Source: Mesorhizobium huakuii | GTDB taxonomy: Bacteria > Pseudomonadota > Alphaproteobacteria > Rhizobiales > Rhizobiaceae | Reading direction: 5' to 3' | NCBI RefSeq assembly: GCF_014189455.1 | Contig: NZ_CP050296.1 | Coordinates: 5,824,001-5,888,000 of the forward strand | Length of the DNA stretch: 64,000 nt | In this document: positions 1 to 64,000 of the stretch, piece by piece | Position numbering within the stretch: the stretch's first letter is position 1 | Layout: each line of letters opens with the position of its first letter | Position numbers and translations under genes: made by a program | Notes under the pieces: model-generated | Databases searched by the model: none | What the model saw: the letters and a program-made list of their open reading frames with translations, nothing else | Told to the model about the DNA's origin: nothing

Positions 1-670
1 CGTAGCCTTTGCAGGCTCGGCGCAGGGTTCCTTCGACGTCCCCGACGCCATACACCGCATCTGCGGCCACCCATGAAAACGGCACATCGGCTGCCAGCGC
101 ACGCCGTATCATATCGACAGCCAAGCCTGGCTTGGTAGCGAAGGCTATAGCCTCAGGAACATGGGTTGCTGCAAGCCTTGCCCGATCTCCGGTCCAGCTT
201 TTGGGCAAGTACAAGGCCCGGTCGATAAAGGCATGACCGCGAGCGGACACATAGGCGGCGAACACACCGATCTGGCAGTTCGTTATCTTGCCTGCCGAAC
301 CTGTATATTGACGCGCAACACCGCACGACGTCTTGCCCTGCTTGAGGAAGCCCGTCTCGTCGATGACCAGGACCGCATCATCCGTGGCGAGGTTTTCTAC
401 AACATACTCTCGCACGATGTCGCGAAGTGCGTCCGCGTCCCAACGCCCGCGACCCAGAACGGCTTGTTGCCGCCACGGGCCGGGGTCACCGGCCGCCTCA
501 GCGCGCATCCAACCTGTCTTACGCCGCTCGTCACCCAGCAGGCCGTCCAGGAAGAGGTTCGCAGAGGCTGCAACTCGCTCCTGCGTAAACAGTCCGCGCA
601 TGCGAGCCTTCACGTCACGCAGCGATGATGCCCAAAGCTCAAGCGTCGTCTCGATTGATGCACCTGTCAT
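1..670 (-). CDS. IS701-family transposase, 3' end beyond window
   Basis: The reading frame is open from an ATG at 670 to the window edge, giving 223 residues of an incomplete protein. Residues 103-110 read IDETGFLK, the first DDE aspartate region of IS701-type transposases. Residues 202-207 read AADAVY, matching the second aspartate region. The C-terminal third, with the catalytic glutamate, lies outside the window. The protein would cut and rejoin the ends of its own element. The element's terminal repeat should lie between 670 and 733 but I could not define it. An IS5-family element starts 67 bp upstream of the start codon. Confidence 0.85.
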   Translation of the reverse strand, partial: MTGASIETTLELWASSLRDVKARMRGLFTQERVAASANLFLDGLLGDERRKTGWMRAEAAGDPGPWRQQAVLGRGRWDADALRDIVREYVVENLATDDAVLVIDETGFLKQGKTSCGVARQYTGSAGKITNCQIGVFAAYVSARGHAFIDRALYLPKSWTGDRARLAATHVPEAIAFATKPGLAVDMIRRALAADVPFSWVAADAVYGVGDVEGTLRRACKGY

Positions 671-736
671 CCATGACCTCCGAATCATGGAGACCCATAG
701 ATTCAGACCGTAGATAAATATGCAACTGTAATGCTA

Positions 737-1557
737 AGGCTTGTTGAGATTCATCGTGAGTTAATGACGGCAGCCGCGAGATTGATGAAGGCTGCAAAGC
801 TATGGTCGGTTTTGTCGGCACGCATGGCGATGCGCTTGAACTCCTTGAGTTTGCAGAAGAAGTTCTCGATTAGGTGGCGCCATTTGTAGAGTTCCTTGTC
901 GAGCGGCAGGGGAGAAGCGCGACGGGAGTGCTGTGAAATAACGATCTTGGCGCCGCGCTCGTTCAGATCGGCAATGATGGTGTTGCTGTCGAAGGCTTTG
1001 TCGGCGATCAAGCCGCCGAAGCAGACACCATCAATGAGCGGTGCAACGCCCACCGTGTCGAACCGCTGGCCGGGCAAAAGGACAAAGCGCACCAGATTTC
1101 CAAGTGCATCGGTGAGCGCCAGGATTTTGGTGGTCATGCCGCCCTTGGAGCGGCCTATGGCCTGGCTTTGAGTCCCCCTTTTGCGCCCTGTCCATGGCGG
1201 TGGACCTTGACGATGGTGGCATCGACCATGGCGTATTCCATGTCCGGTTCATCCGAGCAGGCCTCGAAAAGCTTTATAAAAACATCGGCTTTGACCCAAT
1301 CGCGGTAGCGCTTGAAAACGGTGTTCCAGCTCCCGAAGAAGGCGGGAAGATCTCGCCATGGGCTTCCGGTCCGCACGATCCAAAGCAAGGCTTCAATGAA
1401 GCGGCGATTGTCACCCCCACTTCGTCCGGGGTCGGTTGGTTTACCCAGACAATGCGGTTCCATCTTCGCCCATTGGGCGTCCGTCAGCACGAATCGGTCC
1501 ATCCAAAGCTTGAATCACAACCAAGCCAAAACTGGAATCCTGAATCTCAACAAGCCT
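737..1557 (-). mobile_element. IS5-family element, IS427-like group, complete
   Basis: Positions 734-753 and 1541-1560 are a perfect 20-bp inverted repeat. If the outermost CTA/TAG is read as target, the element runs 737-1557 (821 bp) with a 2-bp TA duplication at 735-736 and 1558-1559. This fits the IS427 group, which prefers CTAR targets. It carries one transposase split over two frames. It lies between an IS701-family element and a palindromic repeat. The perfect ends suggest a recent, possibly active copy. Confidence 0.88.
751..1502 (-). CDS. IS5-family transposase, two frames (OrfA/OrfB)
   Basis: The first frame (1502 to 1155) encodes the N-terminal DUF4096-type domain, with the motif RTGSPWRDLP and a first DDE aspartate in MVDATIVKVHR. 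The second frame (stop at 751) continues with the GRSKGGMTTK region and LIADKAFDS (second Asp), and ends with the C-terminal YKWRHLIENFFCKLKEF block holding the Glu and a basic patch. The frames overlap around A4G5 on the coding strand (complement of 1174-1182), a typical slippery run. Programmed frameshifting to a fused DDE transposase is therefore likely, as in other IS427-group elements. Confidence 0.88.
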
Positions 1558-1560
1558 TAG

Positions 1561-1675
1561 TGCATGTCGCCCAAAAGTGATCTCGGTTTTGGGAGAACGA
1601 CATGCATCAAAACAAAGACCTAAAGCGCGTCGCGTGTACCCGCTTCGATGCAACGCGCTTTAGGCGCGGGCGGTT
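1561..1675. repeat. Palindromic intergenic repeat, copy 1
   Basis: A TGCATGTCG arm at 1561 pairs with CGACATGCA near 1598-1606. It is followed by a second inverted pair (AAAGCGCGT / ACGCGCTTT) running to about 1673. Similar blocks occur near 17340-17431 and 45796-45867. The layout resembles the RIME-type intergenic mosaic elements of rhizobia. It abuts the 3' end of the DedA gene and might act as a transcript end structure. Confidence 0.6.
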
Positions 1676-2289
1676 CGCCTGCGCCGGAGCTTGAGGGCGA
1701 TCACCGCGATGATGATCAAGGCGATCGCGGCGATCCCAGCCAACCCGAACAGGCTGGTCACATCGAGTTCGGGGATGCTGCCGGCGCCCTTGGCCACCAG
1801 CCATCCCGGCGACAGCACGACCGGAGCCCAGATGATCGCCGACAGGATGTTGGCGATCTGGAAGCGGCGCCGGTGCATGCCCATCATGCCCGCGACCAGT
1901 GGCACGGTGGCACGGACCGGGCCGAAGAATCGGCCGATGAAAACCGCTGCAAAACCATAACGATGGAAGAACAGCCGCGCCCTGGCGACCTCGCGGCGGT
2001 AGCGGTTGAGCGGCCATTTATGGACGACACCGCGCCCCAGCCATCTGCCGAGGAAGTAGGAGATGGTATCGCCGAGCGCCGCCCCGATCATCGCGGCGAG
2101 AAGTACCGGCAGAGGCTGGACGATGCCGGCTCCCACCAGGCCGCCGACGATGATGAGCACCGTGGTGCCAGGCAGGAGAATGCCGACCAGCACCAGTGAC
2201 TCGCCGAAGGCCAGCAGCCCGACCACGAGGCCGGCCCAGGCCTGATGGTTCTCGATGAAACAGACGCTCTGGTCGATGAACGACTGCAC
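1660..2289 (-). CDS. DedA-family membrane protein
   Basis: The 209-residue product belongs to the DedA/SNARE-associated (VTT) family of polytopic inner-membrane proteins, linked in other bacteria to undecaprenyl-phosphate or lipid translocation and membrane homeostasis. It has a hydrophobic N-terminal segment followed by GESLVLVGILLPGTT (about residues 28-42), the hallmark E and G/P-rich re-entrant loop. An FGPVRATVPLVAGMMGM-type second loop lies around residues 121-137. The C-terminus is a membrane segment with a basic tail (LRRRRTARA). Length is typical. The substrate cannot be read from the sequence. Confidence 0.9.
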   Translation of the reverse strand: MQSFIDQSVCFIENHQAWAGLVVGLLAFGESLVLVGILLPGTTVLIIVGGLVGAGIVQPLPVLLAAMIGAALGDTISYFLGRWLGRGVVHKWPLNRYRREVARARLFFHRYGFAAVFIGRFFGPVRATVPLVAGMMGMHRRRFQIANILSAIIWAPVVLSPGWLVAKGAGSIPELDVTSLFGLAGIAAIALIIIAVIALKLRRRRTARA

Positions 2290-2314
2290 GCAGGCTCCCT
2301 GTTAAAAGCGTTTC

Positions 2315-3299
2315 TCAGCTGCCGCTGTCGAGCAGGCTTCTGAGTTCGTCGAGCTTGTCGTTGACGAGCCAGCCGTAATAATTCTCGACCGGCAGCTTGC
2401 GGCCCTTGCCACCGGCAACCGCCGCGCGCAGGTCGGCCGCGCGCAGCCGGGGCTGGCCGACATTGTAGAGCGTCGCGGTGATGCCCGGATTGCCTGAGAT
2501 GTCGAAGCCCTGTTCCTTGTAGGCATCGATGGCGTCGCGCACGATCGCGGCGATGTAGACGATGCTGCGGTCGGGATCCATGACATCGCGATAGATCGCC
2601 TGCGGATGATCCGGCGTCAGCCTGTCGTAACCGCTCACCTTGTTGACCAGGTCGGTCACCTCAAGCGCGGTCAGCGGGCTGATCTGGCCGAGGCCGAATG
2701 TCTGGCCGGCGAAGAAGGGCTGGAAGAAGGCCTGCTGGAAGGTCATCGCGTCATAGGTAACGCCGTCGACCGTCTTGCCGCGGAAACGGTCGACCCACAC
2801 CCTGTCGCGGCAACTCCAAAGAGTGGCACTGTCCTTGGCCTCGGCGCAGGCCGCGAATTCCGGCCGCTGGACAAAGGTCTGCACCGGCACGCCCTTGTAG
2901 CGGAAGGCAAAGTCGAGGCCGGAATAGGACAGCGCCTTCACATAGTAGGTCTGGACCGAACCGACAGCGGTCACATTGTAGGTATGTTCGCCGACCAGAG
3001 CGCCGACGATATGGATGGGGTCGATATCGTAAGCCGCCGCCACCTGCTTGATATGCGCCACCAGTTTCTTCTCGCGCTTCAGCAGCGCGACAATCTTCTG
3101 GTATTTTTCCGCATAGGTGGTCTTGAAGGCCCGGGTCCGCGTCGCCGATGCATCCGGGATCGGCGGTTGCGTCTGCGAGCGATTACCGGGGGGAACGACG
3201 GTCAGCGCGCTGGCGTGCGCGGTCTCGCCCATGAGCGCGCCGCCGCAGGACAGGGCCACGAGCAGGGGGGACCAGGAGAAGCCGCTGCAACGCAATCAT
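2315..3299 (-). CDS. DUF1402 family secreted protein, frameshifted in signal peptide
   Basis: From 3295 an open frame encodes 326 residues of a DUF1402 protein, common in rhizobia and of unknown function. Its only start would be TTG and its N-terminus is poor. An ATG at 3299 in the next frame begins MIALQRLLLV and meets the main frame at a run of six G (3265-3270). With five G the N-terminus becomes a normal signal peptide (MIALQRLLLVPLLVALSCGG, then ALMGETAHA). I therefore annotate a 327-residue exported protein with a one-base insertion. The mature part contains conserved blocks such as VGALVGEHTYN and GLGQISPLTALEV. Confidence 0.8.
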
Positions 3300-3535
3300 C
3301 GGGCGCCTTTTTGGGAATCGTGGGAAATGCCGGCGGCAAACGCCGCATCCCGTCTCAACAGCCACATCATGGCACTGTCAAGGCTGAGCCGACCGTCGAC
3401 GGAGAACGTCTGAAACGGGTCACAGTCATGGTAAAAAACTTGATTCAAACTTTATTGGTAATTTCTCGTTCATAACTGGGCTGGTTGTCCGTGGGCCGTT
3501 GCCTTCGGTCTGTTGTGTTTTGAGTACAGGTCCAG

Positions 3536-4609
3536 ATGCGGTTACCAGGCGCCATCAGTTTCGTGATCGCAGCGCTGTGCCTTGCCGGCTGCTCGTCGAC
3601 ATCGGGCATGGACGCGCTCGACATGCAGAAGCCGTCGAATGAAACCACCAGCTCGGTGGTGCGGCCAAGCGCACCGATCGCGTCTGTACCCATGACCAAG
3701 GCCAACAAGGTGCGCAAGCTGGCCGAGGCCGCGCCCGCTGACGACAATGCTCCGCCTTTCGGCCTGGCGGAGGAAGAGACGGTGGCGTTTCCGGCGCCTG
3801 AATTGCCGGACAGCGTCGATCCGCCGGTCGAGCCGGCAGCCCTGGTCTCGCCGCCAAAGCTCTTGTCGCGCGCAGCCCCGCCGATGCTTGCCGGGCCGGT
3901 CACGCGCTACGGCTTTCGCGATGCCAAGCCGATCAATTTCGGCCGCTCCTCGCCCCGGCACCTTGCCGTGCACGGCGTCGACGTATCGCGCTGGCAAGGT
4001 GACGTGAACTGGGGGAAGCTGCGTGCCCAGGGCGCCAATTTCGCCTACATCAAGGCGACCGATGGCGGCGACCACCTCGATCCGATGTTCATGAAGAACT
4101 GGCGCAATGCCGATGCCGCCGGGCTGAAGCGTGGCGCCTATCATTTCTTCTACTGGTGCCGCACCGCCGGCGAGCAGGCCGACTGGTTCATCCGCAACGT
4201 GCCGAAGGTCGATGGCGCCTTGCCGCCGGTAATCGATGTCGAATGGAATGGCGATTCCAGCTGCCAAAGGCGGCCGTCGCGCGAAAAGGTGCTGGAGAAG
4301 ATGCAGGTGTTCATGGACAAGCTGGAGCGTCACTACGGCCAGCGTCCGATCATCTACACCTCGCCGGATTTCTATCGCGACAACCTCCAGGGCGCCTTTC
4401 TCGACTATCCCTTCTGGCTGCGCGCGGTGGCACGGCACCCGTCGAAGGTCTATCCCGGCCGCAAATGGCTGTTCTGGCAGTATTCCGGCTCAGGCCTGTC
4501 GCACGGCGTGACCGGCCGCATCGACCTCAACGTCTTCCATGGCGACGAGCGGCAATGGCGCGCCTGGGCCGGCGGCGGCGGCCGTCAGATGATGGCCGAC
4601 GCGGACTAG
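3536..4609 (+). CDS. GH25-family lysozyme, lipoprotein
   Basis: This 357-residue protein begins with a lipoprotein signal: MRLPGAISFVIAALCLAGC puts the lipobox cysteine at residue 19. A low-complexity linker of about 100 residues follows, then a glycoside hydrolase 25 domain from about residue 143. Visible GH25 landmarks are HGVDVSRWQGDVNW (catalytic Asp region), FAYIKATDGG, GAYHFFYW and PVIDVEW, the DxE pair. It should hydrolyse the N-acetylmuramyl-glucosaminyl bond of peptidoglycan from a membrane anchor in the periplasm. It is divergent from the DUF1402 gene across about 235 bp. Confidence 0.9.
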   Translation: MRLPGAISFVIAALCLAGCSSTSGMDALDMQKPSNETTSSVVRPSAPIASVPMTKANKVRKLAEAAPADDNAPPFGLAEEETVAFPAPELPDSVDPPVEPAALVSPPKLLSRAAPPMLAGPVTRYGFRDAKPINFGRSSPRHLAVHGVDVSRWQGDVNWGKLRAQGANFAYIKATDGGDHLDPMFMKNWRNADAAGLKRGAYHFFYWCRTAGEQADWFIRNVPKVDGALPPVIDVEWNGDSSCQRRPSREKVLEKMQVFMDKLERHYGQRPIIYTSPDFYRDNLQGAFLDYPFWLRAVARHPSKVYPGRKWLFWQYSGSGLSHGVTGRIDLNVFHGDERQWRAWAGGGGRQMMADAD

Positions 4610-4642
4610 GGTTCGCGTCGGCCTTCGCTCTGGTTCTGCCGC

Positions 4643-4837
4643 CTATTGGAGCTGGTTGCCCCCGCCATTCCTCTCCTCGCTCAGCCGCAGCTTTCTCCTC
4701 AAAGCCATGATCTCGGCAATCGCGGCATCGATCATGGTGAGAAGTGTCAACGTGTCGTGCTGGGTTGGATCGGCTCTGACATAGGCGAGCTGATTGACGA
4801 TGTCGGTGTCGTCTTCGGTTTCGTCGCTCTTGGCCAT
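4643..4837 (-). CDS. Small acidic hypothetical protein
   Basis: A 64-residue product starting MAKSDETEDD. The start is favoured by a GGAGG about 11 nt upstream of ATG 4837; an upstream in-frame ATG at 4879 is possible. The middle (TLLTMIDAAIAEIMALRRKLRLSEE) is predicted helical, perhaps a short coiled coil. I recognise no family. It is convergent with the GH25 lysozyme gene, and its function is unknown. Confidence 0.55.
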   Translation of the reverse strand: MAKSDETEDDTDIVNQLAYVRADPTQHDTLTLLTMIDAAIAEIMALRRKLRLSEERNGGGNQLQ

Positions 4838-4945
4838 CTTCCGGCTATCCTCCCTGAGAATTTCTCCATCGGATCGCATCGGTCGTCAAATTACCCTTCC
4901 ATCACGTCATCGTGTCGATGGGCATAGGCAACACTATGGCTTTTG

Positions 4946-5303
4946 CTAACGGGCCGCCAATCCCACTGGTCCTGTCTGGCGCGCTTCTTGCGCTCGAATA
5001 TCCGCGGTCTGCGCCAGCACCCAGTCCCGGAACACCTTGATCTTAGGCGTGTTGCGGCGGCTTTCCAGGTGCACCAGCCAATAGCCGTCGCCGTCGGATC
5101 CGACGATGTCGAAAGGTTTTATCAGCTGCCCCTTCGCCAAAAGCGCGCTGTAGAGGTTTTGGGTGAGGATGGCAGCAGCCTGATCGGTCAGAGCCGCCAT
5201 GGCGTCATAAGACTGCCCGCCGAGTGCCGGGCCTGGGATGATGCGAGCGGGATCGAAGGGCACGCCGGCCGCTTCGAACCAGATTTTCCACCAGGGCGTT
5301 GCA
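4946..5303 (-). pseudogene. LysR-type regulator, C-terminal remnant
   Basis: The reverse frame ending at 4946 encodes about 118 residues matching the end of a LysR substrate-binding domain of GcvA type: PWWKIWFEAAG, then GQSYDAMAALTDQAAAI, then GYWLVHLESRRNTPKIKVFRDWV. Upstream of 5303 the homology stops abruptly. The winged-helix DNA-binding half and most of the effector domain are missing, and the frame continues only as an antisense shadow of another gene fragment. It should not be functional. Confidence 0.8.
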
Positions 5304-5611
5304 GCGCCTGTTCCTGGAAAAAGACCGACAAGGCCGTCAGCGCCCGTTGCGTGCTGGCGCCGTACACGGAGGGCACCGTGCCCGCCGGCGTCAAGCGCTA
5401 CACATTCAGCCCCGACGTTGCCTATGCGAAGGAACTGACGGCACTTGCCGACCCCAACGAAGTTCCCGAACCGCCCTGCGGCGACTGGGGCGAAATGCCT
5501 GACGGCATCCAGTATTTCGAGGTGCCGGCGGGTGAGGGGCGCAAGGTGCTGTTTGTCCGGGTGGGGCAAGACGAGCCGTTGTTTGACGAGCAGACGCTCA
5601 GGGTGCAGTAG
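5300..5611 (+). pseudogene. C-terminal fragment of an unrecognised gene
   Basis: In this frame codon use and composition look genuinely coding from about 5310: KTDKAVSARCVLAPYTEG, then VKRYTFSPDVAYAKEL, then GIQYFEVPAGEGRKVLFV, ending at a stop at 5611. No start codon fits, because upstream the sequence is the antisense of the LysR remnant. It looks like the last 100 or so residues of a conserved protein whose 5' part was lost in the same event that removed the LysR 5' part. I do not recognise the family. Confidence 0.55.
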
Positions 5612-5614
5612 GCG

Positions 5615-7317
5615 CTACGCCGATCCTAAATATTGGAATAGCTCGATCTGAACCGGGTTAGCCTCATCCGGCTTGGAGTTATTGTCGATGATCTTCAGGA
5701 TTTCCTCCCGAGATCTAGCCAAACGGAAGAGGCGATAGTTTGCAACTTTTTGATTCCGCTCGACAAAAGTCCTCAGGATGCTGCTCGCCTTCTCAATCAG
5801 GCCAATGGCTATTGTCGTCTCTGACAACGGAATGGAAGCCCGGCGCATGAGTTCACCAATGACGAATAGTAAATGAAAATGGCCTTCGATCAGCCATGAT
5901 TCCTCAAAGGAATTTCGAGTAACCGATGCCTGCCAGGCTAGGATTTCTTTTCTGCGACGCTCGATCACGGAATAACATTCGTGCGCCGCGATTATTATCT
6001 CGGGCGTTACTGCGTGAGGATTGAATGCCTCCTCATATAGGTCGCCAAATATATCGTTCGAATTAGTTTTGCTCTTCGTCGGTTCGCCGCAAAGGTACGC
6101 CAGGACGAGCTGGCCTGCTCTCGCCGCATCGATCATCCTCATTCCTGGACGAGGTGCGTTCTCTCCGCGCTTCCTGACATAGAAATAGTTGTGAGGCCGA
6201 AGACACTCAACAAGTTGGCGCTGTATGTTGTCGTTTGCTCTCAAGTCGCGATTCAGGATGCGGCTCTGAGTGTTGCTTGCGAGAGCAACCCGTTCGATAA
6301 ATGTACTATCGTTCGTTTCGATGATTTTCACATGAACATAGCCGTCGGCTAGGTCGGCCATGGTTCCGGTCGAAACCGCATGAATGACAGTCGCGGTTTG
6401 ACAGCCATTCACGATCTGAGGGTTTACCATCGTTATAGGGTGTCGGCCATTCGCTACTGAAACTATCTGTTCGCAAACGATTGTAAGACCGGAGTTCAAG
6501 AACCAAAAATCGCTTGCCTGTCCGGACAGTAATGTTTCGCGGATTTCCCTATTGACCTCATTATCCAAGCCAAGGAAATATCGAACGTTTTGCCAAATTA
6601 ATCGTTCATCGAATGTTTGATTTTCTGCGCTGAGAAACTGAGTCAGTTCCTTCAACGAGACCTTCAGCATGACAGCCCGCTTGTTGGCCTCTTTTACGCT
6701 GAACGCAGCATCATCTGACGGAACAATCTTTTTCTGAACCGAGGCTTAGTGGCCTTTACGACACCATGAGATAGCTCGAACAATCCATATTCGAACAGCG
6801 CAATTTCGTGACGGCTCAGAGCTTCAACTAGTCGGTTGTGAGCATCTCTTTGAAGTGTGGCCTGGTTTGAAAAGAGATGAACCGAAATCCGATAACTCTC
6901 TTCCGCAAAAATATCCCATATTTCCCTAACTTTGGCAGCTAGAGGGCCGTTACATGTTTTAAGCATGTCCTCGCGATTAAGAACGAGGTCTTCAACAAAA
7001 GAGATTATCTTATCAATTTCGTCGCCGGGGAAATTCTTCCGAGAATTTTTATATGAGACAACCGTCTTGCATGACCCGATATTTATTACACGATTGTCGT
7101 GGTCGATATAGACAATGTCGATGCCGCGGTCATCAAAGCCGTCAACGATATACTCGGCGACTTCTGGTTGAGGTAGCCCAAAGACAGTTTCTAACGCTAG
7201 TCTAGTGAATGCATCACTGCGCGAGACGCTGGCGCTCTCACGTTCCCGTATGCCGCTTTCAACGACGCCGAAATCTAGGATTGTCGGCGTCGTTGCATTT
7301 ACGACTTTTGGGCTCAA
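5615..7317 (-). CDS. AIPR-type abortive phage infection protein, frameshifted
   Basis: Two frames make one protein. Frame one (TTG 7317 with GGGGA 5 nt upstream, to 6694) has a nuclease-like N-domain: GIDIVYID (D67) then IGSCK (K84), resembling PD-(D/E)xK but with Ser where Glu or Gln is usual. Frame two (to 5615) has the AIPR domain: NVRYFLG, FWFLNSGLTIVC and NPQIVNGCQT. Adding one T to the T5 run at 6729-6733 joins them through KKIVPSDDAAFSVKEANKRA into 567 residues, a normal AIPR length. The region is visibly AT-richer than its neighbours, which suggests transfer. It starts 10 bp after nrdJ. AIPR proteins act in phage defence. Confidence 0.75.
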
Positions 7318-7327
7318 TCAAATCCCC

Positions 7328-10300
7328 TCAGCTGCACCCGCTCGTAGCACCGCACGTATCGCACTTCTCGCAAGTCCCGTTCCGCACCATCGTGAAATTC
7401 TGGCACTCGGAGCAGGAATTGCCGGTGTAGCCTTGCAGCAGTGACTTGGCGCGGCGGTCGGCGGCGAGTTTCTTCGCTTCGGCGGCTTCATTGGCCGCGG
7501 CGTCGGTGAACAGCGCCGCCGTGGTGTCGGAAGCAGAGCCGGCCACTTCCTCGAAGGCGATGTCCTCGGCCAGTTCCTTGGCGCGCTCCTCATAGTCGCG
7601 CTTGTAGGCGATCGCCTCGTCGCTGGCCGGCTTCAGCGCCAGCACATTGGAGCCGGAGAAGGCCGTGGGCGCCGAGCGGGCAGGGGTGCCGGCGCCGGCA
7701 AAGCCCTTCGGCTCGTTGCCGATCGCCCTCGACACCAGCTTCACCGGCGAACCGCGGGTCAGGCCCTTGGAAACGGCGTCGGTCTTGCCTTCGCTGATGC
7801 CGCGGCCGAGCGCGGTGTTGGAGAAGTCCGACTGGTCGACATGCGCAAGGTCGTTGCGGCCGAGATAGGAGATCGCCAGTTCACGGAACACATAGTCGAG
7901 GATCGATGTCGCGCTCTTGATGGCATCGTTGCCGATGACCATGCCGGCCGGCTCGAACTTGGTGAAGGTGAAGGCATGCACATATTCGTCGAGCGGCACG
8001 CCGTACTGCAGGCCGAGCGAAATCGCGATGGCGAAGTTGTTGAGGAGGCCACGCAGGGTCGCGCCTTCCTTGTTCATGTCGATGAAGATCTCGCCGAGGC
8101 GGCCATCATCATATTCGCCGGTGCGCAGGAAGATGGTGTTGCCGCCGATCTTGGCCTTCTGGGTGTAACCCTTGCGGCGACCGGGCAGCTTTTCCTGCTC
8201 GCGCGACACGCGTTCGATGATGCGCTCGACGATCCGCTCGGTGATCTGCGCCGCGCGCGCTGCCGCCGGGGCCGCAATCAACTGCTCGACCGCATCGTCC
8301 TCGTCCTCCTCGCCATCGGCGAGCAGCGAGGCATTCAGCGGCTGCGACAGTTTTGAGCCGTCGCGGTAAAGCGCGTTGGCCTTCAGCGCCAGCTTCCACG
8401 ACAGCATGTAGGCGCCCTTGGCGTCTTCCACCGTCGCATCGTTGGGCATGTTGATGGTCTTGGAAATCGCGCCCGAGATGAAGGGCTGTGCCGCCGCCAT
8501 CATCTGGATGTGGCTGTTGATCGAAAGCGAACGCTTACCGATCTTGCCGCACGGGCTGGCGCAGTCGAACACCGCGATATGTTCGGCCTTGAGGAAGGGC
8601 GCGCCTTCCAAAGTCATCGCACCGCAGACATGGATGTTGGCGGCCTCGATGTCCTTCCTGGAGAAGCCCAGCGCCGGCAAGATCTCGAACGAGAAGTCGT
8701 TGAGTTGCTCGTCGGTGAAGCCGAACGTCTCCCTTCACCCAGTCGGCGCCGAGCGTCCACTGGTTGAAGACGAACTTGATGTCGAAGGCCGACTTCAGCG
8801 CCGCATTGAGCGCCGCGATCTTCTCGTCGGTGAAGCCTTTCGCCTTGAGCGAGCCGGGGTTGATTGCCGGCGCCTGGTTGAGGTTGCCGTGGCCGACCGC
8901 ATAGGCCTCGATCTCGCCGATCTGGGCTTCGGAATAGCCGAGCGTGCGCAGCGCTTCCGGCACGGCGCGGTTGATGATCTTGAAGTAGCCGCCGCCGGCG
9001 AGCTTCTTGAACTTCACCAGCGCGAAGTCAGGCTCGATGCCGGTGGTGTCGCAATCCATGACGAGACCAATCGTGCCGGTCGGCGCGATCACGGTTGCCT
9101 GCGCATTGCGGTAGCCGTGCTCCTCGCCAAGCTCGATGGCGCGGTCCCAGGCGGCTTTCGCATGCTCGGCAAGCGCCTGCTGCTTGAGGTCGGAAGCGAC
9201 CAGCGGCACCGGGTTGACGGCGAGCTTCTCATAGCCGTCCTTGTCGCCATAGGCGGCGCGGCGATGGTTGCGCATGACGCGCAGCATGTTCTGCGCGTTG
9301 CGGTCATAGTCCGGGAAGGCGCCAAGCTCGGAGGCCATTTCCGCCGAGGTGGCGTAGGCGACGCCGGTCATGATCGCGGTGAGTGCTGCGCAGATGGCGC
9401 GGCCCTCCTCGGAGTCATAGGGAATGCCCGAGGTCATCAGCAGGCCGCCAATGTTGGCGTAGCCGAGGCCGAGCGTGCGGTATTCGTAGGAGAGCTTGGC
9501 GATCTCCTTCGACGGGAACTGCGCCATCATCACAGAGATTTCGAGAACGATGGTCCACAGCCGCACCGTATGCTCGTAAGCCGCGATGTCGATCGTGCCG
9601 TCGGCGTTGCGGTAGGGCAGCAGGTTGATCGAGGCGAGGTTGCAGGCCGTGTCGTCAAGGAACATGTATTCCGAGCACGGATTGGAGGCCCGGATCGCAC
9701 CGGCCGAAGCGCAGGTGTGCCAGTCGTTCATCGTCGTGTTGAAATGCAGGCCCGGATCAGCCGACGCCCAGGCGGCGTAGCCAATCTTTTCCCAGAGATC
9801 CCTGGCCTTCAGCGTCTTCAGCACCTTGCCGTCCTTGCGGGCGGTCAGATGCCAGTCGGCATCGTCCTCGACGGCGCGCAGGAAATTGTCCTTCAGCGAC
9901 ACCGAATTGTTGGAGTTCTGGCCCGAGACCGTCAGATAGGCATCCGAATCCCAGTCGGTGTCGTAGGTCTTGAACGACATCGAGGTGTAGCCCTGCTTGG
10001 CGAACTGGATGACGCGGTAGATGTAGTTCTCCGGCACGGCCGACTTCTTGGCTGCCTTGATCTCGCGCTTCAGCGCCGTGTTGATGGCCGGATCGAAGCA
10101 GTCGTCGTCATGGCCTTCGCAGTTGACGCAAGCCTTCATGATGGCTTCGAGATGCTTCTTGACGATCTTGGAGCCGGTCACCAGCGAGGCGACCTTTTGC
10201 TCTTCATTGACCTTCCAGTCGATGAATTCCTCGATATCGGGATGGTCGGCGTCGACGATGACCATTTTCGCAGCACGGCGCGTCGTGCCGCCCGACTTGA

Positions 10301-11102
10301 TGGCGCCCGCGGCGCGGTCGCCGATCTTGAGGAAGCTCATCAGGCCGGACGATCGGCCTCCGCCGGACAGCTTTTCGCCTTCGCCGCGCAGCAGCGAGAA
10401 GTTCGAGCCGGTGCCGGAGCCGTATTTGAACAAGCGCGCTTCACGCACCCACAGATCCATGATGCCGCCCTCGTTGACGAGGTCGTCCTGCACGCCCTGG
10501 ATGAAGCAGGCATGCGGCTGCGGGTGCTCGTAGGAGGATTTCGACTTGGTCAGCTTGCCGGTGAAGGGGTCGACATAGAAGTGGCCCTGACTCGGACCGT
10601 CAATGCCGTATGCCCAGTGCAACCCAGTGTTGAACCATTGCGGTGAATTGGGCGCGACGCGCTGCGTGGCCAGCATATAGGCGAGCTCGTCGCGGAAGGT
10701 GCGCGCGTCTTCCTCCGACTTGAAGTAGCCGCCCTTGTAGCCCCAATAGGTCCAGGTGCCGGCGAGGCGGTCAAAGACCTGACGGGCGTCGATCTCGGAG
10801 CCATAGCGCTCGGCTTCCGGCAGTTTGGCAAGTTCGGCTTCATCGGCAACGGAGCGCCACAGGAAGGAGGGGACGTCGTTCTCCTCGACCTTCTTCAACC
10901 GTGCGGGGACGCCAGCCTTGCGGAAATACTTCTGCGCCAGGATGTCGGCGGCAACCTGGGAGAACTGCGCAGGCACATCGATGTTGTCGAGACGGAACAC
11001 CACCGAGCCATCCGGATTCTTGATCTCGGAAAGTGCCTTGCGGAATTCGATCTCCGCATAAGCAGATTGCCCTGGCTTGGTGAAGCGACGCTCGATGCGC
11101 AT
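7328..11102 (-). CDS. nrdJ: B12-dependent (class II) ribonucleotide reductase, one-base frameshift
   Basis: NrdJ reduces ribonucleotides to deoxyribonucleotides with adenosylcobalamin and is the usual RNR of rhizobia. The main frame from ATG 11102 holds the N-terminal region, the NSPQWFNTG and [16 protein letters not shown] blocks (radical-site Cys and active-site residues) and [12 protein letters not shown]. After ADWVK it slips. The rest ([18 protein letters not shown] onward) is in the next frame, ending with a Cys-rich tail ([18 protein letters not shown]). Removing one C from CCC at 8731-8733 restores [14 protein letters not shown] and a 1257-residue protein. Since the gene is expected to be essential, a sequence error is likely. 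Confidence 0.93.
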
Positions 11103-11337
11103 TGGTCCGGTCCCTTTTGTCTATATATAGCGCTTTCGTCAGGGGATTTCTGCCCCCTAATGCGAAACACGCATGTCCGCCGTCCGCCGGCGTTCGAAAA
11201 CGCCGGCTCTCCATTTCGCGGTTCCCGCCGGCCTCTGCTGGTCGAGCTCCTTGCGAAGCTTTTGTCCAACGCGCCAACGAACCCCGCAGGTCCCTCAAAT
11301 CTGAATTTTTTCCGAGTCCCTCACCTGAGGGAAATTC

Positions 11338-11382
11338 ACACTATCTAGCGTCGAACCTACCTGCAAACACTAAATATAGTAT
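11338..11382. promoter_or_regulatory. Candidate NrdR box pair upstream of nrdJ
   Basis: The site at 11367-11382, ACACTAAATATAGTAT, matches 14 of 16 positions of the NrdR consensus (acaCwAtATaTwGtgt). A weaker partner, ACACTATCTAGCGTCG at 11338-11353, matches 11 of 16. Their starts are 29 bp apart, near three helical turns, as expected for tandem NrdR boxes. NrdR represses RNR genes when dATP is high. The position, 236-280 bp upstream of the nrdJ start, is compatible with a promoter and a long leader. Confidence 0.55.
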
Positions 11383-11638
11383 TAACAGACAATTTATTCC
11401 AGTCCGACAATTCTCCCTTTCGTCGCCCCACCACCCCACAATCCCAACGCTTCCGCCGGCCTCGTAAACAGGCGGAAATGCGGGAAAAAACGCACATAAT
11501 CCGGGAAAAAGACCGGGCTCAGAACTTTCCGGTCGCACTCTCAACAGGAGCGCATGGCCTATAAAAGGCGACTCGTTTTGCGCCGTCAAGGATTCGTTTG
11601 CGTAGCTTTTGTGACCCCAACATCTTGTGTGTCACACA

Positions 11639-11647
11639 TGTGGATAA
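11639..11647 (-). promoter_or_regulatory. Perfect DnaA box
   Basis: TGTGGATAA on the plus strand is the complement of the consensus DnaA box TTATCCACA. It is a single copy about 540 bp upstream of nrdJ. DnaA-linked control of RNR genes is known in E. coli. Here one box alone could also be chance. Confidence 0.35.
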
Positions 11648-11774
11648 CGGGGATAGAAATGCGCCGCTGCGATTGCCAATTGCAGCAGCGGGTTTGCGCG
11701 CGTTGACGCTCAGGAGGCGCCCGTCCGATGTAATCTGGGTGGCAGCGAAAGCTGTCAGGCCGATATGCCAGATA

Positions 11775-12086
11775 TCAGCCGTAGTGCAGCTTCGGCTTCG
11801 GCTCGGTGCCAGTGAACTGTACACCGATCCGATCGTTGCGGCGCCAGCGGACCTCGCAGCGATATGCGACGCCGTCGAGCGGCACATAAAGCAGGAAACG
11901 ATCGGGAACCCGCGCCTCGAGCGGTACTTTCAATTCGGCGCCCCCGGCATGCTGGTTGCGTAGCGTAACGGCGATTTCCGAGTTCTGAATCCCGGTGATA
12001 ACGGAACCGCCCTTGAGCACGCGCGGACGGTGCTCTCGCTTGGAGGCGTCGGTATCTTGCTTAAGTGGGTCTACAGAGTTTGCCAT
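11775..12086 (-). CDS. PilZ-domain protein
   Basis: This 103-residue protein matches a single PilZ domain: RPRVLKGGSV near residues 20-29 (the RxxxR-type region is weak), a central beta-barrel, and VRWRRNDRIGVQFTG near the end. PilZ domains bind cyclic di-GMP and act as receptors in motility, exopolysaccharide and attachment control. The canonical (D/N)xSxxG motif is not clear; NQHAGG stands at its place, so c-di-GMP binding is uncertain. Confidence 0.75.
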   Translation of the reverse strand: MANSVDPLKQDTDASKREHRPRVLKGGSVITGIQNSEIAVTLRNQHAGGAELKVPLEARVPDRFLLYVPLDGVAYRCEVRWRRNDRIGVQFTGTEPKPKLHYG

Positions 12087-12194
12087 CGATCAATCGCCAG
12101 ATTGGCCGATTCTTAGCGAAGAAAAATTAGCAAACCATTCATGCGGCACATCACATGGTTGTGAATCCCCAGCGGAGCACGCGCAAGATGTCGC

Positions 12195-12683
12195 TTAGGA
12201 GAATCTGCGTGGGTCGGCACAGAAATAGGCGATGATCTGGCAAAGATCCGGTTCATTGACCATGCGCACCGCTTCGCTGGAATTGACCCATTTGCGGGTG
12301 CGGGAATGCTTTTCCTTCCAGCGGTCGGCGATCTTGTCGACGTGCAGCGGAAACACCAGCACCTCGCAAGGCACTTCTTCGCCTGATGCCAGAACCTTGG
12401 CATAGAAGTAACGGCCGGCCTCGAGATGGGAGACGCTTCCGCGCAATCCGGCTTCCTCGCCGGCCTCGCGCGCCGCCGCCTCGCAAAGCGGCTCCCTGGC
12501 CTCCGGCCAGCCCTTCGGCAACACCCAGCGGCCAGTATCACGGCTGGTGATCAGCATGATCTCGACGCCATTTCCGGTATCGCGCCAGGGTAGGGCGGCA
12601 ACCTGCAGACGGCACGGCGCGGTGCCGAAGAGTCGCCGGACCCTTTCAGCCAGGTGGTTGTGCGTCGTTGGCCTCGTCAACAT
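12195..12683 (-). CDS. Nudix hydrolase, DIPP-like
   Basis: The 162-residue product carries a full Nudix box around residues 58-80 (GWPEAREPLCEAAAREAGEE, then AGL), including the REAGEE core that binds divalent metal. Preceding text WVLPKGWP and following GRYFYAK resemble the diphosphoinositol/diadenosine polyphosphate phosphohydrolase group. It should hydrolyse a nucleoside diphosphate linked to another moiety. The substrate cannot be assigned. Confidence 0.88.
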   Translation of the reverse strand: MLTRPTTHNHLAERVRRLFGTAPCRLQVAALPWRDTGNGVEIMLITSRDTGRWVLPKGWPEAREPLCEAAAREAGEEAGLRGSVSHLEAGRYFYAKVLASGEEVPCEVLVFPLHVDKIADRWKEKHSRTRKWVNSSEAVRMVNEPDLCQIIAYFCADPRRFS

Positions 12684-12894
12684 AGGAGAAGCTAGCCCCA
12701 GCCTCCAGAATCGTTTGCCGCCTCACGAATCTTACGGCTAATTGTGACCAATAAAAGTAAAAACTTTGATCAGGCTGGCCGATTTCCGCCAACAAGGGTC
12801 GATTTCACAGGATAACATGCCCTGCGGACCCGTTCGCGGAAGCAAATATTGTCATCGGTGACGGCTTAACTGGAAAAAGTCGGCCTGTTGCGAA

Positions 12895-13395
12895 TCAGCC
12901 GGCGTGGTCGTCGGCGATCGGCTTCTGATAGGTGAAGCCCATGTCCCAGGGGAAATAGATCCAGGTGTCCTGGCTGACCTCGGTGACGAAAGTGTCGACC
13001 AGTGGCCGGCCTTTGGGCTTGGCGTAGACGGTGGCGAAGTGCGCCTTGGGCATCATCGCGCGCACGATGCCGGCGGTCTTGCCGGTGTCGGTCAGGTCGT
13101 CGATGATCAGCACGCCGGCGCCGTCGTCGGCGAGCAGCGCGGGCGTGATTTCCTTCAGCACCTGCAACTGCCCCTGGCTGGTGTAGTCGTGGTAGGAGGC
13201 GACACAGACCGTCTCGATGACACGGATGCCGAGCTCGCGCGCAATGATGGCCGCGGGAACCAGACCGCCGCGCGTGATGCAGACGATCGCTCGCCATTGC
13301 CCCTTGTTGGCGCCGGAAAGCCGCCAGGAAAGCGCACGGGCGTCACGATGGAACTGGTCCCAGGAGACCGGGAAGGCTTTTTCGGGAAGGGACAT
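12895..13395 (-). CDS. gpt: Xanthine(-guanine) phosphoribosyltransferase
   Basis: A 166-residue type I phosphoribosyltransferase that makes XMP or GMP from xanthine or guanine and PRPP in purine salvage. The PRPP loop is [15 protein letters not shown] (about residues 95-109), and [10 protein letters not shown] is the pyrophosphate loop. IYFPWDMGF near the C-terminus is typical of Gpt hood residues. I start at MSLPEKAF (13395); an in-frame start at 13416 would add seven residues without homology. Confidence 0.9.
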
Positions 13396-13512
13396 TTTTC
13401 GCGCACTCCGCAGCACGCGAAGGCCGCGTGCACAAAAACAGGGGAATGCGCGCGGAATTAACTGAAAAACCTTGGGCTTGGCAAGTGGCGGCCGGCAGCG
13501 ATGGCTGTGGAC

Positions 13513-14346
13513 TTATCGCGACAGGAAAGCCGCCACCTGTGCCGTGCGCAGCACCGTGCGCGTCACCCCGCCGAATAGCAGCTGGCGCAGCCAGGAATGG
13601 CTGTAGGCGCCAAGCACCAGGAGATCGGCGCCGGTCTCGGCGACCCGGTTCTGGATCATGTCGTCGACCGAGGTGCCGCCCGATTGCTGCACCGAGACGC
13701 TGACATTGGCGCCGTGGCGCGACAGGGCCGATGCGATTTCGGCGCCGGCGGCCTCCGGGCTTTGCTCGAGCGTGTCGGGCGGATCGATGACCAATATGTC
13801 GGTTTTCTCGGCCTCGATGATGAAGGGCAGGGCGTCGAAGGCGGCGCGCGCGGCCTCCTTGCTGCCGTTCCAGGCGAGCAGTACCCGCTTGAATGTGGTG
13901 ACCAGCGGACCCGCGCTCGGCACCACCAGCACCGGGCGGCCGGCATCATAGACCAGCGTGTCGACATCGGCACTCGGGTCGCCGCCGGTTTCGCGTTGGG
14001 CGGCGACGATGAGATCGGCGGCACGTACGCTCGAAATGCCGGTCAGCGCGCTGTCGCCGGAAAAGCTCTCCAGGCTGCGCCACTCGAAGGAGAGGCCGGA
14101 ATCCTTGATGCGCCGGAGAAAGACGGCCTGCAGCTTGTCGGCCCGCTCCCGGTTCATGTCGGCCGACACTTGCAGGAACTCAGTGTCCGGGAAGCCGGTC
14201 GCCGATGTGTAGGGCACCGGAAGCGCCTCGGCATGGATGCCGATCAGATGGCTCTCGAAGCGGCTGGCGAGCGGAATGGCGCAGTCGAGCACGCGCTCGG
14301 CGTCCTGCTCGTTCTGCAGAATGGCAACGATGGTCTTGAAGCGCAT
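13513..14346 (-). CDS. Universal stress protein with two Usp domains
   Basis: A 277-residue tandem UspA protein. Domain one starts MRFKTIVAILQN and ends near RPVLVVPS (about residue 145). Domain two starts FKRVLLAWNGSKEA and ends with the ATP-type motif LGAYSHSWLRQLLFGG-VTRTVL. It is likely a cytoplasmic stress-response protein that may bind ATP through domain two. It stands alone between gpt and a MoCF-domain gene. Confidence 0.88.
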   Translation of the reverse strand: MRFKTIVAILQNEQDAERVLDCAIPLASRFESHLIGIHAEALPVPYTSATGFPDTEFLQVSADMNRERADKLQAVFLRRIKDSGLSFEWRSLESFSGDSALTGISSVRAADLIVAAQRETGGDPSADVDTLVYDAGRPVLVVPSAGPLVTTFKRVLLAWNGSKEAARAAFDALPFIIEAEKTDILVIDPPDTLEQSPEAAGAEIASALSRHGANVSVSVQQSGGTSVDDMIQNRVAETGADLLVLGAYSHSWLRQLLFGGVTRTVLRTAQVAAFLSR

Positions 14347-14422
14347 GATGATCCCTCAATCTGGCGAGCCTTCAATCTCGCGTGCAAGGAAACGTTGCGG
14401 CGCCGCGCTTGGTTCCGGCGGC

Positions 14423-15166
14423 TCAACTCGCCTTGGCGGCGAAACCCGCCACCATCGCCTCGACGTCGGCGCGCGCGGCGTCAAGCGCCTCCTGGCTGCG
14501 GGCGCGAACGACCAGTTCGGTCCAGAACTTGCCATCGCCATATTTCGGATAGGAGCCGATGATCGTGTCCGGATGCGCCTTCTGGATCTCGCCCAGAGGT
14601 CCGCCGACGAGGCCTTCGCCGAACGGACAGTGCACCGTCGCCGACAGCATCTTCGTGCCGGTCTTCAGCGTCGGCACGACATTGTCGAGCATGGCCTGGA
14701 AAATCGAGGGCACACCGGCCATGACATGGACGTTGCCGATGCGAAAACCGGGCGCTACCGACACCGGGTTGTCGATATGGTCGGCACCGCGCGGCATCCG
14801 CGCCATGCGCTTGCGCGCCTCGGTATATTCGATGCCGCGCGTCGCATAGCTTTCGCCCAGCATCGCATAGGCCTTGGCGTCGTATTCGCAGGGCACGCCG
14901 AACGCCTTGGCAATCGAATCGGCGGTGATGTCGTCATGGGTCGGGCCGATGCCGCCGGTGGTGAACACGTAGGTATAGCGCGCGCGCACGGCATTCACCG
15001 CAGCTATGATCTCGTCTTCCTCGTCGGGAACGATGCGCACTTCCTTCAGATCAACGCCGATCGAGGTCATGATGTCGGCGAGATGGCCGATATTCTTGTC
15101 CTTGGTGCGGCCGGACAGAATCTCATCGCCGATGACGAGCATGGCGGCGGTAACGATTTCAGGCAT
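14423..15166 (-). CDS. MoCF/CinA-type molybdopterin-binding domain protein
   Basis: The 247-residue protein starts MPEIVTAAMLVIGDEILSG and contains TTGGIGPTHDDITADS and PVSVAPGFRIGNVHVMAGVP, the signature of the MoaB/MogA-like domain found at the N-terminus of CinA. CinA's C-terminal nicotinamide-nucleotide amidase domain is absent. This matches the short alphaproteobacterial form, annotated as competence/damage-inducible protein A-like. I chose the ATG at 15166; the frame extends upstream to 15487 but without homology. Confidence 0.85.
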   Translation of the reverse strand: MPEIVTAAMLVIGDEILSGRTKDKNIGHLADIMTSIGVDLKEVRIVPDEEDEIIAAVNAVRARYTYVFTTGGIGPTHDDITADSIAKAFGVPCEYDAKAYAMLGESYATRGIEYTEARKRMARMPRGADHIDNPVSVAPGFRIGNVHVMAGVPSIFQAMLDNVVPTLKTGTKMLSATVHCPFGEGLVGGPLGEIQKAHPDTIIGSYPKYGDGKFWTELVVRARSQEALDAARADVEAMVAGFAAKAS

Positions 15167-15329
15167 GGAAGACTCCGGCAGGACGGGGTCGCCTGAGATA
15201 GCGCGGCGCGTGGCCGTCGGCAATGCCACCGGGCGGTGAGCATCCGCACTTGGACCCGCCCGTTGCGATGCGAGGTTGCAGCACGACCGGATGCGGGTAA
15301 GCTCAAACCGGTTCTGGTCCGGGTGAACA

Positions 15330-16334
15330 ATGCTGATATCGATCCTGTCATGGCTGCTGGCCCTGTTGTTGCTGCTGGCGGTGCTGGGGATCGCGTGTCT
15401 GGTGCTGGCGACGCTGTGGATTGCGGCGAAGGCGCAAAGACTGGTGCCGCCGGTCGGAAAATTCGTCGAGATCGACGGCAACCGCATCCACTATGTCGAT
15501 GTGGGCGAGGGCAGGCCGATCGTCTTCCTGCATGGACTTGGTGCGCAACTCCATCACTTCCGGCACACTTTGTTCGGACATTTCGGCCCGGGCTACCGGC
15601 TGATCGCGCTTGATCGTCCGGGATCGGGCTATTCGGTGCGCGCGAACGGCGCCACCGGCCGGTTGCCCGAACAGGCAGAATTGGTGCGCCGCTTCATCGA
15701 AAAATTGGGACTGGAAAGGCCGCTGGTGGTGGGTCACTCGCTGGGTGGCGCCATTACGCTGACCCTCGCCGTGGAACATCCCGAGGCGATTTCGGGCATC
15801 GCCTTGCTGGCGCCGTTGACGCATCTGGAAACCAGGGCACGCCAGCGGTTCGACCTGCTCTACATTCCCTCACGCCTGCAGCGTTGGGTCATGGCCTATA
15901 CAGTGGCGATACCCCTGAGCCTGCGCTATGCGCGGCCGACAATGGAATTCATCTTCGCGCCGCAGGCTTTTCCGGCGGACTACATGGTTGACGGCGGTGG
16001 CTGGCTCGGGCTGCGGCCTGCCCATTTCGAGGCGACATCGGCCGATGTCGTGGCCGTCGAACAGGATCTCGGCCGCATCGAGCTGCGCTATGGCGAGATC
16101 GCCATGCCGGTCGGCATCCTGTTTGGGGCCGCCGACCGCGTCATCGACATCCGCGTCCATGGCGAGCCGATGCGCGGCAAGATCGATGGGCTCGATTTCG
16201 AACCCGTCGACGGCGTCGGCCATATGCCGCAGTTCGTCGAGCCGAGGCGGGTGATTGGTTTCATCGAGCGGATTGCCGCCCGCGCGTTTGCATCACCACA
16301 GCCTCACGACAATTTCAATGAACCAACCGGCTGA
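15330..16334 (+). CDS. Alpha/beta hydrolase with N-terminal membrane anchor
   Basis: A 334-residue protein with one strong hydrophobic segment (about residues 4-33), then an alpha/beta-hydrolase fold. VFLHGLG (65-71) is the oxyanion region, GHSLGG (135-140) places the nucleophile at Ser137, a late GAADRVID holds the acid region, and GVGHMPQ the catalytic His. It is probably an inner-membrane-anchored hydrolase with its domain in the cytoplasm or periplasm. The substrate is unknown. Confidence 0.85.
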   Translation: MLISILSWLLALLLLLAVLGIACLVLATLWIAAKAQRLVPPVGKFVEIDGNRIHYVDVGEGRPIVFLHGLGAQLHHFRHTLFGHFGPGYRLIALDRPGSGYSVRANGATGRLPEQAELVRRFIEKLGLERPLVVGHSLGGAITLTLAVEHPEAISGIALLAPLTHLETRARQRFDLLYIPSRLQRWVMAYTVAIPLSLRYARPTMEFIFAPQAFPADYMVDGGGWLGLRPAHFEATSADVVAVEQDLGRIELRYGEIAMPVGILFGAADRVIDIRVHGEPMRGKIDGLDFEPVDGVGHMPQFVEPRRVIGFIERIAARAFASPQPHDNFNEPTG

Positions 16335-16388
16335 CTGCCGGGTTTACCCCGTGTCGCACCCAAGGCGACCAAGACACGGAGTAATGCA

Positions 16389-16660
16389 ATGTACAGGAAA
16401 TTTCTCGCGACATCGGTTCTGACGATCGGTCTCGCCACATCGGCGATGGCCCAGTCATCCGACGGCACATATTCCAACCGTCACAGCTGGTGGCCGTTCG
16501 GCAACGAACAGTCTTCAAGGTCGACCAGAACACGACCGGAAGCATCAATGGCGACACCCTTGGCAATCCTGGCGACCCGGCAGGACCTTGTGCCTATAGC
16601 TCGGCCGGTCCTGATGCGAACCATCAGGGAAATGTGAACGACCAGTATTGCGGTAAATAG
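16389..16660 (+). CDS. Small secreted protein, probable one-base frameshift
   Basis: The ATG at 16389 follows a GGAG and opens a clean signal peptide (MYRKFLATSVLTIGLATSAM, then AQ). After WWPFGNE the frame turns into unlikely sequence with a stop at 16637. In the next frame the text TVFKVDQNTTGSINGDTLGN continues to CAYSSAGPDANHQGNVNDQY and a TAG at 16658. One base seems missing near 16506-16510. The repaired product is 90 residues, exported, Gly/Asn-rich with two late Cys. I recognise no family. Confidence 0.6.
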
Positions 16661-16682
16661 TCGACCGCGGGGGCCCGCAACT

Positions 16683-16719
16683 GGCCACGAGACGTCCCCC
16701 TCTCCGGACGTCCGTGGCC
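16683..16719 (+). terminator. GC-rich hairpin after small secreted gene
   Basis: GGCCACGAGACGTCC pairs with GGACGTCCGTGGCC, a 14-bp stem with one bulged base and an 8-nt loop, about 23 bp after the repaired stop. There is no strong T-run, so termination is possible but not certain. The structure would work similarly for the convergent gene. Confidence 0.4.
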
Positions 16720-16739
16720 TGCGGCCTTCGGCAATAAAC

Positions 16740-16982
16740 TTAGTCAGAGACCTCGGTCTGCGGCCGGTCGCGGCCATCAGCCAGTTCCTCGTGCCATTTG
16801 CCGTCGGCGTCCTCATACTGGATACCGTCCGTCGCGCCTGCCACCTGCTGCTCGGCCGAAGCGATCTCGGCGGCGCGCAGCGCGTCCTGATGGGTGGGAA
16901 ATGTCTCCGAGTAGGTCGAACCGACCTTGTAGGCCCAGCCGCCGTCATGCTCGACGATCTTGTAAGTCAGCTTCGCCATCAA
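16740..16982 (-). CDS. DUF2188-type small protein
   Basis: The 80-residue protein (MMAKLTYKIVEHDGGWAYKV) matches the short DUF2188 proteins widespread in rhizobia: TYKIVEHDGGWAYKVG, a helix with HQDALRAAE, then a variable tail with GKWHEE. The function is not known. No signal peptide is seen. Two in-frame ATGs are adjacent (16982, 16979). A DUF982 gene lies 28 bp upstream on the same strand, 17010-17288, so the two may be co-transcribed. Confidence 0.75.
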   Translation of the reverse strand: MMAKLTYKIVEHDGGWAYKVGSTYSETFPTHQDALRAAEIASAEQQVAGATDGIQYEDADGKWHEELADGRDRPQTEVSD

Positions 16983-17009
16983 AAACCTCCGGTTGAAAGG
17001 TCCGCCTGC

Positions 17010-17288
17010 TTAATGCAGCCGGTCGTCGGAAAGCCTGTCGTCGGGCACCAGCACTTCCGATTCCCTGGCGGCCTCGATCAATGCCCGTCGCGCTTCCGCT
17101 GTCGAACGATAACCTTCCAGCACTTTGAGGCAAGTGTCGAGGGCATCCTGATGGCGCGGGCCGCGATTGAGCGGCCACACTGTCATCAGGCACTCCGCCG
17201 CTTCCTGGGTGCTTCGGATATGGCGGTATTTGCCGACATGGCCAAGTTCGACCACAACCGGCGTTTCAAAAGGTTTGTTGTCCATCAT
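17010..17288 (-). CDS. DUF982 domain protein
   Basis: About 92 residues. FETPVVVELGHVGKYRHIRS, ECLMTVWP and ALDTCLKVLEGYRSTAEARR fit DUF982, a small rhizobial family of unknown function often present in many copies. The start is one of two adjacent ATGs (17288, 17285). A longer in-frame extension through the upstream tandem duplication is not coding. A palindromic repeat lies just upstream. Confidence 0.78.
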   Translation of the reverse strand: MMDNKPFETPVVVELGHVGKYRHIRSTQEAAECLMTVWPLNRGPRHQDALDTCLKVLEGYRSTAEARRALIEAARESEVLVPDDRLSDDRLH

Positions 17289-17335
17289 GGCCGCAACGCA
17301 AATCAGCCAATTTGGTTGCAAAAGTGGCGCGGAAC

Positions 17336-17431
17336 CTGCGCCCAAAAGTCGCGTCGCGTTTACGACGCGCTTTCGGCCTTTTTGTTTGATGCATGTCGTT
17401 GTCCACTTTTGGGTGGACATGCATCGGCGTC
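17336..17431. repeat. Palindromic intergenic repeat, copy 2
   Basis: GATGCATGTC pairs with GACATGCATC around an inner part with CCACTTTTGGGTGG. It is preceded by a GCGTCGCG / CGACGCGC block. The arrangement is the same as at 1561-1675 and 45796-45867. It sits between the DUF982 gene and the SH3 gene, directly beside a 113-bp tandem duplication. Confidence 0.6.
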
Positions 17432-17658
17432 TCAGTAGTCGCAATCGTTGCGCAGCCAGCGCGCATTGGCCCAGCCGGTCGTGCCGCCGATTTCGACCTG
17501 ATACCAGTTGCCGCGCCGGTCGAAGATCTCGACGTGATCGCCATTCAGTAGTCGCAATCGTTGCGCAGCCAGCGCGCATTGGCCCAGCCGGTCGTGCCGC
17601 CGATTTCGACCTGATACCAGTTGCCGCGCCGGTCGAAGATCTCGACGTGATCGCCATT
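17432..17658. repeat. 113-bp perfect tandem duplication of the SH3 gene 3' end
   Basis: Positions 17432-17545 are identical to 17545-17658, a period of 113 bp. The right-hand copy is the real 3' end of the SH3-domain gene. The left-hand copy lies after its stop codon. As 113 is not a multiple of three, the extra copy cannot extend the protein in frame from the real one. It is either a very recent duplication or an assembly artefact. Confidence 0.85.
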
Positions 17659-17862
17659 GAACAGCTGGCCGATCATCCGCGATGACGAGTTCGGCCGTGT
17701 CCGCACGGCGAGAAAGCCGCTGCCGGTGGCCAGATTGTAGCGGCCGGACAGGCCGTGCACCGTACCCTCGCAATATTGCGCGACGCTCGGCGTCGACGCA
17801 CCGAGCCAAAACCCGGCCACGGCCACAATAGCTGCAGCCGGCAAGAATGCCCTGAACGACAT
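17545..17862 (-). CDS. Secreted bacterial SH3-domain protein
   Basis: The 105-residue protein has an N-terminal signal peptide (MSFRAFLPAAAIVAVAGFWL, cleaved near SVAQ). One bacterial SH3 domain follows: GFLAVRTRPN, then FNGDHVEIFDRRGNWYQVE and GWANARWL. Such domains bind cell-wall or periplasmic ligands. It ends ARWLRNDCDY. The last 38 codons are duplicated downstream. Confidence 0.82.
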   Translation of the reverse strand: MSFRAFLPAAAIVAVAGFWLGASTPSVAQYCEGTVHGLSGRYNLATGSGFLAVRTRPNSSSRMIGQLFNGDHVEIFDRRGNWYQVEIGGTTGWANARWLRNDCDY

Positions 17863-18005
17863 GATCTCCTCCCAAGCCCGGCCGCGCCCGCCGCAGCCTC
17901 ACCCAGCGTAACAGTTTGCAGCCAGAATTGAAGCGGGCTGTTGCAAACGGGCCGGGTAGGATCGCGCCGAGATCAGGGGGCCCCGGCATTAGGAGAATGG
18001 CCCGA

Positions 18006-19109
18006 TCAGCCCGCCGCCTTCATCCAGTGCTCCATCGTCGTCACCGAGCGGGCGAGCTGCGGCGCCGGATGGATCTTTTCGCTGAATGTGGCGGCCGCAC
18101 GCCAGCCCCAGCGCGGATCGGCGAGAAAGGCGCGCGCCAGCGCCACCATGTCGGCGCGGCCCTCGGCGATAACAGCCTCGGCCTGCTTCGGATCGTCGAT
18201 CAGGCCGACCGCGCGGGTCGGGATGCCGGCGCCCTTGCGCACGGCTTCCGCCAGATGCACCTGATAGCCGGGGCCGGTGGGCAGTTTCTGCAAAGGCGAA
18301 TTGCCGCCGCTGGAGCAGCAGAGATAGGCGACACCCTCGGCCTTCAATACCTTCGCCACCTCGATCGCGTCCTCGACGTCGAAGCCACCGTCGACCCAGT
18401 CCTTCACCGACAGCCGCGTTCCAAGCATCAGCTTCGGCACTGCCTTCTTCACCGCCCTGGCGATTTCGACGACAAGGCGCATCCGGTTTTCCAGCGAGCC
18501 GCCCCAGCGGTCCGTGCGCTGGTTGGACAGCGGCGACAGGAACTGGAAGATCAAATAGCCGTGTGCGGCGTGCAGTTCGATGAAGTCGAAGCCGGCGCGT
18601 TCGGCCCGCCTTGCGGCTTCGGCGAACCGCTCGATGAGCTGCAGGATTTCCTCGTCTTCCAGCGCGTGCGGCACGTTCCAGCCGGTGTCATAGGCGATAG
18701 CCGAGGCCGAGACGGTCTGCCAGGGATCCTCGTTCGGCTGCAGTGGCCCGCCGCCCTCCCAGGGCTTACGGTTCGAAGCCTTGCGGCCGGCATGGGCAAG
18801 CTGCGTGCCGAATTTCGTGCCGGGGGCTGCGACGCGTCGTGCGGCATCCAGTGTGCGGCGCGCAGCGGCTTCGTTGTCGTCGGAGTAAAGTCCGAGGCAG
18901 CCATGGGTGATGCGCCCGCGCCGCTCGACATCGGTCATCTCCACCGTGACCATGCCGGCGCCGGACATGGCCAGGTTACTCCAGTGGTAAAGATGCCAAT
19001 CGCTGGCGCGGCCGTCCTCGGCGGAATACTGGCACATAGGCGCGACGGCGATGCGGTTGGGGAAGCTCAAGCCGTCGAGCGTGATCGGCTGGAAAAGCGA
19101 TGTCGTCAT
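18006..19109 (-). CDS. NADH:flavin oxidoreductase, OYE family (YqjM-like)
   Basis: A 367-residue old-yellow-enzyme protein. It shows FPNRIAVAPMCQYSA (FMN-binding strand 1, with the Cys of YqjM-type enzymes), LAHAGRKAS, and FDFIELHAAHGYL with the conserved substrate-binding His pair region. SPLSNQRTDRWGGSLENR and a final ADMVALARAFLADPRW follow. It should use FMN to reduce activated C=C bonds with NAD(P)H. I chose the ATG at 19109, because the upstream extension of the frame to 19493 has no homology and overlaps the divergent Nudix gene. Confidence 0.92.
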   Translation of the reverse strand: MTTSLFQPITLDGLSFPNRIAVAPMCQYSAEDGRASDWHLYHWSNLAMSGAGMVTVEMTDVERRGRITHGCLGLYSDDNEAAARRTLDAARRVAAPGTKFGTQLAHAGRKASNRKPWEGGGPLQPNEDPWQTVSASAIAYDTGWNVPHALEDEEILQLIERFAEAARRAERAGFDFIELHAAHGYLIFQFLSPLSNQRTDRWGGSLENRMRLVVEIARAVKKAVPKLMLGTRLSVKDWVDGGFDVEDAIEVAKVLKAEGVAYLCCSSGGNSPLQKLPTGPGYQVHLAEAVRKGAGIPTRAVGLIDDPKQAEAVIAEGRADMVALARAFLADPRWGWRAAATFSEKIHPAPQLARSVTTMEHWMKAAG

Positions 19110-19268
19110 GAAAGGACTCCGGGAAGGGAACGCGCTATTTAGGCAACGGAGCTTTCCCATACCACACACGAGAGGGTGAAGCGCGCTCTGGACCAATGGC
19201 TGCCCCAATTGCGCCGGCGCCGGTTCGCGGCTACGCCTGCGCCCGGCAGCAAAATACCGAGGTATCCA

Positions 19269-19847
19269 ATGGACGATCGCATTCGCATCCGCTCGGAAGA
19301 GGTTCTTTCCGACGACTGGGCCGTGCTGAAAAAGACCGTGCTCGACTATCGCCGGCGCGACGGCCAGTGGGAGACGCAGATCCGCCAGACCTATGATCGC
19401 GGCGACGGCGCGGTGATCCTGCCCTACGACCCCACGCGTGCGACGGTGCTGCTGGTGCGGCAGTTCCGCTATCCCGCTTACGTCACCGGCCACCGCGAGC
19501 CGCTGATCGAGGCCTGTGCCGGGCTGCTCGACGAAAACGACCCGGAAACCGCCATCCGCAAGGAAGCCGAGGAAGAACTCGGCTACCAGCTGAAGGACAT
19601 TGAGCGGCTGTTTTCACCTTACATGAGCCCAGGCAGCGTCACCGAGCGGCTATGGTTCTTCGTTGCCCGCTATTCGCCTGCCGACCGCATCTCGGCCGGC
19701 GGCGGCGCGCCGGAAGAGGGCGAGGACATCGAGGTCCTGGAAATGCCACTCGACGAAGCGCTGGCCGGCATTGCCGACGGCCGCATCGTCGATGCCAAGA
19801 CGATTATCTTGATCCAGCACCTGAAATTGTACCCGATGAAGGCCTAG
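19269..19847 (+). CDS. Nudix hydrolase, NudK/ADP-ribose pyrophosphatase type
   Basis: The 192-residue protein begins MDDRIRIRSEEVLSDDW. It has a typical NudK-like N-terminus and VLLVRQFRYPAY, with the Nudix box at about 85-107 (GLLDENDPETAIRKEAEEEL, then GY). SPYMSPGSVTERLWFFVARY matches the GDP-mannose/ADP-ribose pyrophosphatase subgroup. Substrate choice between nucleotide sugars is open. It is divergent from the OYE gene by about 160 bp and convergent with the HutH-like gene. Confidence 0.87.
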   Translation: MDDRIRIRSEEVLSDDWAVLKKTVLDYRRRDGQWETQIRQTYDRGDGAVILPYDPTRATVLLVRQFRYPAYVTGHREPLIEACAGLLDENDPETAIRKEAEEELGYQLKDIERLFSPYMSPGSVTERLWFFVARYSPADRISAGGGAPEEGEDIEVLEMPLDEALAGIADGRIVDAKTIILIQHLKLYPMKA

Positions 19848-19874
19848 TCTCTCGAAGCTCGCCGAGCATTTGCC

Positions 19875-21374
19875 TTACGGCTGCGGACAGGCCGGCACGT
19901 CCATTTCGCGGATGAAGTTGCGCAAGGCCTCCATGTCCCGGGACAGAGGCCGATCGTCGGAATAGTGGGCGATTTTTTCCCGGACCATTTGGTAGATGGC
20001 ATCGGTACCGGGCGCACGTGTACCGCGCTGCGCCAGAAAATCATGGGCCTGCGCGGCTGCCATGAGTTCGATCGCCAGGATGTATTCCGCGTTGTCGATA
20101 ACCGCCAGAAGCTTGTTGGCGGCGACGGTTGGATGAGCCAGAAAATCCTCTTGCAGGCCGGATGTGACGCCGCCGTCGGTCGCCGCCGGGGCGGCCAGAC
20201 GCCGATTGACGTTGCTGAGCGACGTGGCCGTGTATTGGGCGATCATGAAGCCGGAATTGGCTCCGTCCTCATCGGCAAGGAAGGCCGGCAGATTGTTGAC
20301 AAGTGGATTGACCAGACGATCGATCCGACGCTCGCTCATTCCAGCCACCTGCGCCAAGGCGATGGTCAGGCCGTCGGCCGCCTGGCCGAGGGCGGGCGCT
20401 ACCGCATGCGCCTCTGAAACGACCTGAGGATCGTTCAAAGACCCGAATACCGCGGGATTGTCGGTGACGGCAGCCAATTCGCGGTCGACCAACTCGGCGG
20501 ACCGGTCCAGCACCTCCCGGGCGGCGCCATGAACATGGGGCACGGCGCGAAGACTGAGGGCGTCTTGCGTGCGACTGCCGTGGGCGAGCGCGATAAGTTC
20601 GCTGCCATGAAGCCAGCCACGCAGCGATTTGCCCACCTCCTGAATGCCGGGTGAGGGCCTCATCGCCAGGATTTGTTCACCAAAGGCCGGCATTTGCGCG
20701 CCGGCGGCTTCAAGCGTCAAAGCCGCCGCTGCGTCGGCCCATCCCAACAGACGCTCCGCGCGCAGCACAGCGATGCTTGTCAGGCCGGTTGCGCAGGCGG
20801 TGCCATTGACGAGGCTCAAGCCTTCCTTGGCGCCGAGCTCCAAGGGCTCCAGACCCATTTCGGCCAGGGCCTCGAGCCCGCTCATCGAGCGGCCCGCCAT
20901 GGTTGCACTGCCTTCGCCGATCAACACCAGTGCCACATGCGCGTTGTGCGTCAAATAGCCGGCCGATCCCCGGGACGGCACGTCGGGAACGCAATCGCGC
21001 TCGATAAAGGTGAGCAAATTACGAACGATCGCAGGGCTGACGCCTGAATGGCCATGCGCGAAATTCGCCACCTGAGCGGCAATGATGGCGCGCACGCCGC
21101 GTCTCGGCACGAGGTCACCGACGCCGCAGGCGTGACTGCGAATGATATTGCGCGACAGTTTCTTTTGCAGGGCAGGCGCCACGACCTTGCTTGCCAAGGC
21201 GCCTACCCCGGTATTGACGCCATAGGCGCGAATGCCTTTTTCGACGATGGCGGCTACGATCTGGTGCGCAAAAGCGATCCTGTCCCACGCTGCCTGGCTA
21301 AGCGCCAGGGATTCGCCTTCGCTCACCCGCGCGATATCGCGCCAGCTGGCGTTTCCATCTATCGTTATTGTCAT
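19875..21374 (-). CDS. HutH-like aromatic amino acid ammonia-lyase homologue with atypical MIO site
   Basis: A 499-residue protein of histidine/phenylalanine ammonia-lyase fold and length. Conserved blocks are YGVNTGVG (51-58, active-site Tyr), KEGLSLVNGT (Asn), NPAVF and GFMIAQYTATSL. The site that forms the MIO cofactor is normally GSVGASGDLAPLAH. Here it reads RGSAGYLTHNAH (135-146), three residues shorter and without Ala-Ser-Gly. It may be a lyase using a different triad, a relative with another activity, or inactive. No other hut genes are near. Confidence 0.8.
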   Translation of the reverse strand: MTITIDGNASWRDIARVSEGESLALSQAAWDRIAFAHQIVAAIVEKGIRAYGVNTGVGALASKVVAPALQKKLSRNIIRSHACGVGDLVPRRGVRAIIAAQVANFAHGHSGVSPAIVRNLLTFIERDCVPDVPSRGSAGYLTHNAHVALVLIGEGSATMAGRSMSGLEALAEMGLEPLELGAKEGLSLVNGTACATGLTSIAVLRAERLLGWADAAAALTLEAAGAQMPAFGEQILAMRPSPGIQEVGKSLRGWLHGSELIALAHGSRTQDALSLRAVPHVHGAAREVLDRSAELVDRELAAVTDNPAVFGSLNDPQVVSEAHAVAPALGQAADGLTIALAQVAGMSERRIDRLVNPLVNNLPAFLADEDGANSGFMIAQYTATSLSNVNRRLAAPAATDGGVTSGLQEDFLAHPTVAANKLLAVIDNAEYILAIELMAAAQAHDFLAQRGTRAPGTDAIYQMVREKIAHYSDDRPLSRDMEALRNFIREMDVPACPQP

Positions 21375-21848
21375 TGCCCGTTCCGAAAATAGCTTTGCGA
21401 ATGCGCAGGTGCTGTTGGCTCACTCGAAGGGCGGCGTGAGACCCTTGCTTCGGCTCCTTACCGCACAATCGCGGGCATAATGGCGATGGAATTGCCGACT
21501 GATGCGACTGTAGCGACGTCGTCGGTCATAAAAGACATGCCGCCTGCGATCAGACGCTGGAAATCCGGCGCTCCGTTTGAAGTCACTTTCGAGGGTAATC
21601 TCGAAGACCTATAGGACGGCAGCCCACGGGCATATGCGGCTATTCCGTGCGGACAGTTTAACGGGGGCCTCGGCGCCGAGGTACGATCCCATGGAGGCCA
21701 AAGACGCTTCCGGGAGTCGTATATTAGCAATAAACAATATATTAATAGCTATAATGCAGCCTTGGCACAGGGACGGAAATACCTCCCATCGACGTTCCGA
21801 CACGCGCCCTGGAGCGCTGGGACGTTTGACCAATGCGGAGCAAAACGC
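21375..21848. other. Intergenic region, AT-rich patch with possible promoter
   Basis: These 474 bp between two divergent genes hold no convincing gene. An AT-rich patch at about 21720-21755 contains TATAAT (21750-21755) 94 bp before the ATG of the small gene at 21849. I see no good -35 element. This is the most likely promoter position, at low confidence. Confidence 0.35.
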
Positions 21849-22160
21849 ATGAGTGTCGGAGCAGCTCTCGAGCAATTGCTGCGGCTGATTTATCGCCGAG
21901 CCATGAAATTGGCGATGTTGCCGGAGGATGAAAGGGATTCGCACTACGACCACATCCGCCTGTCATGTTGCGCGGCCGCCGAGCACATTGGGCAAGATCC
22001 CGACAGGGCAGCCATCACGGCAAACGATATGGTCGAGTTTGTTCGCGCGCTGGTTGGAATCATTGAGATGGGCTCTGCACCAGACCATGAGCCAAGCGCC
22101 GATCAGCGGCCGCCGGTACCACATTTAGGCGACCAAGGGACTGACACGACGCGCATCTAG
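21849..22160 (+). CDS. Small hypothetical protein
   Basis: About 103 residues beginning MSVGAALEQLLRLIYRRAMK. The first 70 residues look helical, with IRLSCCAAAEHIGQDPDRAA. The Pro/Asp-rich tail is probably disordered. I do not recognise a family. The frame opens earlier (21762), but the ATG at 21849 gives the better protein-like start. The coding character is moderate. Confidence 0.45.
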   Translation: MSVGAALEQLLRLIYRRAMKLAMLPEDERDSHYDHIRLSCCAAAEHIGQDPDRAAITANDMVEFVRALVGIIEMGSAPDHEPSADQRPPVPHLGDQGTDTTRI

Positions 22161-22203
22161 CACACAGGCAAGAACGCTACCGTTGGCAACGGCAACGAGG
22201 CGG

Positions 22204-22497
22204 CTATCGCTGGCGCTGAACGATGTAGCTGCTGGTGCTGGCGTCGGCGCCGCGGCCGCGAGTAACCACAACCGTTGTGTAACCGATCGGCAGGGAGCCC
22301 GTGTTGGTCGCATCGACCGGACGGCATCGCCCGATGATCTCGCCGTTCGAGGACCTTGCGAGCCTGTCCTTCAGCGAAGCCATGCACAGATCGAGAGATG
22401 CATACATTGCTGGCTCCATCTCGACGGGTTTGCAGATGGAGGCCTCGCCCGGGGTGCACGAGAGCAAAACCATCATGGCCGCGGTTGCCGGATCCAT
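22204..22497 (-). CDS. Small hypothetical, probably exported, protein
   Basis: The 97-residue product starts MDPATAAMMVLLSCTPGEAS, a short hydrophobic N-terminus that could be a signal peptide or lipobox-like segment ending in Cys. Then CKPVEMEPAMYASLDLCMAS has regular Cys spacing, with another Cys in GRCRPVDAT. The cysteine pattern suggests a disulphide-bonded periplasmic protein. Family unknown. Confidence 0.5.
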   Translation of the reverse strand: MDPATAAMMVLLSCTPGEASICKPVEMEPAMYASLDLCMASLKDRLARSSNGEIIGRCRPVDATNTGSLPIGYTTVVVTRGRGADASTSSYIVQRQR

Positions 22498-22665
22498 TTT
22501 CTGAAATCTCCGTCGTTTTGACGGACCTCAACGTGGAAATGCCGCCTTTGTTTCGCTTCCGCTTAGAAATCAGTTCGGATGGCCGTCTCCAGGACGGCTA
22601 TCCAGCCAGGCGTCTTCAATGTGGTGGCCAGTGCAAGGCAGCCAAATCTAGCTTTGATTTCAATC

Positions 22666-22721
22666 TGGTGCGGACGACGGGAATCGAACCCGTACGATCA
22701 GAGATCGAGGGATTTTAAGTC
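22666..22721 (-). pseudogene. tRNA-Leu(UAA) 3' half, separated from its 5' half
   Basis: Read on the minus strand this is the 3' part of a class II tRNA. It has GACTTAAAA (anticodon loop CTTAAAA, anticodon UAA), the 3' anticodon strand TCCCT, a variable arm CGATC-TCT-GATCG, a T arm ACGGG-TTCGATT-CCCGT, acceptor strand CGTCCGC, discriminator A and encoded CCA. Its own 5' flank does not pair with TCCCT. The matching 5' half is at 23820-23858. Together they form a perfect 86-nt tRNA-Leu. Confidence 0.88.
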
Positions 22722-22903
22722 TCTTTTTCTGCGGTGCTTCCCGCTCAATAGCCTGAAAAACCAAGACTTCGAGCTGATGGTGAAGTCCGACTTTCTCCCA
22801 CATGCGTGGGAAATCCCCACGATATTTCCCACACAATCATGTGTGCGAGCATGCTCCCTTGCTCTTTGCAAAATCCCACACCACGCGTACATGTGCGGGC
22901 ACT

Positions 22904-22988
22904 GCGGGCGTGGTGAAATTGGTATACACACCGGACTTAAAATCCGGAGGCCTCGGCCATGCGGGTTCAAGTCCCGCCGCCCGCACCA
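22904..22988 (+). tRNA. tRNA-Leu(UAA), intact, carried by the insertion
   Basis: An 85-nt class II tRNA including encoded CCA. The acceptor GCGGGCG/CGCCCGC and anticodon stem CCGGA/TCCGG around CTTAAAA (anticodon UAA) pair fully. So do the variable arm GGCC-TC-GGCC and the T arm GCGGG-TTCAAGT-CCCGC; the discriminator is A. Its sequence differs clearly from the split tRNA in all stems. It would supply the UUA/UUG-reading function lost by the split gene. Its start is 16 bp upstream distance from the RusA-like ATG, counted from the tRNA end. Confidence 0.95.
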
Positions 22989-23004
22989 CTAGGTCAGTTG
23001 CTGT

Positions 23005-23574
23005 ATGCGATTTGAGTTGTTTTTCTTGGGACGGATACCGTCGGGCAACAAAGGTGGCCCGCACTGGAACTTTGCCGCCGACTTCCGGACCCAGATGCAC
23101 CACCAGCTTGTTCGCCTCTGGAAAACTAACCCACTTAGTGAGCACACAAAGTGGTTATCCAAGCCCTACAACGACAACACGTGGGAGGGCGTCGCGACGT
23201 TCGAGCGACACGGCTTGGACTTCGTGGTCGTCGCGAGCCAGCGCGTTTCACTATCCATCAAGATGGATATTCATTTTTATGAACCTGCCGGCGAGTTGTC
23301 GGTGGCAAGTGACGTTGCCGATGTCGACAACAGGGTCAAAGTCCTATTCGATCTTTTGAGACTACCCGACAATCCCAAACATGTTCCACAGGGGTTGGTG
23401 CCACACTATTGCCTGATGGAGGATGATCGCCTCGTTTGGGAACTGACGGTCAAGCGTCATAGGCTCCTTCGCACAGTGGAGACAGCGGAGTACATGACAA
23501 GGCTTGATATTAGCGTCCTTCCATCTCGCGGGGCGATGGGAAATCTGTCAATCGTAGACACCTCGGTCTACTAG
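23005..23574 (+). CDS. RusA-like Holliday-junction endonuclease homologue
   Basis: The 189-residue product begins LFFLGRIPSGNKGG, like the RusA N-terminal strand. It has VADVDNRVKVLFDLL (D106, D108, N109, K112) and MEDDRLVWELTV (D140, D141, E146), matching the DxDN...K and later Asp of RusA-type resolvases. RusA cuts Holliday junctions and is typically phage-encoded with about 120 residues. The extra length here is an insertion around residues 40-60 and a C-terminal tail. The start is 16 bp after the tRNA, so transcription may be shared. Composition is less GC-rich than neighbours. Confidence 0.6.
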   Translation: MRFELFFLGRIPSGNKGGPHWNFAADFRTQMHHQLVRLWKTNPLSEHTKWLSKPYNDNTWEGVATFERHGLDFVVVASQRVSLSIKMDIHFYEPAGELSVASDVADVDNRVKVLFDLLRLPDNPKHVPQGLVPHYCLMEDDRLVWELTVKRHRLLRTVETAEYMTRLDISVLPSRGAMGNLSIVDTSVY

Positions 23575-23819
23575 CAATCGTCTAATCCAAGGTTTGGAGC
23601 CTGATATTTCTCCCACATGATTTCCCACATGGTCCCTTGCGCGCTGCAATAGTCGCTCGAGCGGGAACGTTGCACTTCTACACGCAACAATCTTAGCAAA
23701 AACAGTAGGTTGGTATCACAACTTCAGGTAGTTAGACATATAGGTGCAACCGTAAGGTCTATGACCAACAGTTCTGGTATGCTAAAGCATTGTTTTTGTT
23801 GACGACGCATCGACCAATT

Positions 23820-23858
23820 TTTTAAGTCCCTTGCGTCTACCAATTCCGCCACGTCCGC
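23820..23858 (-). pseudogene. tRNA-Leu(UAA) 5' half
   Basis: Read on the minus strand from 23858 this gives acceptor GCGGACG, D arm GCGGAATTGGTAGACGC, then AGGGA and CTTAAAA. This is the 5' part of the tRNA whose 3' part lies at 22666-22721. Beyond the loop the sequence becomes AAAAAATTGG, which does not pair, so no tRNA is formed locally. The promoter side (23859 onward) still belongs to the original locus. Confidence 0.88.
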
Positions 23859-24140
23859 AGGTCAGCCCTTTTCAGATGCCAGACACAGGCCGTCAAGTCG
23901 TGTTCTTGAGCTGTCCGAACGCGCACCCCAGAGGAGGGGGCGCGGCGATACTGGCGTGATCGCGGAATTTAGCGCGGCGCGCGCAATGCGTAGGGTGTTT
24001 GAACGGCGGACTTGATCCGCCGAGGCCGGCGTCTACCAGGCCCAACCCATTCCCCCGCCCACTGGGGGCGCCGGCCGCCCCTCCTCATCGAAATTGCTGA
24101 TCATATCCAGCGGTCGCTCGCCGATCGCTGTTGGCAGCGC
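23859..24140. other. Intergenic region between tRNA 5' half and porin gene
   Basis: About 280 bp with no gene that I can support. It contains the former promoter side of the split tRNA-Leu and, at its left end, short GC-rich runs. The 3' end of the porin gene borders it on the right. Confidence 0.4.
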
Positions 24141-24809
24141 TCAGAACTTGTAGCTGAGATTGATGCCGACGGTGTTCAGTTTGGTATCCTGGTCGCGGCC
24201 GACGAAGTCGCTGGACCCGTCATAGTGTTCGGAGCCGAAATCGTAATAGCGATACTGCGCGCCGACGACGAACTTGTCGGTCAGCGCATAGTCGACGCCG
24301 GCACCCACGGTCCAGCCGACATTGGTGCGCGTCTCGGAGAAGGCGGAGCCTGCTGATTGCGAGGTCTCGATACCGGCGAAGGCGACGCCGCCTATGCCGT
24401 AGACCAGCACACGATCCATCGCATATCCGGCCTTGGCGTTGACCGAACCGAACCATTTGATGTCGGTGCCGACGACATTTCCGGGTCCGCCGAGTTCCGC
24501 CGTGCCGTCGATCGAGGAATAGTTGAGCTCGGCCTCTGCGCCGATCACCGCCTGGTCGAATTGCCACAGCCCGGCCACGTGCCCGCCGACGAAACCGCCG
24601 TCAATGTCGGGCGAGACAGAAAACGGTCCGCCGTCATTTCCTGAGATATCGGACCGGCCCCAGCCATATCCTGCCTGCAGGCCGGCATAGTATCCTGTCC
24701 AGTCGAAGCCGGGCGCGGTCATCGGCACATCGGCCGTCGGGTCGGCTGCGAGAGCCGGCACGGACAGGACGGCAAGAAGACCGGCACTTGCGACCACAAG
24801 GCGATACAT
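24141..24809 (-). CDS. Outer-membrane beta-barrel protein, Omp25/Omp31 type
   Basis: The 222-residue protein has a signal peptide (MYRLVVASAGLLAVLSVPAL-AAD). A barrel of alternating strands follows, starting FDWTGYYAGLQAGYGWG and ending VGINLSYKF with a terminal Phe, as required for Bam insertion. Internal blocks GFVGGHVAGLWQF and VGWTVGAGVDYALT are typical of the porin-like outer-membrane proteins of Brucella and rhizobia. It is likely an abundant structural outer-membrane protein. Confidence 0.9.
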   Translation of the reverse strand: MYRLVVASAGLLAVLSVPALAADPTADVPMTAPGFDWTGYYAGLQAGYGWGRSDISGNDGGPFSVSPDIDGGFVGGHVAGLWQFDQAVIGAEAELNYSSIDGTAELGGPGNVVGTDIKWFGSVNAKAGYAMDRVLVYGIGGVAFAGIETSQSAGSAFSETRTNVGWTVGAGVDYALTDKFVVGAQYRYYDFGSEHYDGSSDFVGRDQDTKLNTVGINLSYKF

Positions 24810-24997
24810 CGAACTCCCCGAGCGAAGAGTCGGAAAATCTTGGGAGCCAAGGTAGACCGTTTTGCGACGAAACGGAAACCTGTTTCTGGCTGCGGCCGTG
24901 CGCCGCTCGCCGAACGGCAGCCTGCAAGCCGACGACAGCTGACATTGTCGGGCGAATGTCAGCGTGCAAGATGAGCGTCTTGCAGGGGAAAATCCTG

Positions 24998-25387
24998 ATG
25001 AACAGCCCGGCTCGTCTCATCGCTGCAGTAGCCATCCTGCTGCTCGCTTGCGGCCTCGCCATGGCCGAGCCATTGACGCTCGCCATTGCCAAGGCAGCGG
25101 TTGTTTCCGATCAAGCGTCCGGGCAGATGGTGCTCAGCCTCAAGATGACAGCGGACAGTGCAAAGGCGTTCGCTGACTTCACCAGGGTGAACATCGGAAA
25201 GGTGGTCGATCTCAGCATCGACGGCGCCGTGGTGATGTCGCCGCGGCTGATGGAGCCGATCATCGGTGGCGAGATCATGGTCGGCGGAACATTCGCGCCG
25301 GGCGAACTCGAGCGGATCGTCGAAAAGATCTCATCCGGTGGTGTCAGCGTTACGGTCGATGCGAGAGCCGAGCAACCGGGCGGGTGA
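24998..25387 (+). CDS. Periplasmic SecDF P1 head-like domain protein
   Basis: A 129-residue protein starting MNSPARLIAAVAILLLACGL (signal peptide). The mature part resembles the head subdomain of the SecD P1 region: LSLKMTADSAKAFADFTRVN, GKVVDLSIDGAVV, then VGGTFAPGELERIVEKI. It occurs without the SecD membrane part, as in other rhizobial stand-alone copies. The role is unknown. An upstream in-frame extension is not protein-like. Confidence 0.7.
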   Translation: MNSPARLIAAVAILLLACGLAMAEPLTLAIAKAAVVSDQASGQMVLSLKMTADSAKAFADFTRVNIGKVVDLSIDGAVVMSPRLMEPIIGGEIMVGGTFAPGELERIVEKISSGGVSVTVDARAEQPGG

Positions 25388-25697
25388 AACAATCGCCGTC
25401 CGCAAACTGGTCCTTGGATATCTGTTCGTCTCTCCCGATATCAGTCCGGGCGGCAAACTGAAGGAGCATTTCATCGTGGACGTGTCCGGGCCTGACAGAA
25501 TGACAATCACCTTGATCGGCGGCCCCACCGCGCTCATCGAGATCGCCGGGATCCGCTTTCTGACCGATCCGACTTTCGACGTGCCCCAAGCTTATGACGC
25601 GGGCGCAGTCCGGCTGGTCAAGCAATCCGGTCCGGCCATTGGTATCGACAGTTTGCCGCCCATCGATCTGGTGTTGCTCAGCCATGACCAGCACCTA

Positions 25698-26748
25698 GAG
25701 CATTTTCCGTGAACGCCGAGTCACATTTGGGATTCACGCGGTGGCGGAAGTCTGTTTCATTTTCCCTGTGATTTGCAGGGAGATGACGATGACACGCAGC
25801 TTGAGTGCGGACCTTCGCGGTCGGGTGATTTTGGCTATATCGGAGGGTGTTTCGACGCGGGAGGCAGCACGCCGGTTCCGGATCGGGATTGCTACGGCGG
25901 GGAACTGGTATCGCCGCTATCGCGAGACGGGTGAGATGGCGGCACGCAAGCAGGGCCAACCGTCGCGCTCGAAGCTTGATCCTCACGAAGCCTTCATCCT
26001 CGGCCTGATCGAGGAGACGCCCGACATCACTCTGGCGGAGATTGCCGAGAGGCTGGCGGCCGGGCATGGCGTGCGCGTGGTTCCTTCGACGATCTGGATG
26101 TTTCTCGACAGGCGCTGCGTCACGTTTAAAAAAAGACGGCGCATGCCAGCGAACAACAGCGCCCCGACGTCAAGGCGCGCCGTTGCGCCTGGTTCGACGG
26201 CCAGCTCGATCTCGACCCCGAGAAGCTGATCTTCATTGATGAGACTGCGGCCTCCACCAAGATGGCGCGGCTGCGCGGGCGGGCCAAATGTGGCGAACGC
26301 TGCCGTGCGCCGGTTCCTCATGGTCATTGGAAGACCACGACCTTCACCGCTGGACTGCGGCTGAACGGCCTGACCGCACCGATGCTGCTCGACGGGCCGA
26401 TGAACGGCGCCGCCTTCCTGGCCTATGCCGAACAGGTGCTCGCGCCTGAACTTTCTCCCGGCGACATCGTCGTCATGGACAACCTGCCGGCTCACAAGAT
26501 CACCGGCGTTCGCGAGGCCATCCAAAGGACCGGCGCACGGCTTCTGTTGCTGCCGCCATATTCGCCCGACTTCAATCCCATCGAGATGGCGTTCTCGAAG
26601 CTCAAAGCCCTACTCAGAAAAGCAGCCGCCCGCTCCATCGATCAACTCTGGTCCGTCATCGCCGACTGCCTCGACGCCTTCAAACCGGCCGAATGCCGAA
26701 ACTACTTCGAGGCAGCCGGGTATGACCCGGAGTAAGTCGAATCTGCTC
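25698..26748 (+). mobile_element. IS630-family element 1
   Basis: The 1051-bp element is flanked by the TA duplication typical of IS630/Tc1 (25696-25697 and 26749-26750), and the host frame is restored by removing it. Its ends start GAGCATTTTCCG and end in the complement of GAGCAGATTCGA, an imperfect inverted repeat. It carries one transposase in two frames. It differs in sequence from the second IS630 element at 29213-30255. Confidence 0.9.
25783..26735 (+). CDS. IS630-family transposase, two frames
   Basis: The first frame holds an HTH ([21 protein letters not shown]) and a second winged-helix part. It reaches FKKRRR at an A7 run (26128-26134). A -1 shift there continues [20 protein letters not shown] to [18 protein letters not shown] (first Asp), then [12 protein letters not shown] (second Asp) and [20 protein letters not shown] (Glu). 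This is the usual DDE order and the usual programmed shift of this group. Transposase activity is plausible. Confidence 0.9.
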
Positions 26749-27395
26749 TAGACAACCTCGATCATTCAGGTCGTGCATTCCTGCCTCGCGCCTCTCGAGT
26801 GCTCACGACCGAGGTTGGTGCAGGGCGCTTGGGCGGCTCGACGGAGGGGCTGGCTCCCTGGCAGAGCGTTGAAGTTGATGTATCGGATGGCCGGCGCCTA
26901 TGTGTGACGGCCACGCCCGCGCGGCACGGTCCACATGGCATTGAGCCGATCAGCGGCGATGTTGTCGGCTTCGTCTTATCACTCGATAGCGAAGGTGGCC
27001 CGAGTGTCTACATCTCAGGCGACACTGTCTGGTTCGACGGCGTGGCCGAAGTCGCGCGCCGTTTTGACGTCAGGGCCGCGATCCTTTTCACTGGCTCGGC
27101 CAGGCCACGCGGCGCCTTCCATATGACCATGGACAGTAATGACGCGATCGAGGCGGCCAATGCCTTCTCCGATGCGACGATCATCGCGATCCACAATGAG
27201 GGTTGGCAGCATTTCACCGAGACGCAAAGCGAGCTTGCCAATTCCTTCAAGGCGCTCGGTATCGCAGGGCGTTTGAAGCTTCTGGAACGTGGCATTGCCG
27301 TCGACTTGCAATTGTGAGGCCGTTCAAGCCGGTCGTCACCTCTGGCTACGCGCGCCGACATTTGCGAGACTGTTCGTAACCGAAGGAATCGCCTG

Positions 27396-29213
27396 ATGCC
27401 GACTGCAAAGACCGCCAGTGCCGCCAAACCAAAACCCTGGACCGAGATGGCGACGCATCTGGTCGACGTCGCCATGGGCCGCAAGCCCGCCGATCTCGTC
27501 ATCCGCAACGGCCGCTGGGTGAACGTTCACTCGGGCGAGATCATCGCCGGCACCGATATCGCCATTGCCGGCGGCCGCTTTGCCTATTGCGGGCCGAATG
27601 CCAGCCACGCCATCGGCCAGGGCACCAAGGTGGTCGATGCCGGCGGGCGCTATCTGGTGCCCGGCCTCTGCGACGCGCACATGCATGTCGAGAGCGGCAT
27701 GGTGACGGTGACCGAATTCTGCCGCGCCGTCATTCCGCACGGCACCACGTCGATGTTCATCGATCCGCACGAGATCGCCAATGTGCTGGGCCTGCCGGGC
27801 GTGCGGCTGATGCATGACGAGGCGGTGGCCATGCCCATCAACGTGCATGTGCAGATGCCGTCCTGTGTGCCATCGGCGCCTGGGCTGGAGCATGCCGGCG
27901 CCGAGCTCACGGTTGCCGACGTGGCGGAAGCGATGACCTGGGAAAACATCATCGGGCTCGGCGAAGTGATGAATTTTCCGGGTGTCGCCGCCAACGATCC
28001 TGTGATGTCGGGCGAGATCGCCGCGACGGTCAAGGCTGGCAAGACCGTCGGTGGCCACTATGCCTCGCGCGATCTCGGCCTGCCGTTCCACGGCTATGTC
28101 GCCGGCGGACCCGAGGACGACCACGAAGGCACGCGCGCCGAGGATGCCATCACCCGCGTGCGCCAGGGCATGAAGGCCATGCTGCGGCTGGGCTCGGCCT
28201 GGTACGATGTCGCCGCGCAGATCAAGGCGGTGACCGAAGGCGGCATCGATCCGCGCAACTTCATCCTGTGCACCGACGACAGCCATTCCGGCACGCTGGT
28301 GCATGAAGGTCACATGGACCGGGTGGTGCGCCACGCCATCCAACAGGGGCTGAAGCCGGTGACGGCGATCCAGATGGCGACGATCAACACCGCCCAGCAT
28401 TTTAGGCTGGAACGCGAGATCGGTTCGATCGCGCCGGGGCGGTTGGGCGATCTGCTGATTGTCTCCGATCTCGCCGCAATGACCATCGATGAGGTCTATG
28501 CGCGCGGCGTCAGGCTGGCCAAGGGCGGCAAGCTCGATATCGACATTCCCGCCTATGATTACCCGAAGACGGCGAAGAACACCGTCAAGCTGGGCAAGAA
28601 GCTGAAGGCCGGCGACTTCGACATCGCGGCCCCCAAGGGCGCCAACGAGGTGCGGGTGCGGGTCATCGGCGTCATCGAGAATCAGGCGCCGACGCGCGCG
28701 CTGGAGGCCGATCTGCCGGTCGAGGACGGGCTGGTCGCCATGGACCGCCGCAACGATGTCTGCCATATCGCGCTGGTCGAGCGGCACAAGGGCACGGGCG
28801 GCGTCACCAACGCCTTCGTCTCCGGCTTCGGCTATATGGGCGATTGCGCCATGGCCTCGAGCGTGGCGCATGACGCTCATCACATCATCTGCGTCGGCAC
28901 CAACAAGCAGGACATGGCGCTGGCGGTCAACCGGCTGGGCGAAGTCGGCGGCGGCGTCGTGCTGTTCTCCAAGGGCAAGGAACTGGCGCTGGTCGAAATG
29001 CCGATCGCCGGGCTGATGTCGGACGAGCGCGCCGAGATCGTCGCCGCCAAGGCCGAAAAACTCACCGAGGCGATGCGCAAGATGGGCTGTTCCCTGAACA
29101 ACGCCTACATGCAGCATTCGCTGCTGGCGCTGGTGGTCATTCCGGAACTGAGGATTTCCGACGTCGGGCTGATCGACGTGACGACGTTCCAGAAAGTCGA
29201 CCTGTTCGTCTAG
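27396..29213 (+). CDS. ade: Adenine deaminase
   Basis: The 605-residue amidohydrolase-fold enzyme converts adenine to hypoxanthine and ammonia in purine salvage. DAHMHVES (93-100) provides the metal-binding His pair. VIPHGTTSMFIDPHEIANVL, GHYASRDL and CTDDSHSGTLV are characteristic of the Ade family. The C-terminal domain holds VTNAFVSGFG and SSVAHDAHHIICVGTN. An N-terminal tail of about 20 residues is longer than in many Ade proteins. The stop TAG is formed by a TA target and the first base of an inserted IS630 element. Confidence 0.95.
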   Translation: MPTAKTASAAKPKPWTEMATHLVDVAMGRKPADLVIRNGRWVNVHSGEIIAGTDIAIAGGRFAYCGPNASHAIGQGTKVVDAGGRYLVPGLCDAHMHVESGMVTVTEFCRAVIPHGTTSMFIDPHEIANVLGLPGVRLMHDEAVAMPINVHVQMPSCVPSAPGLEHAGAELTVADVAEAMTWENIIGLGEVMNFPGVAANDPVMSGEIAATVKAGKTVGGHYASRDLGLPFHGYVAGGPEDDHEGTRAEDAITRVRQGMKAMLRLGSAWYDVAAQIKAVTEGGIDPRNFILCTDDSHSGTLVHEGHMDRVVRHAIQQGLKPVTAIQMATINTAQHFRLEREIGSIAPGRLGDLLIVSDLAAMTIDEVYARGVRLAKGGKLDIDIPAYDYPKTAKNTVKLGKKLKAGDFDIAAPKGANEVRVRVIGVIENQAPTRALEADLPVEDGLVAMDRRNDVCHIALVERHKGTGGVTNAFVSGFGYMGDCAMASSVAHDAHHIICVGTNKQDMALAVNRLGEVGGGVVLFSKGKELALVEMPIAGLMSDERAEIVAAKAEKLTEAMRKMGCSLNNAYMQHSLLALVVIPELRISDVGLIDVTTFQKVDLFV

Positions 29214-30255
29214 AGCGGTTCGCGTTTTGTCTGAATCGGGATTCCCAAGACTGAGCAAATCAGATTCGATGTTCTGACCGTTGGAGGTCGGGACAGATGG
29301 CCAAGCCTTATTCGATGGATTTGCGGGAACGGGCGTTGGCTCGCCTTGAAGAAGGCGAGACGAGCCGAGAGGTGGCCGCGGCACTGAAGGTGGCAGTTTC
29401 GAGCGTGATCAAGTGGGCGGCGCGCAAGCGTCGGCTGGGCAGTGCGGCACCCGGCAAGATGGGCGGTCATCGACCCTATCTGATTGACGGGGAGCATCGT
29501 GCCTTCGTCCTGAGCGAGGTCGAGCGGGATGCCAACATAACGCTTCATGAATTGACGGCCGCACTGGCTGACCGGGGTCTCATCATCCACCCTGCCAGCG
29601 TCGGTCGCTTCCTGCATCGCGAGGGCAAGAGTTTTAAAAAAAACCGTTCTGCCGGCTGAGCAACTCAAGCCAAAGCTGATGCGTCGGCGGACGCAATGGA
29701 TGCGCTATCAGACCCGCATTGACCCAACGCGCCTGGTCTTCCTGGATGAAACGTGGGTCAAGACCAACATGGCGCCGTTGCGCGGCTGGGGTGTGCGCGG
29801 CAAGCGGCTGATGGCTCACGCGCCATATGGTCATTGGAAGACGATGACCTTCATCGCCGCACTGCGGCATGATCGGGTAGAGGCGCCTTGGGTCATTGAC
29901 GGACCCATCAATGCGCAGGCCTTCCGTGTCTATGTCGAAACCGAACTCATCAAGACCCTGAAGCCGGGTGACATCGTCATTCTCGACAATCTCGGATCTC
30001 ACAAGGGCCAAGCCGTCCGCGACATCGTCAGGGCCGCCGGTGCGCGGCTCTTCTTCCTGCCGCCTTACAGTCCAGATCTCAATCCAATCGAGAAGCTCTT
30101 CGCCAAGCTCAAGCACTGCATGCGACGTGCCGCCAAGCGAAGCATCCAGGCCGTACACAGCGCCATCGCCAGCACCCTCGACGTCGTCACCTCAAATGAA
30201 TGTAACAACTACATCGAAAGCGCCGGATACAAGTCAACCTAAATGCGAACCGCTC
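29213..30255 (+). mobile_element. IS630-family element 2, inserted at the ade stop codon
   Basis: The 1043-bp element has a TA duplication at 29211-29212 and 30256-30257. Its ends are near-perfect inverted repeats: GAGCGGTTCGCGTTT and the complement of AAATGCGAACCGCTC. The left TA and the first G of the element form the ade stop codon TAG, so ade keeps its exact length. The transposase gene reads in the same direction as ade. Confidence 0.92.
29297..30242 (+). CDS. IS630-family transposase, two frames
   Basis: Frame one (MAKPYSMDLRERALARLEEG) is an HTH region ending at FKK on an A8 run (29636-29643). A shift there leads to FKKTVLPAEQLKPKLMRRR, RLVFLDETWVKTNMAPLRGW (first Asp), DIVILDNLGSHKG (second Asp) and LPPYSPDLNPIEKLFAKLK (Glu). 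The architecture equals element 1 but the sequence differs, so they are separate IS630 lineages that inserted independently. Confidence 0.92.
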
Positions 30256-30334
30256 TAGGTATGTCGATATTCGGATATGTCGGCCTGCAAGCGGCTGCGG
30301 GTGGTAGTGTACCTAAAGCAAGCGCATCCGTTGC

Positions 30335-31495
30335 TCACCCGCCGGTGGCAATGGTCAGCACCTTGAACGGCGTGGTGATGACGACCTCGGCGACAGAGCC
30401 GACAGCCTTGCCAAGACCTTGGCCGAGATTGTTGAGCTGTGCGGGGTCCTCATCGGCAGCCAGGCCAGCCGGCGTGCGCAGGCGGTCGCCGAGCAACTGC
30501 ACCAGGATCGGATTGTCGGCAAATTTGGCGTGGTTGAGGCCACCGTCGCCGCCCTTGGCCTTGGTCAGGTCGACCACGGCCACGCCGTAGCTGGCGAGAT
30601 CGGCCGCATTGCCGTAGTCGCCGACACGTGGCTTGTCGCCGGAGATAAGTGAAGACAGTTTGAGCGCCCGGTCATCGCCTGATAGCAGCACGGCAAACGG
30701 CTTGTCCGGCCTGCCGTAACGCATCATCTGCTTCTTGAACACGTCGACATCGATATCGGGCGAAGCCAGGACGACATAGCCGAGTTTGCCGCCTAGATCG
30801 CGGTCACCGGTGATGGCGAGCTGGCGCAGCGCCTCCATCGTCAGCCAGGTTCCCATCGAATGAGCGATGATGTCGATGCTCTTGACCCGCGTCTTGGCGA
30901 GCATTCTGAGCGTCGCCTCGAGGTCGTCACGGGCAGCGTTGGCACTGTCCTTGTCGTAGATGTAGCCCGTCGTCTTGGCGCTCGACGCCCAGGAAAACAG
31001 CACCGGCGTGCCCGGATATTTCGTGTCGTGAGCGATCTGCGTCAGCCGGTAGATGCCGTCGTCGAAGCCGTTGTTGAAGCCATGCACGAAGACCAGTGCG
31101 CGGTCGCCGCGCATGGCGATGTCGGCGCCGACCGCCTTGGCGAATTGCGGGGCGTCACCATAATGGACGACATTGACGGCGGTGAATTGCTTGGCCGGGT
31201 TCGAGTCGGCCGAACCCTTGGCCCGCTCGATGGCGCCGACCTGGTGGACTTTCGGCACGGTGACGTCGACACGGGCGTAGCTGGTGGTCAACGAGCGATC
31301 GCCGTCGAATACCTGACGCGGATCCTTGGTCGCCTGCTGGCGGGTGGTGGCGACGAAAATTTCGTGCGTGGCCGCGATGTCGGAAGCTGGTACCGAGACC
31401 GTCGTCTTGTTGAGAAGATCATGCGTGTTCTGGCCGGCGCAGCCGGCAATTGCGAGCGCCAACGCGACGACGAAACTCTTCAAACGCACGGTCAC
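30335..31495 (-). CDS. DUF900 alpha/beta-hydrolase lipoprotein, paralogue A
   Basis: The 386-residue protein has a lipoprotein signal (lipobox ALAIAGC, Cys19). An alpha/beta-hydrolase domain of the DUF900 family contains IFVATTRQ, LVFVHGFNNGFDDGIYR, PVLFSWASSAKT and IIAHSMGTWLTME (nucleophile Ser). SPDIDVDVFKKQM follows the acid region. It is likely a membrane-anchored esterase-like enzyme of unknown substrate. A paralogue lies 142 bp upstream on the same strand, apparently from tandem duplication. Confidence 0.88.
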   Translation of the reverse strand: MTVRLKSFVVALALAIAGCAGQNTHDLLNKTTVSVPASDIAATHEIFVATTRQQATKDPRQVFDGDRSLTTSYARVDVTVPKVHQVGAIERAKGSADSNPAKQFTAVNVVHYGDAPQFAKAVGADIAMRGDRALVFVHGFNNGFDDGIYRLTQIAHDTKYPGTPVLFSWASSAKTTGYIYDKDSANAARDDLEATLRMLAKTRVKSIDIIAHSMGTWLTMEALRQLAITGDRDLGGKLGYVVLASPDIDVDVFKKQMMRYGRPDKPFAVLLSGDDRALKLSSLISGDKPRVGDYGNAADLASYGVAVVDLTKAKGGDGGLNHAKFADNPILVQLLGDRLRTPAGLAADEDPAQLNNLGQGLGKAVGSVAEVVITTPFKVLTIATGG

Positions 31496-31637
31496 GCGTC
31501 GGCTCCCGTAAAGGGGGACGTCAAAAGCATGACGTCACCAGTCATTCCGATAAGGCCAGAGACGGGCTCGGTCCAGTTCAAAGTGGGCCAAGGCCTCCGC
31601 AAGGCTGGATTGGCATGGCAAACCCGTGGCGGTGCAC

Positions 31638-32711
31638 CTACTGTCCGAGCAGGCCGATGCGGTCGGTCACTTCACGGTCGCTGGCAAAGCCGTCATCCTC
31701 GCGCAGCCGCTGACCGATCATCTTCACCAGTTCCGGATTGTCGGCGAATTTCGTGTGGTTGAAGCTGTCGCTGCCTTTGACCTTGGAGAGATCGACCACG
31801 GTCACGCCATAGGAGGCAAGATCGGCGGCATCCTTGTAGTCGCCTACGCGTGGCCGCGAACCGGCGATCAGGCCGGACAGCCTCAGCGCGCGGTCGTCGT
31901 CGGACAACAGCAAGATGAACGGCTTGTCGGGCTTGCCGTAGCGGCGCATCTGGCTCTTGAACACGTCGACGTCGATGTCGGGCGAGGCCAGCACCACGTC
32001 GCCCAGCTTGCCGCCCAGGTCACGGTCGCCGCTGATCGCCATCTGGCGCAGCGTTTCCATGGTCACCCAGGTTCCCATCGAATGCGCGACAATGTCGATG
32101 CGCCGCGCGCCGGACTGCTGCAGCATGCGCAATGTCACTTCGAGCTGGTCGCGTGCGGCGCTGGCACTTTCCTTGTCATAGACATAGTCGGTGGTCTTGG
32201 CGCCCGATGCCCAGGAAAACAGCACCGGCGTGCCGGGGTAGCCGGAATCGTGAACGAGCTGGGTCAGGCGATAGACCGCATCGTCGAAACCGGTGTTGTA
32301 GCCATGCACGAAGACCATCACGCGGCCGCCGCGCGCCGCGATATCGGCGTTGAGCGCGCTGGAAAATTTCGGCTGCGTGTCGTAGCCGACAACTTCGGAA
32401 GCCATGAAATATTTGGCCGGATCATCCGACTTGCCACGCGAGCGCCGCTCGATCTGGCCGGTCTGGTGGATGCCGGGCACGGTGACGTTGACGCGGGCAT
32501 AGTTCAGCGTCGCCGAGCGCTCGCCGTCGAAAACCTTGTTGGGATCGTCGGATTTCTTGCGCGTCGTGGCGATGAAGATCGAGTGGTTGCCGGCGATGTC
32601 CGTCACCGGCGCGGCGACGATGGCGCTGCCAAGCAATTCCTGCGTTTGCGGGCCGGCGCAGCCGGCGACGAGCAAGGCGAGACAAACGGTAACGATCTTC
32701 TTCAAAGGCAC
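31638..32711 (-). CDS. DUF900 alpha/beta-hydrolase lipoprotein, paralogue B
   Basis: The 357-residue product begins at a GTG (VPLKKIVTVCLALLVAGC, lipobox Cys18); the frame also opens at 32747. The domain mirrors paralogue A: IFIATTRKK, VMVFVHGYNTGFDDAVYR, VLFSWASGAKTTDY, IVAHSMGTWVTME and SPDIDVDVFKSQM. Strong similarity along the full length points to tandem duplication. It lacks the last 40 residues of paralogue A. Both could form one transcript. Confidence 0.86.
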   Translation of the reverse strand: MPLKKIVTVCLALLVAGCAGPQTQELLGSAIVAAPVTDIAGNHSIFIATTRKKSDDPNKVFDGERSATLNYARVNVTVPGIHQTGQIERRSRGKSDDPAKYFMASEVVGYDTQPKFSSALNADIAARGGRVMVFVHGYNTGFDDAVYRLTQLVHDSGYPGTPVLFSWASGAKTTDYVYDKESASAARDQLEVTLRMLQQSGARRIDIVAHSMGTWVTMETLRQMAISGDRDLGGKLGDVVLASPDIDVDVFKSQMRRYGKPDKPFILLLSDDDRALRLSGLIAGSRPRVGDYKDAADLASYGVTVVDLSKVKGSDSFNHTKFADNPELVKMIGQRLREDDGFASDREVTDRIGLLGQ

Positions 32712-32811
32712 TTCTGAAATTCCACTCCGGCCAAAAGGCCCATCCACCCCCGCGACACCTCCCGGACAGGGAGAGTGCGGCAGAACTAAGTCGTGTCCAG
32801 TCGAAATGTGG

Positions 32812-34215
32812 TCAGCGCCTGGTTACAGCCATCGCACTGTTGCGCGAAAGCCAAAATGGCGGAAGGAACGCCGGAATGTTGGAGAAAGGCAGCACCTCCG
32901 GCTTGAGGCGGATGCCGAGAACATCCGCCACGAAGGCGCGGCGCGCTTCGATGCGGCTCCAGGCTTCGGGATAGCGTGCCGCAATCTCTTCGCGCAGCGC
33001 CTCGTCGGCGAGCGCGATGCCATCCTCAATGTTGGTGGTGAAATAGTCGCTGCCGGTCGCCGGGATGATGTCGACCTGCAACGCCATGCCAGATCGCAAT
33101 TTGATGTCGGAGCCGGAAAACACCGGCGAATGCATCCATTCGTCGATATGGACGAGATGGCCGGGATTGAGGGTGACGCCAAAGAACGGATCGCCGATGC
33201 GGTCTTGCACCGCCTTCCACAACGCGCCGCCCGTCGTGCCGATGCCGATCGCTTCGTACCAGTCGACAACCGCCGCGAAATACGGCGCGACCAGCTTTTC
33301 GACGTAGTCGCGGATAGCAGGACGCAACTCTGAGGCATCCTCGGCGAGGAAGCCGGCACGGGCATTGAGCGCGCCCTGGATGCCATAGGCCATGGTGATC
33401 GGGTCGCCGCGCCGGATGATGTCGAGGCGAGGGCTGGGCAGGCCATAGGCGGCGCGCTTTCCCGCCGACAGCATCGGGTGACAACAATGCGGCAGGCCAT
33501 TCATGCCCATCAGCCGCGCCGCCTGCAGTTCGCTCATGCCGGGCTCGATGCCCTGCAGGACATTGCGCAACCCTTGCGAGGTGAAGGTCGCGGCGAACTC
33601 GAAGCTGGCCAACTGGTCCGCCTCGTTGATCGCGCGCAGGCCGTCGATGGGGTTCATCAAAAGATTGGCGGCGTTCACGACCGCGCCTTTGTCGCCGACA
33701 AGCGTACGTAGCGTATCGGCAATGAAGGAGGGCAGGTCGAGCGTGGTCTCATCGAACCCGGCGTCGCCGGCGCCAAAAAGCTTCCAGCCGATGGCGCCGA
33801 TCCTTTGGCCGGGCTTCAGGCCGCAACCGGCAAGGATGTCGGGCAGCGCGTCCGAGCGGTCGCGTGGCTGCGCCGGCAATGAGAAGGTCTGGTAAAGCAC
33901 GCGCTCGTAGGGGCCGTCGCAGATTTCGGCATAGCCCCAGCCCTCATTGCCGACGAGAAGTTTTGGCTGCTTGCCGGGAGCGATGACCAGCAATGTCTCC
34001 TCGAAGCGCGGATCGTAGCCTGAGAGATAGGCGACATTGGCGGCGTGTTCGCGGTCGCCATAGACGGCGAGGGCATCGAAGCCGGCCCTGGCGCCGCGCG
34101 CGATCAGCGCTTCGATGCGCGCTTCATAGGTGCTTCGCGCAACCAGCGGCATCACCGTCGGTTCGCCGAATTCCGGCAGCGACATGGATTTCAGGCCGAC
34201 CGATGCGACAGGCAT
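32812..34215 (-). CDS. M24 (aminopeptidase P/creatinase)-like protein with altered metal site
   Basis: About 467 residues with an N-terminal creatinase-like domain (ALAVYGDREHAANVAYLSGY) and a C-terminal pita-bread domain. At the positions of the two metal Asp residues, canonical DxG...SDxTR is replaced by TMAYGIQGALNARAGFLAED. The His region is GHLVHIDEWMH. The EPG strand is replaced by ALQVDIIPATG, while NIEDGIALAD keeps one Glu. Peptidase activity is therefore doubtful. I chose the ATG at 34215; 34185 is also possible. Confidence 0.65.
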   Translation of the reverse strand: MPVASVGLKSMSLPEFGEPTVMPLVARSTYEARIEALIARGARAGFDALAVYGDREHAANVAYLSGYDPRFEETLLVIAPGKQPKLLVGNEGWGYAEICDGPYERVLYQTFSLPAQPRDRSDALPDILAGCGLKPGQRIGAIGWKLFGAGDAGFDETTLDLPSFIADTLRTLVGDKGAVVNAANLLMNPIDGLRAINEADQLASFEFAATFTSQGLRNVLQGIEPGMSELQAARLMGMNGLPHCCHPMLSAGKRAAYGLPSPRLDIIRRGDPITMAYGIQGALNARAGFLAEDASELRPAIRDYVEKLVAPYFAAVVDWYEAIGIGTTGGALWKAVQDRIGDPFFGVTLNPGHLVHIDEWMHSPVFSGSDIKLRSGMALQVDIIPATGSDYFTTNIEDGIALADEALREEIAARYPEAWSRIEARRAFVADVLGIRLKPEVLPFSNIPAFLPPFWLSRNSAMAVTRR

Positions 34216-34418
34216 GAACAAACGCCCCCAAGTGCCTGCAAGAATACTGCGAAATGCCCTTTGCGCATGGGCATGAAGGGCCGGACAATGGCGTTGCGGG
34301 GCCGGATATGCAATAGGCAGAATCGATCGCGCCGGATCAGGATGCAACAAACAGACGCTGAGCAGCCGGATCGACGACAGGGATCTGTACGAGACATGCG
34401 GCACAAGGTGGCTTTCCG

Positions 34419-35675
34419 ATGACCAGTTTTTCCTCCCGCGTCGCTACCGCAGCCGCCGCGATCCGCCAGATCTTTCCGGAAACGCCGCTGCAGGAAAACG
34501 ACTATCTGTCGAAAAAGACCGGCGCGCGGGTGCTGCTGAAGCGCGAAGACCTGTCGCCGGTGCGCTCCTACAAGATCCGTGGCGCTTTCAACTTTTTCCG
34601 CAAGGCGCTTGCTGCCGGCAATCAGGCCGATCTGTTCGTCTGCGCGTCGGCCGGCAATCACGCGCAGGGTTTTGCCTTCGTCTGCCGCCATTTCGGCAAG
34701 AAGGGCGTGGTGTTCATGCCGGTGACGACGCCGCAGCAGAAGATCGACAAGACCAGGCTGTTCGGCGGCGAGTTCGTCGAGATCAGGCTGGTCGGCGACT
34801 TTTTTGACGACTGCTACCGCGCCGCCTTCGAATTCACCGAAAGCTCAGGCGCCCACATGGTGCCGCCCTTCGACCACAAGGACATCATCGAGGGGCAGGC
34901 GACAGTCGCCTATGAGATTGCGGACCAGATGCCTGGCGCACGCATGCCCGACATCATCATGCTGCCGGTCGGCGGCGGCGGGCTCGCTGCTGGAGTGACG
35001 CACTATTTCGCTGATCAGGGCCGGGAGGCGCGTTTCGTCTTCTGCGAGCCTGCCGGCGCGCCGAGCCTGCATGACAGCCTCGCGGCCGGAAAACGGCTGA
35101 AGCTCGCCAAGGTCGACAACTTCGTCGATGGTGCCGCGGTCGCCGAGATCGGCCGCGAACCCTTGAGGTACCTCAAGGAGTTCGCCGCCGACACGGTGCG
35201 GCTGATCCCGGAGAACCGGCTCTGCGCGACCATGATCGAGATGCTCAACGTCGAAGGCGTCGTGCTCGAGCCGGCCGGCGCTTTGGCGATCGACGCCCTG
35301 AAGGATTTTTCCAGGAAGGAAATCCGCGGCAAGACCATTGTCGCCGTGGTTTCAGGTGGCAATTTCGATTTCGAGCGGCTGCCGGATGTCAAGGAACGGG
35401 CGCTGCGCTACGAGGGCCTGAAGAAATACTTCATCATCCGCTTCCCCCAGCGGCCGGGCGCGCTACGCGACTTCCTTGAAATGCTGGGTCCGGACGATGA
35501 CATTGCACGCTTCGAGTATCTGAAGAAGTCGGCGCGCAATTTCGGCTCGGTGCTGATCGGCATCGAAACCAAGGACCGCCGCAATTTCGACCTGTTGAAG
35601 GCAAACTTCGAGGCCGAGGGCGTCCAGTATCAGGACATCACCGACAACGAGACATTGGCGGGGTTCATCATATGA
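34419..35675 (+). CDS. ilvA: Threonine ammonia-lyase
   Basis: A 418-residue PLP enzyme making 2-oxobutanoate from threonine, the first step to isoleucine. SYKIRGA (50-56) contains the PLP lysine K52. SAGNHAQGFAF binds the phosphate region, and VGGGGLAAGV is the glycine loop. The C-terminal ACT-like regulatory domain starts near YFIIRFPQRPGALRDFLEML. Only one ACT-like domain is present, as in short IlvA forms. It overlaps the downstream DUF1697 gene by 4 bp (ATGA). Confidence 0.94.
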   Translation: MTSFSSRVATAAAAIRQIFPETPLQENDYLSKKTGARVLLKREDLSPVRSYKIRGAFNFFRKALAAGNQADLFVCASAGNHAQGFAFVCRHFGKKGVVFMPVTTPQQKIDKTRLFGGEFVEIRLVGDFFDDCYRAAFEFTESSGAHMVPPFDHKDIIEGQATVAYEIADQMPGARMPDIIMLPVGGGGLAAGVTHYFADQGREARFVFCEPAGAPSLHDSLAAGKRLKLAKVDNFVDGAAVAEIGREPLRYLKEFAADTVRLIPENRLCATMIEMLNVEGVVLEPAGALAIDALKDFSRKEIRGKTIVAVVSGGNFDFERLPDVKERALRYEGLKKYFIIRFPQRPGALRDFLEMLGPDDDIARFEYLKKSARNFGSVLIGIETKDRRNFDLLKANFEAEGVQYQDITDNETLAGFII

Positions 35676-36226
35676 ACGCAAAGGTCTTCATCGCCCTGTT
35701 TTCCGGCATCAATGTCGGCGGCAACCGCATCGTCAAGATGGCGGAGCTGCGCTCGTTCTTCGAGGATATCGGCTTTTCCAACGTCGCCACCTATGTGCAA
35801 AGCGGCAATGTCGTGTTCCGCGCCGGCAAGGGCGACGCGACCGCGCTGACCAAGCAGATCGAAGCGGCCTTCGAGCAGAAATGGGGTTTTCATTCGCGCA
35901 TCATGGTGCGCGATCTCTCCTGGTTCGAACGGCTGGTGAGCGAAAATCCTTATCCGGAAGCAGCGGCTGACCACACCAAGCTCCATGCCTATGCGCTGGA
36001 GCGTGAACCGACCGCCGATGAGGTGGCGCGACTGGGTGAAAAGTGCACCGGCCCCGAACGCTTCGAAGTCAAGGGAGATGTGCTCTACCTCAGCGCGCCG
36101 GACGGGCTCGGCAAATCGGTGTTTGCCAACCTCATTCCGCGCGTTCTGAAGGTGCCGGGCACCGCGCGTAACTGGCGCTCGGTGCTGGCGCTGCTGGAGA
36201 TGGCCGGGCAGGCCGATAAAAATTAG
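35672..36226 (+). CDS. DUF1697 family protein
   Basis: The 184-residue protein matches DUF1697: FIALFSGINVGGNRIVKMAE, VATYVQSGNVVFR, and the C-terminal SVFANLIPRVLKVPGTARNW. The family has no known function. The ATG overlaps the ilvA stop (ATGA), so translational coupling with ilvA is likely, although a metabolic link is not evident. Confidence 0.88.
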   Translation: MNAKVFIALFSGINVGGNRIVKMAELRSFFEDIGFSNVATYVQSGNVVFRAGKGDATALTKQIEAAFEQKWGFHSRIMVRDLSWFERLVSENPYPEAAADHTKLHAYALEREPTADEVARLGEKCTGPERFEVKGDVLYLSAPDGLGKSVFANLIPRVLKVPGTARNWRSVLALLEMAGQADKN

Positions 36227-36231
36227 GCCGA

Positions 36232-36525
36232 TTACGCCGCCGTGGCCGGCTTCCAGTCGAAGGTCAGCTCTTCGCGGAAGGCGAAGCGCTTGATGTGATC
36301 GGCGACAACACTTTCCAGGCGCTCGAGCGAACCCGCCTCGTCGGTCGACACCGTGATGTGCAGCGTGCTCGCATCGGCATCCATGACCGTGCGGCCGAGC
36401 GACAGGTCGATGGCGCCATGGGTGGGATCGAATTCGACCGGGAATTTATGTGCCCAATGCTTGCACAATTGCTGTAGGTAGCGGCTGGCGTTCTCGGTGG
36501 CGATGTCGGCATGGCTGGATGGCAT
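36232..36525 (-). CDS. DUF2218 family protein
   Basis: The 97-residue product fits DUF2218: ENASRYLQQLCKHWAHKFPV, VEFDPTHGAIDLSLGR and a C-terminal helix ERLESVVADHIKRFAFREEL. These small cytoplasmic proteins sometimes neighbour siderophore or iron-related genes. Here no such genes are nearby. It is convergent with the DUF1697 gene by 5 bp. Confidence 0.85.
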   Translation of the reverse strand: MPSSHADIATENASRYLQQLCKHWAHKFPVEFDPTHGAIDLSLGRTVMDADASTLHITVSTDEAGSLERLESVVADHIKRFAFREELTFDWKPATAA

Positions 36526-36657
36526 GAATGACTTCTCCTGGTCTGGGCGCTGGCCTGCCGGCCAGGCGTGATGACTGGTCAGATAGGTGGCGTGGCGCGA
36601 AACGGCAAAGGCGGCCGGCTTTTACCCCGGCCGCCGCGCTTCAAGATGGCGTGATTG

Positions 36658-37098
36658 CTACCAGCTTCCGGTGTTCGCCATCGACGCCCAGGGTTCGGCC
36701 TTGGCTTTGGCCGGACCCTTCTGCAGAAGCTCGATGGAGATGCCGTCGGGCGACCGGATGAAGGCCATGTTGCCGTCGCGCGGCGGCCGGTTGATGATGA
36801 CGCCGTTGTCCATCAGATGCTGGCAGGTCGCGTAGATGTCATCGACCTCATAGGCAAGGTGGCCGAAATTGCGCCCGCCCTTGTAGTCTTCCGGATCCCA
36901 GTTGTAGGTCAGTTCGACCAAAGGTGCCTTGTCGTTGATGCCGCTCTGCTCGTCTTCGGAGGCGGCGAGGAAGATCAGCGTGAAGCGGCCTTGCTCGTTT
37001 TCATAGCGGCGAACTTCCTTCAGCCCGAGCTTGTTGCAGTAGAAGTCGAGCGAGGCATCGACATCGGCGACGCGGACCATTGTGTGCAGATAGCGCAT
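36658..37098 (-). CDS. gloA: Lactoylglutathione lyase (glyoxalase I), VOC family
   Basis: The 146-residue protein begins MRYLHTMVRVADVDASLDFY. It has LVELTYNWDPEDYKGGRNFG, HLAYEVDDIYATCQ and FIRSPDGISIELLQ. Metal ligands of glyoxalase I fit: His in LHTMVR, Glu in VELTYN, His in GHLAYE, and Glu in IELLQ. It should detoxify methylglyoxal with glutathione. The frame extends upstream to 37242, but without homology. Confidence 0.9.
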   Translation of the reverse strand: MRYLHTMVRVADVDASLDFYCNKLGLKEVRRYENEQGRFTLIFLAASEDEQSGINDKAPLVELTYNWDPEDYKGGRNFGHLAYEVDDIYATCQHLMDNGVIINRPPRDGNMAFIRSPDGISIELLQKGPAKAKAEPWASMANTGSW

Positions 37099-37314
37099 GA
37101 GTTTTCCTCGATCTGTTGGGGTGCGGCGCAACATAGGGTCGGCGCGGCGAAAGGGCAATCGCCCGCGGTCGGCGATGCCGGCAAAGAACAAATCCGGTAT
37201 TCCCGCAATGAACCGTGAAAAAAGGCACGGCAGGTCTTGCACACACCGGAAGCCGCGGTGTTAATCTGGTGTCAAGAATCAGTTGCGGTGTTCTTGCAAA
37301 AAGGGGGCATTCTT

Positions 37315-37911
37315 ATGGGGGAAAAGGCCTCTTTGACGGGGCGGGCCGGAACCCTTGGCGACGCCTTGAAGCGCGACGAAGGCGGCGATGCCGCCGACCT
37401 GACCGAAATTGCCGGCGCCATCAAGTGGTTCGATGTGGCCAAGGGCTACGGGTTCATCCTTCCCGATGACGGTGTTTCGGGCGATATCCTCCTCCATGTG
37501 ACATGTCTTCGGCGGGACGGCTTCCAGACAGCTCTGGAAGGCGCGCGCGTGGTCTGCCTTGTCAAGCAGGGCGATCGTGGGCTGCAGGCCTTCCGTGTGC
37601 TTTCCATGGATGTCACCACCGCCGTCCATCCAGCGGAAATGCAGGAGCAGCGCACCCATGTCGCGGTGACACCGGAGAGCGGGCTCGAACGCGCCCTGGT
37701 CAAGTGGTTCAATCGCACCAAGGGCTTCGGCTTCCTGACGCGTGGCGAAGGCACCGAGGACATTTTCGTCCATATGGAAACCTTGCGCCGCTACGGCATC
37801 ACCGAGCTTCGGCCGGGGCAGGTCGTGCTTGTCCGTTTCGGGCGCGGCGACAAAGGCCTTATGGCCGCCGAAATTCACCCCGATATGGGCACCTTGCCGG
37901 TTTCGCACTAG
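37315..37911 (+). CDS. Protein with two cold-shock domains
   Basis: A 198-residue protein with two CSD units: [20 protein letters not shown] (about residues 38-57) with DILLHVTCL, and [20 protein letters not shown] with DIFVHMETL. These carry the RNP1 (GYGFI, GFGFL) and RNP2 (DILLH, DIFVH) motifs for single-stranded nucleic acid. Double-CSD proteins of this length are common in rhizobia. The 216-bp upstream gap could include a long leader. I chose the ATG with GGGGG nearby upstream. Confidence 0.9.
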
Positions 37912-37961
37912 AACTCGACCCATCCCGATAAATCGAGATGGTTCAGGTTGCAGCTCCTCTT

Positions 37962-38017
37962 TGTTTGACCATGATCTTGTCCGAAACCGGTTTCCACTTT
38001 TCGGGATCATGGTCTAG
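37962..38017. repeat. Palindromic intergenic repeat, type 2
   Basis: GACCATGATC pairs with GATCATGGTC around CCGAAACCGGTTTCCACTTTT-CGG. Sequences of this kind, with a CCGAAACCGG...TTTCGG core, are common between genes of Rhizobiales. It lies between the cold-shock gene and a DUF192 gene and can form a long hairpin. Confidence 0.6.
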
Positions 38018-38042
38018 GACGATTTCCGGTCGAGGATTTTGG

Positions 38043-38606
38043 ATGGCTCACAGGAACTGGCTGACGGCGGGCGTGCTTTGCGCCATTGTTGCCGTGATTG
38101 CGGCCTCGGGCGCCTTCTTCTATTCAGAACGGCCGACCTCGGCCGACAGCCGGGCGATGATCCTTCCGGTCGACCCGACGCCGCTGGTCGTTGTGACGAA
38201 AGATGGAAATCGCTCCTTTTCGATCGAAATCGCCGACACCGATACAGAGCGCGAAGCCGGCTTGATGTATCGCCAGGATATGGCGGACGATCACGGCATG
38301 CTGTTCGTCTTCGAAATACAGCAGCAGGTCAGTTTCTGGATGCAGAACACGCCGATGCCGCTTGACCTGATCTTTGTCGGCCAGGATGGCAAGATCCGGG
38401 CCGTCAAGCATGGCGAGCCGCAATCCCAGGCCATCATCTCACCCGGCGTACCCGTGCGCTTTGTGCTCGAGCTCAAGGCCGGCACCGCCGCCAAATACGG
38501 CATCGAATATGGCGACCTGTTGCGCCACCCGGCCGTCGGCACAATATCTGGCCCTGGCATACCACCGTCGGACAAGGGCGATTCCCCGAACGTCGATTCC
38601 AACTGA
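38043..38606 (+). CDS. DUF192 family exported protein
   Basis: The 187-residue product starts MAHRNWLTAGVLCAIVAVIA, a signal peptide or anchor. The DUF192 domain then shows FSIEIADTDTEREAGLMYRQ, HGMLFVFEIQQQVSFWMQNT, MPLDLIFVG and FVLELKAGTAAKYGIEYGDL. The family is widespread, periplasmic and of unknown function. The stop lies 20 bp before the hydrolase gene, so the two probably share a transcript. Confidence 0.88.
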   Translation: MAHRNWLTAGVLCAIVAVIAASGAFFYSERPTSADSRAMILPVDPTPLVVVTKDGNRSFSIEIADTDTEREAGLMYRQDMADDHGMLFVFEIQQQVSFWMQNTPMPLDLIFVGQDGKIRAVKHGEPQSQAIISPGVPVRFVLELKAGTAAKYGIEYGDLLRHPAVGTISGPGIPPSDKGDSPNVDSN

Positions 38607-38626
38607 GCGCCGGGGATAGCCTTCCG

Positions 38627-39393
38627 ATGCAGTTTTTTTCCCATGACGGGTTCGATCTTGCCTTCCTCGACCGCCAGCCTGCCTCGGGCGAGGGCGACCC
38701 CGTGCTCATGATCCACGGCTTCGCCTCGAGCCACTATGTCAACTGGGTATCGCCCGGCTGGTTCAAGACGCTCAACGATGCCGGCTATCGCGCCATCGCC
38801 TTCGACAATCGCGGCCACGGTTCGTCATCGAAGAGCTATGAAGAGGCCGATTATACACCGGCGAAAATGGCGTCTGATGCCGCCGCGTTGCTCGACCATC
38901 TCGGTATCGAACGGGCCCATGTCATGGGCTATTCGATGGGCGCGCGCATCGCGGCGTTCCTGGCGCTGTCCGATCCGGACAAGGTGGCGACGCTGGTCTT
39001 TGGTGGCCTCGGCATCGGCATGGTCGACGGTGTCGGCGACTGGGATCCGATTGCCGCGCCCTGCTTGCCGACGATCCGACGGCCACTACCCATCCGCGCG
39101 GCCGCTCTTTCCGCGCCTTCGCCGACCAGACCCGCAGCGATCGCCGGGCGCTCGCCGCCTGCATCGCCAAATCGCGGGAGTTGCTCAGCGAGGACGATAT
39201 TGCCCGCATCGCCCAGCCGACGCTGGTCGCGGTCGGCACCACGGATGACATTGGCGGTTCTCCGGACGAGCTTGCCGCCCTGATGCCGAACGCCAGGGCT
39301 TTCCACATCGAGGGCAGGGACCATATGCTGGCGGTCGGGGACAAGACCTTCAAGCAACGCGTGCTGGAGTTTTATGCTGAATATCCGCTTTGA
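38627..39393 (+). CDS. Alpha/beta hydrolase, one-base frameshift
   Basis: The first frame gives VLMIHGFASSHYVNW, AFDNRGHGSSSK and VMGYSMGARIAAF (nucleophile Ser), to GVGDWDPIAA. After that the frame is lost. The next frame continues LLADDPTATTHPRGRSFRAF, then PTLVAVGTTDDIGGSP (acid) and IEGRDHMLAVGDK (His), stopping at 39393. One G is missing after 39058. The repaired protein has 255 residues and a full Ser-Asp-His set. Substrate unknown; an error in the sequence is the simplest cause. Confidence 0.82.
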
Positions 39394-39495
39394 GCGGTTG
39401 GCCGGGGGCAACAGTGGCACAATGGAGAAGAGGCACGGCTGGCCGCCTTCTCGGCGGCAATGGCCTCGACGATAGGCGCCTTCACCTGATCGCCC

Positions 39496-40107
39496 CTAGC
39501 CCATAGCGAGCGCCTCCAGCGACCGAGCCATGTTCAGCCTGGCCTGCGGCTCGAAACGCTGGCGGAATTCCTCCGTGTGGAAGATGTGCGGGCGGGCCAG
39601 GAAATCCTTCAGCACAGCACCCCGTCCGGCACGCCACATCGGCTCCTCCACCCAGTCATATTCGCGGCGGACCGCGCGCTCATAAGCGTCGAACGCATCC
39701 GGCGCGGCACCCAGAATCGACAGGTCCATATCGAGGAACAGGCTGGCGTCGCGCGTCGCCGCCGCGTCGTCGAACCGGGGCAGTTGGTGCGTGGCGGTGG
39801 CAAGGATCATCGCGCTGATGCGGCTCAGGCGGTCGGCATCGGTGCGGCCCGCGAGCTTTTCCTCGGCAAGGGCGGCACTTCTGGCCTCATTGCCCTTGGC
39901 CTTGCTGTCGTAGATGGCGTCATGGAACCAGATCGCGGCTTCGACGGCCTCGGGATCGCCGAGCTGCGCTCGATAGTCGCCGGCCAGCGCCAGCATCGCC
40001 TCGATATGGGCGAGGTTGTGGTAATGGCGATCTCCGGCGCTATAGAGCGCCGAAAGCTCGGCTTTCAGGGCCGTGTCGATCAACGGCTGGTCTTTCATTT
40101 TTATCAT
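39496..40107 (-). CDS. HD-superfamily predicted phosphohydrolase
   Basis: The 203-residue protein begins MIKMKDQPLIDTALKAEL. It has the HD-type motif series RHYHNLAHIEAML, AIWFHDAIYDSKAKGNEARS and ILATATHQ, and a late FLDMDLSILGA. These provide the His/Asp metal ligands of HD hydrolases. A nucleotide or phosphate ester is the likely substrate, but it cannot be named. An alternative start is four residues in. Confidence 0.83.
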   Translation of the reverse strand: MIKMKDQPLIDTALKAELSALYSAGDRHYHNLAHIEAMLALAGDYRAQLGDPEAVEAAIWFHDAIYDSKAKGNEARSAALAEEKLAGRTDADRLSRISAMILATATHQLPRFDDAAATRDASLFLDMDLSILGAAPDAFDAYERAVRREYDWVEEPMWRAGRGAVLKDFLARPHIFHTEEFRQRFEPQARLNMARSLEALAMG

Positions 40108-40228
40108 CCGTCCAGTTAATCGATCTCAGCCCCTCGGAGTCAAAGAACCGATCACTGCGAACCTTGCATGGGCCGGGGCTCTGAGGAATGCTGCCAGTCC
40201 AAGAAATATCCAACCCAGGGAGGCTGAC

Positions 40229-40873
40229 ATGACCAATACGCCCAGCAGCGAGACTCCGAGACCGGGGACGATCGACATGAAGCTGGAGGCCGTCATCATT
40301 GCCGTTGCGGATGCCGATCGGTCCAAGCGTTTTTATGGCGGCCTCGGTTGGCGGCTCGACGCCGACTTCGTCGTCGGCGACGCGTTTCGGGTCGTTCAAT
40401 TCACGCCGCCCGGTTCGCCGTGCTCGATCCATTTCGGCAAAGGCCTGACATCAGCCGCGCCAGGTTCGGCGAAGGGGCTTTATCTCGTGGTGTCCGATAT
40501 CGAGGCGGCGCATGCCGAACTCGTGGCGCGCGGCGTCGAGGCGAGCGAGGTGTTTCATCGCGCGGGGCCTGGGCAGCCGCCGATCAGCGGTCGGCATCCG
40601 GAAGGGCGCAGTTATTCATCCTATGTCACGTTCAGCGATCCGGATGGCAACAGCTTCATACTGCAGGAAATCACCCAGCGATTGCCTGGACGCGTGGATG
40701 CCAGCGACACGATATTCACGTCGTCCGGCGAGCTTGCCGCGGCGCTGCGGCGTGCGGCGGCCGCACATGGCGAACACGAGAAACGGACTGGCGGACAGCA
40801 TGATGTGAACTGGCCCGACTGGTATGCCGAATACATGGTGGCGGAACAGGCCGGCACGCCGTTGCCGACTTGA
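40229..40873 (+). CDS. VOC-family protein (glyoxalase-like)
   Basis: The 214-residue protein has one VOC unit: MKLEAVIIAVADADRSKRFY, GGLGWRLDADF, YLVVSDIEAAHAELVARGVE and YVTFSDPDGNSFILQEITQR. A C-terminal helical tail with HDVNWPDWYAEYMVAEQAG is common to a rhizobial subgroup. Metal-binding His/Glu positions are only partly conserved. The start at 40229 follows GGGAGG about 10 nt upstream. Confidence 0.85.
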   Translation: MTNTPSSETPRPGTIDMKLEAVIIAVADADRSKRFYGGLGWRLDADFVVGDAFRVVQFTPPGSPCSIHFGKGLTSAAPGSAKGLYLVVSDIEAAHAELVARGVEASEVFHRAGPGQPPISGRHPEGRSYSSYVTFSDPDGNSFILQEITQRLPGRVDASDTIFTSSGELAAALRRAAAAHGEHEKRTGGQHDVNWPDWYAEYMVAEQAGTPLPT

Positions 40874-41142
40874 ACGGCGTCCGTTGCAGCGCGGCGTCAT
40901 CGGCGCCGCGCTGACCTTGAGCCCGCCACCAGATCGCTCTACGCCTTCCCCGCAGCGAGGCGCGGAGGGCCGCTTTCAGGCGTCCGGCGATCAAGGGTTC
41001 GTTTTCCATGGCTGCTTGAATTCCCGCGAACCAAATCCATTTGACAATGCACTAAGGAAAATTGAGTTCAATCGTGCTATGATCTGGCTTATATGTGCGG
41101 CCGGAAAACAGGCAAGCCAGCAGGACGCAGGACGAGACGTCG

Positions 41143-41990
41143 ATGAACAGCATCAGCATTTCCCGCCACAGCGCGTTGCAGCCGGTCGATCCGATCTGGC
41201 GTTCGATCCGTGACGAAGCGATGGACGCGGTCAACCGCGACCCCTTGCTCGCCGCCTTCCTCTATTCGACGATCCTCAACCAGGAGAGCCTGGAAGAGGC
41301 GGTCATCCACCGGATCGCCGAGCGGCTTGCCCATCAGGATATCGGCTCTGATCTCATCCGCCAGACCTTCAAATCGATGCTGGCCGACGATAAGGACTGG
41401 CCGACGACCGTGCGTGTCGACATCCAGGCCTATTACGACCGCGACCCGGCCTGCGACCGCTTCATCATGCCGGTGCTCTATTTCAAGGGCTTTCACGCCA
41501 TCCAGACCCATCGGCTGGCGCATTGGCTGTGGAACCAGGGCCGCAAGGACTTCGCGCTCTATCTGCAGAGCCGTTCGTCCTCGGTCTTCCAGACCGACAT
41601 CAACCCGGCCGCACGCATCGGCAAGGGCATCTTCATCGATCACGCCACCGGCCTCGTCGTTGGCGAGACCGCGTCATCGAGGACGATGTGTCGATCCTGC
41701 ACGGCGTGACGCTCGGCGGCACCGGCAAGGCTGGTGGCGACCGCCACCCTAAGATCCGCCGTGGCGTGCTGATCGGCGCCGGCGCCAAGATCCTCGGCAA
41801 TATCGAGATCGGCCATTGCTCCAAGGTCGCCGCCGGGTCGGTGGTGCTGTCGCCCGTGCCGCACAACAAGACGGTTGCCGGCGTGCCGGCCCGCGTCGTC
41901 GGCGAGACCGGCTGCGACCAGCCTTCCCGCCAGATGGACCAGCTTCTGCCATCGCAGTCGATGGACCAGGTGGTCAGCTTCGATATCTGA
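41143..41990 (+). CDS. cysE: Serine O-acetyltransferase, one-base frameshift
   Basis: CysE makes O-acetylserine from serine and acetyl-CoA for cysteine synthesis. Frame one (MNSISISRHSALQPVDPIWR) has the N-terminal helical domain, the VLYFKGFHAIQTHRLAHWLW block and the start of the hexapeptide helix to IDHATGLVVGETA. The continuation VIEDDVSILHGVTLGGTGKA-GGDRHPKI is in another frame to 41990. A missing G near 41673 (CCGCG for CCGCGG) explains the break. The repaired protein has 282 residues. It is expected to be important for growth, so an error is likely. Confidence 0.9.
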
Positions 41991-42143
41991 TTTACGCGCC
42001 GGCGCGTCGTCCGGCGTCATTGCGATTTTGCCCGGCGGCGCCGCCGCTTCCGGTGCAATACGGCCGGCTTGCCTTTACATCGCCATTGTCGACGTGCCAG
42101 AAGCGCCCTTCAAACCAGCAAGCCCGATGATCGGAGAAGACTG

Positions 42144-42347
42144 TTGAAGCCGGACGAAATCAGAAAGCTGGACGCCTATTTCAAGCGCGTCTTCCAGAAC
42201 CCCAAGCTTGAGGTCAAGGCACGGCCGCGCAAGGAAGATTCCGCCGAAGTCTATGTCGGTGACGAATTCCTCGGCATCGTCTTCAAGGACGAGGACGACG
42301 GCGACTACAATTTCTCGATGGCGATCCTCGACATCGATCTGGGCTGA
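42144..42347 (+). CDS. DUF3126 family small protein
   Basis: The 67-residue product (LKPDEIRKLDAYFKRVFQNP) matches DUF3126, a short alphaproteobacterial family: RPRKEDSAEVYVGDEFLGIV, then DYNFSMAILDIDL. The start is a TTG at 42144 with GGAGA about 7 nt upstream. There is no ATG in a suitable position. The function is unknown. A strong terminator follows the stop by 11 bp. Confidence 0.85.
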   Translation: MKPDEIRKLDAYFKRVFQNPKLEVKARPRKEDSAEVYVGDEFLGIVFKDEDDGDYNFSMAILDIDLG

Positions 42348-42357
42348 GCCCGCGATC

Positions 42358-42393
42358 AAAAGGCAGGCCGCGCCCTGGCGCGGCCTGCCTTTA
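42358..42393. terminator. Bidirectional intrinsic terminator
   Basis: AAAGGCAGGCCGCGCC pairs with GGCGCGGCCTGCCTTT over a short loop, with A/T tracts on both sides. It lies between the convergent DUF3126 gene and the gene ending at 42398 and can serve both. Confidence 0.9.
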
Positions 42394-42397
42394 TCTC

Positions 42398-43141
42398 TCA
42401 GTGTCCGGTCTTCAATATCCGCCCGGCCTCTGCTGTCATCGCCGCGTCGAGTGCCTGCCAATCGTCAAGGAATTCCTTGGGAAAACGATAGGTGAGGCTG
42501 AGATCGTCGCCGACATGGATGTCCCGCTCGCAGGGCGCCAGCGATTGCCCGGCACTCGGCCCGCTCAGGCAGCGGGCGACGAAGGGATCCTTGCCCACGC
42601 GCTTGCCGACCACCAGCACCTCGTTCAGATAGCCTGATTTGTCGTTGAAACCGTAGACCGTCATGCCGCCAGGTCGCGGAATGCCGGGCTGGACAATCAG
42701 CGCGCTGTAGATCGGCGCGAACCGGCCGCTCATGTCGCGCGACATCATCTGCTGCTCGAAGGACAGGAAGATGATGCTTCTGTTGGCTTCCGAATGATTG
42801 AAATCATCGCGCGCCGCTTCGCTGTAGCCGTCCATCTGGGGATAGCGCAGATAAAGGTCGAGACGTGAGGCAATGCCGTCGCGCCGGGCCTGGTCGAAAC
42901 GGATGAAATTGGCCGGCACGGAAATCACATTGTTGCCGATCACCACCCGACGCACCGTCGTGTCGTCGGTATATCCGGCCATGGCGATGGTATGGCCGAA
43001 CCACTTGCCGCCAAGGCTGATCGCCACCGACAGCAAGGCAAGTGCGGCGAAGGCATAGAAGACCCGCTTCATCAGCGTGGAATCGACCACGGTGAGTTCA
43101 GGGCCGTCGGCGATCGCTGCCTGCTTCATCTCGGTCCTCAT
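42398..43141 (-). CDS. Membrane-anchored hypothetical protein
   Basis: About 247 residues from MRTEMKQAAIADGPELTVVD. One transmembrane helix (RVFYAFAALALLSVAISLGG) lies near residues 30-50. The rest is a probable periplasmic domain with VVIGNNVISVPANFIRF, LDLYLRYPQMDGY and a Cys pair (ARCLSG, PCERD). It resembles conserved rhizobial proteins without known function. The frame opens earlier (43378), but the upstream part has no coding character. Confidence 0.7.
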   Translation of the reverse strand: MRTEMKQAAIADGPELTVVDSTLMKRVFYAFAALALLSVAISLGGKWFGHTIAMAGYTDDTTVRRVVIGNNVISVPANFIRFDQARRDGIASRLDLYLRYPQMDGYSEAARDDFNHSEANRSIIFLSFEQQMMSRDMSGRFAPIYSALIVQPGIPRPGGMTVYGFNDKSGYLNEVLVVGKRVGKDPFVARCLSGPSAGQSLAPCERDIHVGDDLSLTYRFPKEFLDDWQALDAAMTAEAGRILKTGH

Positions 43142-43246
43142 CACCAACCGCCCGTCTTGTGTCCCTAGGCGGCACACATCGCGCGGCACGGCCCTTGCAG
43201 CCTTCCTGAAACGACTGTGCGATTTCATGGTAAATGGATGGTTAAG

Positions 43247-43582
43247 ATGGCTGAGATGGAACTCTTCCTGTTTGCTTTTCTCGTCGGCCTGACGGTTTGC
43301 GGGCTGACGGGCTCGACGATGGAGTTGGTGTCGGGCCGCAAGGTCGCCTTCGCCGAGCCCTATGTGTCGCCCGCGCATGTGCTGCGCTCGCTGGCGGCCA
43401 CCGCTGGCGCCGGACCGTTCATGCTGGTCAACGATGCCCTTGATGCCCGCCGCGAAAACCGCATTTCGACGATGGCGCTCTTGTCGTGCGGCTGCACGGC
43501 GATTGCCTGGTCCCTGGCGCTCGGCATCGTCGTGCTTGCCATTGCCTCATGGACGATCGGTCTCTTAGGGTCCGGCATCTGA
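43247..43582 (+). CDS. Small membrane protein
   Basis: About 111 residues starting MAEMELFLFAFLVGLTVCGL. Two or three hydrophobic segments (residues 4-20, about 55-65 and 80-108) mark an inner-membrane protein. A central basic stretch DALDARRENR is probably cytoplasmic. I do not recognise a named family, although similar proteins seem common in the order. Starts at 43238 and 43256 are possible. The gamma carbonic anhydrase gene follows by 19 bp. Confidence 0.65.
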   Translation: MAEMELFLFAFLVGLTVCGLTGSTMELVSGRKVAFAEPYVSPAHVLRSLAATAGAGPFMLVNDALDARRENRISTMALLSCGCTAIAWSLALGIVVLAIASWTIGLLGSGI

Positions 43583-43601
43583 GACGATTCGGAGGCCGAC
43601 A

Positions 43602-44129
43602 ATGCCGCTTTATGCGATCGACGGAACAGAGCCCAGCTTCGCGGATGCGGATACAAACTGGATCGCGCCCGATGCGACGCTGATCGGCGATATCAGGGTC
43701 GGCCGCAATGCTGGCTTCTGGTTTGGCGTCGTCATTCGCGGCGACAACGAACCTGTTGTCATCGGCGCCGACACCAATGTGCAGGAACACACGGTCATGC
43801 ACACCGACCCCGGCTTTCCGCTGACCGTCGGCGAAGGCTGCACGATCGGCCACCGGGCCATGCTGCATGGCTGCACGATCGGCGACAACAGCCTGATCGG
43901 CATGGGCGCCATCGTGCTGAACGGCGCCCGGATCGGCAGGAATTCGCTGGTTGGCGCCGGCGCACTGGTCACCGAAGGCAAGGAATTTCCAGACAATTCG
44001 CTGATCGTCGGCTCGCCGGCGAAGGCGATCAGGGTGCTGGACGACGCAGCCGTCGAAAGACTGCGCGGCTCGGCCGCGCACTACGTCGCCAACGGCAAAC
44101 GCTTCAAGGCCGGGCTGAAGAAGGTCTGA
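43602..44129 (+). CDS. Gamma carbonic anhydrase-family protein
   Basis: The 175-residue left-handed beta-helix protein shows hexapeptide repeats from APDATLIGDIRVGRN to GARIGRNSLVGAGALVTEG. Metal-site blocks are NVQEHTVMHTDPG, GCTIGHRAMLHGCTIGDN. Three His residues (QEHTV, GHRAMLHG) match the zinc site of the gamma-CA/YrdA group. Actual carbonic anhydrase activity is not certain for this branch. Confidence 0.9.
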   Translation: MPLYAIDGTEPSFADADTNWIAPDATLIGDIRVGRNAGFWFGVVIRGDNEPVVIGADTNVQEHTVMHTDPGFPLTVGEGCTIGHRAMLHGCTIGDNSLIGMGAIVLNGARIGRNSLVGAGALVTEGKEFPDNSLIVGSPAKAIRVLDDAAVERLRGSAAHYVANGKRFKAGLKKV

Positions 44130-44172
44130 GGTAGCTTTGGTCGATCCGTGGGCCTGCGGTTTCAGCGCCCAC

Positions 44173-44733
44173 TCATCGCCCGTTGGTGCCGCGCCTGGCC
44201 ATCGCATCGCGCAGCAATGAAGCACCGGCTTCAAAGCCGGCAATGTCCGCTTCCTCGATAGCCGTGCTGTAGTCATCGATACGGGTTTCGAGAGTCGGGT
44301 CGGCGCCCGCCGCCAAAAGCATGCGGATCGCGTCGGCGCTACGAATGGCCACCGAATAGTGAAGCGGCGTCCAGTCGTTCACGCCCCGCATGTTGGGATC
44401 GGCGCCAGCCTCGATCAACAGCTGGACGATTTCCAGTCGGTCGGCCCGGTCAGTGGACAGCGCCGCAATGATGGCCGGAAACCCACCATGATCCCCGTAA
44501 TTCGGATCCGAGCCCGCATCCAGCAGGGTCGAGATGAAGCGGACGGGGCTCCAATAGATCGCATATTCCAGCGGATGCCCGAGGCCGAGTTCGAACGGCA
44601 TGCGTTCGTCGAACCAGCCGGGCGAACCGCCCAGGGCCTTGCCGAGCCCCTCGAAATCGCCAGCCTTGAAGGCATCGTCGATCGCCTTGAACAGACGATG
44701 GCGCTCGCATCGATCTTCCGGGATTTCCAACAT
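44173..44733 (-). CDS. Ankyrin-repeat protein
   Basis: The 186-residue cytoplasmic protein has about four ankyrin units: HPLEYAIYWSPVRFISTLLD, AGSDPNYGDHGGFPAIIAAL, VQLLIEAGADPNMRGVNDWT, and TPLHYSVAIRSADAIRMLLA-AGADP. It probably mediates protein binding. No partner is suggested by the neighbours. A short N-terminal helical part precedes the repeats. Confidence 0.87.
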   Translation of the reverse strand: MLEIPEDRCERHRLFKAIDDAFKAGDFEGLGKALGGSPGWFDERMPFELGLGHPLEYAIYWSPVRFISTLLDAGSDPNYGDHGGFPAIIAALSTDRADRLEIVQLLIEAGADPNMRGVNDWTPLHYSVAIRSADAIRMLLAAGADPTLETRIDDYSTAIEEADIAGFEAGASLLRDAMARRGTNGR

Positions 44734-44763
44734 CGCCGTGATCCAGAGGACGAAACCAACGGC

Positions 44764-45609
44764 CTATAATGCCTCGATCCGCCACCCATGCAAAGGAGCT
44801 GTGAGATGGTCGGATGCACGTGGCGGTCGTGCCCCGCTGGAGGCCGAGCGCCTCTCGCTAGGCGGCTTTGTTTTTTCCTTTTTCCCGGCCGCAGGCCTGA
44901 TGCGAATGCGCATGGCTCCTCCTTTGGGCGCCTCGATTTCGAATTCGGCTGTACTCCTCACCAGGTCACTCAGTTTACCGAAACCATAGGTGCGAGGGTC
45001 AAAATCGGAGAAGAGGTTTGAGAGCTGCTTTCCGAATGTGCCGAGCAGCACCCAGCCATCTTCGCTGTCCATCTGGCCAATGACTTTCTTGAGTATGGGC
45101 AGCGCAGCGCTGGATGATTGAAGCGGCTTGGCTGCAGGCGCGGTATCCGGGATGTTCGCCGGGCTGCGAAGAAGGTTTTCGGTGTAGATGAACCTGCGAC
45201 AAGCCTGCCGAAAGCTCTCCGGGGTCTTCTGTTCGCCGAACCCGAACACGTCCACGCCCTGTTCACGAATGCGCGCAGCAAGCCGTGTGAAATCGCTGTC
45301 GGAAGAAACCAGACAGAAACCGTCGAAACGGCCGCTATGGAGCAGATCCATCGCGTCGATCACCAGTGTGATATCGGAAGCATTCTTCCCGGTGGTATAA
45401 GCGAACTGCTGCTGCGGAATGATTGCGTGCTTCGCCAGTATGTCCGCCCAGCCTTTGGACCGGGTGCTGGAGAAGTCGCCATATATGCGGCGCACGCTGG
45501 CCTCGCCGATCTTCGCGATCTCCTCGAACAGACCGTCGGCGATCTTGGCGGAGGTGTTGTCCGCATCGATAAGAACCGCAAGACGTGGTGATCGAGCTTC
45601 GGTCGGCAT
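44764..45609 (-). CDS. NYN-domain nuclease with OST-HTH/LOTUS domain
   Basis: The 281-residue protein has an N-terminal NYN (PIN-like) domain: RLAVLIDADNTSA, IYGDFSS, ASDITLVIDAMDLL and CLVSSDSDFTRLAARIREQG, which supply the acidic metal ligands of a putative RNase. A linker leads to an OST-HTH/LOTUS domain (about 170-245): GWVLLGTFGKQLSNLFSDFD, PRTYGFGKLSDLV. LOTUS domains bind RNA, including G-rich forms. This suggests an RNA-targeted nuclease. Confidence 0.88.
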   Translation of the reverse strand: MPTEARSPRLAVLIDADNTSAKIADGLFEEIAKIGEASVRRIYGDFSSTRSKGWADILAKHAIIPQQQFAYTTGKNASDITLVIDAMDLLHSGRFDGFCLVSSDSDFTRLAARIREQGVDVFGFGEQKTPESFRQACRRFIYTENLLRSPANIPDTAPAAKPLQSSSAALPILKKVIGQMDSEDGWVLLGTFGKQLSNLFSDFDPRTYGFGKLSDLVRSTAEFEIEAPKGGAMRIRIRPAAGKKEKTKPPSERRSASSGARPPRASDHLTAPLHGWRIEAL

Positions 45610-45795
45610 AGGACCTCCTGCGGCTTATATCCTGGCGGCGCGAATACACCATGCCAGCGAAATTGGATCAATTTTAGCAGCTGCCCCCAGAAATGGCGGA
45701 GCCGGCCCGGGGACAGGGCCGGCTCCTTAGACCCGGTCGTTGGGGACGGGGAGGGTGGGGACTCGACCGGGTTTCTCCTCAAGCGCCTCGCGTCA

Positions 45796-45867
45796 GTGCG
45801 ACGCGCTTAACCTCTGTTCCATGCATGTCGCAAACCATTGCCCCTCTGGGCGACATGCATTGGCGTC
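45796..45867. repeat. Palindromic intergenic repeat, copy 3
   Basis: CATGCATGTCGC pairs with GCGACATGCATT around a GCAAACCATTGCCCCT loop. It is preceded by a CGACGCGCTTAA block. It has the same design as the repeats at 1561 and 17336. It touches the 3' end of the BTLCP gene. Confidence 0.6.
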
Positions 45868-46476
45868 CTAGCGGACGCTGGCGACCGCGTCGGAGCGGCC
45901 GTCGTTGATCGTCACCCAAACGCCGGAATTCTCCGTCGATTGACGCTTGAGATAGGTGTAGTCGGTGTCCGTCCAGGACAGCACCTTGGTTTCCAGATTG
46001 TCGAGGATGAACTCGCCGAGGCTGGTGCGCACGGTCAGCACGGCGTGGCCGTCGCCATTCGGCTGGCGCGCGACCGTCATCAACAGATCACCCGCCGGCA
46101 CGCCGGCATTCATCAGCTCGCGGCGCTTCTCCAACGCATAGTCTTCGCAATCGCCATAGCCATTGTCGGGATAGGCCCAGTACTCCTCGACACCGTAGTT
46201 CTCCATGTCGGTGCGCGGCTTGACGCGGGTGTTGACCGAATTGTTGATGTTGACGATCGTCGCCCAGAGCTTGCGGGTCAGGTCGACCGGCGCGCCTTTG
46301 GGCGTCTTCTCGTTGCATTCGCCAGGGATGCGCTGGCAGAATTCATAATGGCCAACAGGCTGCGTGGTCCGACCGCCGGTGTGCATATAGGCCGGTCCCG
46401 CGGCATATGCTGATCCCCAAGCGGAAAGCTGCATCGCCATTGCCAACAGCAACAGCTTGCCCCTCTTTGCTTTCAT
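45868..46476 (-). CDS. Bacterial transglutaminase-like cysteine peptidase (BTLCP)
   Basis: The 202-residue exported protein has a signal peptide (ending near YAAGPAYM). The BTLCP fold has the catalytic triad in YGDCEDYALEKRRELM (C110), GDGHAVLTVR (H144) and FILDNLE (D159). LapG is the best-known relative and cleaves surface adhesins under c-di-GMP control. Here no lapD partner is adjacent, so the target is unknown. Two Cys near residues 47-54 may form a disulphide. Confidence 0.9.
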   Translation of the reverse strand: MKAKRGKLLLLAMAMQLSAWGSAYAAGPAYMHTGGRTTQPVGHYEFCQRIPGECNEKTPKGAPVDLTRKLWATIVNINNSVNTRVKPRTDMENYGVEEYWAYPDNGYGDCEDYALEKRRELMNAGVPAGDLLMTVARQPNGDGHAVLTVRTSLGEFILDNLETKVLSWTDTDYTYLKRQSTENSGVWVTINDGRSDAVASVR

Positions 46477-46710
46477 TTTTAGTCTCCCCGTTCGAAGGAG
46501 ACATTGCCACAGCTGGATTTATTTGACGCAAAGGCGCGAAGTAGACTTTAAGTAAAACGCCGGTAGAATAAACATAAAATTTGAATCATTTGAGTATTGA
46601 ATTGTTTGGATTGCCAGGACTGGGCTTGCGGTATGCGTGACGCTTACGCTGAGCGTTACAGGTCGCAGCCTCGGCTGTCAGAACGGATATCAATCGCTGT
46701 TGCCCAGAAA

Positions 46711-46738
46711 CAAAAAACCGGCCGCTAACGGCCGGTTT
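46711..46738 (-). terminator. Intrinsic terminator of the double PilZ gene
   Basis: AAACCGGCCG (46715-46724) pairs with CGGCCGGTTT (46729-46738), a 10-bp stem with a CTAA loop. Read on the minus strand it ends in TTTTTTG. It lies 26 bp after the stop of the double PilZ gene. Confidence 0.88.
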
Positions 46739-46763
46739 GACTGGGGCGTCCCGACAGATCTGG

Positions 46764-47381
46764 TCAGGCGCGCGGCGTGTTGAATTCGGAATCGAGCGTT
46801 TCGGGGCGCTGGATGACGGCGAACTCGATGGCGACGCCATCCTCGAAATGGCGAACGATCTGGCCGCGCATGGTGCCAAGCATGACCTGGACGCCGATCG
46901 CCGGCTTGACGTCGATTTCGATCGCCGCGCCCGACAGCGACAGGTCGATGATCCGGCACTGATATTGGCGGCCGTCGGTGAGCTGCAGCACGCTGGTCGG
47001 GTTGCGCGGCGCGACGCGTTCGTGGCGGCGGTCTTCCGGCAGGTCGAGTTCGTGCTTGTTGGCAAGCCAGGTCAGCTGCGCCGCCAGCTTGTCCTTCTTG
47101 CGGTCGGACGCGATCACCGTCATGGCGAAGCCGTCCTGCAGCGTGCGCGTGACGACACCTTCGATGCGGCCGATATGGTCGATATAGGCGATGACTTTTT
47201 CGCCGGGCATACCGATGCGGTCGGTGCGGAGCGCGACGTTGCCGGGCGACATGTCGACAACCTGGCAAGGATGCTCGGTGCGGTCTTCCAGCATGAATCG
47301 TCCGTATATTTTGACCCGGACGCGCTGAAAGTTACGCCTTTCAGCTTGGGACGGCGCGTAGTCGACCGCCGCTGACCTCAT
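46764..47381 (-). CDS. Protein with two PilZ domains
   Basis: The 205-residue protein has two PilZ units. The first has ERRNFQRVRVKIYGRFM with VVDMSPGNVALR. The second has DRRHERVAPRNP with IIDLSLSGAAIEID. The RxxxR and DxSxxG elements needed for c-di-GMP are best kept in the second. It is a likely c-di-GMP receptor. An upstream PAS gene (47500-48132) is on the same strand and might be co-regulated. Confidence 0.87.
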   Translation of the reverse strand: MRSAAVDYAPSQAERRNFQRVRVKIYGRFMLEDRTEHPCQVVDMSPGNVALRTDRIGMPGEKVIAYIDHIGRIEGVVTRTLQDGFAMTVIASDRKKDKLAAQLTWLANKHELDLPEDRRHERVAPRNPTSVLQLTDGRQYQCRIIDLSLSGAAIEIDVKPAIGVQVMLGTMRGQIVRHFEDGVAIEFAVIQRPETLDSEFNTPRA

Positions 47382-47499
47382 GACTGCCTACACCCCGTTT
47401 GGCATCCCGCGCGCCAATGCGAGGGACTTCATCAAAGAAGTACAACAAAGCGGGTTAACAAAGGGAAAAAACGAGCCTGCAAGACTGTGCGATCATCAA

Positions 47500-48132
47500 C
47501 TATTCCTCGCGCCCACCGTCGAAGACGACGAGATGGCGGATGCGGCGCGCCCGGCCAAGCGCCGAGATCGTGTCAGGGGCCTCGAGCTCGGCTGGAACAA
47601 GCGAGGGAACGTCGATTGCCGGGCGGTTGTTGAGCAGCTCTTTCTCCGGGTCGATGACACGGATCGAATCGATCATGGCGTCCGTGATCGGGTCGGCGCC
47701 CAGCCAGAACGGCTTCTCCGCGGCACTGATCACGCCGAGACAGCGCGGATTTTCGATGCCGCCGTCAAGCGGCAAGGCAAGCAATTCGAACTTGTTGGAG
47801 CGACCGTTGCGGCTGAAGCCCTCGAACATGATCAGCACCACGGATTTCTGGTCGAAAACCCCATGAATCAGCCGTGAGACCAGACGCTGATCCTTCTCGC
47901 GCCACAGGGACGGGAAGGAGAACCCCTTGAGTTCGCGGCCATAGCAGGCGCAGAGCCTGGTGCCGGCCAGGCGGAAGACGGGTTGCCCGCGTGTGTCCTT
48001 TTCCAGGATGAACGTATCGGCCAGCAGCGACTTGATATCGGCGGGCTCAACTTCCGAACGCTTCGGAGCAGGGCGTCCGTCACGCAGGCGGTTCCAATAA
48101 TGGAACAGCGTGATCGATCCGTTTTGGTTCAT
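47500..48132 (-). CDS. PAS-domain protein (PAS_5 type)
   Basis: About 210 residues from MNQNGSITLFHYWNRLRDGR. It matches the PAS_5 family of alphaproteobacteria: LADTFILEKDTRGQPVFRLA-GTRLCACYGREL, then FPSLWREKDQRLVSRLIHGV and GRSNKFELLALPL. Stand-alone sensory proteins of this family have no fixed function. No output domain is present. An ATG at 48171 in the same frame is possible, but homology begins later. Confidence 0.82.
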   Translation of the reverse strand: MNQNGSITLFHYWNRLRDGRPAPKRSEVEPADIKSLLADTFILEKDTRGQPVFRLAGTRLCACYGRELKGFSFPSLWREKDQRLVSRLIHGVFDQKSVVLIMFEGFSRNGRSNKFELLALPLDGGIENPRCLGVISAAEKPFWLGADPITDAMIDSIRVIDPEKELLNNRPAIDVPSLVPAELEAPDTISALGRARRIRHLVVFDGGREE

Positions 48133-48714
48133 GGTATGCTGCTCCGCGCATTCTGTCGTCTGATGTCCCATCGGTGAACAGAAGGGCGCCCTCCGATGAC
48201 CTACATGCGTTGCGGAGCAGGAAGCGTGCCAGCGTCGTTAACACTTGTTCACGGGTCGGGGCCGTTAAGGTTAACAACTGGTTTACGTTGCGCCCGGGCA
48301 GGCCCTGTGGCACACCAAAACCACTCCAGAAGCGGTCGTTTCGCGACGATCGGCAGCACTTCAGTCAAGAGTTTTAGGGGAGCAGGGGGCTCGACCGGCC
48401 GTTCAAGGGAAACCTTGGACGGCTTCTTTTTGATTCGCGCCCGGTGATTCGCGGTTAACGGCGGGCATGATTTTCGCTCATCGCAGCCCTTGCGGCGGTC
48501 CGATGATCAATGGCGCCGGGATAGCCTGATCCCCGCGCTGTGCGACAGGCAGCAGCAACATTTGCCAATCACGCGCCGCGAAAGAGAAAAATCTGCGTTC
48601 CGAGCGGTTCTGTTGCCGCTGTACCTTCCATGAATTCGCTCCTTGAGGCGCGACGGCGGCGATCCCGCGGTCCGGAGACGTGCCTCGTCAGCGTAATTCT
48701 CTGGGGAAACCTTC
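48133..48714. other. Intergenic region upstream of the sugar-binding protein gene
   Basis: About 580 bp between divergent genes without a supported gene. It contains GTTAACACTTGTTCAC and GGTTAACAACTGG around 48237-48285, two GTTAAC half-sites that could be an operator, but this is weak. The promoter of the binding-protein gene should lie in its right half. Confidence 0.35.
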
Positions 48715-49757
48715 ATGAAGACTTCTATCCTTGGACTGATCACGGCCGGCCTGCTGGCCAGCGCCATTCCGCTCGGCACCGTTCACGCAGCCGGAATCGC
48801 GGGTGCTCCGGCTCCTTTCGACAAGGGCGGCGTGAAAGTGGCGCTCGTCACCTTCATCTCGGCCGGCGATTTCTTTCAGGCCTATCAGGCCGGCGCGACG
48901 AAACAGGCGAAGGCGCTCGACATCGACCTGCAGATCTTTTCCGGCCGGCAGGATGCGGCCGCGCAGCGCGATCAGATTGAGCAGGCGATCAATCTCGGCG
49001 TCCAGGCCATCATCATCGACCATGGCCAGCCCGAAGCGCTGAAGGACGTCGCGCAGAAGGCGCTCGATGCCGGCATCAAGGTCGTCGCGTTCGACGTCAA
49101 TCTCGACAACCCGAAGATTCCACAGGTCGAACAGTCCGATCACGAGCTTGCCAAGGCGTCGCTTGGCCAGGCGCTCAAGGATAATGGCACCTCGTTCCAG
49201 GCAGGTTACGTCTATGTCGCCGGCTTCGCGCCGCTCGACCGCCGCAACGAAATCTGGGACGAGACCAAGAAGGCAAATCCCGGCATTGTCGAGAAGGCGC
49301 GCTGGGGGACGGTCAACGACACGACCGCAGTGTCGACAGCCGACCAGACCAAGGCGGCGTTCCAGGCCAATCCCGACATCTCGGTCGTCTTTGCTCCCTA
49401 TGACGAGTTCGCGCGCGGCGTGAAACTGGCCACCGACGAACTCGGCATCTCCAACAAGGTGAAGATCTATTCGGCTGACGTGTCGACCGCCGACATCACC
49501 GAAATCACCGCTGAAGGAAGCCCGTGGGTCGCCACCGCGCCACCAACCCGGCCGTCGTCGGCGCGGTTTCGGTGCGGGCGGCGGCCAAGCTGATCGCCGG
49601 CGAAGATCCCGGCCACAACATCGTCGTCAAGCCGGTGCTGCTGACACAGGAAGAGCTGCGCAAGAACGGCATCAAGACAGTCGAGGATCTCGACGCCAAG
49701 CTTCCAGCCTTCGGCCAGAGCGACGCGGCGGCTGCCAGCTGGATTCCGTCCAACTGA
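48715..49757 (+). CDS. Periplasmic sugar-binding protein, ribose-type ABC uptake, one-base frameshift
   Basis: The protein starts with a signal peptide (MKTSILGLITAGLLASAIPL). It has the type I periplasmic-binding fold: VALVTFISAGDFFQAYQAGA, IIIDHGQPEALKDVAQKALD, VVAFDVNLDN and FAPYDEFARGVKLA. After SPWVATA the frame breaks. ATNPAVVGAVSVRAAAKLIA-GEDPG continues in another frame to 49757. One G is missing after 49539 (CCGCG for CCGCGG). The repaired length is 347 residues. It faces a matching permease/ATPase pair, so it is likely the binding protein for that uptake system. Confidence 0.85.
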
Positions 49758-49764
49758 TCCCTGT

Positions 49765-49800
49765 TCTCCTCTCCCTCGCGGGCAAGCGAGGGAGAGGAGA
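49765..49800. terminator. Strong bidirectional hairpin between convergent ABC genes
   Basis: TCTCCTCTCCCTCGC (49765-49779) and GCGAGGGAGAGGAGA (49786-49800) form a perfect 15-bp stem with a GGGCAA loop. It lies 8 bp after the stop of the binding-protein gene and 20 bp after that of the permease gene, so it can end both transcripts. Confidence 0.8.
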
Positions 49801-49819
49801 TATCGATTGGAGGGTAGGG

Positions 49820-50836
49820 TTAGCGCTTCTTTCCCAGGCCGAAGGTCAGTGCCAAGGCTCCAACCAGCACGACGCCCTTGACGAAGTCCTGCGTGTAGTA
49901 GGGTGCGTTCAGCATGGTGAGGCCGTTGAGCAGCACGCCGACGAAGATGGCGCCGACCACCGTGCCGATCACATGCGGGCGACGCTTGTCGAGCACGGCA
50001 TAGCCGATCAGCGAGGCCGCCACGGCATCGAGCAGCAGCGAATTGCCCGCCGAAACGTCGCCACGGCCGACGCGCGAGGCCACGATCAGCCCGCCCAGCG
50101 AAGCAAGCGTGCCTGACAGTATGTAGGCCCAGAGCCGGTATCTCTTGGTCGCCGCGCCGGCAAGATGCGCGGCCGTTTCATTGCCGCCGATCGCGTAGAA
50201 GACGCGGCCCCAGCGCGTGCGTTCCATCAGGAACCAGGCCAGCACGGCGACGATAGCCATGACCACGACCGACAGCGGAATCGTGTCGAAGAGCCGGGAC
50301 CGGCCGAGGATCAGGAACGCCGGATCGTAGGCGCCGGGAACCGAAGAGCCGTCGGGAAGCACCATGCCGGCGGTGATCGAGCGGCCACCGGTCGGGATCA
50401 GCTGCAGGCCGGCGAGCAGGAACATACTCGCCAGCGTGGCGAGAAGATCGGGCACGCCGACGCGGACAATCAGCAGGCCGTTGATGAGGCCTATCAAGGC
50501 ACCCATCAGCAGGACCAGCACCATGGTCTCAGCCGCGTCCAACTGCCACACGACCATGGCATAGCTCGCCGCCATCACCGACGAAGCGGCGATGCTGCCG
50601 ACCGACAGATCGAAGCCGTCGGCCGCCATGGTGATCGACACCCCGACGCCGAGGATCGCCACCACCGAAACCGCCTGCAGGATCGAGAACAGATTGGCCG
50701 AGCGGATGAAGGCAGGCTGCGCGTACCAGAACCCGACCACCATCAGTGCCAGCAGCACGAAGAGGGCGTAGCGCCGGGTTTCGCGGAAAAGCGATGTGCG
50801 CGTGGGGGACGGATGTGTCGTCGTCGAATAGGTCAT
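49820..50836 (-). CDS. Ribose-type ABC transporter permease
   Basis: The 338-residue RbsC-family inner-membrane protein has about eight to ten hydrophobic segments, for example YALFVLLALMVVGFWY and SILQAVSVVAILGVGVSITM, and the family motif AADGFDLSVGSIAASSVM. The cytoplasmic coupling region includes IGGNETAAHLAGAATKRYRL. It should form the channel of a sugar importer with the ATPase gene upstream, which it overlaps by 4 bp (stop 50833, start 50836). Confidence 0.9.
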   Translation of the reverse strand: MTYSTTTHPSPTRTSLFRETRRYALFVLLALMVVGFWYAQPAFIRSANLFSILQAVSVVAILGVGVSITMAADGFDLSVGSIAASSVMAASYAMVVWQLDAAETMVLVLLMGALIGLINGLLIVRVGVPDLLATLASMFLLAGLQLIPTGGRSITAGMVLPDGSSVPGAYDPAFLILGRSRLFDTIPLSVVVMAIVAVLAWFLMERTRWGRVFYAIGGNETAAHLAGAATKRYRLWAYILSGTLASLGGLIVASRVGRGDVSAGNSLLLDAVAASLIGYAVLDKRRPHVIGTVVGAIFVGVLLNGLTMLNAPYYTQDFVKGVVLVGALALTFGLGKKR

Positions 50837-52424
50837 TGGTGGTCTCCGGCCTTGTCGCTCTCGACCTTGCCGATCTGGTCGGTCAGTGAGCCATGGCCGT
50901 CTCCGGCCTCATGAAGTGTGTGGTTGCGCATGACGAGGATGCGGTCTGCAACCTCCAGCGCCTCTTCGGTGTCGCTGGTCGCGATCAGCGTGGCCGAACC
51001 ACTTTGGCTGTTGCGGATGGCGGCGATCAGATCGGCGCGGGCGCCGACGTCGACGCCCTGGAACGGCTCGTCGAGCAACAGCAGCCGGCAAGGCGCGGCC
51101 TGCCATCGCGCGAGCACGACCTTTTGCTGGTTGCCGCCGGAAAGCTCGTCGAGCGTGTCGTCGGGTCCGCGCGCCTTGATGCCGAGCCGCGAGATCGCAT
51201 CGGACGCGACCTTGCGTTCGCGGGCTGTGCGCAGCAGGCCGCTTGGAAACCAGCGCTTGAGATGTGGCAGGGCGATGGTGCCGGCGATCGAGGCGCCGGG
51301 AACTTCAGGCGGCAGCAAGGACGATTGCCAGCGATCCTCGGCGACCATGAAGACACCGCTTTCGATCGATTGGGCCGGCCCGCTCGACAGCCATGGCTTG
51401 CCATCGAGCACGAAGCCGCCTTGCGCCAGCGTTTCCAGTCCGAAAAGCGCGCGCAGCAGCCGGCTCTTGCCCGAGCCGAGCGTGCCGGTGATGGCGACGA
51501 CCTCGCCGGAGCGCAGGTCGAGATCGAAAGGCTCCGCCCCGGCAACCAGCCGCGCGCCCGTGATGGAGGCGATGATCGGGGCGGTCGACGCCTTGCCGTC
51601 ATGTGTGGCGGCTTCCAGTGTCCGGCCGATCATGGCCGCGACCGCGCCGGGAAATCGATCGGCCTGGCGAAGGCACCGACGATGCGGCCGCCGCGCATGA
51701 CGACGGCGCGATCGGCGATGGCCGCAAGGTCGCCAAGCCGGTGCGAGATATAGAGGATTGCCATGCCGTTGGCGCGCAGCCGGCGGATGATGGCGAACAG
51801 CCGCTCGGCTTCCGTGGTCGACAGGCTCGACGTCGGTTCGTCGAGGATGAGCACCGAGGCCTTGGTCGCAACGGCGCGGGCGATGGCGATCAATTGGCGT
51901 TCCGCCGGGCGCAGGTCGATGAAGTCGCGATCGAGCGGCAGATCGAGGTCGATCAGCGCCGCGACCGCGCGCGCCCGCCGGCGGATCGATGCCGCCGAGA
52001 CGAGGAAACGCCCGCTGCGGCCGCAAAGCTCGTCAAGCAACAGGTTTTCGGCAACCGTCAATCCGGCTGCACCCGCCTGGTCGGTCGCCTGATGCACCGT
52101 CGCGATGCCGGCAGCCTTGGCGGCGCTGGGGGAGGCGAAGCTGACAATGTTGCCGCCCAGCGTGATCGTGCCAGCGTCGGGCGTGTACGACCCCGAAAGG
52201 ATCTTCACCAAGGTCGACTTGCCGGCGCCGTTGGCGCCCATCAGCGCCACGACCTCGCCGGGCGCGACGGCAAGATCGGCGCCGGCGAGCGCGCGCGTCG
52301 GCCCGAAGGATTTCTCGATGCCGTTGACGGAGACGGCGATGGCTGAGGGTGCTGGGGACAAGATGCGTGAGCTTCGGGTTATGGCATTGCGCTTGGGGCG
52401 GCGAGTTTTGGCCGTCGTTCTCAC
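50833..52424 (-). CDS. Ribose-type ABC transporter ATPase, one-base frameshift
   Basis: RbsA-like proteins have two ABC domains. The first frame (52424 to 51630) has Walker A GANGAGKST, the DEP block LILDEPTSSLS and GFD-type LRPAERQLIAIARA. It breaks at IDFPA. The second domain in another frame (to 50833) has GTLGSGKSRLLR, LSGGNQQKVVLARW and LLLDEPFQGVDVGAR. A missing C at about 51638-51645 on the plus strand explains the break. The repaired protein has 530 residues. It energises sugar import with the overlapping permease gene. Confidence 0.85.
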
Positions 52425-52643
52425 CCGTTATGGCGCCGCATTCTAGGGAGGGGCCTTGTCGCATCCGAGAACGCTGGTTGCGAGTTTTTCAGCTCCCGGA
52501 GCATTTCCGGTTCGTTTCCTTTTCGGTTCGTAGCAAAGGAGGGCGACATTGCGCGGACATCGGCTGTTTCGAGAAACAGAATTGTTCCAAGTCGGGCATC
52601 CTTGCTCTAAAGCTCGCGCATCGAATCCCTGGACCAGACGCGT

Positions 52644-53402
52644 ATGAGTGAACCGGTAGGCCCTTCGGAAGCCGAACCCACCGAACCGACCCCGGAGCCC
52701 CGGCGTGAGCCGGTCTTCAACCTGCCGCCTGTGGTGCTGGCGGTGATTGGCATTTGCGCGGCCGTCTATCTGCTGCAGCAATATGTGCTGAACGACGAGC
52801 AGCAGATGACGCTGCTCTATGATGGGGCCTTTATCCCTGTCCTTTACACCGGACAATACGGCTTCGACTGGTTCCTGTTCACGCGGCCCTTCACCTATGC
52901 CTTCATGCATGGCGGTTTTGCCCATATCGCCATCAACATGGTCTGGCTCGCCGCCTTTGGCTCGCCGCTGGCCAATCGCCTTGGCGGGCTCAGGTTCGCG
53001 CTGTTCTTCGCTGCCACCGGACTGGCTTCCGTGGCGCTGTTCTGGGCCATGCATCCGTACGGAGAGGCACCATTGGTCGGCGCCTCGGGCGCAATTTCCG
53101 GCATGATGGGCGCTGCCGCGCGGTTCGGTTTCCGCACCGACCGCTCGGCCGGCAAGGCAGCCTTCGCCGGCCCGGTGCTGCCGATCGCCATTGTCTTGCG
53201 TTTGCGTGGCGTCGTGATCTTCCTCGCCGTGTGGATGATCATCAACCTCGCCACTGGCCTTCTCGGCTTTGCGCCTGGAACAGACGGTCAGATCGCCTGG
53301 GAGGCCCATATTGGCGGCTTCGTTGCCGGCTTCTTTGGCCTGCGCTGGTTCGATCGGCGATGGCAGCCGCCTGAGTGGGAAACCACCGACCGCCGCACTT
53401 GA
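52644..53402 (+). CDS. Rhomboid-family intramembrane serine protease
   Basis: The 252-residue membrane protein has a disordered Pro/Glu-rich N-terminus (about 25 residues), six or so hydrophobic segments and the catalytic motif GASGAISGMMG with Ser148. EAHIGGFVAGF with His222 completes the Ser-His dyad. HIAINMVWL in the second helix provides the oxyanion His/Asn. It should cut transmembrane substrates in the membrane. It is divergent from the ABC ATPase gene. Confidence 0.92.
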   Translation: MSEPVGPSEAEPTEPTPEPRREPVFNLPPVVLAVIGICAAVYLLQQYVLNDEQQMTLLYDGAFIPVLYTGQYGFDWFLFTRPFTYAFMHGGFAHIAINMVWLAAFGSPLANRLGGLRFALFFAATGLASVALFWAMHPYGEAPLVGASGAISGMMGAAARFGFRTDRSAGKAAFAGPVLPIAIVLRLRGVVIFLAVWMIINLATGLLGFAPGTDGQIAWEAHIGGFVAGFFGLRWFDRRWQPPEWETTDRRT

Positions 53403-53489
53403 AATGCAGCCGATCACGGCGCACGATGTTCACTCTTACGTGAAAGCCGGTCAGGCAGGAACCGGCAGGCAAAAGCAGAGGAGGACGCC

Positions 53490-53921
53490 ATGACGGTTAA
53501 GGCAATTCTCGAGAAAAAAGGCCACGACGTGTTGACGCTCGGGCCGAATGAAAAACTTAGCGTGGCCATCCGCATGCTCGCCGACCACAAGATCGGTGCG
53601 TTGGTCATCACCAATGGCGATCGCAAGATCGTCGGCATTCTTTCGGAGCGCGATATCGTGCGCGTCGTCGCCAAGGAGGGTGCCGCCGCACTTGATATTG
53701 CTGTGCGTTCGGCGATGACGCCGAAGGTGAAGATCTGCAATGAGAACCACACCGTCAACGAGGTGATGGAGATCATGACCAGGGGCCGCTTCCGCCATCT
53801 GCCGGTGGAAAAGGACGGCCTGCTCGATGGCATCGTGTCCATCGGTGACGTGGTCAAGCGCCGCATCGAGGATGTCGAGCGCGAGGCGGATGAGATCAGG
53901 GCCTATATCGCCACCGCCTGA
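53490..53921 (+). CDS. Protein with two CBS domains
   Basis: The 143-residue protein has two CBS units: ILEKKGHDVLTLGPNEKLSV (to VGILSERDIVRVV) and VRSAMTPKVKICNENHTVNE (to LDGIVSIGDVVKRR). A short helical tail follows. Such stand-alone pairs bind adenosine nucleotides and act as energy sensors. Potential partners are not evident nearby. The start follows GGAGG by about 5 nt. Confidence 0.92.
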   Translation: MTVKAILEKKGHDVLTLGPNEKLSVAIRMLADHKIGALVITNGDRKIVGILSERDIVRVVAKEGAAALDIAVRSAMTPKVKICNENHTVNEVMEIMTRGRFRHLPVEKDGLLDGIVSIGDVVKRRIEDVEREADEIRAYIATA

Positions 53922-53968
53922 GCGGTGAACGGAACCGCCGGCCGGATACCCGGCCGGCGGAACCATTT

Positions 53969-54226
53969 CTATCTGTTGTCGAGTTCGGAACGGACGAGTT
54001 CGAGCCCGCGCCTTGTGATGCGGTAGGGACCACCGCCCGACGACGAAACCGCCTTCTTGCGCTTCAGCTTTCGAAACAGGTCGAGATCGACGCCCGGATA
54101 ATGCCAGCCGTCACGGGTCAGGCATTTGGCGGAGGCGATCCGTTTCTTCTGGTTCTTTTTGATTTCGATGCGTCCGCCCTGCGCCAAAAGGTGCAGGACG
54201 CGCTGCTCAGTGCGCGAAATATCCAT
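53969..54226 (-). CDS. YjhX-like protein (UPF0386, topoisomerase I-inhibiting toxin family)
   Basis: The 85-residue product (MDISRTEQRVLHLLAQGGRI) matches the YjhX/UPF0386 family: IEIKKNQKKRIASAKCLTRD, GWHYPGVDLDLFRKLKRKK, and PYRITRRGLELVRSELDNR. In E. coli YjhX (TopAI) inhibits topoisomerase I and is neutralised by the acetyltransferase-like YjhQ. Here no YjhQ gene is adjacent, and a GNAT gene lies 2.5 kb away. It may be a solitary copy. Start chosen at 54226, with GGGAG-type SD. Confidence 0.85.
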   Translation of the reverse strand: MDISRTEQRVLHLLAQGGRIEIKKNQKKRIASAKCLTRDGWHYPGVDLDLFRKLKRKKAVSSSGGGPYRITRRGLELVRSELDNR

Positions 54227-54505
54227 GGGAGAGTTCCGGGAAAACAAAAAATCCGCCGCCGCGAAGCCTCGCGGCACGGGGTTTCAGGTTTTGTCGCCCT
54301 GCCTCGCTACGAGGTCAGGGCCTTAACGGGACTGAGCGTAAGTGGACATCCACTCTCCATTGGGATGAGCGGCCTATAGGCGAAAGCGGCTGAAAAGGCC
54401 AGCCCGTGGCTTTGCGCTTGTCTCTTCTGGCGGTTTGCACTAGCGAAGGCCAACACCCAAATTCGCGAAAATCGCAATTTTCGCGAGCTAGAAGCGCAGG
54501 CTACC

Positions 54506-56012
54506 ATGACCCTCATCGATACCCGCACACCCGACGCAAAACGCCTGATCTCTGGCGCCACCGGCGACTGGGAAATCATCATCGGTCTCGAAGTGCACGC
54601 GCAGGTCATCTCGGAAGCAAAATTGTTTTCCGGCGCCTCGACCGCTTTCGGTGCGGCCCCCAATGCCAATGTCAGCCTGGTCGATGCGGCAATGCCGGGC
54701 ATGCTGCCGGTCATCAACGAGGAATGCGTCAAGCAGGCGATCCGCACCGGTCTCGGGCTGAAGGCGCAGATCAACCACAAGTCGGTTTTCGACCGGAAGA
54801 ACTATTTTTATCCCGATCTGCCGCAGGGCTACCAGATTTCGCAGTTCAAGCAGCCGATCGTCGGCGAGGGCACGGTGATCGTCTCGGTCGGGCCTGACCG
54901 GCAGGGCGAGTTCGAGGACATCGAGGTCGGCATCGAGCGGCTGCATCTGGAACAGGACGCCGGCAAGTCGATGCACGACCAGCATCCGACCATGTCCTAT
55001 GTCGACCTCAACCGCTCCGGCGTGGCGCTGATGGAGATCGTCTCCAAGCCGGATCTGCGTTCCGGCGATGAGGCCAAGGCCTATGTCACCAAGCTGCGCA
55101 CCATCATGCGCTATCTCGGCACCTGCGACGGCAACATGGATGAAGGCTCGCTGCGCGCCGACGTCAACGTCTCGGTACGCCGGCCCGGTGGCGAGTTCGG
55201 CACGCGCTGCGAGATCAAGAACATGAACTCGATCCGCTTCATCGGCCAGGCCATCGACTATGAGGCGCGCCGCCAGATCGCCATCCTGGAGGACGGCGGC
55301 AAGATCGACCAGGAGACGCGGCTGTACGATGCCGTCAAGGGCGAGACGCGCTCCATGCGCTCGAAGGAAGAAGCGCACGATTACCGCTATTTCCCCGATC
55401 CCGATCTTCTGCCGCTGGAATTCGACCAGGCCTATGTCGATGCCTTGGCAAAAGGGCTGCCGGAACTGCCCGACGACAAGAAGGCGCGGCTGATCTCCTC
55501 GCTGGGTCTGTCGACCTACGACGCTTCGATCCTCGTGTCGGAAAAGTCGATCGCCGACTATTTCGAGAAGGTGGCCTCCGGCCGCGACGGCAAGCTTGCC
55601 GCCAACTGGGTCATCAACGATCTGCTCGGACAGCTGAACAAGGCCGGCAAGGATATTGAAAATGCTCCGGTTTCGCCTGATCAGCTCGGCGCGGTCATCG
55701 ACCTGATCAAGGACGGCACCATCTCCGGCAAGATCGCCAAGGACCTGTTCGAGATCGTCTGGAATGAAGGCGGCGATCCGCGTGCACTCGTCGAAAGTCG
55801 TGGCTTGAAGCAGGTCACCGATACCGGCGCCATCGAGAAGGCGGTCGACGAGGTGATCGCGGCCAATCCCGACAAGGTCGAACAGGCGCGCGCCAAAGCC
55901 GACCATGGCCGGCTGGTTCGTCGGCCAGGTGATGAAGGCGACGGGCGGCAAGGCCAACCCGCAAGTGGTCAACGACCTCGTCAAGGCCAAGCTAGGCATA
56001 TCGGATCAATGA
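54506..56012 (+). CDS. gatB: Asp-tRNA(Asn)/Glu-tRNA(Gln) amidotransferase subunit B, one-base frameshift
   Basis: GatB works with GatA and GatC to amidate mischarged Glu-tRNA(Gln) and Asp-tRNA(Asn). It shows [56 protein letters not shown] and [19 protein letters not shown]. The C-terminal YqeY-like tail breaks at AKADHG. Removing one A from AAA (55895-55897) restores [20 protein letters not shown] and a stop at 56010-56012. The repaired protein has 501 residues, a usual length. The apparent fusion to the next gene is a false product of the shift. Confidence 0.95.
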
Positions 56013-56704
56013 GCGCAGACGCAAAGCCGGGCAACCCGGCAAGCGTCTCGTCGGCCTTGTTGATTACCGGCGCCGTGCTGCTTTTTGTCGGCACGTCGCT
56101 GCACCCAATGCATGAAGATCCGAATGATGCGCTTGCCGCCTTCGGTGAATATGCCGCCGACCATATCTGGCTCTATAGCCACATGGCACAGCTTGCCGGG
56201 GTCTTCGCGATGGTTGCGGGGCTTTTGCTGGTCCTTGGCCGTCTGTCCGACGGTCCGGCCCGTGGCTGGACCCTTCTGACGATCGTGTTCGGCGCGGCAT
56301 CGCTGGCGGCGGCGGCCGCCCTGCAGGCCGTCGACGGCATTGCGCTGAAAGCGGTGGTCAATGCCTGGGCCGCAGCCGATGCCGCGACAAAATCGTCGCT
56401 GTTCAGCGCCGCTTTCGCCGTGCGCCAGGTCGAAGTCGGATTTGCCGCGATCAGCGCCATGCTGCTCGGCTTGACGGTTCTGCTCGCCACTGTCGCCCTC
56501 CATCAGGCCAGGCGCTGTCCGTTGTGGCTGTCGCTGCTCGGCGGCGCCGGCGCCGTGGGCGTCCTGTTCGGCGGCTTGGCCACCGCGGCAACCGGTTTTT
56601 CCGGCCTTGCCATGGCGGCCAACATGCCGGGCAGCATGGTGCTTCTGGTCTGGGTCGTGCTGCTTGCCGTGGTTGATTTCAGACGCAATCGCGTCACGGC
56701 ATAA
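56009..56704 (+). CDS. Multi-pass membrane protein
   Basis: The 231-residue protein from [20 protein letters not shown] has about six hydrophobic helices ([89 protein letters not shown]). It resembles small integral proteins without assigned function. Its ATG overlaps the repaired gatB stop by 4 bp (ATGA), so it is probably translated with gatB. Confidence 0.8.
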
Positions 56705-56719
56705 GCGGGAGAGAGAACC

Positions 56720-57211
56720 ATGTTTGTCCGCACCGCAGGTGAACGCGACCTTGATGCAATTCGGGCAGTGCTGGTCGAAACCTGGCATGCGACGTATGAC
56801 GCCATATACGGCGCCGCCAAGGTCACCGAAATCACCGATGAATGGCACTCGATCGCCTCGCTGAAGGCGCGGTTGATCAAGCCGAACAGCGACTTCCTTG
56901 TCGCCGACGACGGCAAGCGGATTGGCGGCGTGGCTTTTGCCGAAAGCATCGATGGCGGCAAGCTGGTTGTCCTGAGGCAGCTTTACGTGCTGCCCAGCCT
57001 GCAGGGGAGGGGCATCGGCGGCATGCTGCTCGACGAGATCATCGAAAGTTTTCCGGAAGCCCAAGCCATCCGTCTGGAAGTGGAGGCGCAGAACACGCGC
57101 GCCATCGCCTTCTACGAAGCAAACGGCTTCGTGCGATCGGGCGATACCGGCGAGCGCACGGGTACCTTTGGCGAGCCGACATTGGTCTATCGCCGGCCTC
57201 TTGCCGGCTGA
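56720..57211 (+). CDS. GNAT-family N-acetyltransferase
   Basis: The 163-residue protein has a GNAT fold: MFVRTAGERDLDAIRAVLVE, a beta-sheet with LVVLRQLYVLPSLQGRGIGG (acetyl-CoA motif A, Q/RxxGxG/A), and EAQNTRAIAFYEANGFVRSG (motif B). The acceptor substrate cannot be predicted. It follows the membrane-protein gene by 15 bp, with GGGAGAG before the ATG, so it probably belongs to the same transcript as gatB. Confidence 0.92.
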   Translation: MFVRTAGERDLDAIRAVLVETWHATYDAIYGAAKVTEITDEWHSIASLKARLIKPNSDFLVADDGKRIGGVAFAESIDGGKLVVLRQLYVLPSLQGRGIGGMLLDEIIESFPEAQAIRLEVEAQNTRAIAFYEANGFVRSGDTGERTGTFGEPTLVYRRPLAG

Positions 57212-57368
57212 TCCCTTCGGCGTAAACCTGTCTGGATCACCTTCGCGCGAGCGGTGCGCCAAGGGCCCGTTTTCGTTTGACGGCCCGGGGGTCACACACC
57301 AAGCTGCGGGTAGCTGACCGTGCGGAAGCCGGAATGGGCTGGCGCGCAAGGCGGCGAGGGGGGGAACC

Positions 57369-58067
57369 ATGCCAAGCTTGCCGGAACTGATGCCGACACA
57401 GGTGTCGGATGAAACCTTTGGTGGCGTCACCTATCACATAGCGGGCGAGCTGGTGCCCGTGCTTTCTGTCGATGTGACGCAAATGCCCGTCTATTTCGAG
57501 CATCACATCCTGTTGTGGAAGAACTCCACCATCACCATCGGCCTGAAATCGCTGAAGGGTGCTCTGAAGCGCATGATGGCCGGCATGCAGATCTTCGTCA
57601 CCGAGGCGTCGGGAGCGGGCATCATCGCCTTCAGCCGCGATGGGCCCGGCCACATCGTGCCGATCCATCTCAGGCGCGGCGAGGAGATCCAGGTGCGCGA
57701 ACACCAGTTTCTCGCCGCCACCGGCAATGTCGACTACACCTTCGAACGGGTTCGCGGCCTGGCGACGATGCTGTTTGGCCAGAGCGGCTTCTTCATCGAC
57801 CGCTTTCGCGGCGATGGCGGCGACGGCATCGTCTGGCTGCACGGCTACGGTAATGTCTTCGAAAAGACGCTTGCCGCAGGCGAGACCATCGACATCGAGC
57901 CGGGCGGCTGGCTGTTCAAGGACACCTCGGTCAGGATGGAAACCAAGATCGACCGCCTGTCGAGCGGCTTCTTCGGCGCCAACATGAATTTCATCGTCAA
58001 TCGCTTCACCGGCCCGGGTCGCGTCGGCATCCAGTCGATGTATCTGCATATGCCGACAGAGGAGTAA
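57369..58067 (+). CDS. AIM24 family protein
   Basis: The 232-residue protein matches the AIM24/TIGR00266 beta-prism family: VSVDVTQMPVYFEHHILLWK region (shorter in the family core), KGALKRMMAGMQIFVTEASG, IVPIHLRRGEEIQVREHQFL and VWLHGYGNVFEKTLAAGETI, ending GIQSMYLHMPT. In yeast, AIM24 supports the MICOS complex. The bacterial role is unknown. The SD GGGGGG lies close before the ATG. Confidence 0.9.
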   Translation: MPSLPELMPTQVSDETFGGVTYHIAGELVPVLSVDVTQMPVYFEHHILLWKNSTITIGLKSLKGALKRMMAGMQIFVTEASGAGIIAFSRDGPGHIVPIHLRRGEEIQVREHQFLAATGNVDYTFERVRGLATMLFGQSGFFIDRFRGDGGDGIVWLHGYGNVFEKTLAAGETIDIEPGGWLFKDTSVRMETKIDRLSSGFFGANMNFIVNRFTGPGRVGIQSMYLHMPTEE

Positions 58068-58132
58068 GAGCGCGCCAGAAATCTCGGATGAGTGACGCGC
58101 CAGGGGACAAAGCGTGGCGTAGCTCAATCCGC

Positions 58133-58984
58133 TCAGGCGACGGCAACGTCCACATTGTCGATGAGTCGTGTCTTGCCAAGCCAGGCAGCGGCGAGCAGGC
58201 GCCCGGCGCGGTCGCGGTGCCACGGCGCCAGTGTCAGGCTTTCGCGAGCCTCGACATAGTCGACTTTCTGGAAGCCGGCGGCGATCAGGGCGCGGCTGGC
58301 TTCACCGGTCGCTTCATCTTGATGTGCGCCGGCCGCCAGAGCGGCAGCCGCCTTGTGCAGGATGGCGTTCAACTGACGAGCGACAGCAAGTTCGGCCTCG
58401 CTGAGATAGGCGTTGCGTGACGACATGGCGAGGCCATGCGTGTCGCGTATGGTCGGGGCGCCGATGATCTCGACGGGCAGGTCGAGGTCGCGGCAGAGCT
58501 GTTTGACGACGCAAAGCTGCTGATAGTCCTTCTCGCCAAAGATCGCATAGTCGGGCGTTGCCTGGAGAAAAAGCTTGGCCACCACGGTGGCCACGCCCTC
58601 GAAAAAGGTGGGGCGAAAGTCCGATTCGAGCCCGGCGGATGGGCCGCCGACCGAGATCCTGGTGGCAAAGCCGACGGGGTACATCGCGCCGACCGTCGGC
58701 GTGAAGGCAAGATCGGCCTTGACCGTCGTCAGCATGTCCAGATCGCGGGCGAGCTGGCGCGGATATTTGTCGAGATCCTCGCTCGGCGCGAACTGCGTCG
58801 GGTTGACGAAGATCGACACCACGCAGCGCTCGGCTTTTTCCCTGGCGATCCTGATCAGGGAGAGATGCCCTTCATGCAGCGCGCCCATGGTTGGCACCAT
58901 GGCGACGCGCAAGCCATCGCGCCGCCACTCCTGAATCCGCGCGCGAAGTGCGGCAACGCTATCGACGACCTCGGGACGGCTCAT
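58133..58984 (-). CDS. panC: Pantothenate synthetase
   Basis: The 283-residue enzyme joins pantoate and beta-alanine with ATP. It shows MVPTMGALHEGHLSLIRIAR (HIGH-like motif HEGH at 37-40), VSIFVNPTQFAPSEDLDKYP, FGEKDYQQLCVVKQLCRDLD and GLAMSSRNAYLS (KMSKS-like serine region). Its start overlaps the panB stop by 4 bp, which is a normal panBC operon arrangement. Confidence 0.95.
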   Translation of the reverse strand: MSRPEVVDSVAALRARIQEWRRDGLRVAMVPTMGALHEGHLSLIRIAREKAERCVVSIFVNPTQFAPSEDLDKYPRQLARDLDMLTTVKADLAFTPTVGAMYPVGFATRISVGGPSAGLESDFRPTFFEGVATVVAKLFLQATPDYAIFGEKDYQQLCVVKQLCRDLDLPVEIIGAPTIRDTHGLAMSSRNAYLSEAELAVARQLNAILHKAAAALAAGAHQDEATGEASRALIAAGFQKVDYVEARESLTLAPWHRDRAGRLLAAAWLGKTRLIDNVDVAVA

Positions 58985-59860
58985 GATTCATCCCCGCCAT
59001 TTGCGTTCGAAATGGCATTCGAACTGGAAAAGGCCTTTGAGCCCGAAAAAACATGGGTTGGGCCGGGAAAAGTCCGGTCTCGCACCTCCGCTGCGTAGCG
59101 CTCGGCGGCGTGCGCGATGACGCTGCGCAGATCGGCGTATTCCTTGACGAATTTCGGCACGCGGTCGACGGTCAGCCCGACCATGTCGTCGATGACCAGG
59201 ATTTGGCCATCGCAGTCGCCGCTGGCGCCGATCCCGATGGTCGGAATGGCAATGCGGCGTGTGATGTCGGCGGCGACCGCCTCGATGGTGCCTTCGATGA
59301 CCACGGAGAACGCGCCCGCTTTTTCGACGGCGAGCGCGTCGGCCATCAGCGCCGCAACATTCTCGTCCGTGCGGCCCTTGATCTTGTAGCCGCCATCCTT
59401 CTCCACCGATTGCGGCAGCAGACCGATATGGCCCATGACCGGAATGCCGGCGGCCACTATTGCCGCGATCTGACGGGCCATGTCGACGCCACCTTCGAGC
59501 TTCACCGCCTGGCAGCCGGTCTCGTCGACGATGCGCCGCGCCGAGGCCACCGCCTGGCGCCGCGGAATCCTCGTAGCTGCCGGCCGGCATGTCGACGACT
59601 ACACAGGCCCTGGCCGAGCCGCGCATCACGGCTTGCCCATGCGCGATCATCATCTCCAGCGAGGCGCCCAGCGTCGTCGCATGGCCATGCAGGACCATGG
59701 CGACGCTGTCGCCGACCAGGAGCAGGTCGACATGGGGATCGAGCAAGCGAGCGACGGGATAGGTGTAGGCCGTCAGGCAGACCAAGGGGATGCCGCCCTT
59801 GCGGCGGCGAATCAGCTCGGCGCCGATGCGAATGTCGGTGGTCGGCAATTCCGTGGCCAA
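58981..59860 (-). CDS. panB: 3-methyl-2-oxobutanoate hydroxymethyltransferase, one-base frameshift
   Basis: PanB makes ketopantoate from 2-oxoisovalerate and methylenetetrahydrofolate. Frame one ([20 protein letters not shown]) has [30 protein letters not shown] (metal Asp) and [12 protein letters not shown], then fails. The next frame continues [49 protein letters not shown] and a tail to 58981. One base too many at about 59559-59566 explains it. The repaired protein has 292 residues, a normal length. Confidence 0.93.
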
Positions 59861-60089
59861 TCGTCACCTCCCTTGGCCCATGGCCGGATTGGATATCCGC
59901 ATGGGCGCGCTGAGCTTTAGAAAGAGCGCAAAGGCTTGGCAAGCGCGCATCCTGCCGCCTCTTGGGATCACAGGCTTGTGTCGGCTCCCCGGCGCGCCAT
60001 TTGCGCACCCCCGCGGCAAAACCCTTGCCTTCCCGAAGGCCTGACGCCATAAGCAGGAAACAGGCGCCGCCTGCGCAAAGGGTTCCGAG

Positions 60090-60488
60090 ATGAAGACTTT
60101 CCTGACGCAGTTTTTCACCTGGTGGAACAGCCAGACGCTGGGAACACGCCTGCACACCTGGCGGTACGGCAAGAGGGTCGGCCAGGACGAGGTCGGCAAT
60201 GTCTATTACGAAGGCGGTATCGATTCGGAAGGCCGCACGCGCCGCTGGGTCATCTACCGCAACTATTCCGAAGCTTCGGCCATTCCGCCTGGCTGGCACG
60301 GTTGGATGCATCACCGTGTCGACGTCGCGCCGCCGAGCGAAGACTACAAGCCGCGCGAATGGCAGAAGTCGCATCAGCCCAATCTGACCGGCACGCCGGC
60401 GGCCTATCGGCCGAAGGGCTCGGTGCTGACCAATCAGCATCGCCCGCAGGTCACCGGTGACTATGACGCCTGGACGCCCGGGTCGTAA
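60090..60488 (+). CDS. NDUFA12-like NADH:ubiquinone oxidoreductase subunit
   Basis: The 132-residue protein matches the NDUFA12/B17.2 family, a supernumerary complex I subunit present in alphaproteobacteria: FTWWNSQTLGTRLHTWRYGK, YYEGGIDSEGRTRRWVIYRN, PPGWHGWMHHRVDVAPP. The conserved RRWV and PPxWHxWMH blocks are typical. It stands next to the DUF2155 gene, as in many Rhizobiales, apart from the nuo operon. Confidence 0.93.
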   Translation: MKTFLTQFFTWWNSQTLGTRLHTWRYGKRVGQDEVGNVYYEGGIDSEGRTRRWVIYRNYSEASAIPPGWHGWMHHRVDVAPPSEDYKPREWQKSHQPNLTGTPAAYRPKGSVLTNQHRPQVTGDYDAWTPGS

Positions 60489-60647
60489 CGGTCCCTGGAT
60501 GTAACGGCGCCCCGACTTGTCACAGCACGAAGTGCAGGCCGGTCCTTTATCGCCACAATTGGTGTTTAGCTGCTTGCTGATCAGAAAACGGCGACTAGCC
60601 TTGGCGATCGACGGAATCACCCGGGCGCGAACCACCGGTACCCCTAT

Positions 60648-61250
60648 ATGAGCTTTTTCAACCTGATATCGACGGGCGGTCTGACGCTAGCCGCCAGCCT
60701 CGCCGTCAGCACTGCGGCCTTTGCGGCTTCGCCCACACCGGCTGCACCCGCCGCGCCCGCCCCGGCGGCGCCCACGGGATCGGATCGAATCACCAACCCG
60801 GTTGCCGAGTTCGCCGGCATCGACAAGATCACCGGCCGCATCATCACCTTCGACGTCTATATCGACGAGACGGTGCAGTTCGGTGCTTTGCAGGTGACGC
60901 CGCGCGTCTGCTATTCGCGGCCGCAGACCGAGGAGCCGAGGACCGATTCCTTCGTCGAGGTCGACGAGATCACGCTCGACCGCAAGATCCGCCGCATCTT
61001 CACCGGCTGGATGTTCGCCGAAAGTCCTGGGCTCAACGCCGTCGAGCATGCCGTCTATGACGTCTGGCTAAAGGAATGCAAGCAGAAGTCGGATGTGCCG
61101 GCGCCCGATGCCACCAAGGCTGACGCCACCAAGGCCGACGCTTCGAAGCCGGCCGCGACCAAACCAGCCGCCGCCAAGCCGAAGCCTTCGGCCAGCCCGG
61201 ATGTCGAACAGTCCGCCCCCGTGGAACCGGACGCCACCGACGCCAACTGA
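60648..61250 (+). CDS. DUF2155 family exported protein
   Basis: The 200-residue protein has a signal peptide (MSFFNLISTGGLTLAASLAV), an Ala/Pro-rich spacer and a DUF2155 domain: FAGIDKITGRIITFDVYIDE, LQVTPRVCYSRPQTEEP, FTGWMFAESPGLNAVEHAVY and DVWLKEC. The domain has two Cys that could form a bond. The C-terminal 60 residues are a low-complexity Ala/Lys/Asp repeat (DATKADATKADASKPAATK). The family function is unknown. Confidence 0.88.
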   Translation: MSFFNLISTGGLTLAASLAVSTAAFAASPTPAAPAAPAPAAPTGSDRITNPVAEFAGIDKITGRIITFDVYIDETVQFGALQVTPRVCYSRPQTEEPRTDSFVEVDEITLDRKIRRIFTGWMFAESPGLNAVEHAVYDVWLKECKQKSDVPAPDATKADATKADASKPAATKPAAAKPKPSASPDVEQSAPVEPDATDAN

Positions 61251-61324
61251 TCCCCGGAACCGTCACGTCCATCATGCGTTGGAATGCTGACGACCGCGCA
61301 TCGATGCGCCCGGAGGATATTTCG

Positions 61325-61711
61325 ATGTCAGACAGCAAGCGGATCACGGCGAGCAAGAAAGAGTTGCTCGAACTCGAAAAAGGGTTCTGGACAGGCGACG
61401 AGGCCTACTACGCGGCCAATGCCGACACGGAATGCCTGGTGGCCTTTCCGCAAATGGCAAAGGCGATGGACAATGCCGACCTGGCCAAGACCGCGACCAA
61501 GCCCAACCGCTGGCGCGACCTCGATATCGAGCTCAAGGGAATTATCGAACCCGGCAGCGACATCGTCATGCTGACCTACGAGGCGCATGCAACGCGGGAG
61601 AATGGCGACCCCTACGCGGCGCTGGTCAGCACCGGCTACGTGCACCGCGTCAACGGCTGGAAGATGATGTTCCATTCGCAGACGCCGCTGGAGGCTGCAG
61701 CGAAGAGCTGA
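61325..61711 (+). CDS. SnoaL/DUF4440-like NTF2-fold protein
   Basis: The 128-residue product (MSDSKRITASKKELLELEKG) looks like an NTF2-fold protein of DUF4440 type: FWTGDEAYYAANADTECLVA, WRDLDIELKGIIEPGSDIVM and GYVHRVNGWKMMFHSQTPL. These domains occur in small enzymes and binding proteins, and a function cannot be given. Start at 61325 follows GGAGGA by 9 nt. Confidence 0.78.
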   Translation: MSDSKRITASKKELLELEKGFWTGDEAYYAANADTECLVAFPQMAKAMDNADLAKTATKPNRWRDLDIELKGIIEPGSDIVMLTYEAHATRENGDPYAALVSTGYVHRVNGWKMMFHSQTPLEAAAKS

Positions 61712-61737
61712 TCATCTGGGTGGTCCGGCGTATTCGT

Positions 61738-61920
61738 TCACTCGGTGATACGTATCCCATGCTCGGAGAGAGCAGCCATTATGTCTTCGATCTCGGTCGA
61801 ACTGAATTCCCGCTTGGGAAGCAGTTGGTCGAGTTGACCCATTGTGACGTCTCTGCCCTTTGCGATCAGCGCTAGAACAACTGGCGGCATATTCGCTCGA
61901 AGGTGGTTTTCGCCCGACAT
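61738..61920 (-). CDS. Stand-alone sigma-70 region 1.1-like protein
   Basis: A 60-residue protein (MSGENHLRANMPPVVLALIA) whose core VVLALIAKGRDVTMGQLDQL-LPKREFSSTEIEDIMAALSE follows RpoD region 1.1 closely (LIAKG, LP, SSxxIEDxMxxLSExGI). No other sigma region is present. Region 1.1 shields the DNA-binding parts of free RpoD. A separate copy might affect RNA polymerase or sigma, but this is inference. An ATG at 61956 would add 12 residues and overlap aat by 23 bp. Confidence 0.7.
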   Translation of the reverse strand: MSGENHLRANMPPVVLALIAKGRDVTMGQLDQLLPKREFSSTEIEDIMAALSEHGIRITE

Positions 61921-61933
61921 CGAAGCTCTCCGG

Positions 61934-62551
61934 TCACGGACAAAAGATCGCCTCACCCTTCAACGCATCCGCCAGCATCTTCTCATACTTGCCGCGCGGG
62001 ACATCGACCGCGCCAAAGCGCTTGAGGTGCTCGGTGGTGAATTGCGTATCAAGTAGCGCGAAGCCGCGTGCCTTCAAGCGCTCGACGAGATGCACGAGGC
62101 AGATCTTCGATGCATCCGTCGCCTTGGAAAACATGCTTTCGCCGAAGAACACCCGTCCGAGCGACACGCCATAGAGGCCGCCGACCAACTGGTCCTCATG
62201 CCAGGCCTCGACTGAATGGCAGTGGCCCATGCGGTGCAACTGCACATAGGCCTCACGGATCGGCGCGTTGATCCAGGTCGAGCGCCGCTCCTCGCGCTTT
62301 TCGGCACAGCCGTCGATCGTCGCCTCGAAATCGAAGTCGAAACGGATATCGAACGGGTTTTTGCGGATCGCCTTCTTCAGGCTTTTGGGTGTGTGGAACC
62401 CGTCGAGCGGGATGATGCCCCGCGTCTCCGGCCGCACCCAGAACACTTCCGGGTCGTTGGCGCTTTCGGCCATCGGGAAGACGCCCGAGGCATAGGCCTT
62501 GAGCAGGAGGTCGGTGGGGATGCGATAGCCGGGCGCGTATGGACGGGTCAT
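61934..62551 (-). CDS. aat: Leucyl/phenylalanyl-tRNA-protein transferase
   Basis: The 205-residue enzyme adds Leu or Phe to N-terminal Lys or Arg of proteins to mark them for ClpAP (N-degron). It shows [34 protein letters not shown], and [40 protein letters not shown]. The last block is the conserved aminoacyl-site region. It lies 12 bp after accC on the same strand, which is a usual rhizobial order. Confidence 0.95.
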
Positions 62552-62563
62552 CGCGTCCCCGGA

Positions 62564-63907
62564 CTACTCTTCCTTGGCCAGGTATTTTTCCAGCCAGTGG
62601 ATGTCATAATCGCCATTGGCGATGTCGGCATTGCCGACCAGATCGCGAAACAGCGGCAATGTCGTCTTGATGCCGTCGACGACGAATTCATCCAGCGCCC
62701 GCCGCAGCCGCATCATGCATTCGACGCGGTTGCGCCCATGCACGATCAGCTTGCCGATCAGGCTGTCGTAATAGGGCGGGATCTTGTAGCCGGAATAGAC
62801 GCCGGAATCGACGCGGATGCCGAGACCGCCTGGCGTATGGAAATGCGTGATGGTGCCGGGCGAGGGGGTGAAGGTGCGCGGATCCTCGGCATTGATGCGG
62901 CATTCGATGGCGTGGCCATTGAACTTGATGTCTTCCTGCTTGACCGAAAGACCGCCACCGGAAGCGACGCGGATCTGCTCATGCACGAGATCGATGCCGG
63001 TTATCGCCTCCGTCACCGGATGCTCGACCTGCAGGCGCGTGTTCATCTCGATGAAATAGAACTCGCCATTCTCGTAGAGGAACTCGATCGTGCCGGCGCC
63101 GGAATAGCCGAGATCGGCAATGGCCTTGGCGCAGATGCCGCCGATGCGGGACCGCTCCTCGGCGTTGAGGGCCGGCGAGGGCGCCTCTTCCCAGACTTTT
63201 TGATGGCGGCGTTGCAGCGAACAGTCGCGCTCACCGAAATGCACGCCGCGGCCGAAGCCGTCGCCGAACACCTGCACTTCGATGTGGCGCGGCTTTTCCA
63301 GGTATTTCTCGATGTAGACGGCATCGTCGCCGAAGGCGGCACCGGCTTCCGTGCTCGCTGTCTGTAAGGCAATCTCGAGGTCAGCCTCGGTAAGCGCAAC
63401 CTTCATGCCGCGCCCGCCGCCGCCGGCCGACGCCTTGATGATCACGGGATAGCCGATCTCGGCGGCAATGCGCCTGGCTTCCTTTTGATCGGTGACGGCG
63501 CCGTCCGAACCGGGAACCACCGGAATGCCGAGGCGCTTGGCGGTGCGCTTGGCCTCGATCTTGTCGCCCATGATACGGATATGGTCGCCGGACGGGCCGA
63601 TGAAGGTGATGTTGTGCGCGGCCAGGATGTCGGCGAACTTGGCGTTCTCCGACAGGAAGCCGTAGCCCGGATGCACGGCGTCGGCGCCGGTGATCTCGCA
63701 GGCCGCGACGATCTGATGGATGTTGAGGTAGCTGTCGCGCGATGGCGGCGGGCCAATGCACACGCTTTCGTCGGCGAGCCTGACATGCATGGCGTCAGCG
63801 TCGGCGGTCGAATGCACCACCACCGTCTGGATGCCGAGTTCCTTGCAGGCGCGCAGCACCCGAAGCGCGATTTCGCCGCGATTGGCGATGAGGATCTTCT
63901 GAAACAT
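62564..63907 (-). CDS. accC: Biotin carboxylase subunit of acetyl-CoA carboxylase
   Basis: The 447-residue ATP-grasp enzyme carboxylates biotin on AccB for malonyl-CoA synthesis. It begins [20 protein letters not shown]. It has [15 protein letters not shown] (ATP loop), [20 protein letters not shown] (Glu and Arg active-site residues), and a C-domain with [12 protein letters not shown]. Full length and frame are intact. It follows accB by 10 bp in the same operon. Confidence 0.96.
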
Positions 63908-63917
63908 CCGGCCCGCT

Positions 63918-64000
63918 CTACTCGATCACGACGAGCGGCATGCCGTATTCGACCGGCGTCGCATCCTCGAACAGGATCGCCGTCACCGTGCCGGCGCGCG
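63918..64000 (-). CDS. accB: Biotin carboxyl carrier protein, C-terminal end only
   Basis: The reverse frame from the window edge reads [26 protein letters not shown] and stops at TAG (63918-63920). This is the end of the biotinyl domain of AccB, after the AMKM biotinylation site, which lies outside the window. It sits upstream of accC, as in the standard accBC operon. Confidence 0.85.

Follow-up and report, generated by a model that had tools for sequence, protein, structure and literature searches.

Several kinds of mobile elements resemble the locus that we describe here. tRNA-dependent lysogeny has been published for phages (Guerrero-Bustamante and Hatfull 2024; PMC10865867). In rhizobia, prophages of the vTRX32-1 group, which are 42-45 kb long with a 12-bp core, split a tRNA-Leu gene and bring a tRNA-Leu (PMC8631192), while S. 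meliloti prophages like vB_MloP_Lo5R7ANS sit at tRNA-Leu(UAG) (PMC11476347). There are also prophages at tRNA-Leu(UAA) that rebuild the tRNA (PMC12429752). Two broader classes are the cis-mobilizable elements, or CIMEs, as defined in PMC5704250, and the phage satellites (PICI, PICMI, and tycheposons; PMC11389934).

In the 64,000-nucleotide stretch of the Mesorhizobium huakuii genome that we analyzed (the window), a tRNA-Leu(UAA) gene is split in its anticodon loop by an insert of 1,107 bp (Table 1). We think that this insert is probably a non-autonomous, deletion-derived mini-element of the tRNA-dependent kind that is mobilized in trans.

Table 1. Features of the split tRNA-Leu(UAA) locus, with positions in the window
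Feature	Positions	Strand	Basis
Host tRNA-Leu(UAA) 5' half, tRNA positions 1-39, core GACTTAAAA at 23820-23828	23820..23858	-	
Host tRNA-Leu(UAA) 3' half, tRNA positions 31-86, core GACTTAAAA at 22713-22721	22666..22721	-	
Integrated mini-element (probable), 1,107 bp, with a boundary ambiguity equal to the 9-bp core	22722..23828	.	Intact site in relatives
Right-hand arm-type-like repeats, in the interval between replacement tRNA and core: TCCCAC at 22796, 22827, and 22874, GTGGGA at 22806	22796..22879	.	
Replacement tRNA-Leu(UAA), 85 nt with CCA	22904-22988	+	ARAGORN; Rfam RF00005, 65.9 bits
RusA-like protein (putative), 189 aa	23005..23574	+	ORF, model, alignment
Left-hand arm-type-like repeats: two TCCCAC copies spaced 12 bp apart (23611 and 23623)	23611..23628	.	

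The split gene and its replacement

Rejoining minus-strand positions 23858-23829 and 22721-22666 gives 86 nt that ARAGORN calls as tRNA-Leu(taa). These joined halves are identical to the intact gene of relatives, at 86/86 nt, in all 30 loci that we fetched, which were drawn from 41 genomes with an equal 99% match to the host tRNA query. The insert is flanked by the two copies of GACTTAAAA, and neither junction has a complete host tRNA: the att core is short, it lies within the tRNA, and the tRNA is not rebuilt. A preliminary description of this locus had placed the split at these positions and had claimed that the host tRNA is broken with neither end rebuilt, while the element supplies a complete tRNA of the same isotype; all of this was borne out. 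The 1.1-kb element has one clear ORF. Searches of it with Pfam and PHROGs found no structural families of phages, and with four integrases as queries, the best tblastn match to it had E = 0.27.

Because 30 of 30 relatives are identical and the split layout recurs at 12 other loci, we exclude a chance split. The recurrence in other genomes also argues against an assembly artefact. Group I introns occur in the anticodon loop of tRNA-Leu(UAA), which speaks for an intron-like insert that is spliced from the tRNA. Against this, the insert contains its own tRNA on the other strand, and the window has no Rfam intron match at the gathering threshold. We rejected a group I intron, as the sole Rfam match in the window at that threshold is the element tRNA. 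An artefact or a spliced insert is, in our judgment, extremely unlikely.

The anticodon stem of the element tRNA is CCGGA/TCCGG, versus AGGGA/TCCCT in the host gene. The element tRNA is identical (85/85) in three of the other elements described below (L083, L086, and L088) and not identical in two (L082 and L085). It is the only intact tRNA-Leu(UAA) that we found in the genome by Rfam, ARAGORN, and pattern searches. Of the 48 tRNA hits that Rfam gives for the genome, ARAGORN calls all but L015; one of these 47 calls has no assigned amino acid. The other leucine calls have the anticodons TAG, CAA, CAG, and GAG, and next to the unassigned call is an odd one of 75 nt that reads tag. Two pattern searches of the genome returned the host 3' half and the element tRNA, along with a single TTAAGA match at which ARAGORN calls no tRNA (as is also the case for one extra match in G007), and they returned no further complete gene with a TAA anticodon. 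Because tRNA-Ile(GAT) and tRNA-Ala(TGC) are absent among the 48 hits, this list of tRNAs may be incomplete.

The cell's dependence on the element tRNA is supported by gene content, i.e., no other intact gene was found. UUA is rare here (TTA occurs at none of the 1,664 codons of four host ORFs of the window and at one codon of the element ORF), so the essentiality of tRNA-Leu(UAA) rests on established decoding rules. In a sigma-70 scan, the element tRNA had no predicted promoter.

The preliminary description also compared the element to an addiction device. The destruction of the host tRNA and its full replacement stand, but this comparison does not, because both host halves are still perfect, so that precise excision would give the original tRNA gene back. 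Also, the ORF matches no toxin family in Pfam or PADLOC. Harm would be expected only from imprecise loss or from mutation of the element tRNA.

A family of mini-elements at the same site

We found mini-elements at 13 loci: L001 (the window's locus), L082, L083, L084, L085, L086, L087, L088, L089, L090, L138, L139, and L142. They are spread across Mesorhizobium, Pseudohoeflea, and three other genera, and each has a split gene and its own tRNA-Leu(UAA). Counts given for 12 elements exclude the M. sophorae locus (L083), a composite. We tallied 61 genomes in the genus: a full-length match is present in 52, the gene is split in 7 (G000, G007, G022, G025, G027, G029, and G039), and 2 are unresolved (G014 and G024). 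A junction pattern, which misses junctions with a T after the core, was run on 394 genomes of the family, where it matched 6, and on 385 of the class, where it matched 2; G000 is in both sets. The pattern yielded mini-elements in other genera (G170, G203, and G315), Pseudohoeflea again, and two loci that resemble larger islands (in G442 and G872). In the 12 further element-bearing genomes, a tRNA pattern found element-type tRNA sequences in every case and the host 3' half in 10; it did not match the diverged host half in G101 and G022.

The two larger loci (L140:1533-1837 in G442 and L143:2733-3052 in G872) have the host 5' half followed by a complete tRNA-Leu whose insert resembles a group I intron (RF00028: 44.7 and 44.5 bits versus a cut-off of 50, E about 2e-10). 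L143 has a full tyrosine integrase ORF between the host 5' half and the intron-bearing tRNA-Leu. An intron in the anticodon loop of a replacement would likewise remove the att core. Islands at the same tRNA-Leu(UAA) site in L092, L094, L095, L096, and L097 have an intact tRNA along with a displaced 5' or 3' half, and in L095 we noticed by eye the end of an integrase-like ORF. Elsewhere in the window (25266-27317), and again by eye from the ORF list, 25266-25712 and 26799-27317 look like halves of one metallo-hydrolase, with ORFs that resemble a two-part IS transposase between them (25741-26735).

In two relatives, G021 (L060) and G012 (L054), the site is empty, with an intact gene between syntenic flanks on both sides. 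The preliminary description had asked for a check of such sites and of other elements of equal layout, and the 12 further loci are of that layout. When the host halves are rejoined, with the core taken from the 5' half, 10 of the 11 loci tested give tRNA-Leu(taa), and at five loci (L001, L082, L087, L088, and L089) the result is identical to the allele of the genus. Because the rejoined halves are mostly undecayed, most of the insertions look recent. The elements have two layouts. The replacement tRNA of type A elements (L001, L082, L083, L084, L085, L086, L088, and L139) lies antisense to the host gene; in the six for which we measured it, the spacer that separates this tRNA from the host 3' half is 155-182 bp. 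In type B (L087, L089, L090, L138, and L142), the replacement tRNA runs in the host direction and is followed within a few bases by the next 3' half.

In the eight elements that we measured, the common core was 9, 9, 10, 10, 11, 13, 16, or 17 bp. A core that ranges from 9 to 17 bp between elements implies that there is no fixed-length target duplication, so we rejected a transposon with a 9-bp duplication. Taken alone, the 9-bp direct repeat in L001 would fit a transposon that hit a tRNA by accident, but all 13 loci are at the identical position of tRNA-Leu(UAA) genes, and we consider such an accident next to impossible. Some copies may be dead because their cores (the left-end core of L086 is lost, and those of L082 and L138 are imperfect) or their outer host halves (L090) have decayed.

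The end zones of the window's element hold six copies of its repeat, GTGGGA (p = 0.002). Across the 12 elements, the motif GTGNNAA (or GTG..AA) occurs in pairs that are phased at 11-12 bp: there are 13 such pairs, in 8 of the elements, versus a mean of 0.068 and a maximum of 2 in 1,000 shuffles. As these data had themselves suggested the motif, we ranked it against all 1,024 motif forms, and it was the best of these (6 of 9 non-redundant elements versus 3 for the next). The phased pair is absent from 4 of the 12 elements, including the window's own, and a test based on the maximum 6-mer arm repeat was weak, with p <= 0.01 in only 4 of 12. Statistically, the repeats are there, and they look like the arm sites of an integrase, although we infer that role. 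The phages with tRNA-dependent lysogeny also have pairs of putative arm sites (PMC10865867).

Cargo and its apparent exchange

The protein encoded by the window's element fails the Pfam cut-off for RusA (12.2 bits versus 22.8), and a sequence search of the PDB with a profile of the RusA-like proteins found nothing relevant. Its structural model (pLDDT 76) does have a RusA fold. The top three PDB matches are to RusA D70N, with probabilities of 0.97-1.00, and the next match after RusA has a probability of 0.18. The TM scores of the RusA D70N matches, by target, are 0.55-0.70, and the best E value is 5.6e-3, with none at E <= 1e-3. The acidic catalytic motif of the RusA family is D-x-D-N-x-x-K, and the 189-aa protein has it: D106, D108, N109, K112, D116, and D141 are invariant in 8 of 8 aligned RusA-like proteins. 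In three comparisons among three copies of the genus, dN/dS for this ORF is 0.11-0.15, which indicates purifying selection.

The RusA-like gene is present at 4 of the 13 loci (L001, L082, L083, and L084; tblastn, E <= 1e-3). In M. qingshengii, M. sophorae, and Pseudohoeflea suaedae, the tRNA and the RusA-like gene are in the same order. The RusA-type loci in Mesorhizobium and Pseudohoeflea share their gene order and are 1,193, 1,209, and 1,195 bp long (host halves included), with RusA-like proteins that are 42% identical between the two genera.

RusA resolves Holliday junctions, and it is not known to act as a sequence-specific homing enzyme. Nevertheless, the RusA fold of the cargo, and the fact that this gene and the tRNA stay adjacent across genera, could be explained by homing: the nuclease would cut, or help to recombine at, an uninterrupted tRNA-Leu(UAA), and the recoded tRNA would rescue the cell. 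We rejected this as a general mechanism because 9 of the 13 loci lack the RusA-like gene, and the phased arm-like repeats point to an integrase instead. Overall, homing seems very unlikely to us.

The other elements carry different cargo. A family of 147-aa proteins is found in L086 and L139, with a truncated copy in L088 (tblastn). L086 also encodes an LRR protein, and L088 encodes an XRE/CI-like HTH protein. L087 encodes a DUF7683 protein, and L090 was assigned likewise by homologous DNA. L142 encodes a DUF4145 protein that resembles PD-T7-4 (PADLOC, E = 7e-8), which suggests, from its sequence, a role in defense against phages. Of the six cargo proteins that we ran through PADLOC, this one matched PD-T7-4, the HTH protein matched RmrA, HTH_VI, and capH, and four had no match. 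The ORFs that we scanned from L085, L089, and L138 had no family above the cut-off, and we recognized no packaging or replication genes among the cargo proteins scanned. Neither the RusA-like nor the 147-aa protein had a match in 50,697 phage records or a confirmed match in IMG/VR. When we searched plasmids with the window's element, the matches listed were all tRNA-sized, with none covering 80%.

The spacers between the tRNA and the core are nearly identical in three elements: 169/180 for L001 and L088 (aligned flank 76%), 175/180 for L086 and L088 (73%), and 168/180 for L001 and L086 (80%). Because these spacers are so similar while the flanks diverge and the cargo differs, it appears that the mini-elements exchange cargo.

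Succession, proposed mobilization, and known systems

The most surprising feature of these elements is the serial replacement of the tRNA. In G022 (L090), the inner element is like that of L088 (89% over 847 columns, including some 60 bp of flank) and carries a tRNA of the L089 type. This tRNA is cut in its anticodon loop by an L087-like element whose intact tRNA is identical to that of L087. When rejoined in a script, the cut tRNA is a tRNA-Leu(taa) and matches L089's at 84/87. So in this one genome, and shown once, an element split another's replacement tRNA and supplied a third. Furthermore, the 0.92-kb L087 element occupies the host tRNA in G027, and its relative in G022 is 88% identical, end to end, over 962 columns. 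As elements of the L087 type are in two different tRNA genes, the same mini-element must have entered both, and because independent deletions to the same end-to-end form are unlikely, movement as a mini-form is favored.

Alternatively, the elements might all be immobile relics, i.e., stubs of former tRNA-dependent prophages or islands from which the indispensable tRNA and chance leftovers remain. Decay would predict what we see in L088 (a remnant of an integrase, a CI-like HTH gene, and a truncated 147-aa cargo gene) and the decayed junctions of L086, L082, and L138, and larger elements of this kind do exist. On the other hand, relics would not be expected to share one mini-form from end to end in two different tRNA targets, or to have RusA loci of near-equal size and order in two genera. 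The mostly undecayed host halves, the purifying selection on the RusA-like cargo, and the two cargo families without a match in phages also argue against relics. We consider this explanation unlikely for the family as a whole, though well worth weighing, and both can hold, with some copies being relics and others mobile.

The larger counterparts include phages. Rhizobium phage Pasto (T7-like, annotated as Autographiviridae) has a tRNA-Leu(taa) and an integrase. Its attP-like GGGGCACTTAAAATGCTCC is 174 bp from the antisense tRNA-Leu(taa), which is the type A order, and 6 of the 11 GTGCCA repeats in its first 12 kb are within 388 bp at the attP-like site. We predict that Pasto integrates at the tRNA-Leu(UAA) site. 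At one end of IMGVR_UViG_3300014019_000012 (40.5 kb) is the host 5' half, and at the other are an integrase and a tRNA-Leu(taa). The record also has a terminase, and the 22.8 kb of it that we examined has no host 3' half. In G077, an integrase, a tRNA-Leu(taa), and a stretch like the 3' half follow in a row, which is the type B order, immediately preceded by an integrase; we did not find the host 5' half in 19 kb. Of eight IMG/VR records with the 5' junction, two have a tRNA, one a tRNA-Leu(taa) and the other a tRNA-Phe(aaa). IMG/VR has no exact match to the element tRNA and no confirmed match to the Pasto integrase.

With four integrases as tblastn queries against the 13 elements, the only match at E <= 1e-3 was a broken fragment in L088 (E = 1.6e-4), so at least the L088 lineage derives from an integrase bearer. 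A short integrase-like stretch in L083 (profile E = 0.03) probably comes, judging by eye, from an L095-like island at this site. A search of the 13 element-bearing genomes for relatives of the Pasto and G077 integrases found no close one of either: 10 genomes have a single relative at E <= 1e-20, with 38-42% identity over the C-terminal ~230 aa, and 3 have none. A tyrosine recombinase (L173; G000:C1:5179682-5180341) that shares 37-42% identity with Pasto-type integrases over its C-terminal ~220 aa is found in 51 of the 61 genomes of the genus that we searched; the G000 copy lies some 2 kb away from tRNA-Ser(GCT). A Pasto-like integrase (57%) in G014:C85 (L177) is on the same contig as a tRNA-Leu(tag) and is possibly from a prophage of the tRNA-Leu(UAG) kind.

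We propose the following mechanism for the mini-elements. The att site would share with the host tRNA-Leu(UAA) only a short core, namely the anticodon loop CTTAAAA and a few stem bases, so that integration destroys the host tRNA. The element's tRNA-Leu(UAA), with its recoded stems, would then take over the decoding of UUA: its anatomy is clear, and its expression is presumed. Because the element encodes no integrase, a tyrosine integrase acting in trans must be needed for it to enter and to leave the tRNA gene, and the likeliest donors of this enzyme are tRNA-dependent phages of the same site, such as those of the Pasto type. The mini-elements probably arose by internal deletion from relatives with an integrase, and today they would have a cargo of one or a few genes, which they exchange. 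Elements may also follow one another in the same cell, with the newcomer splitting its predecessor's tRNA, as in G022. In its fullest form, our proposal is that integrase-less cassettes in the tRNA-Leu(UAA) genes of rhizobia and their relatives combine an attP with arm sites, a recoded tRNA, and swappable, possibly anti-phage, cargo; that the integrases of phages sharing the site move them; and that they take over the decoding of UUA one after another. We offer this whole picture tentatively, as it is slightly more apt to fail in some part than to hold throughout.

If these ideas are correct, then a single-copy tRNA gene has been captured and passed between tiny mobile elements, and cells come to depend on foreign tRNAs. 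tRNA-dependent lysogeny would extend from whole phages to integrase-less elements of about 1 kb, and rhizobial genomes would have an overlooked slot for cargo. We expect that tools that find islands by a rebuilt tRNA and an integrase would miss the mini-elements. Among the papers listed in our search of mainly open-access literature, we saw none that describes such mini-elements without an integrase.

As for the known systems, the mini-elements share with PICI, PICMI, and tycheposons a small size and dependence on a helper, but they lack an integrase, and we recognized no packaging or replication gene in the cargo that we scanned. Like CIMEs, they keep attL and attR and have lost the integration genes, and there is accretion and tandem insertion. 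However, CIMEs derive from ICEs or IMEs, whereas here the larger relatives that we saw include phages, and the tRNA is apparently needed by the cell. The rhizobial prophages at tRNA-Leu genes (PMC8631192, PMC11476347) have the same host order and the same logic as the mini-elements, but the vTRX32-1 group are whole phages, and the S. meliloti prophages use a different tRNA-Leu. The phages with tRNA-dependent lysogeny (PMC10865867) also have a short att core in a tRNA and a tRNA of their own; they are whole phages with their own integrase, while the elements here are about 1 kb, with few cargo genes, no integrase, and serial replacement. So the principle is already known from tRNA-dependent lysogeny, and what is new is the integrase-less forms of about 1 kb, their exchange of cargo, and the succession of one tRNA by another.
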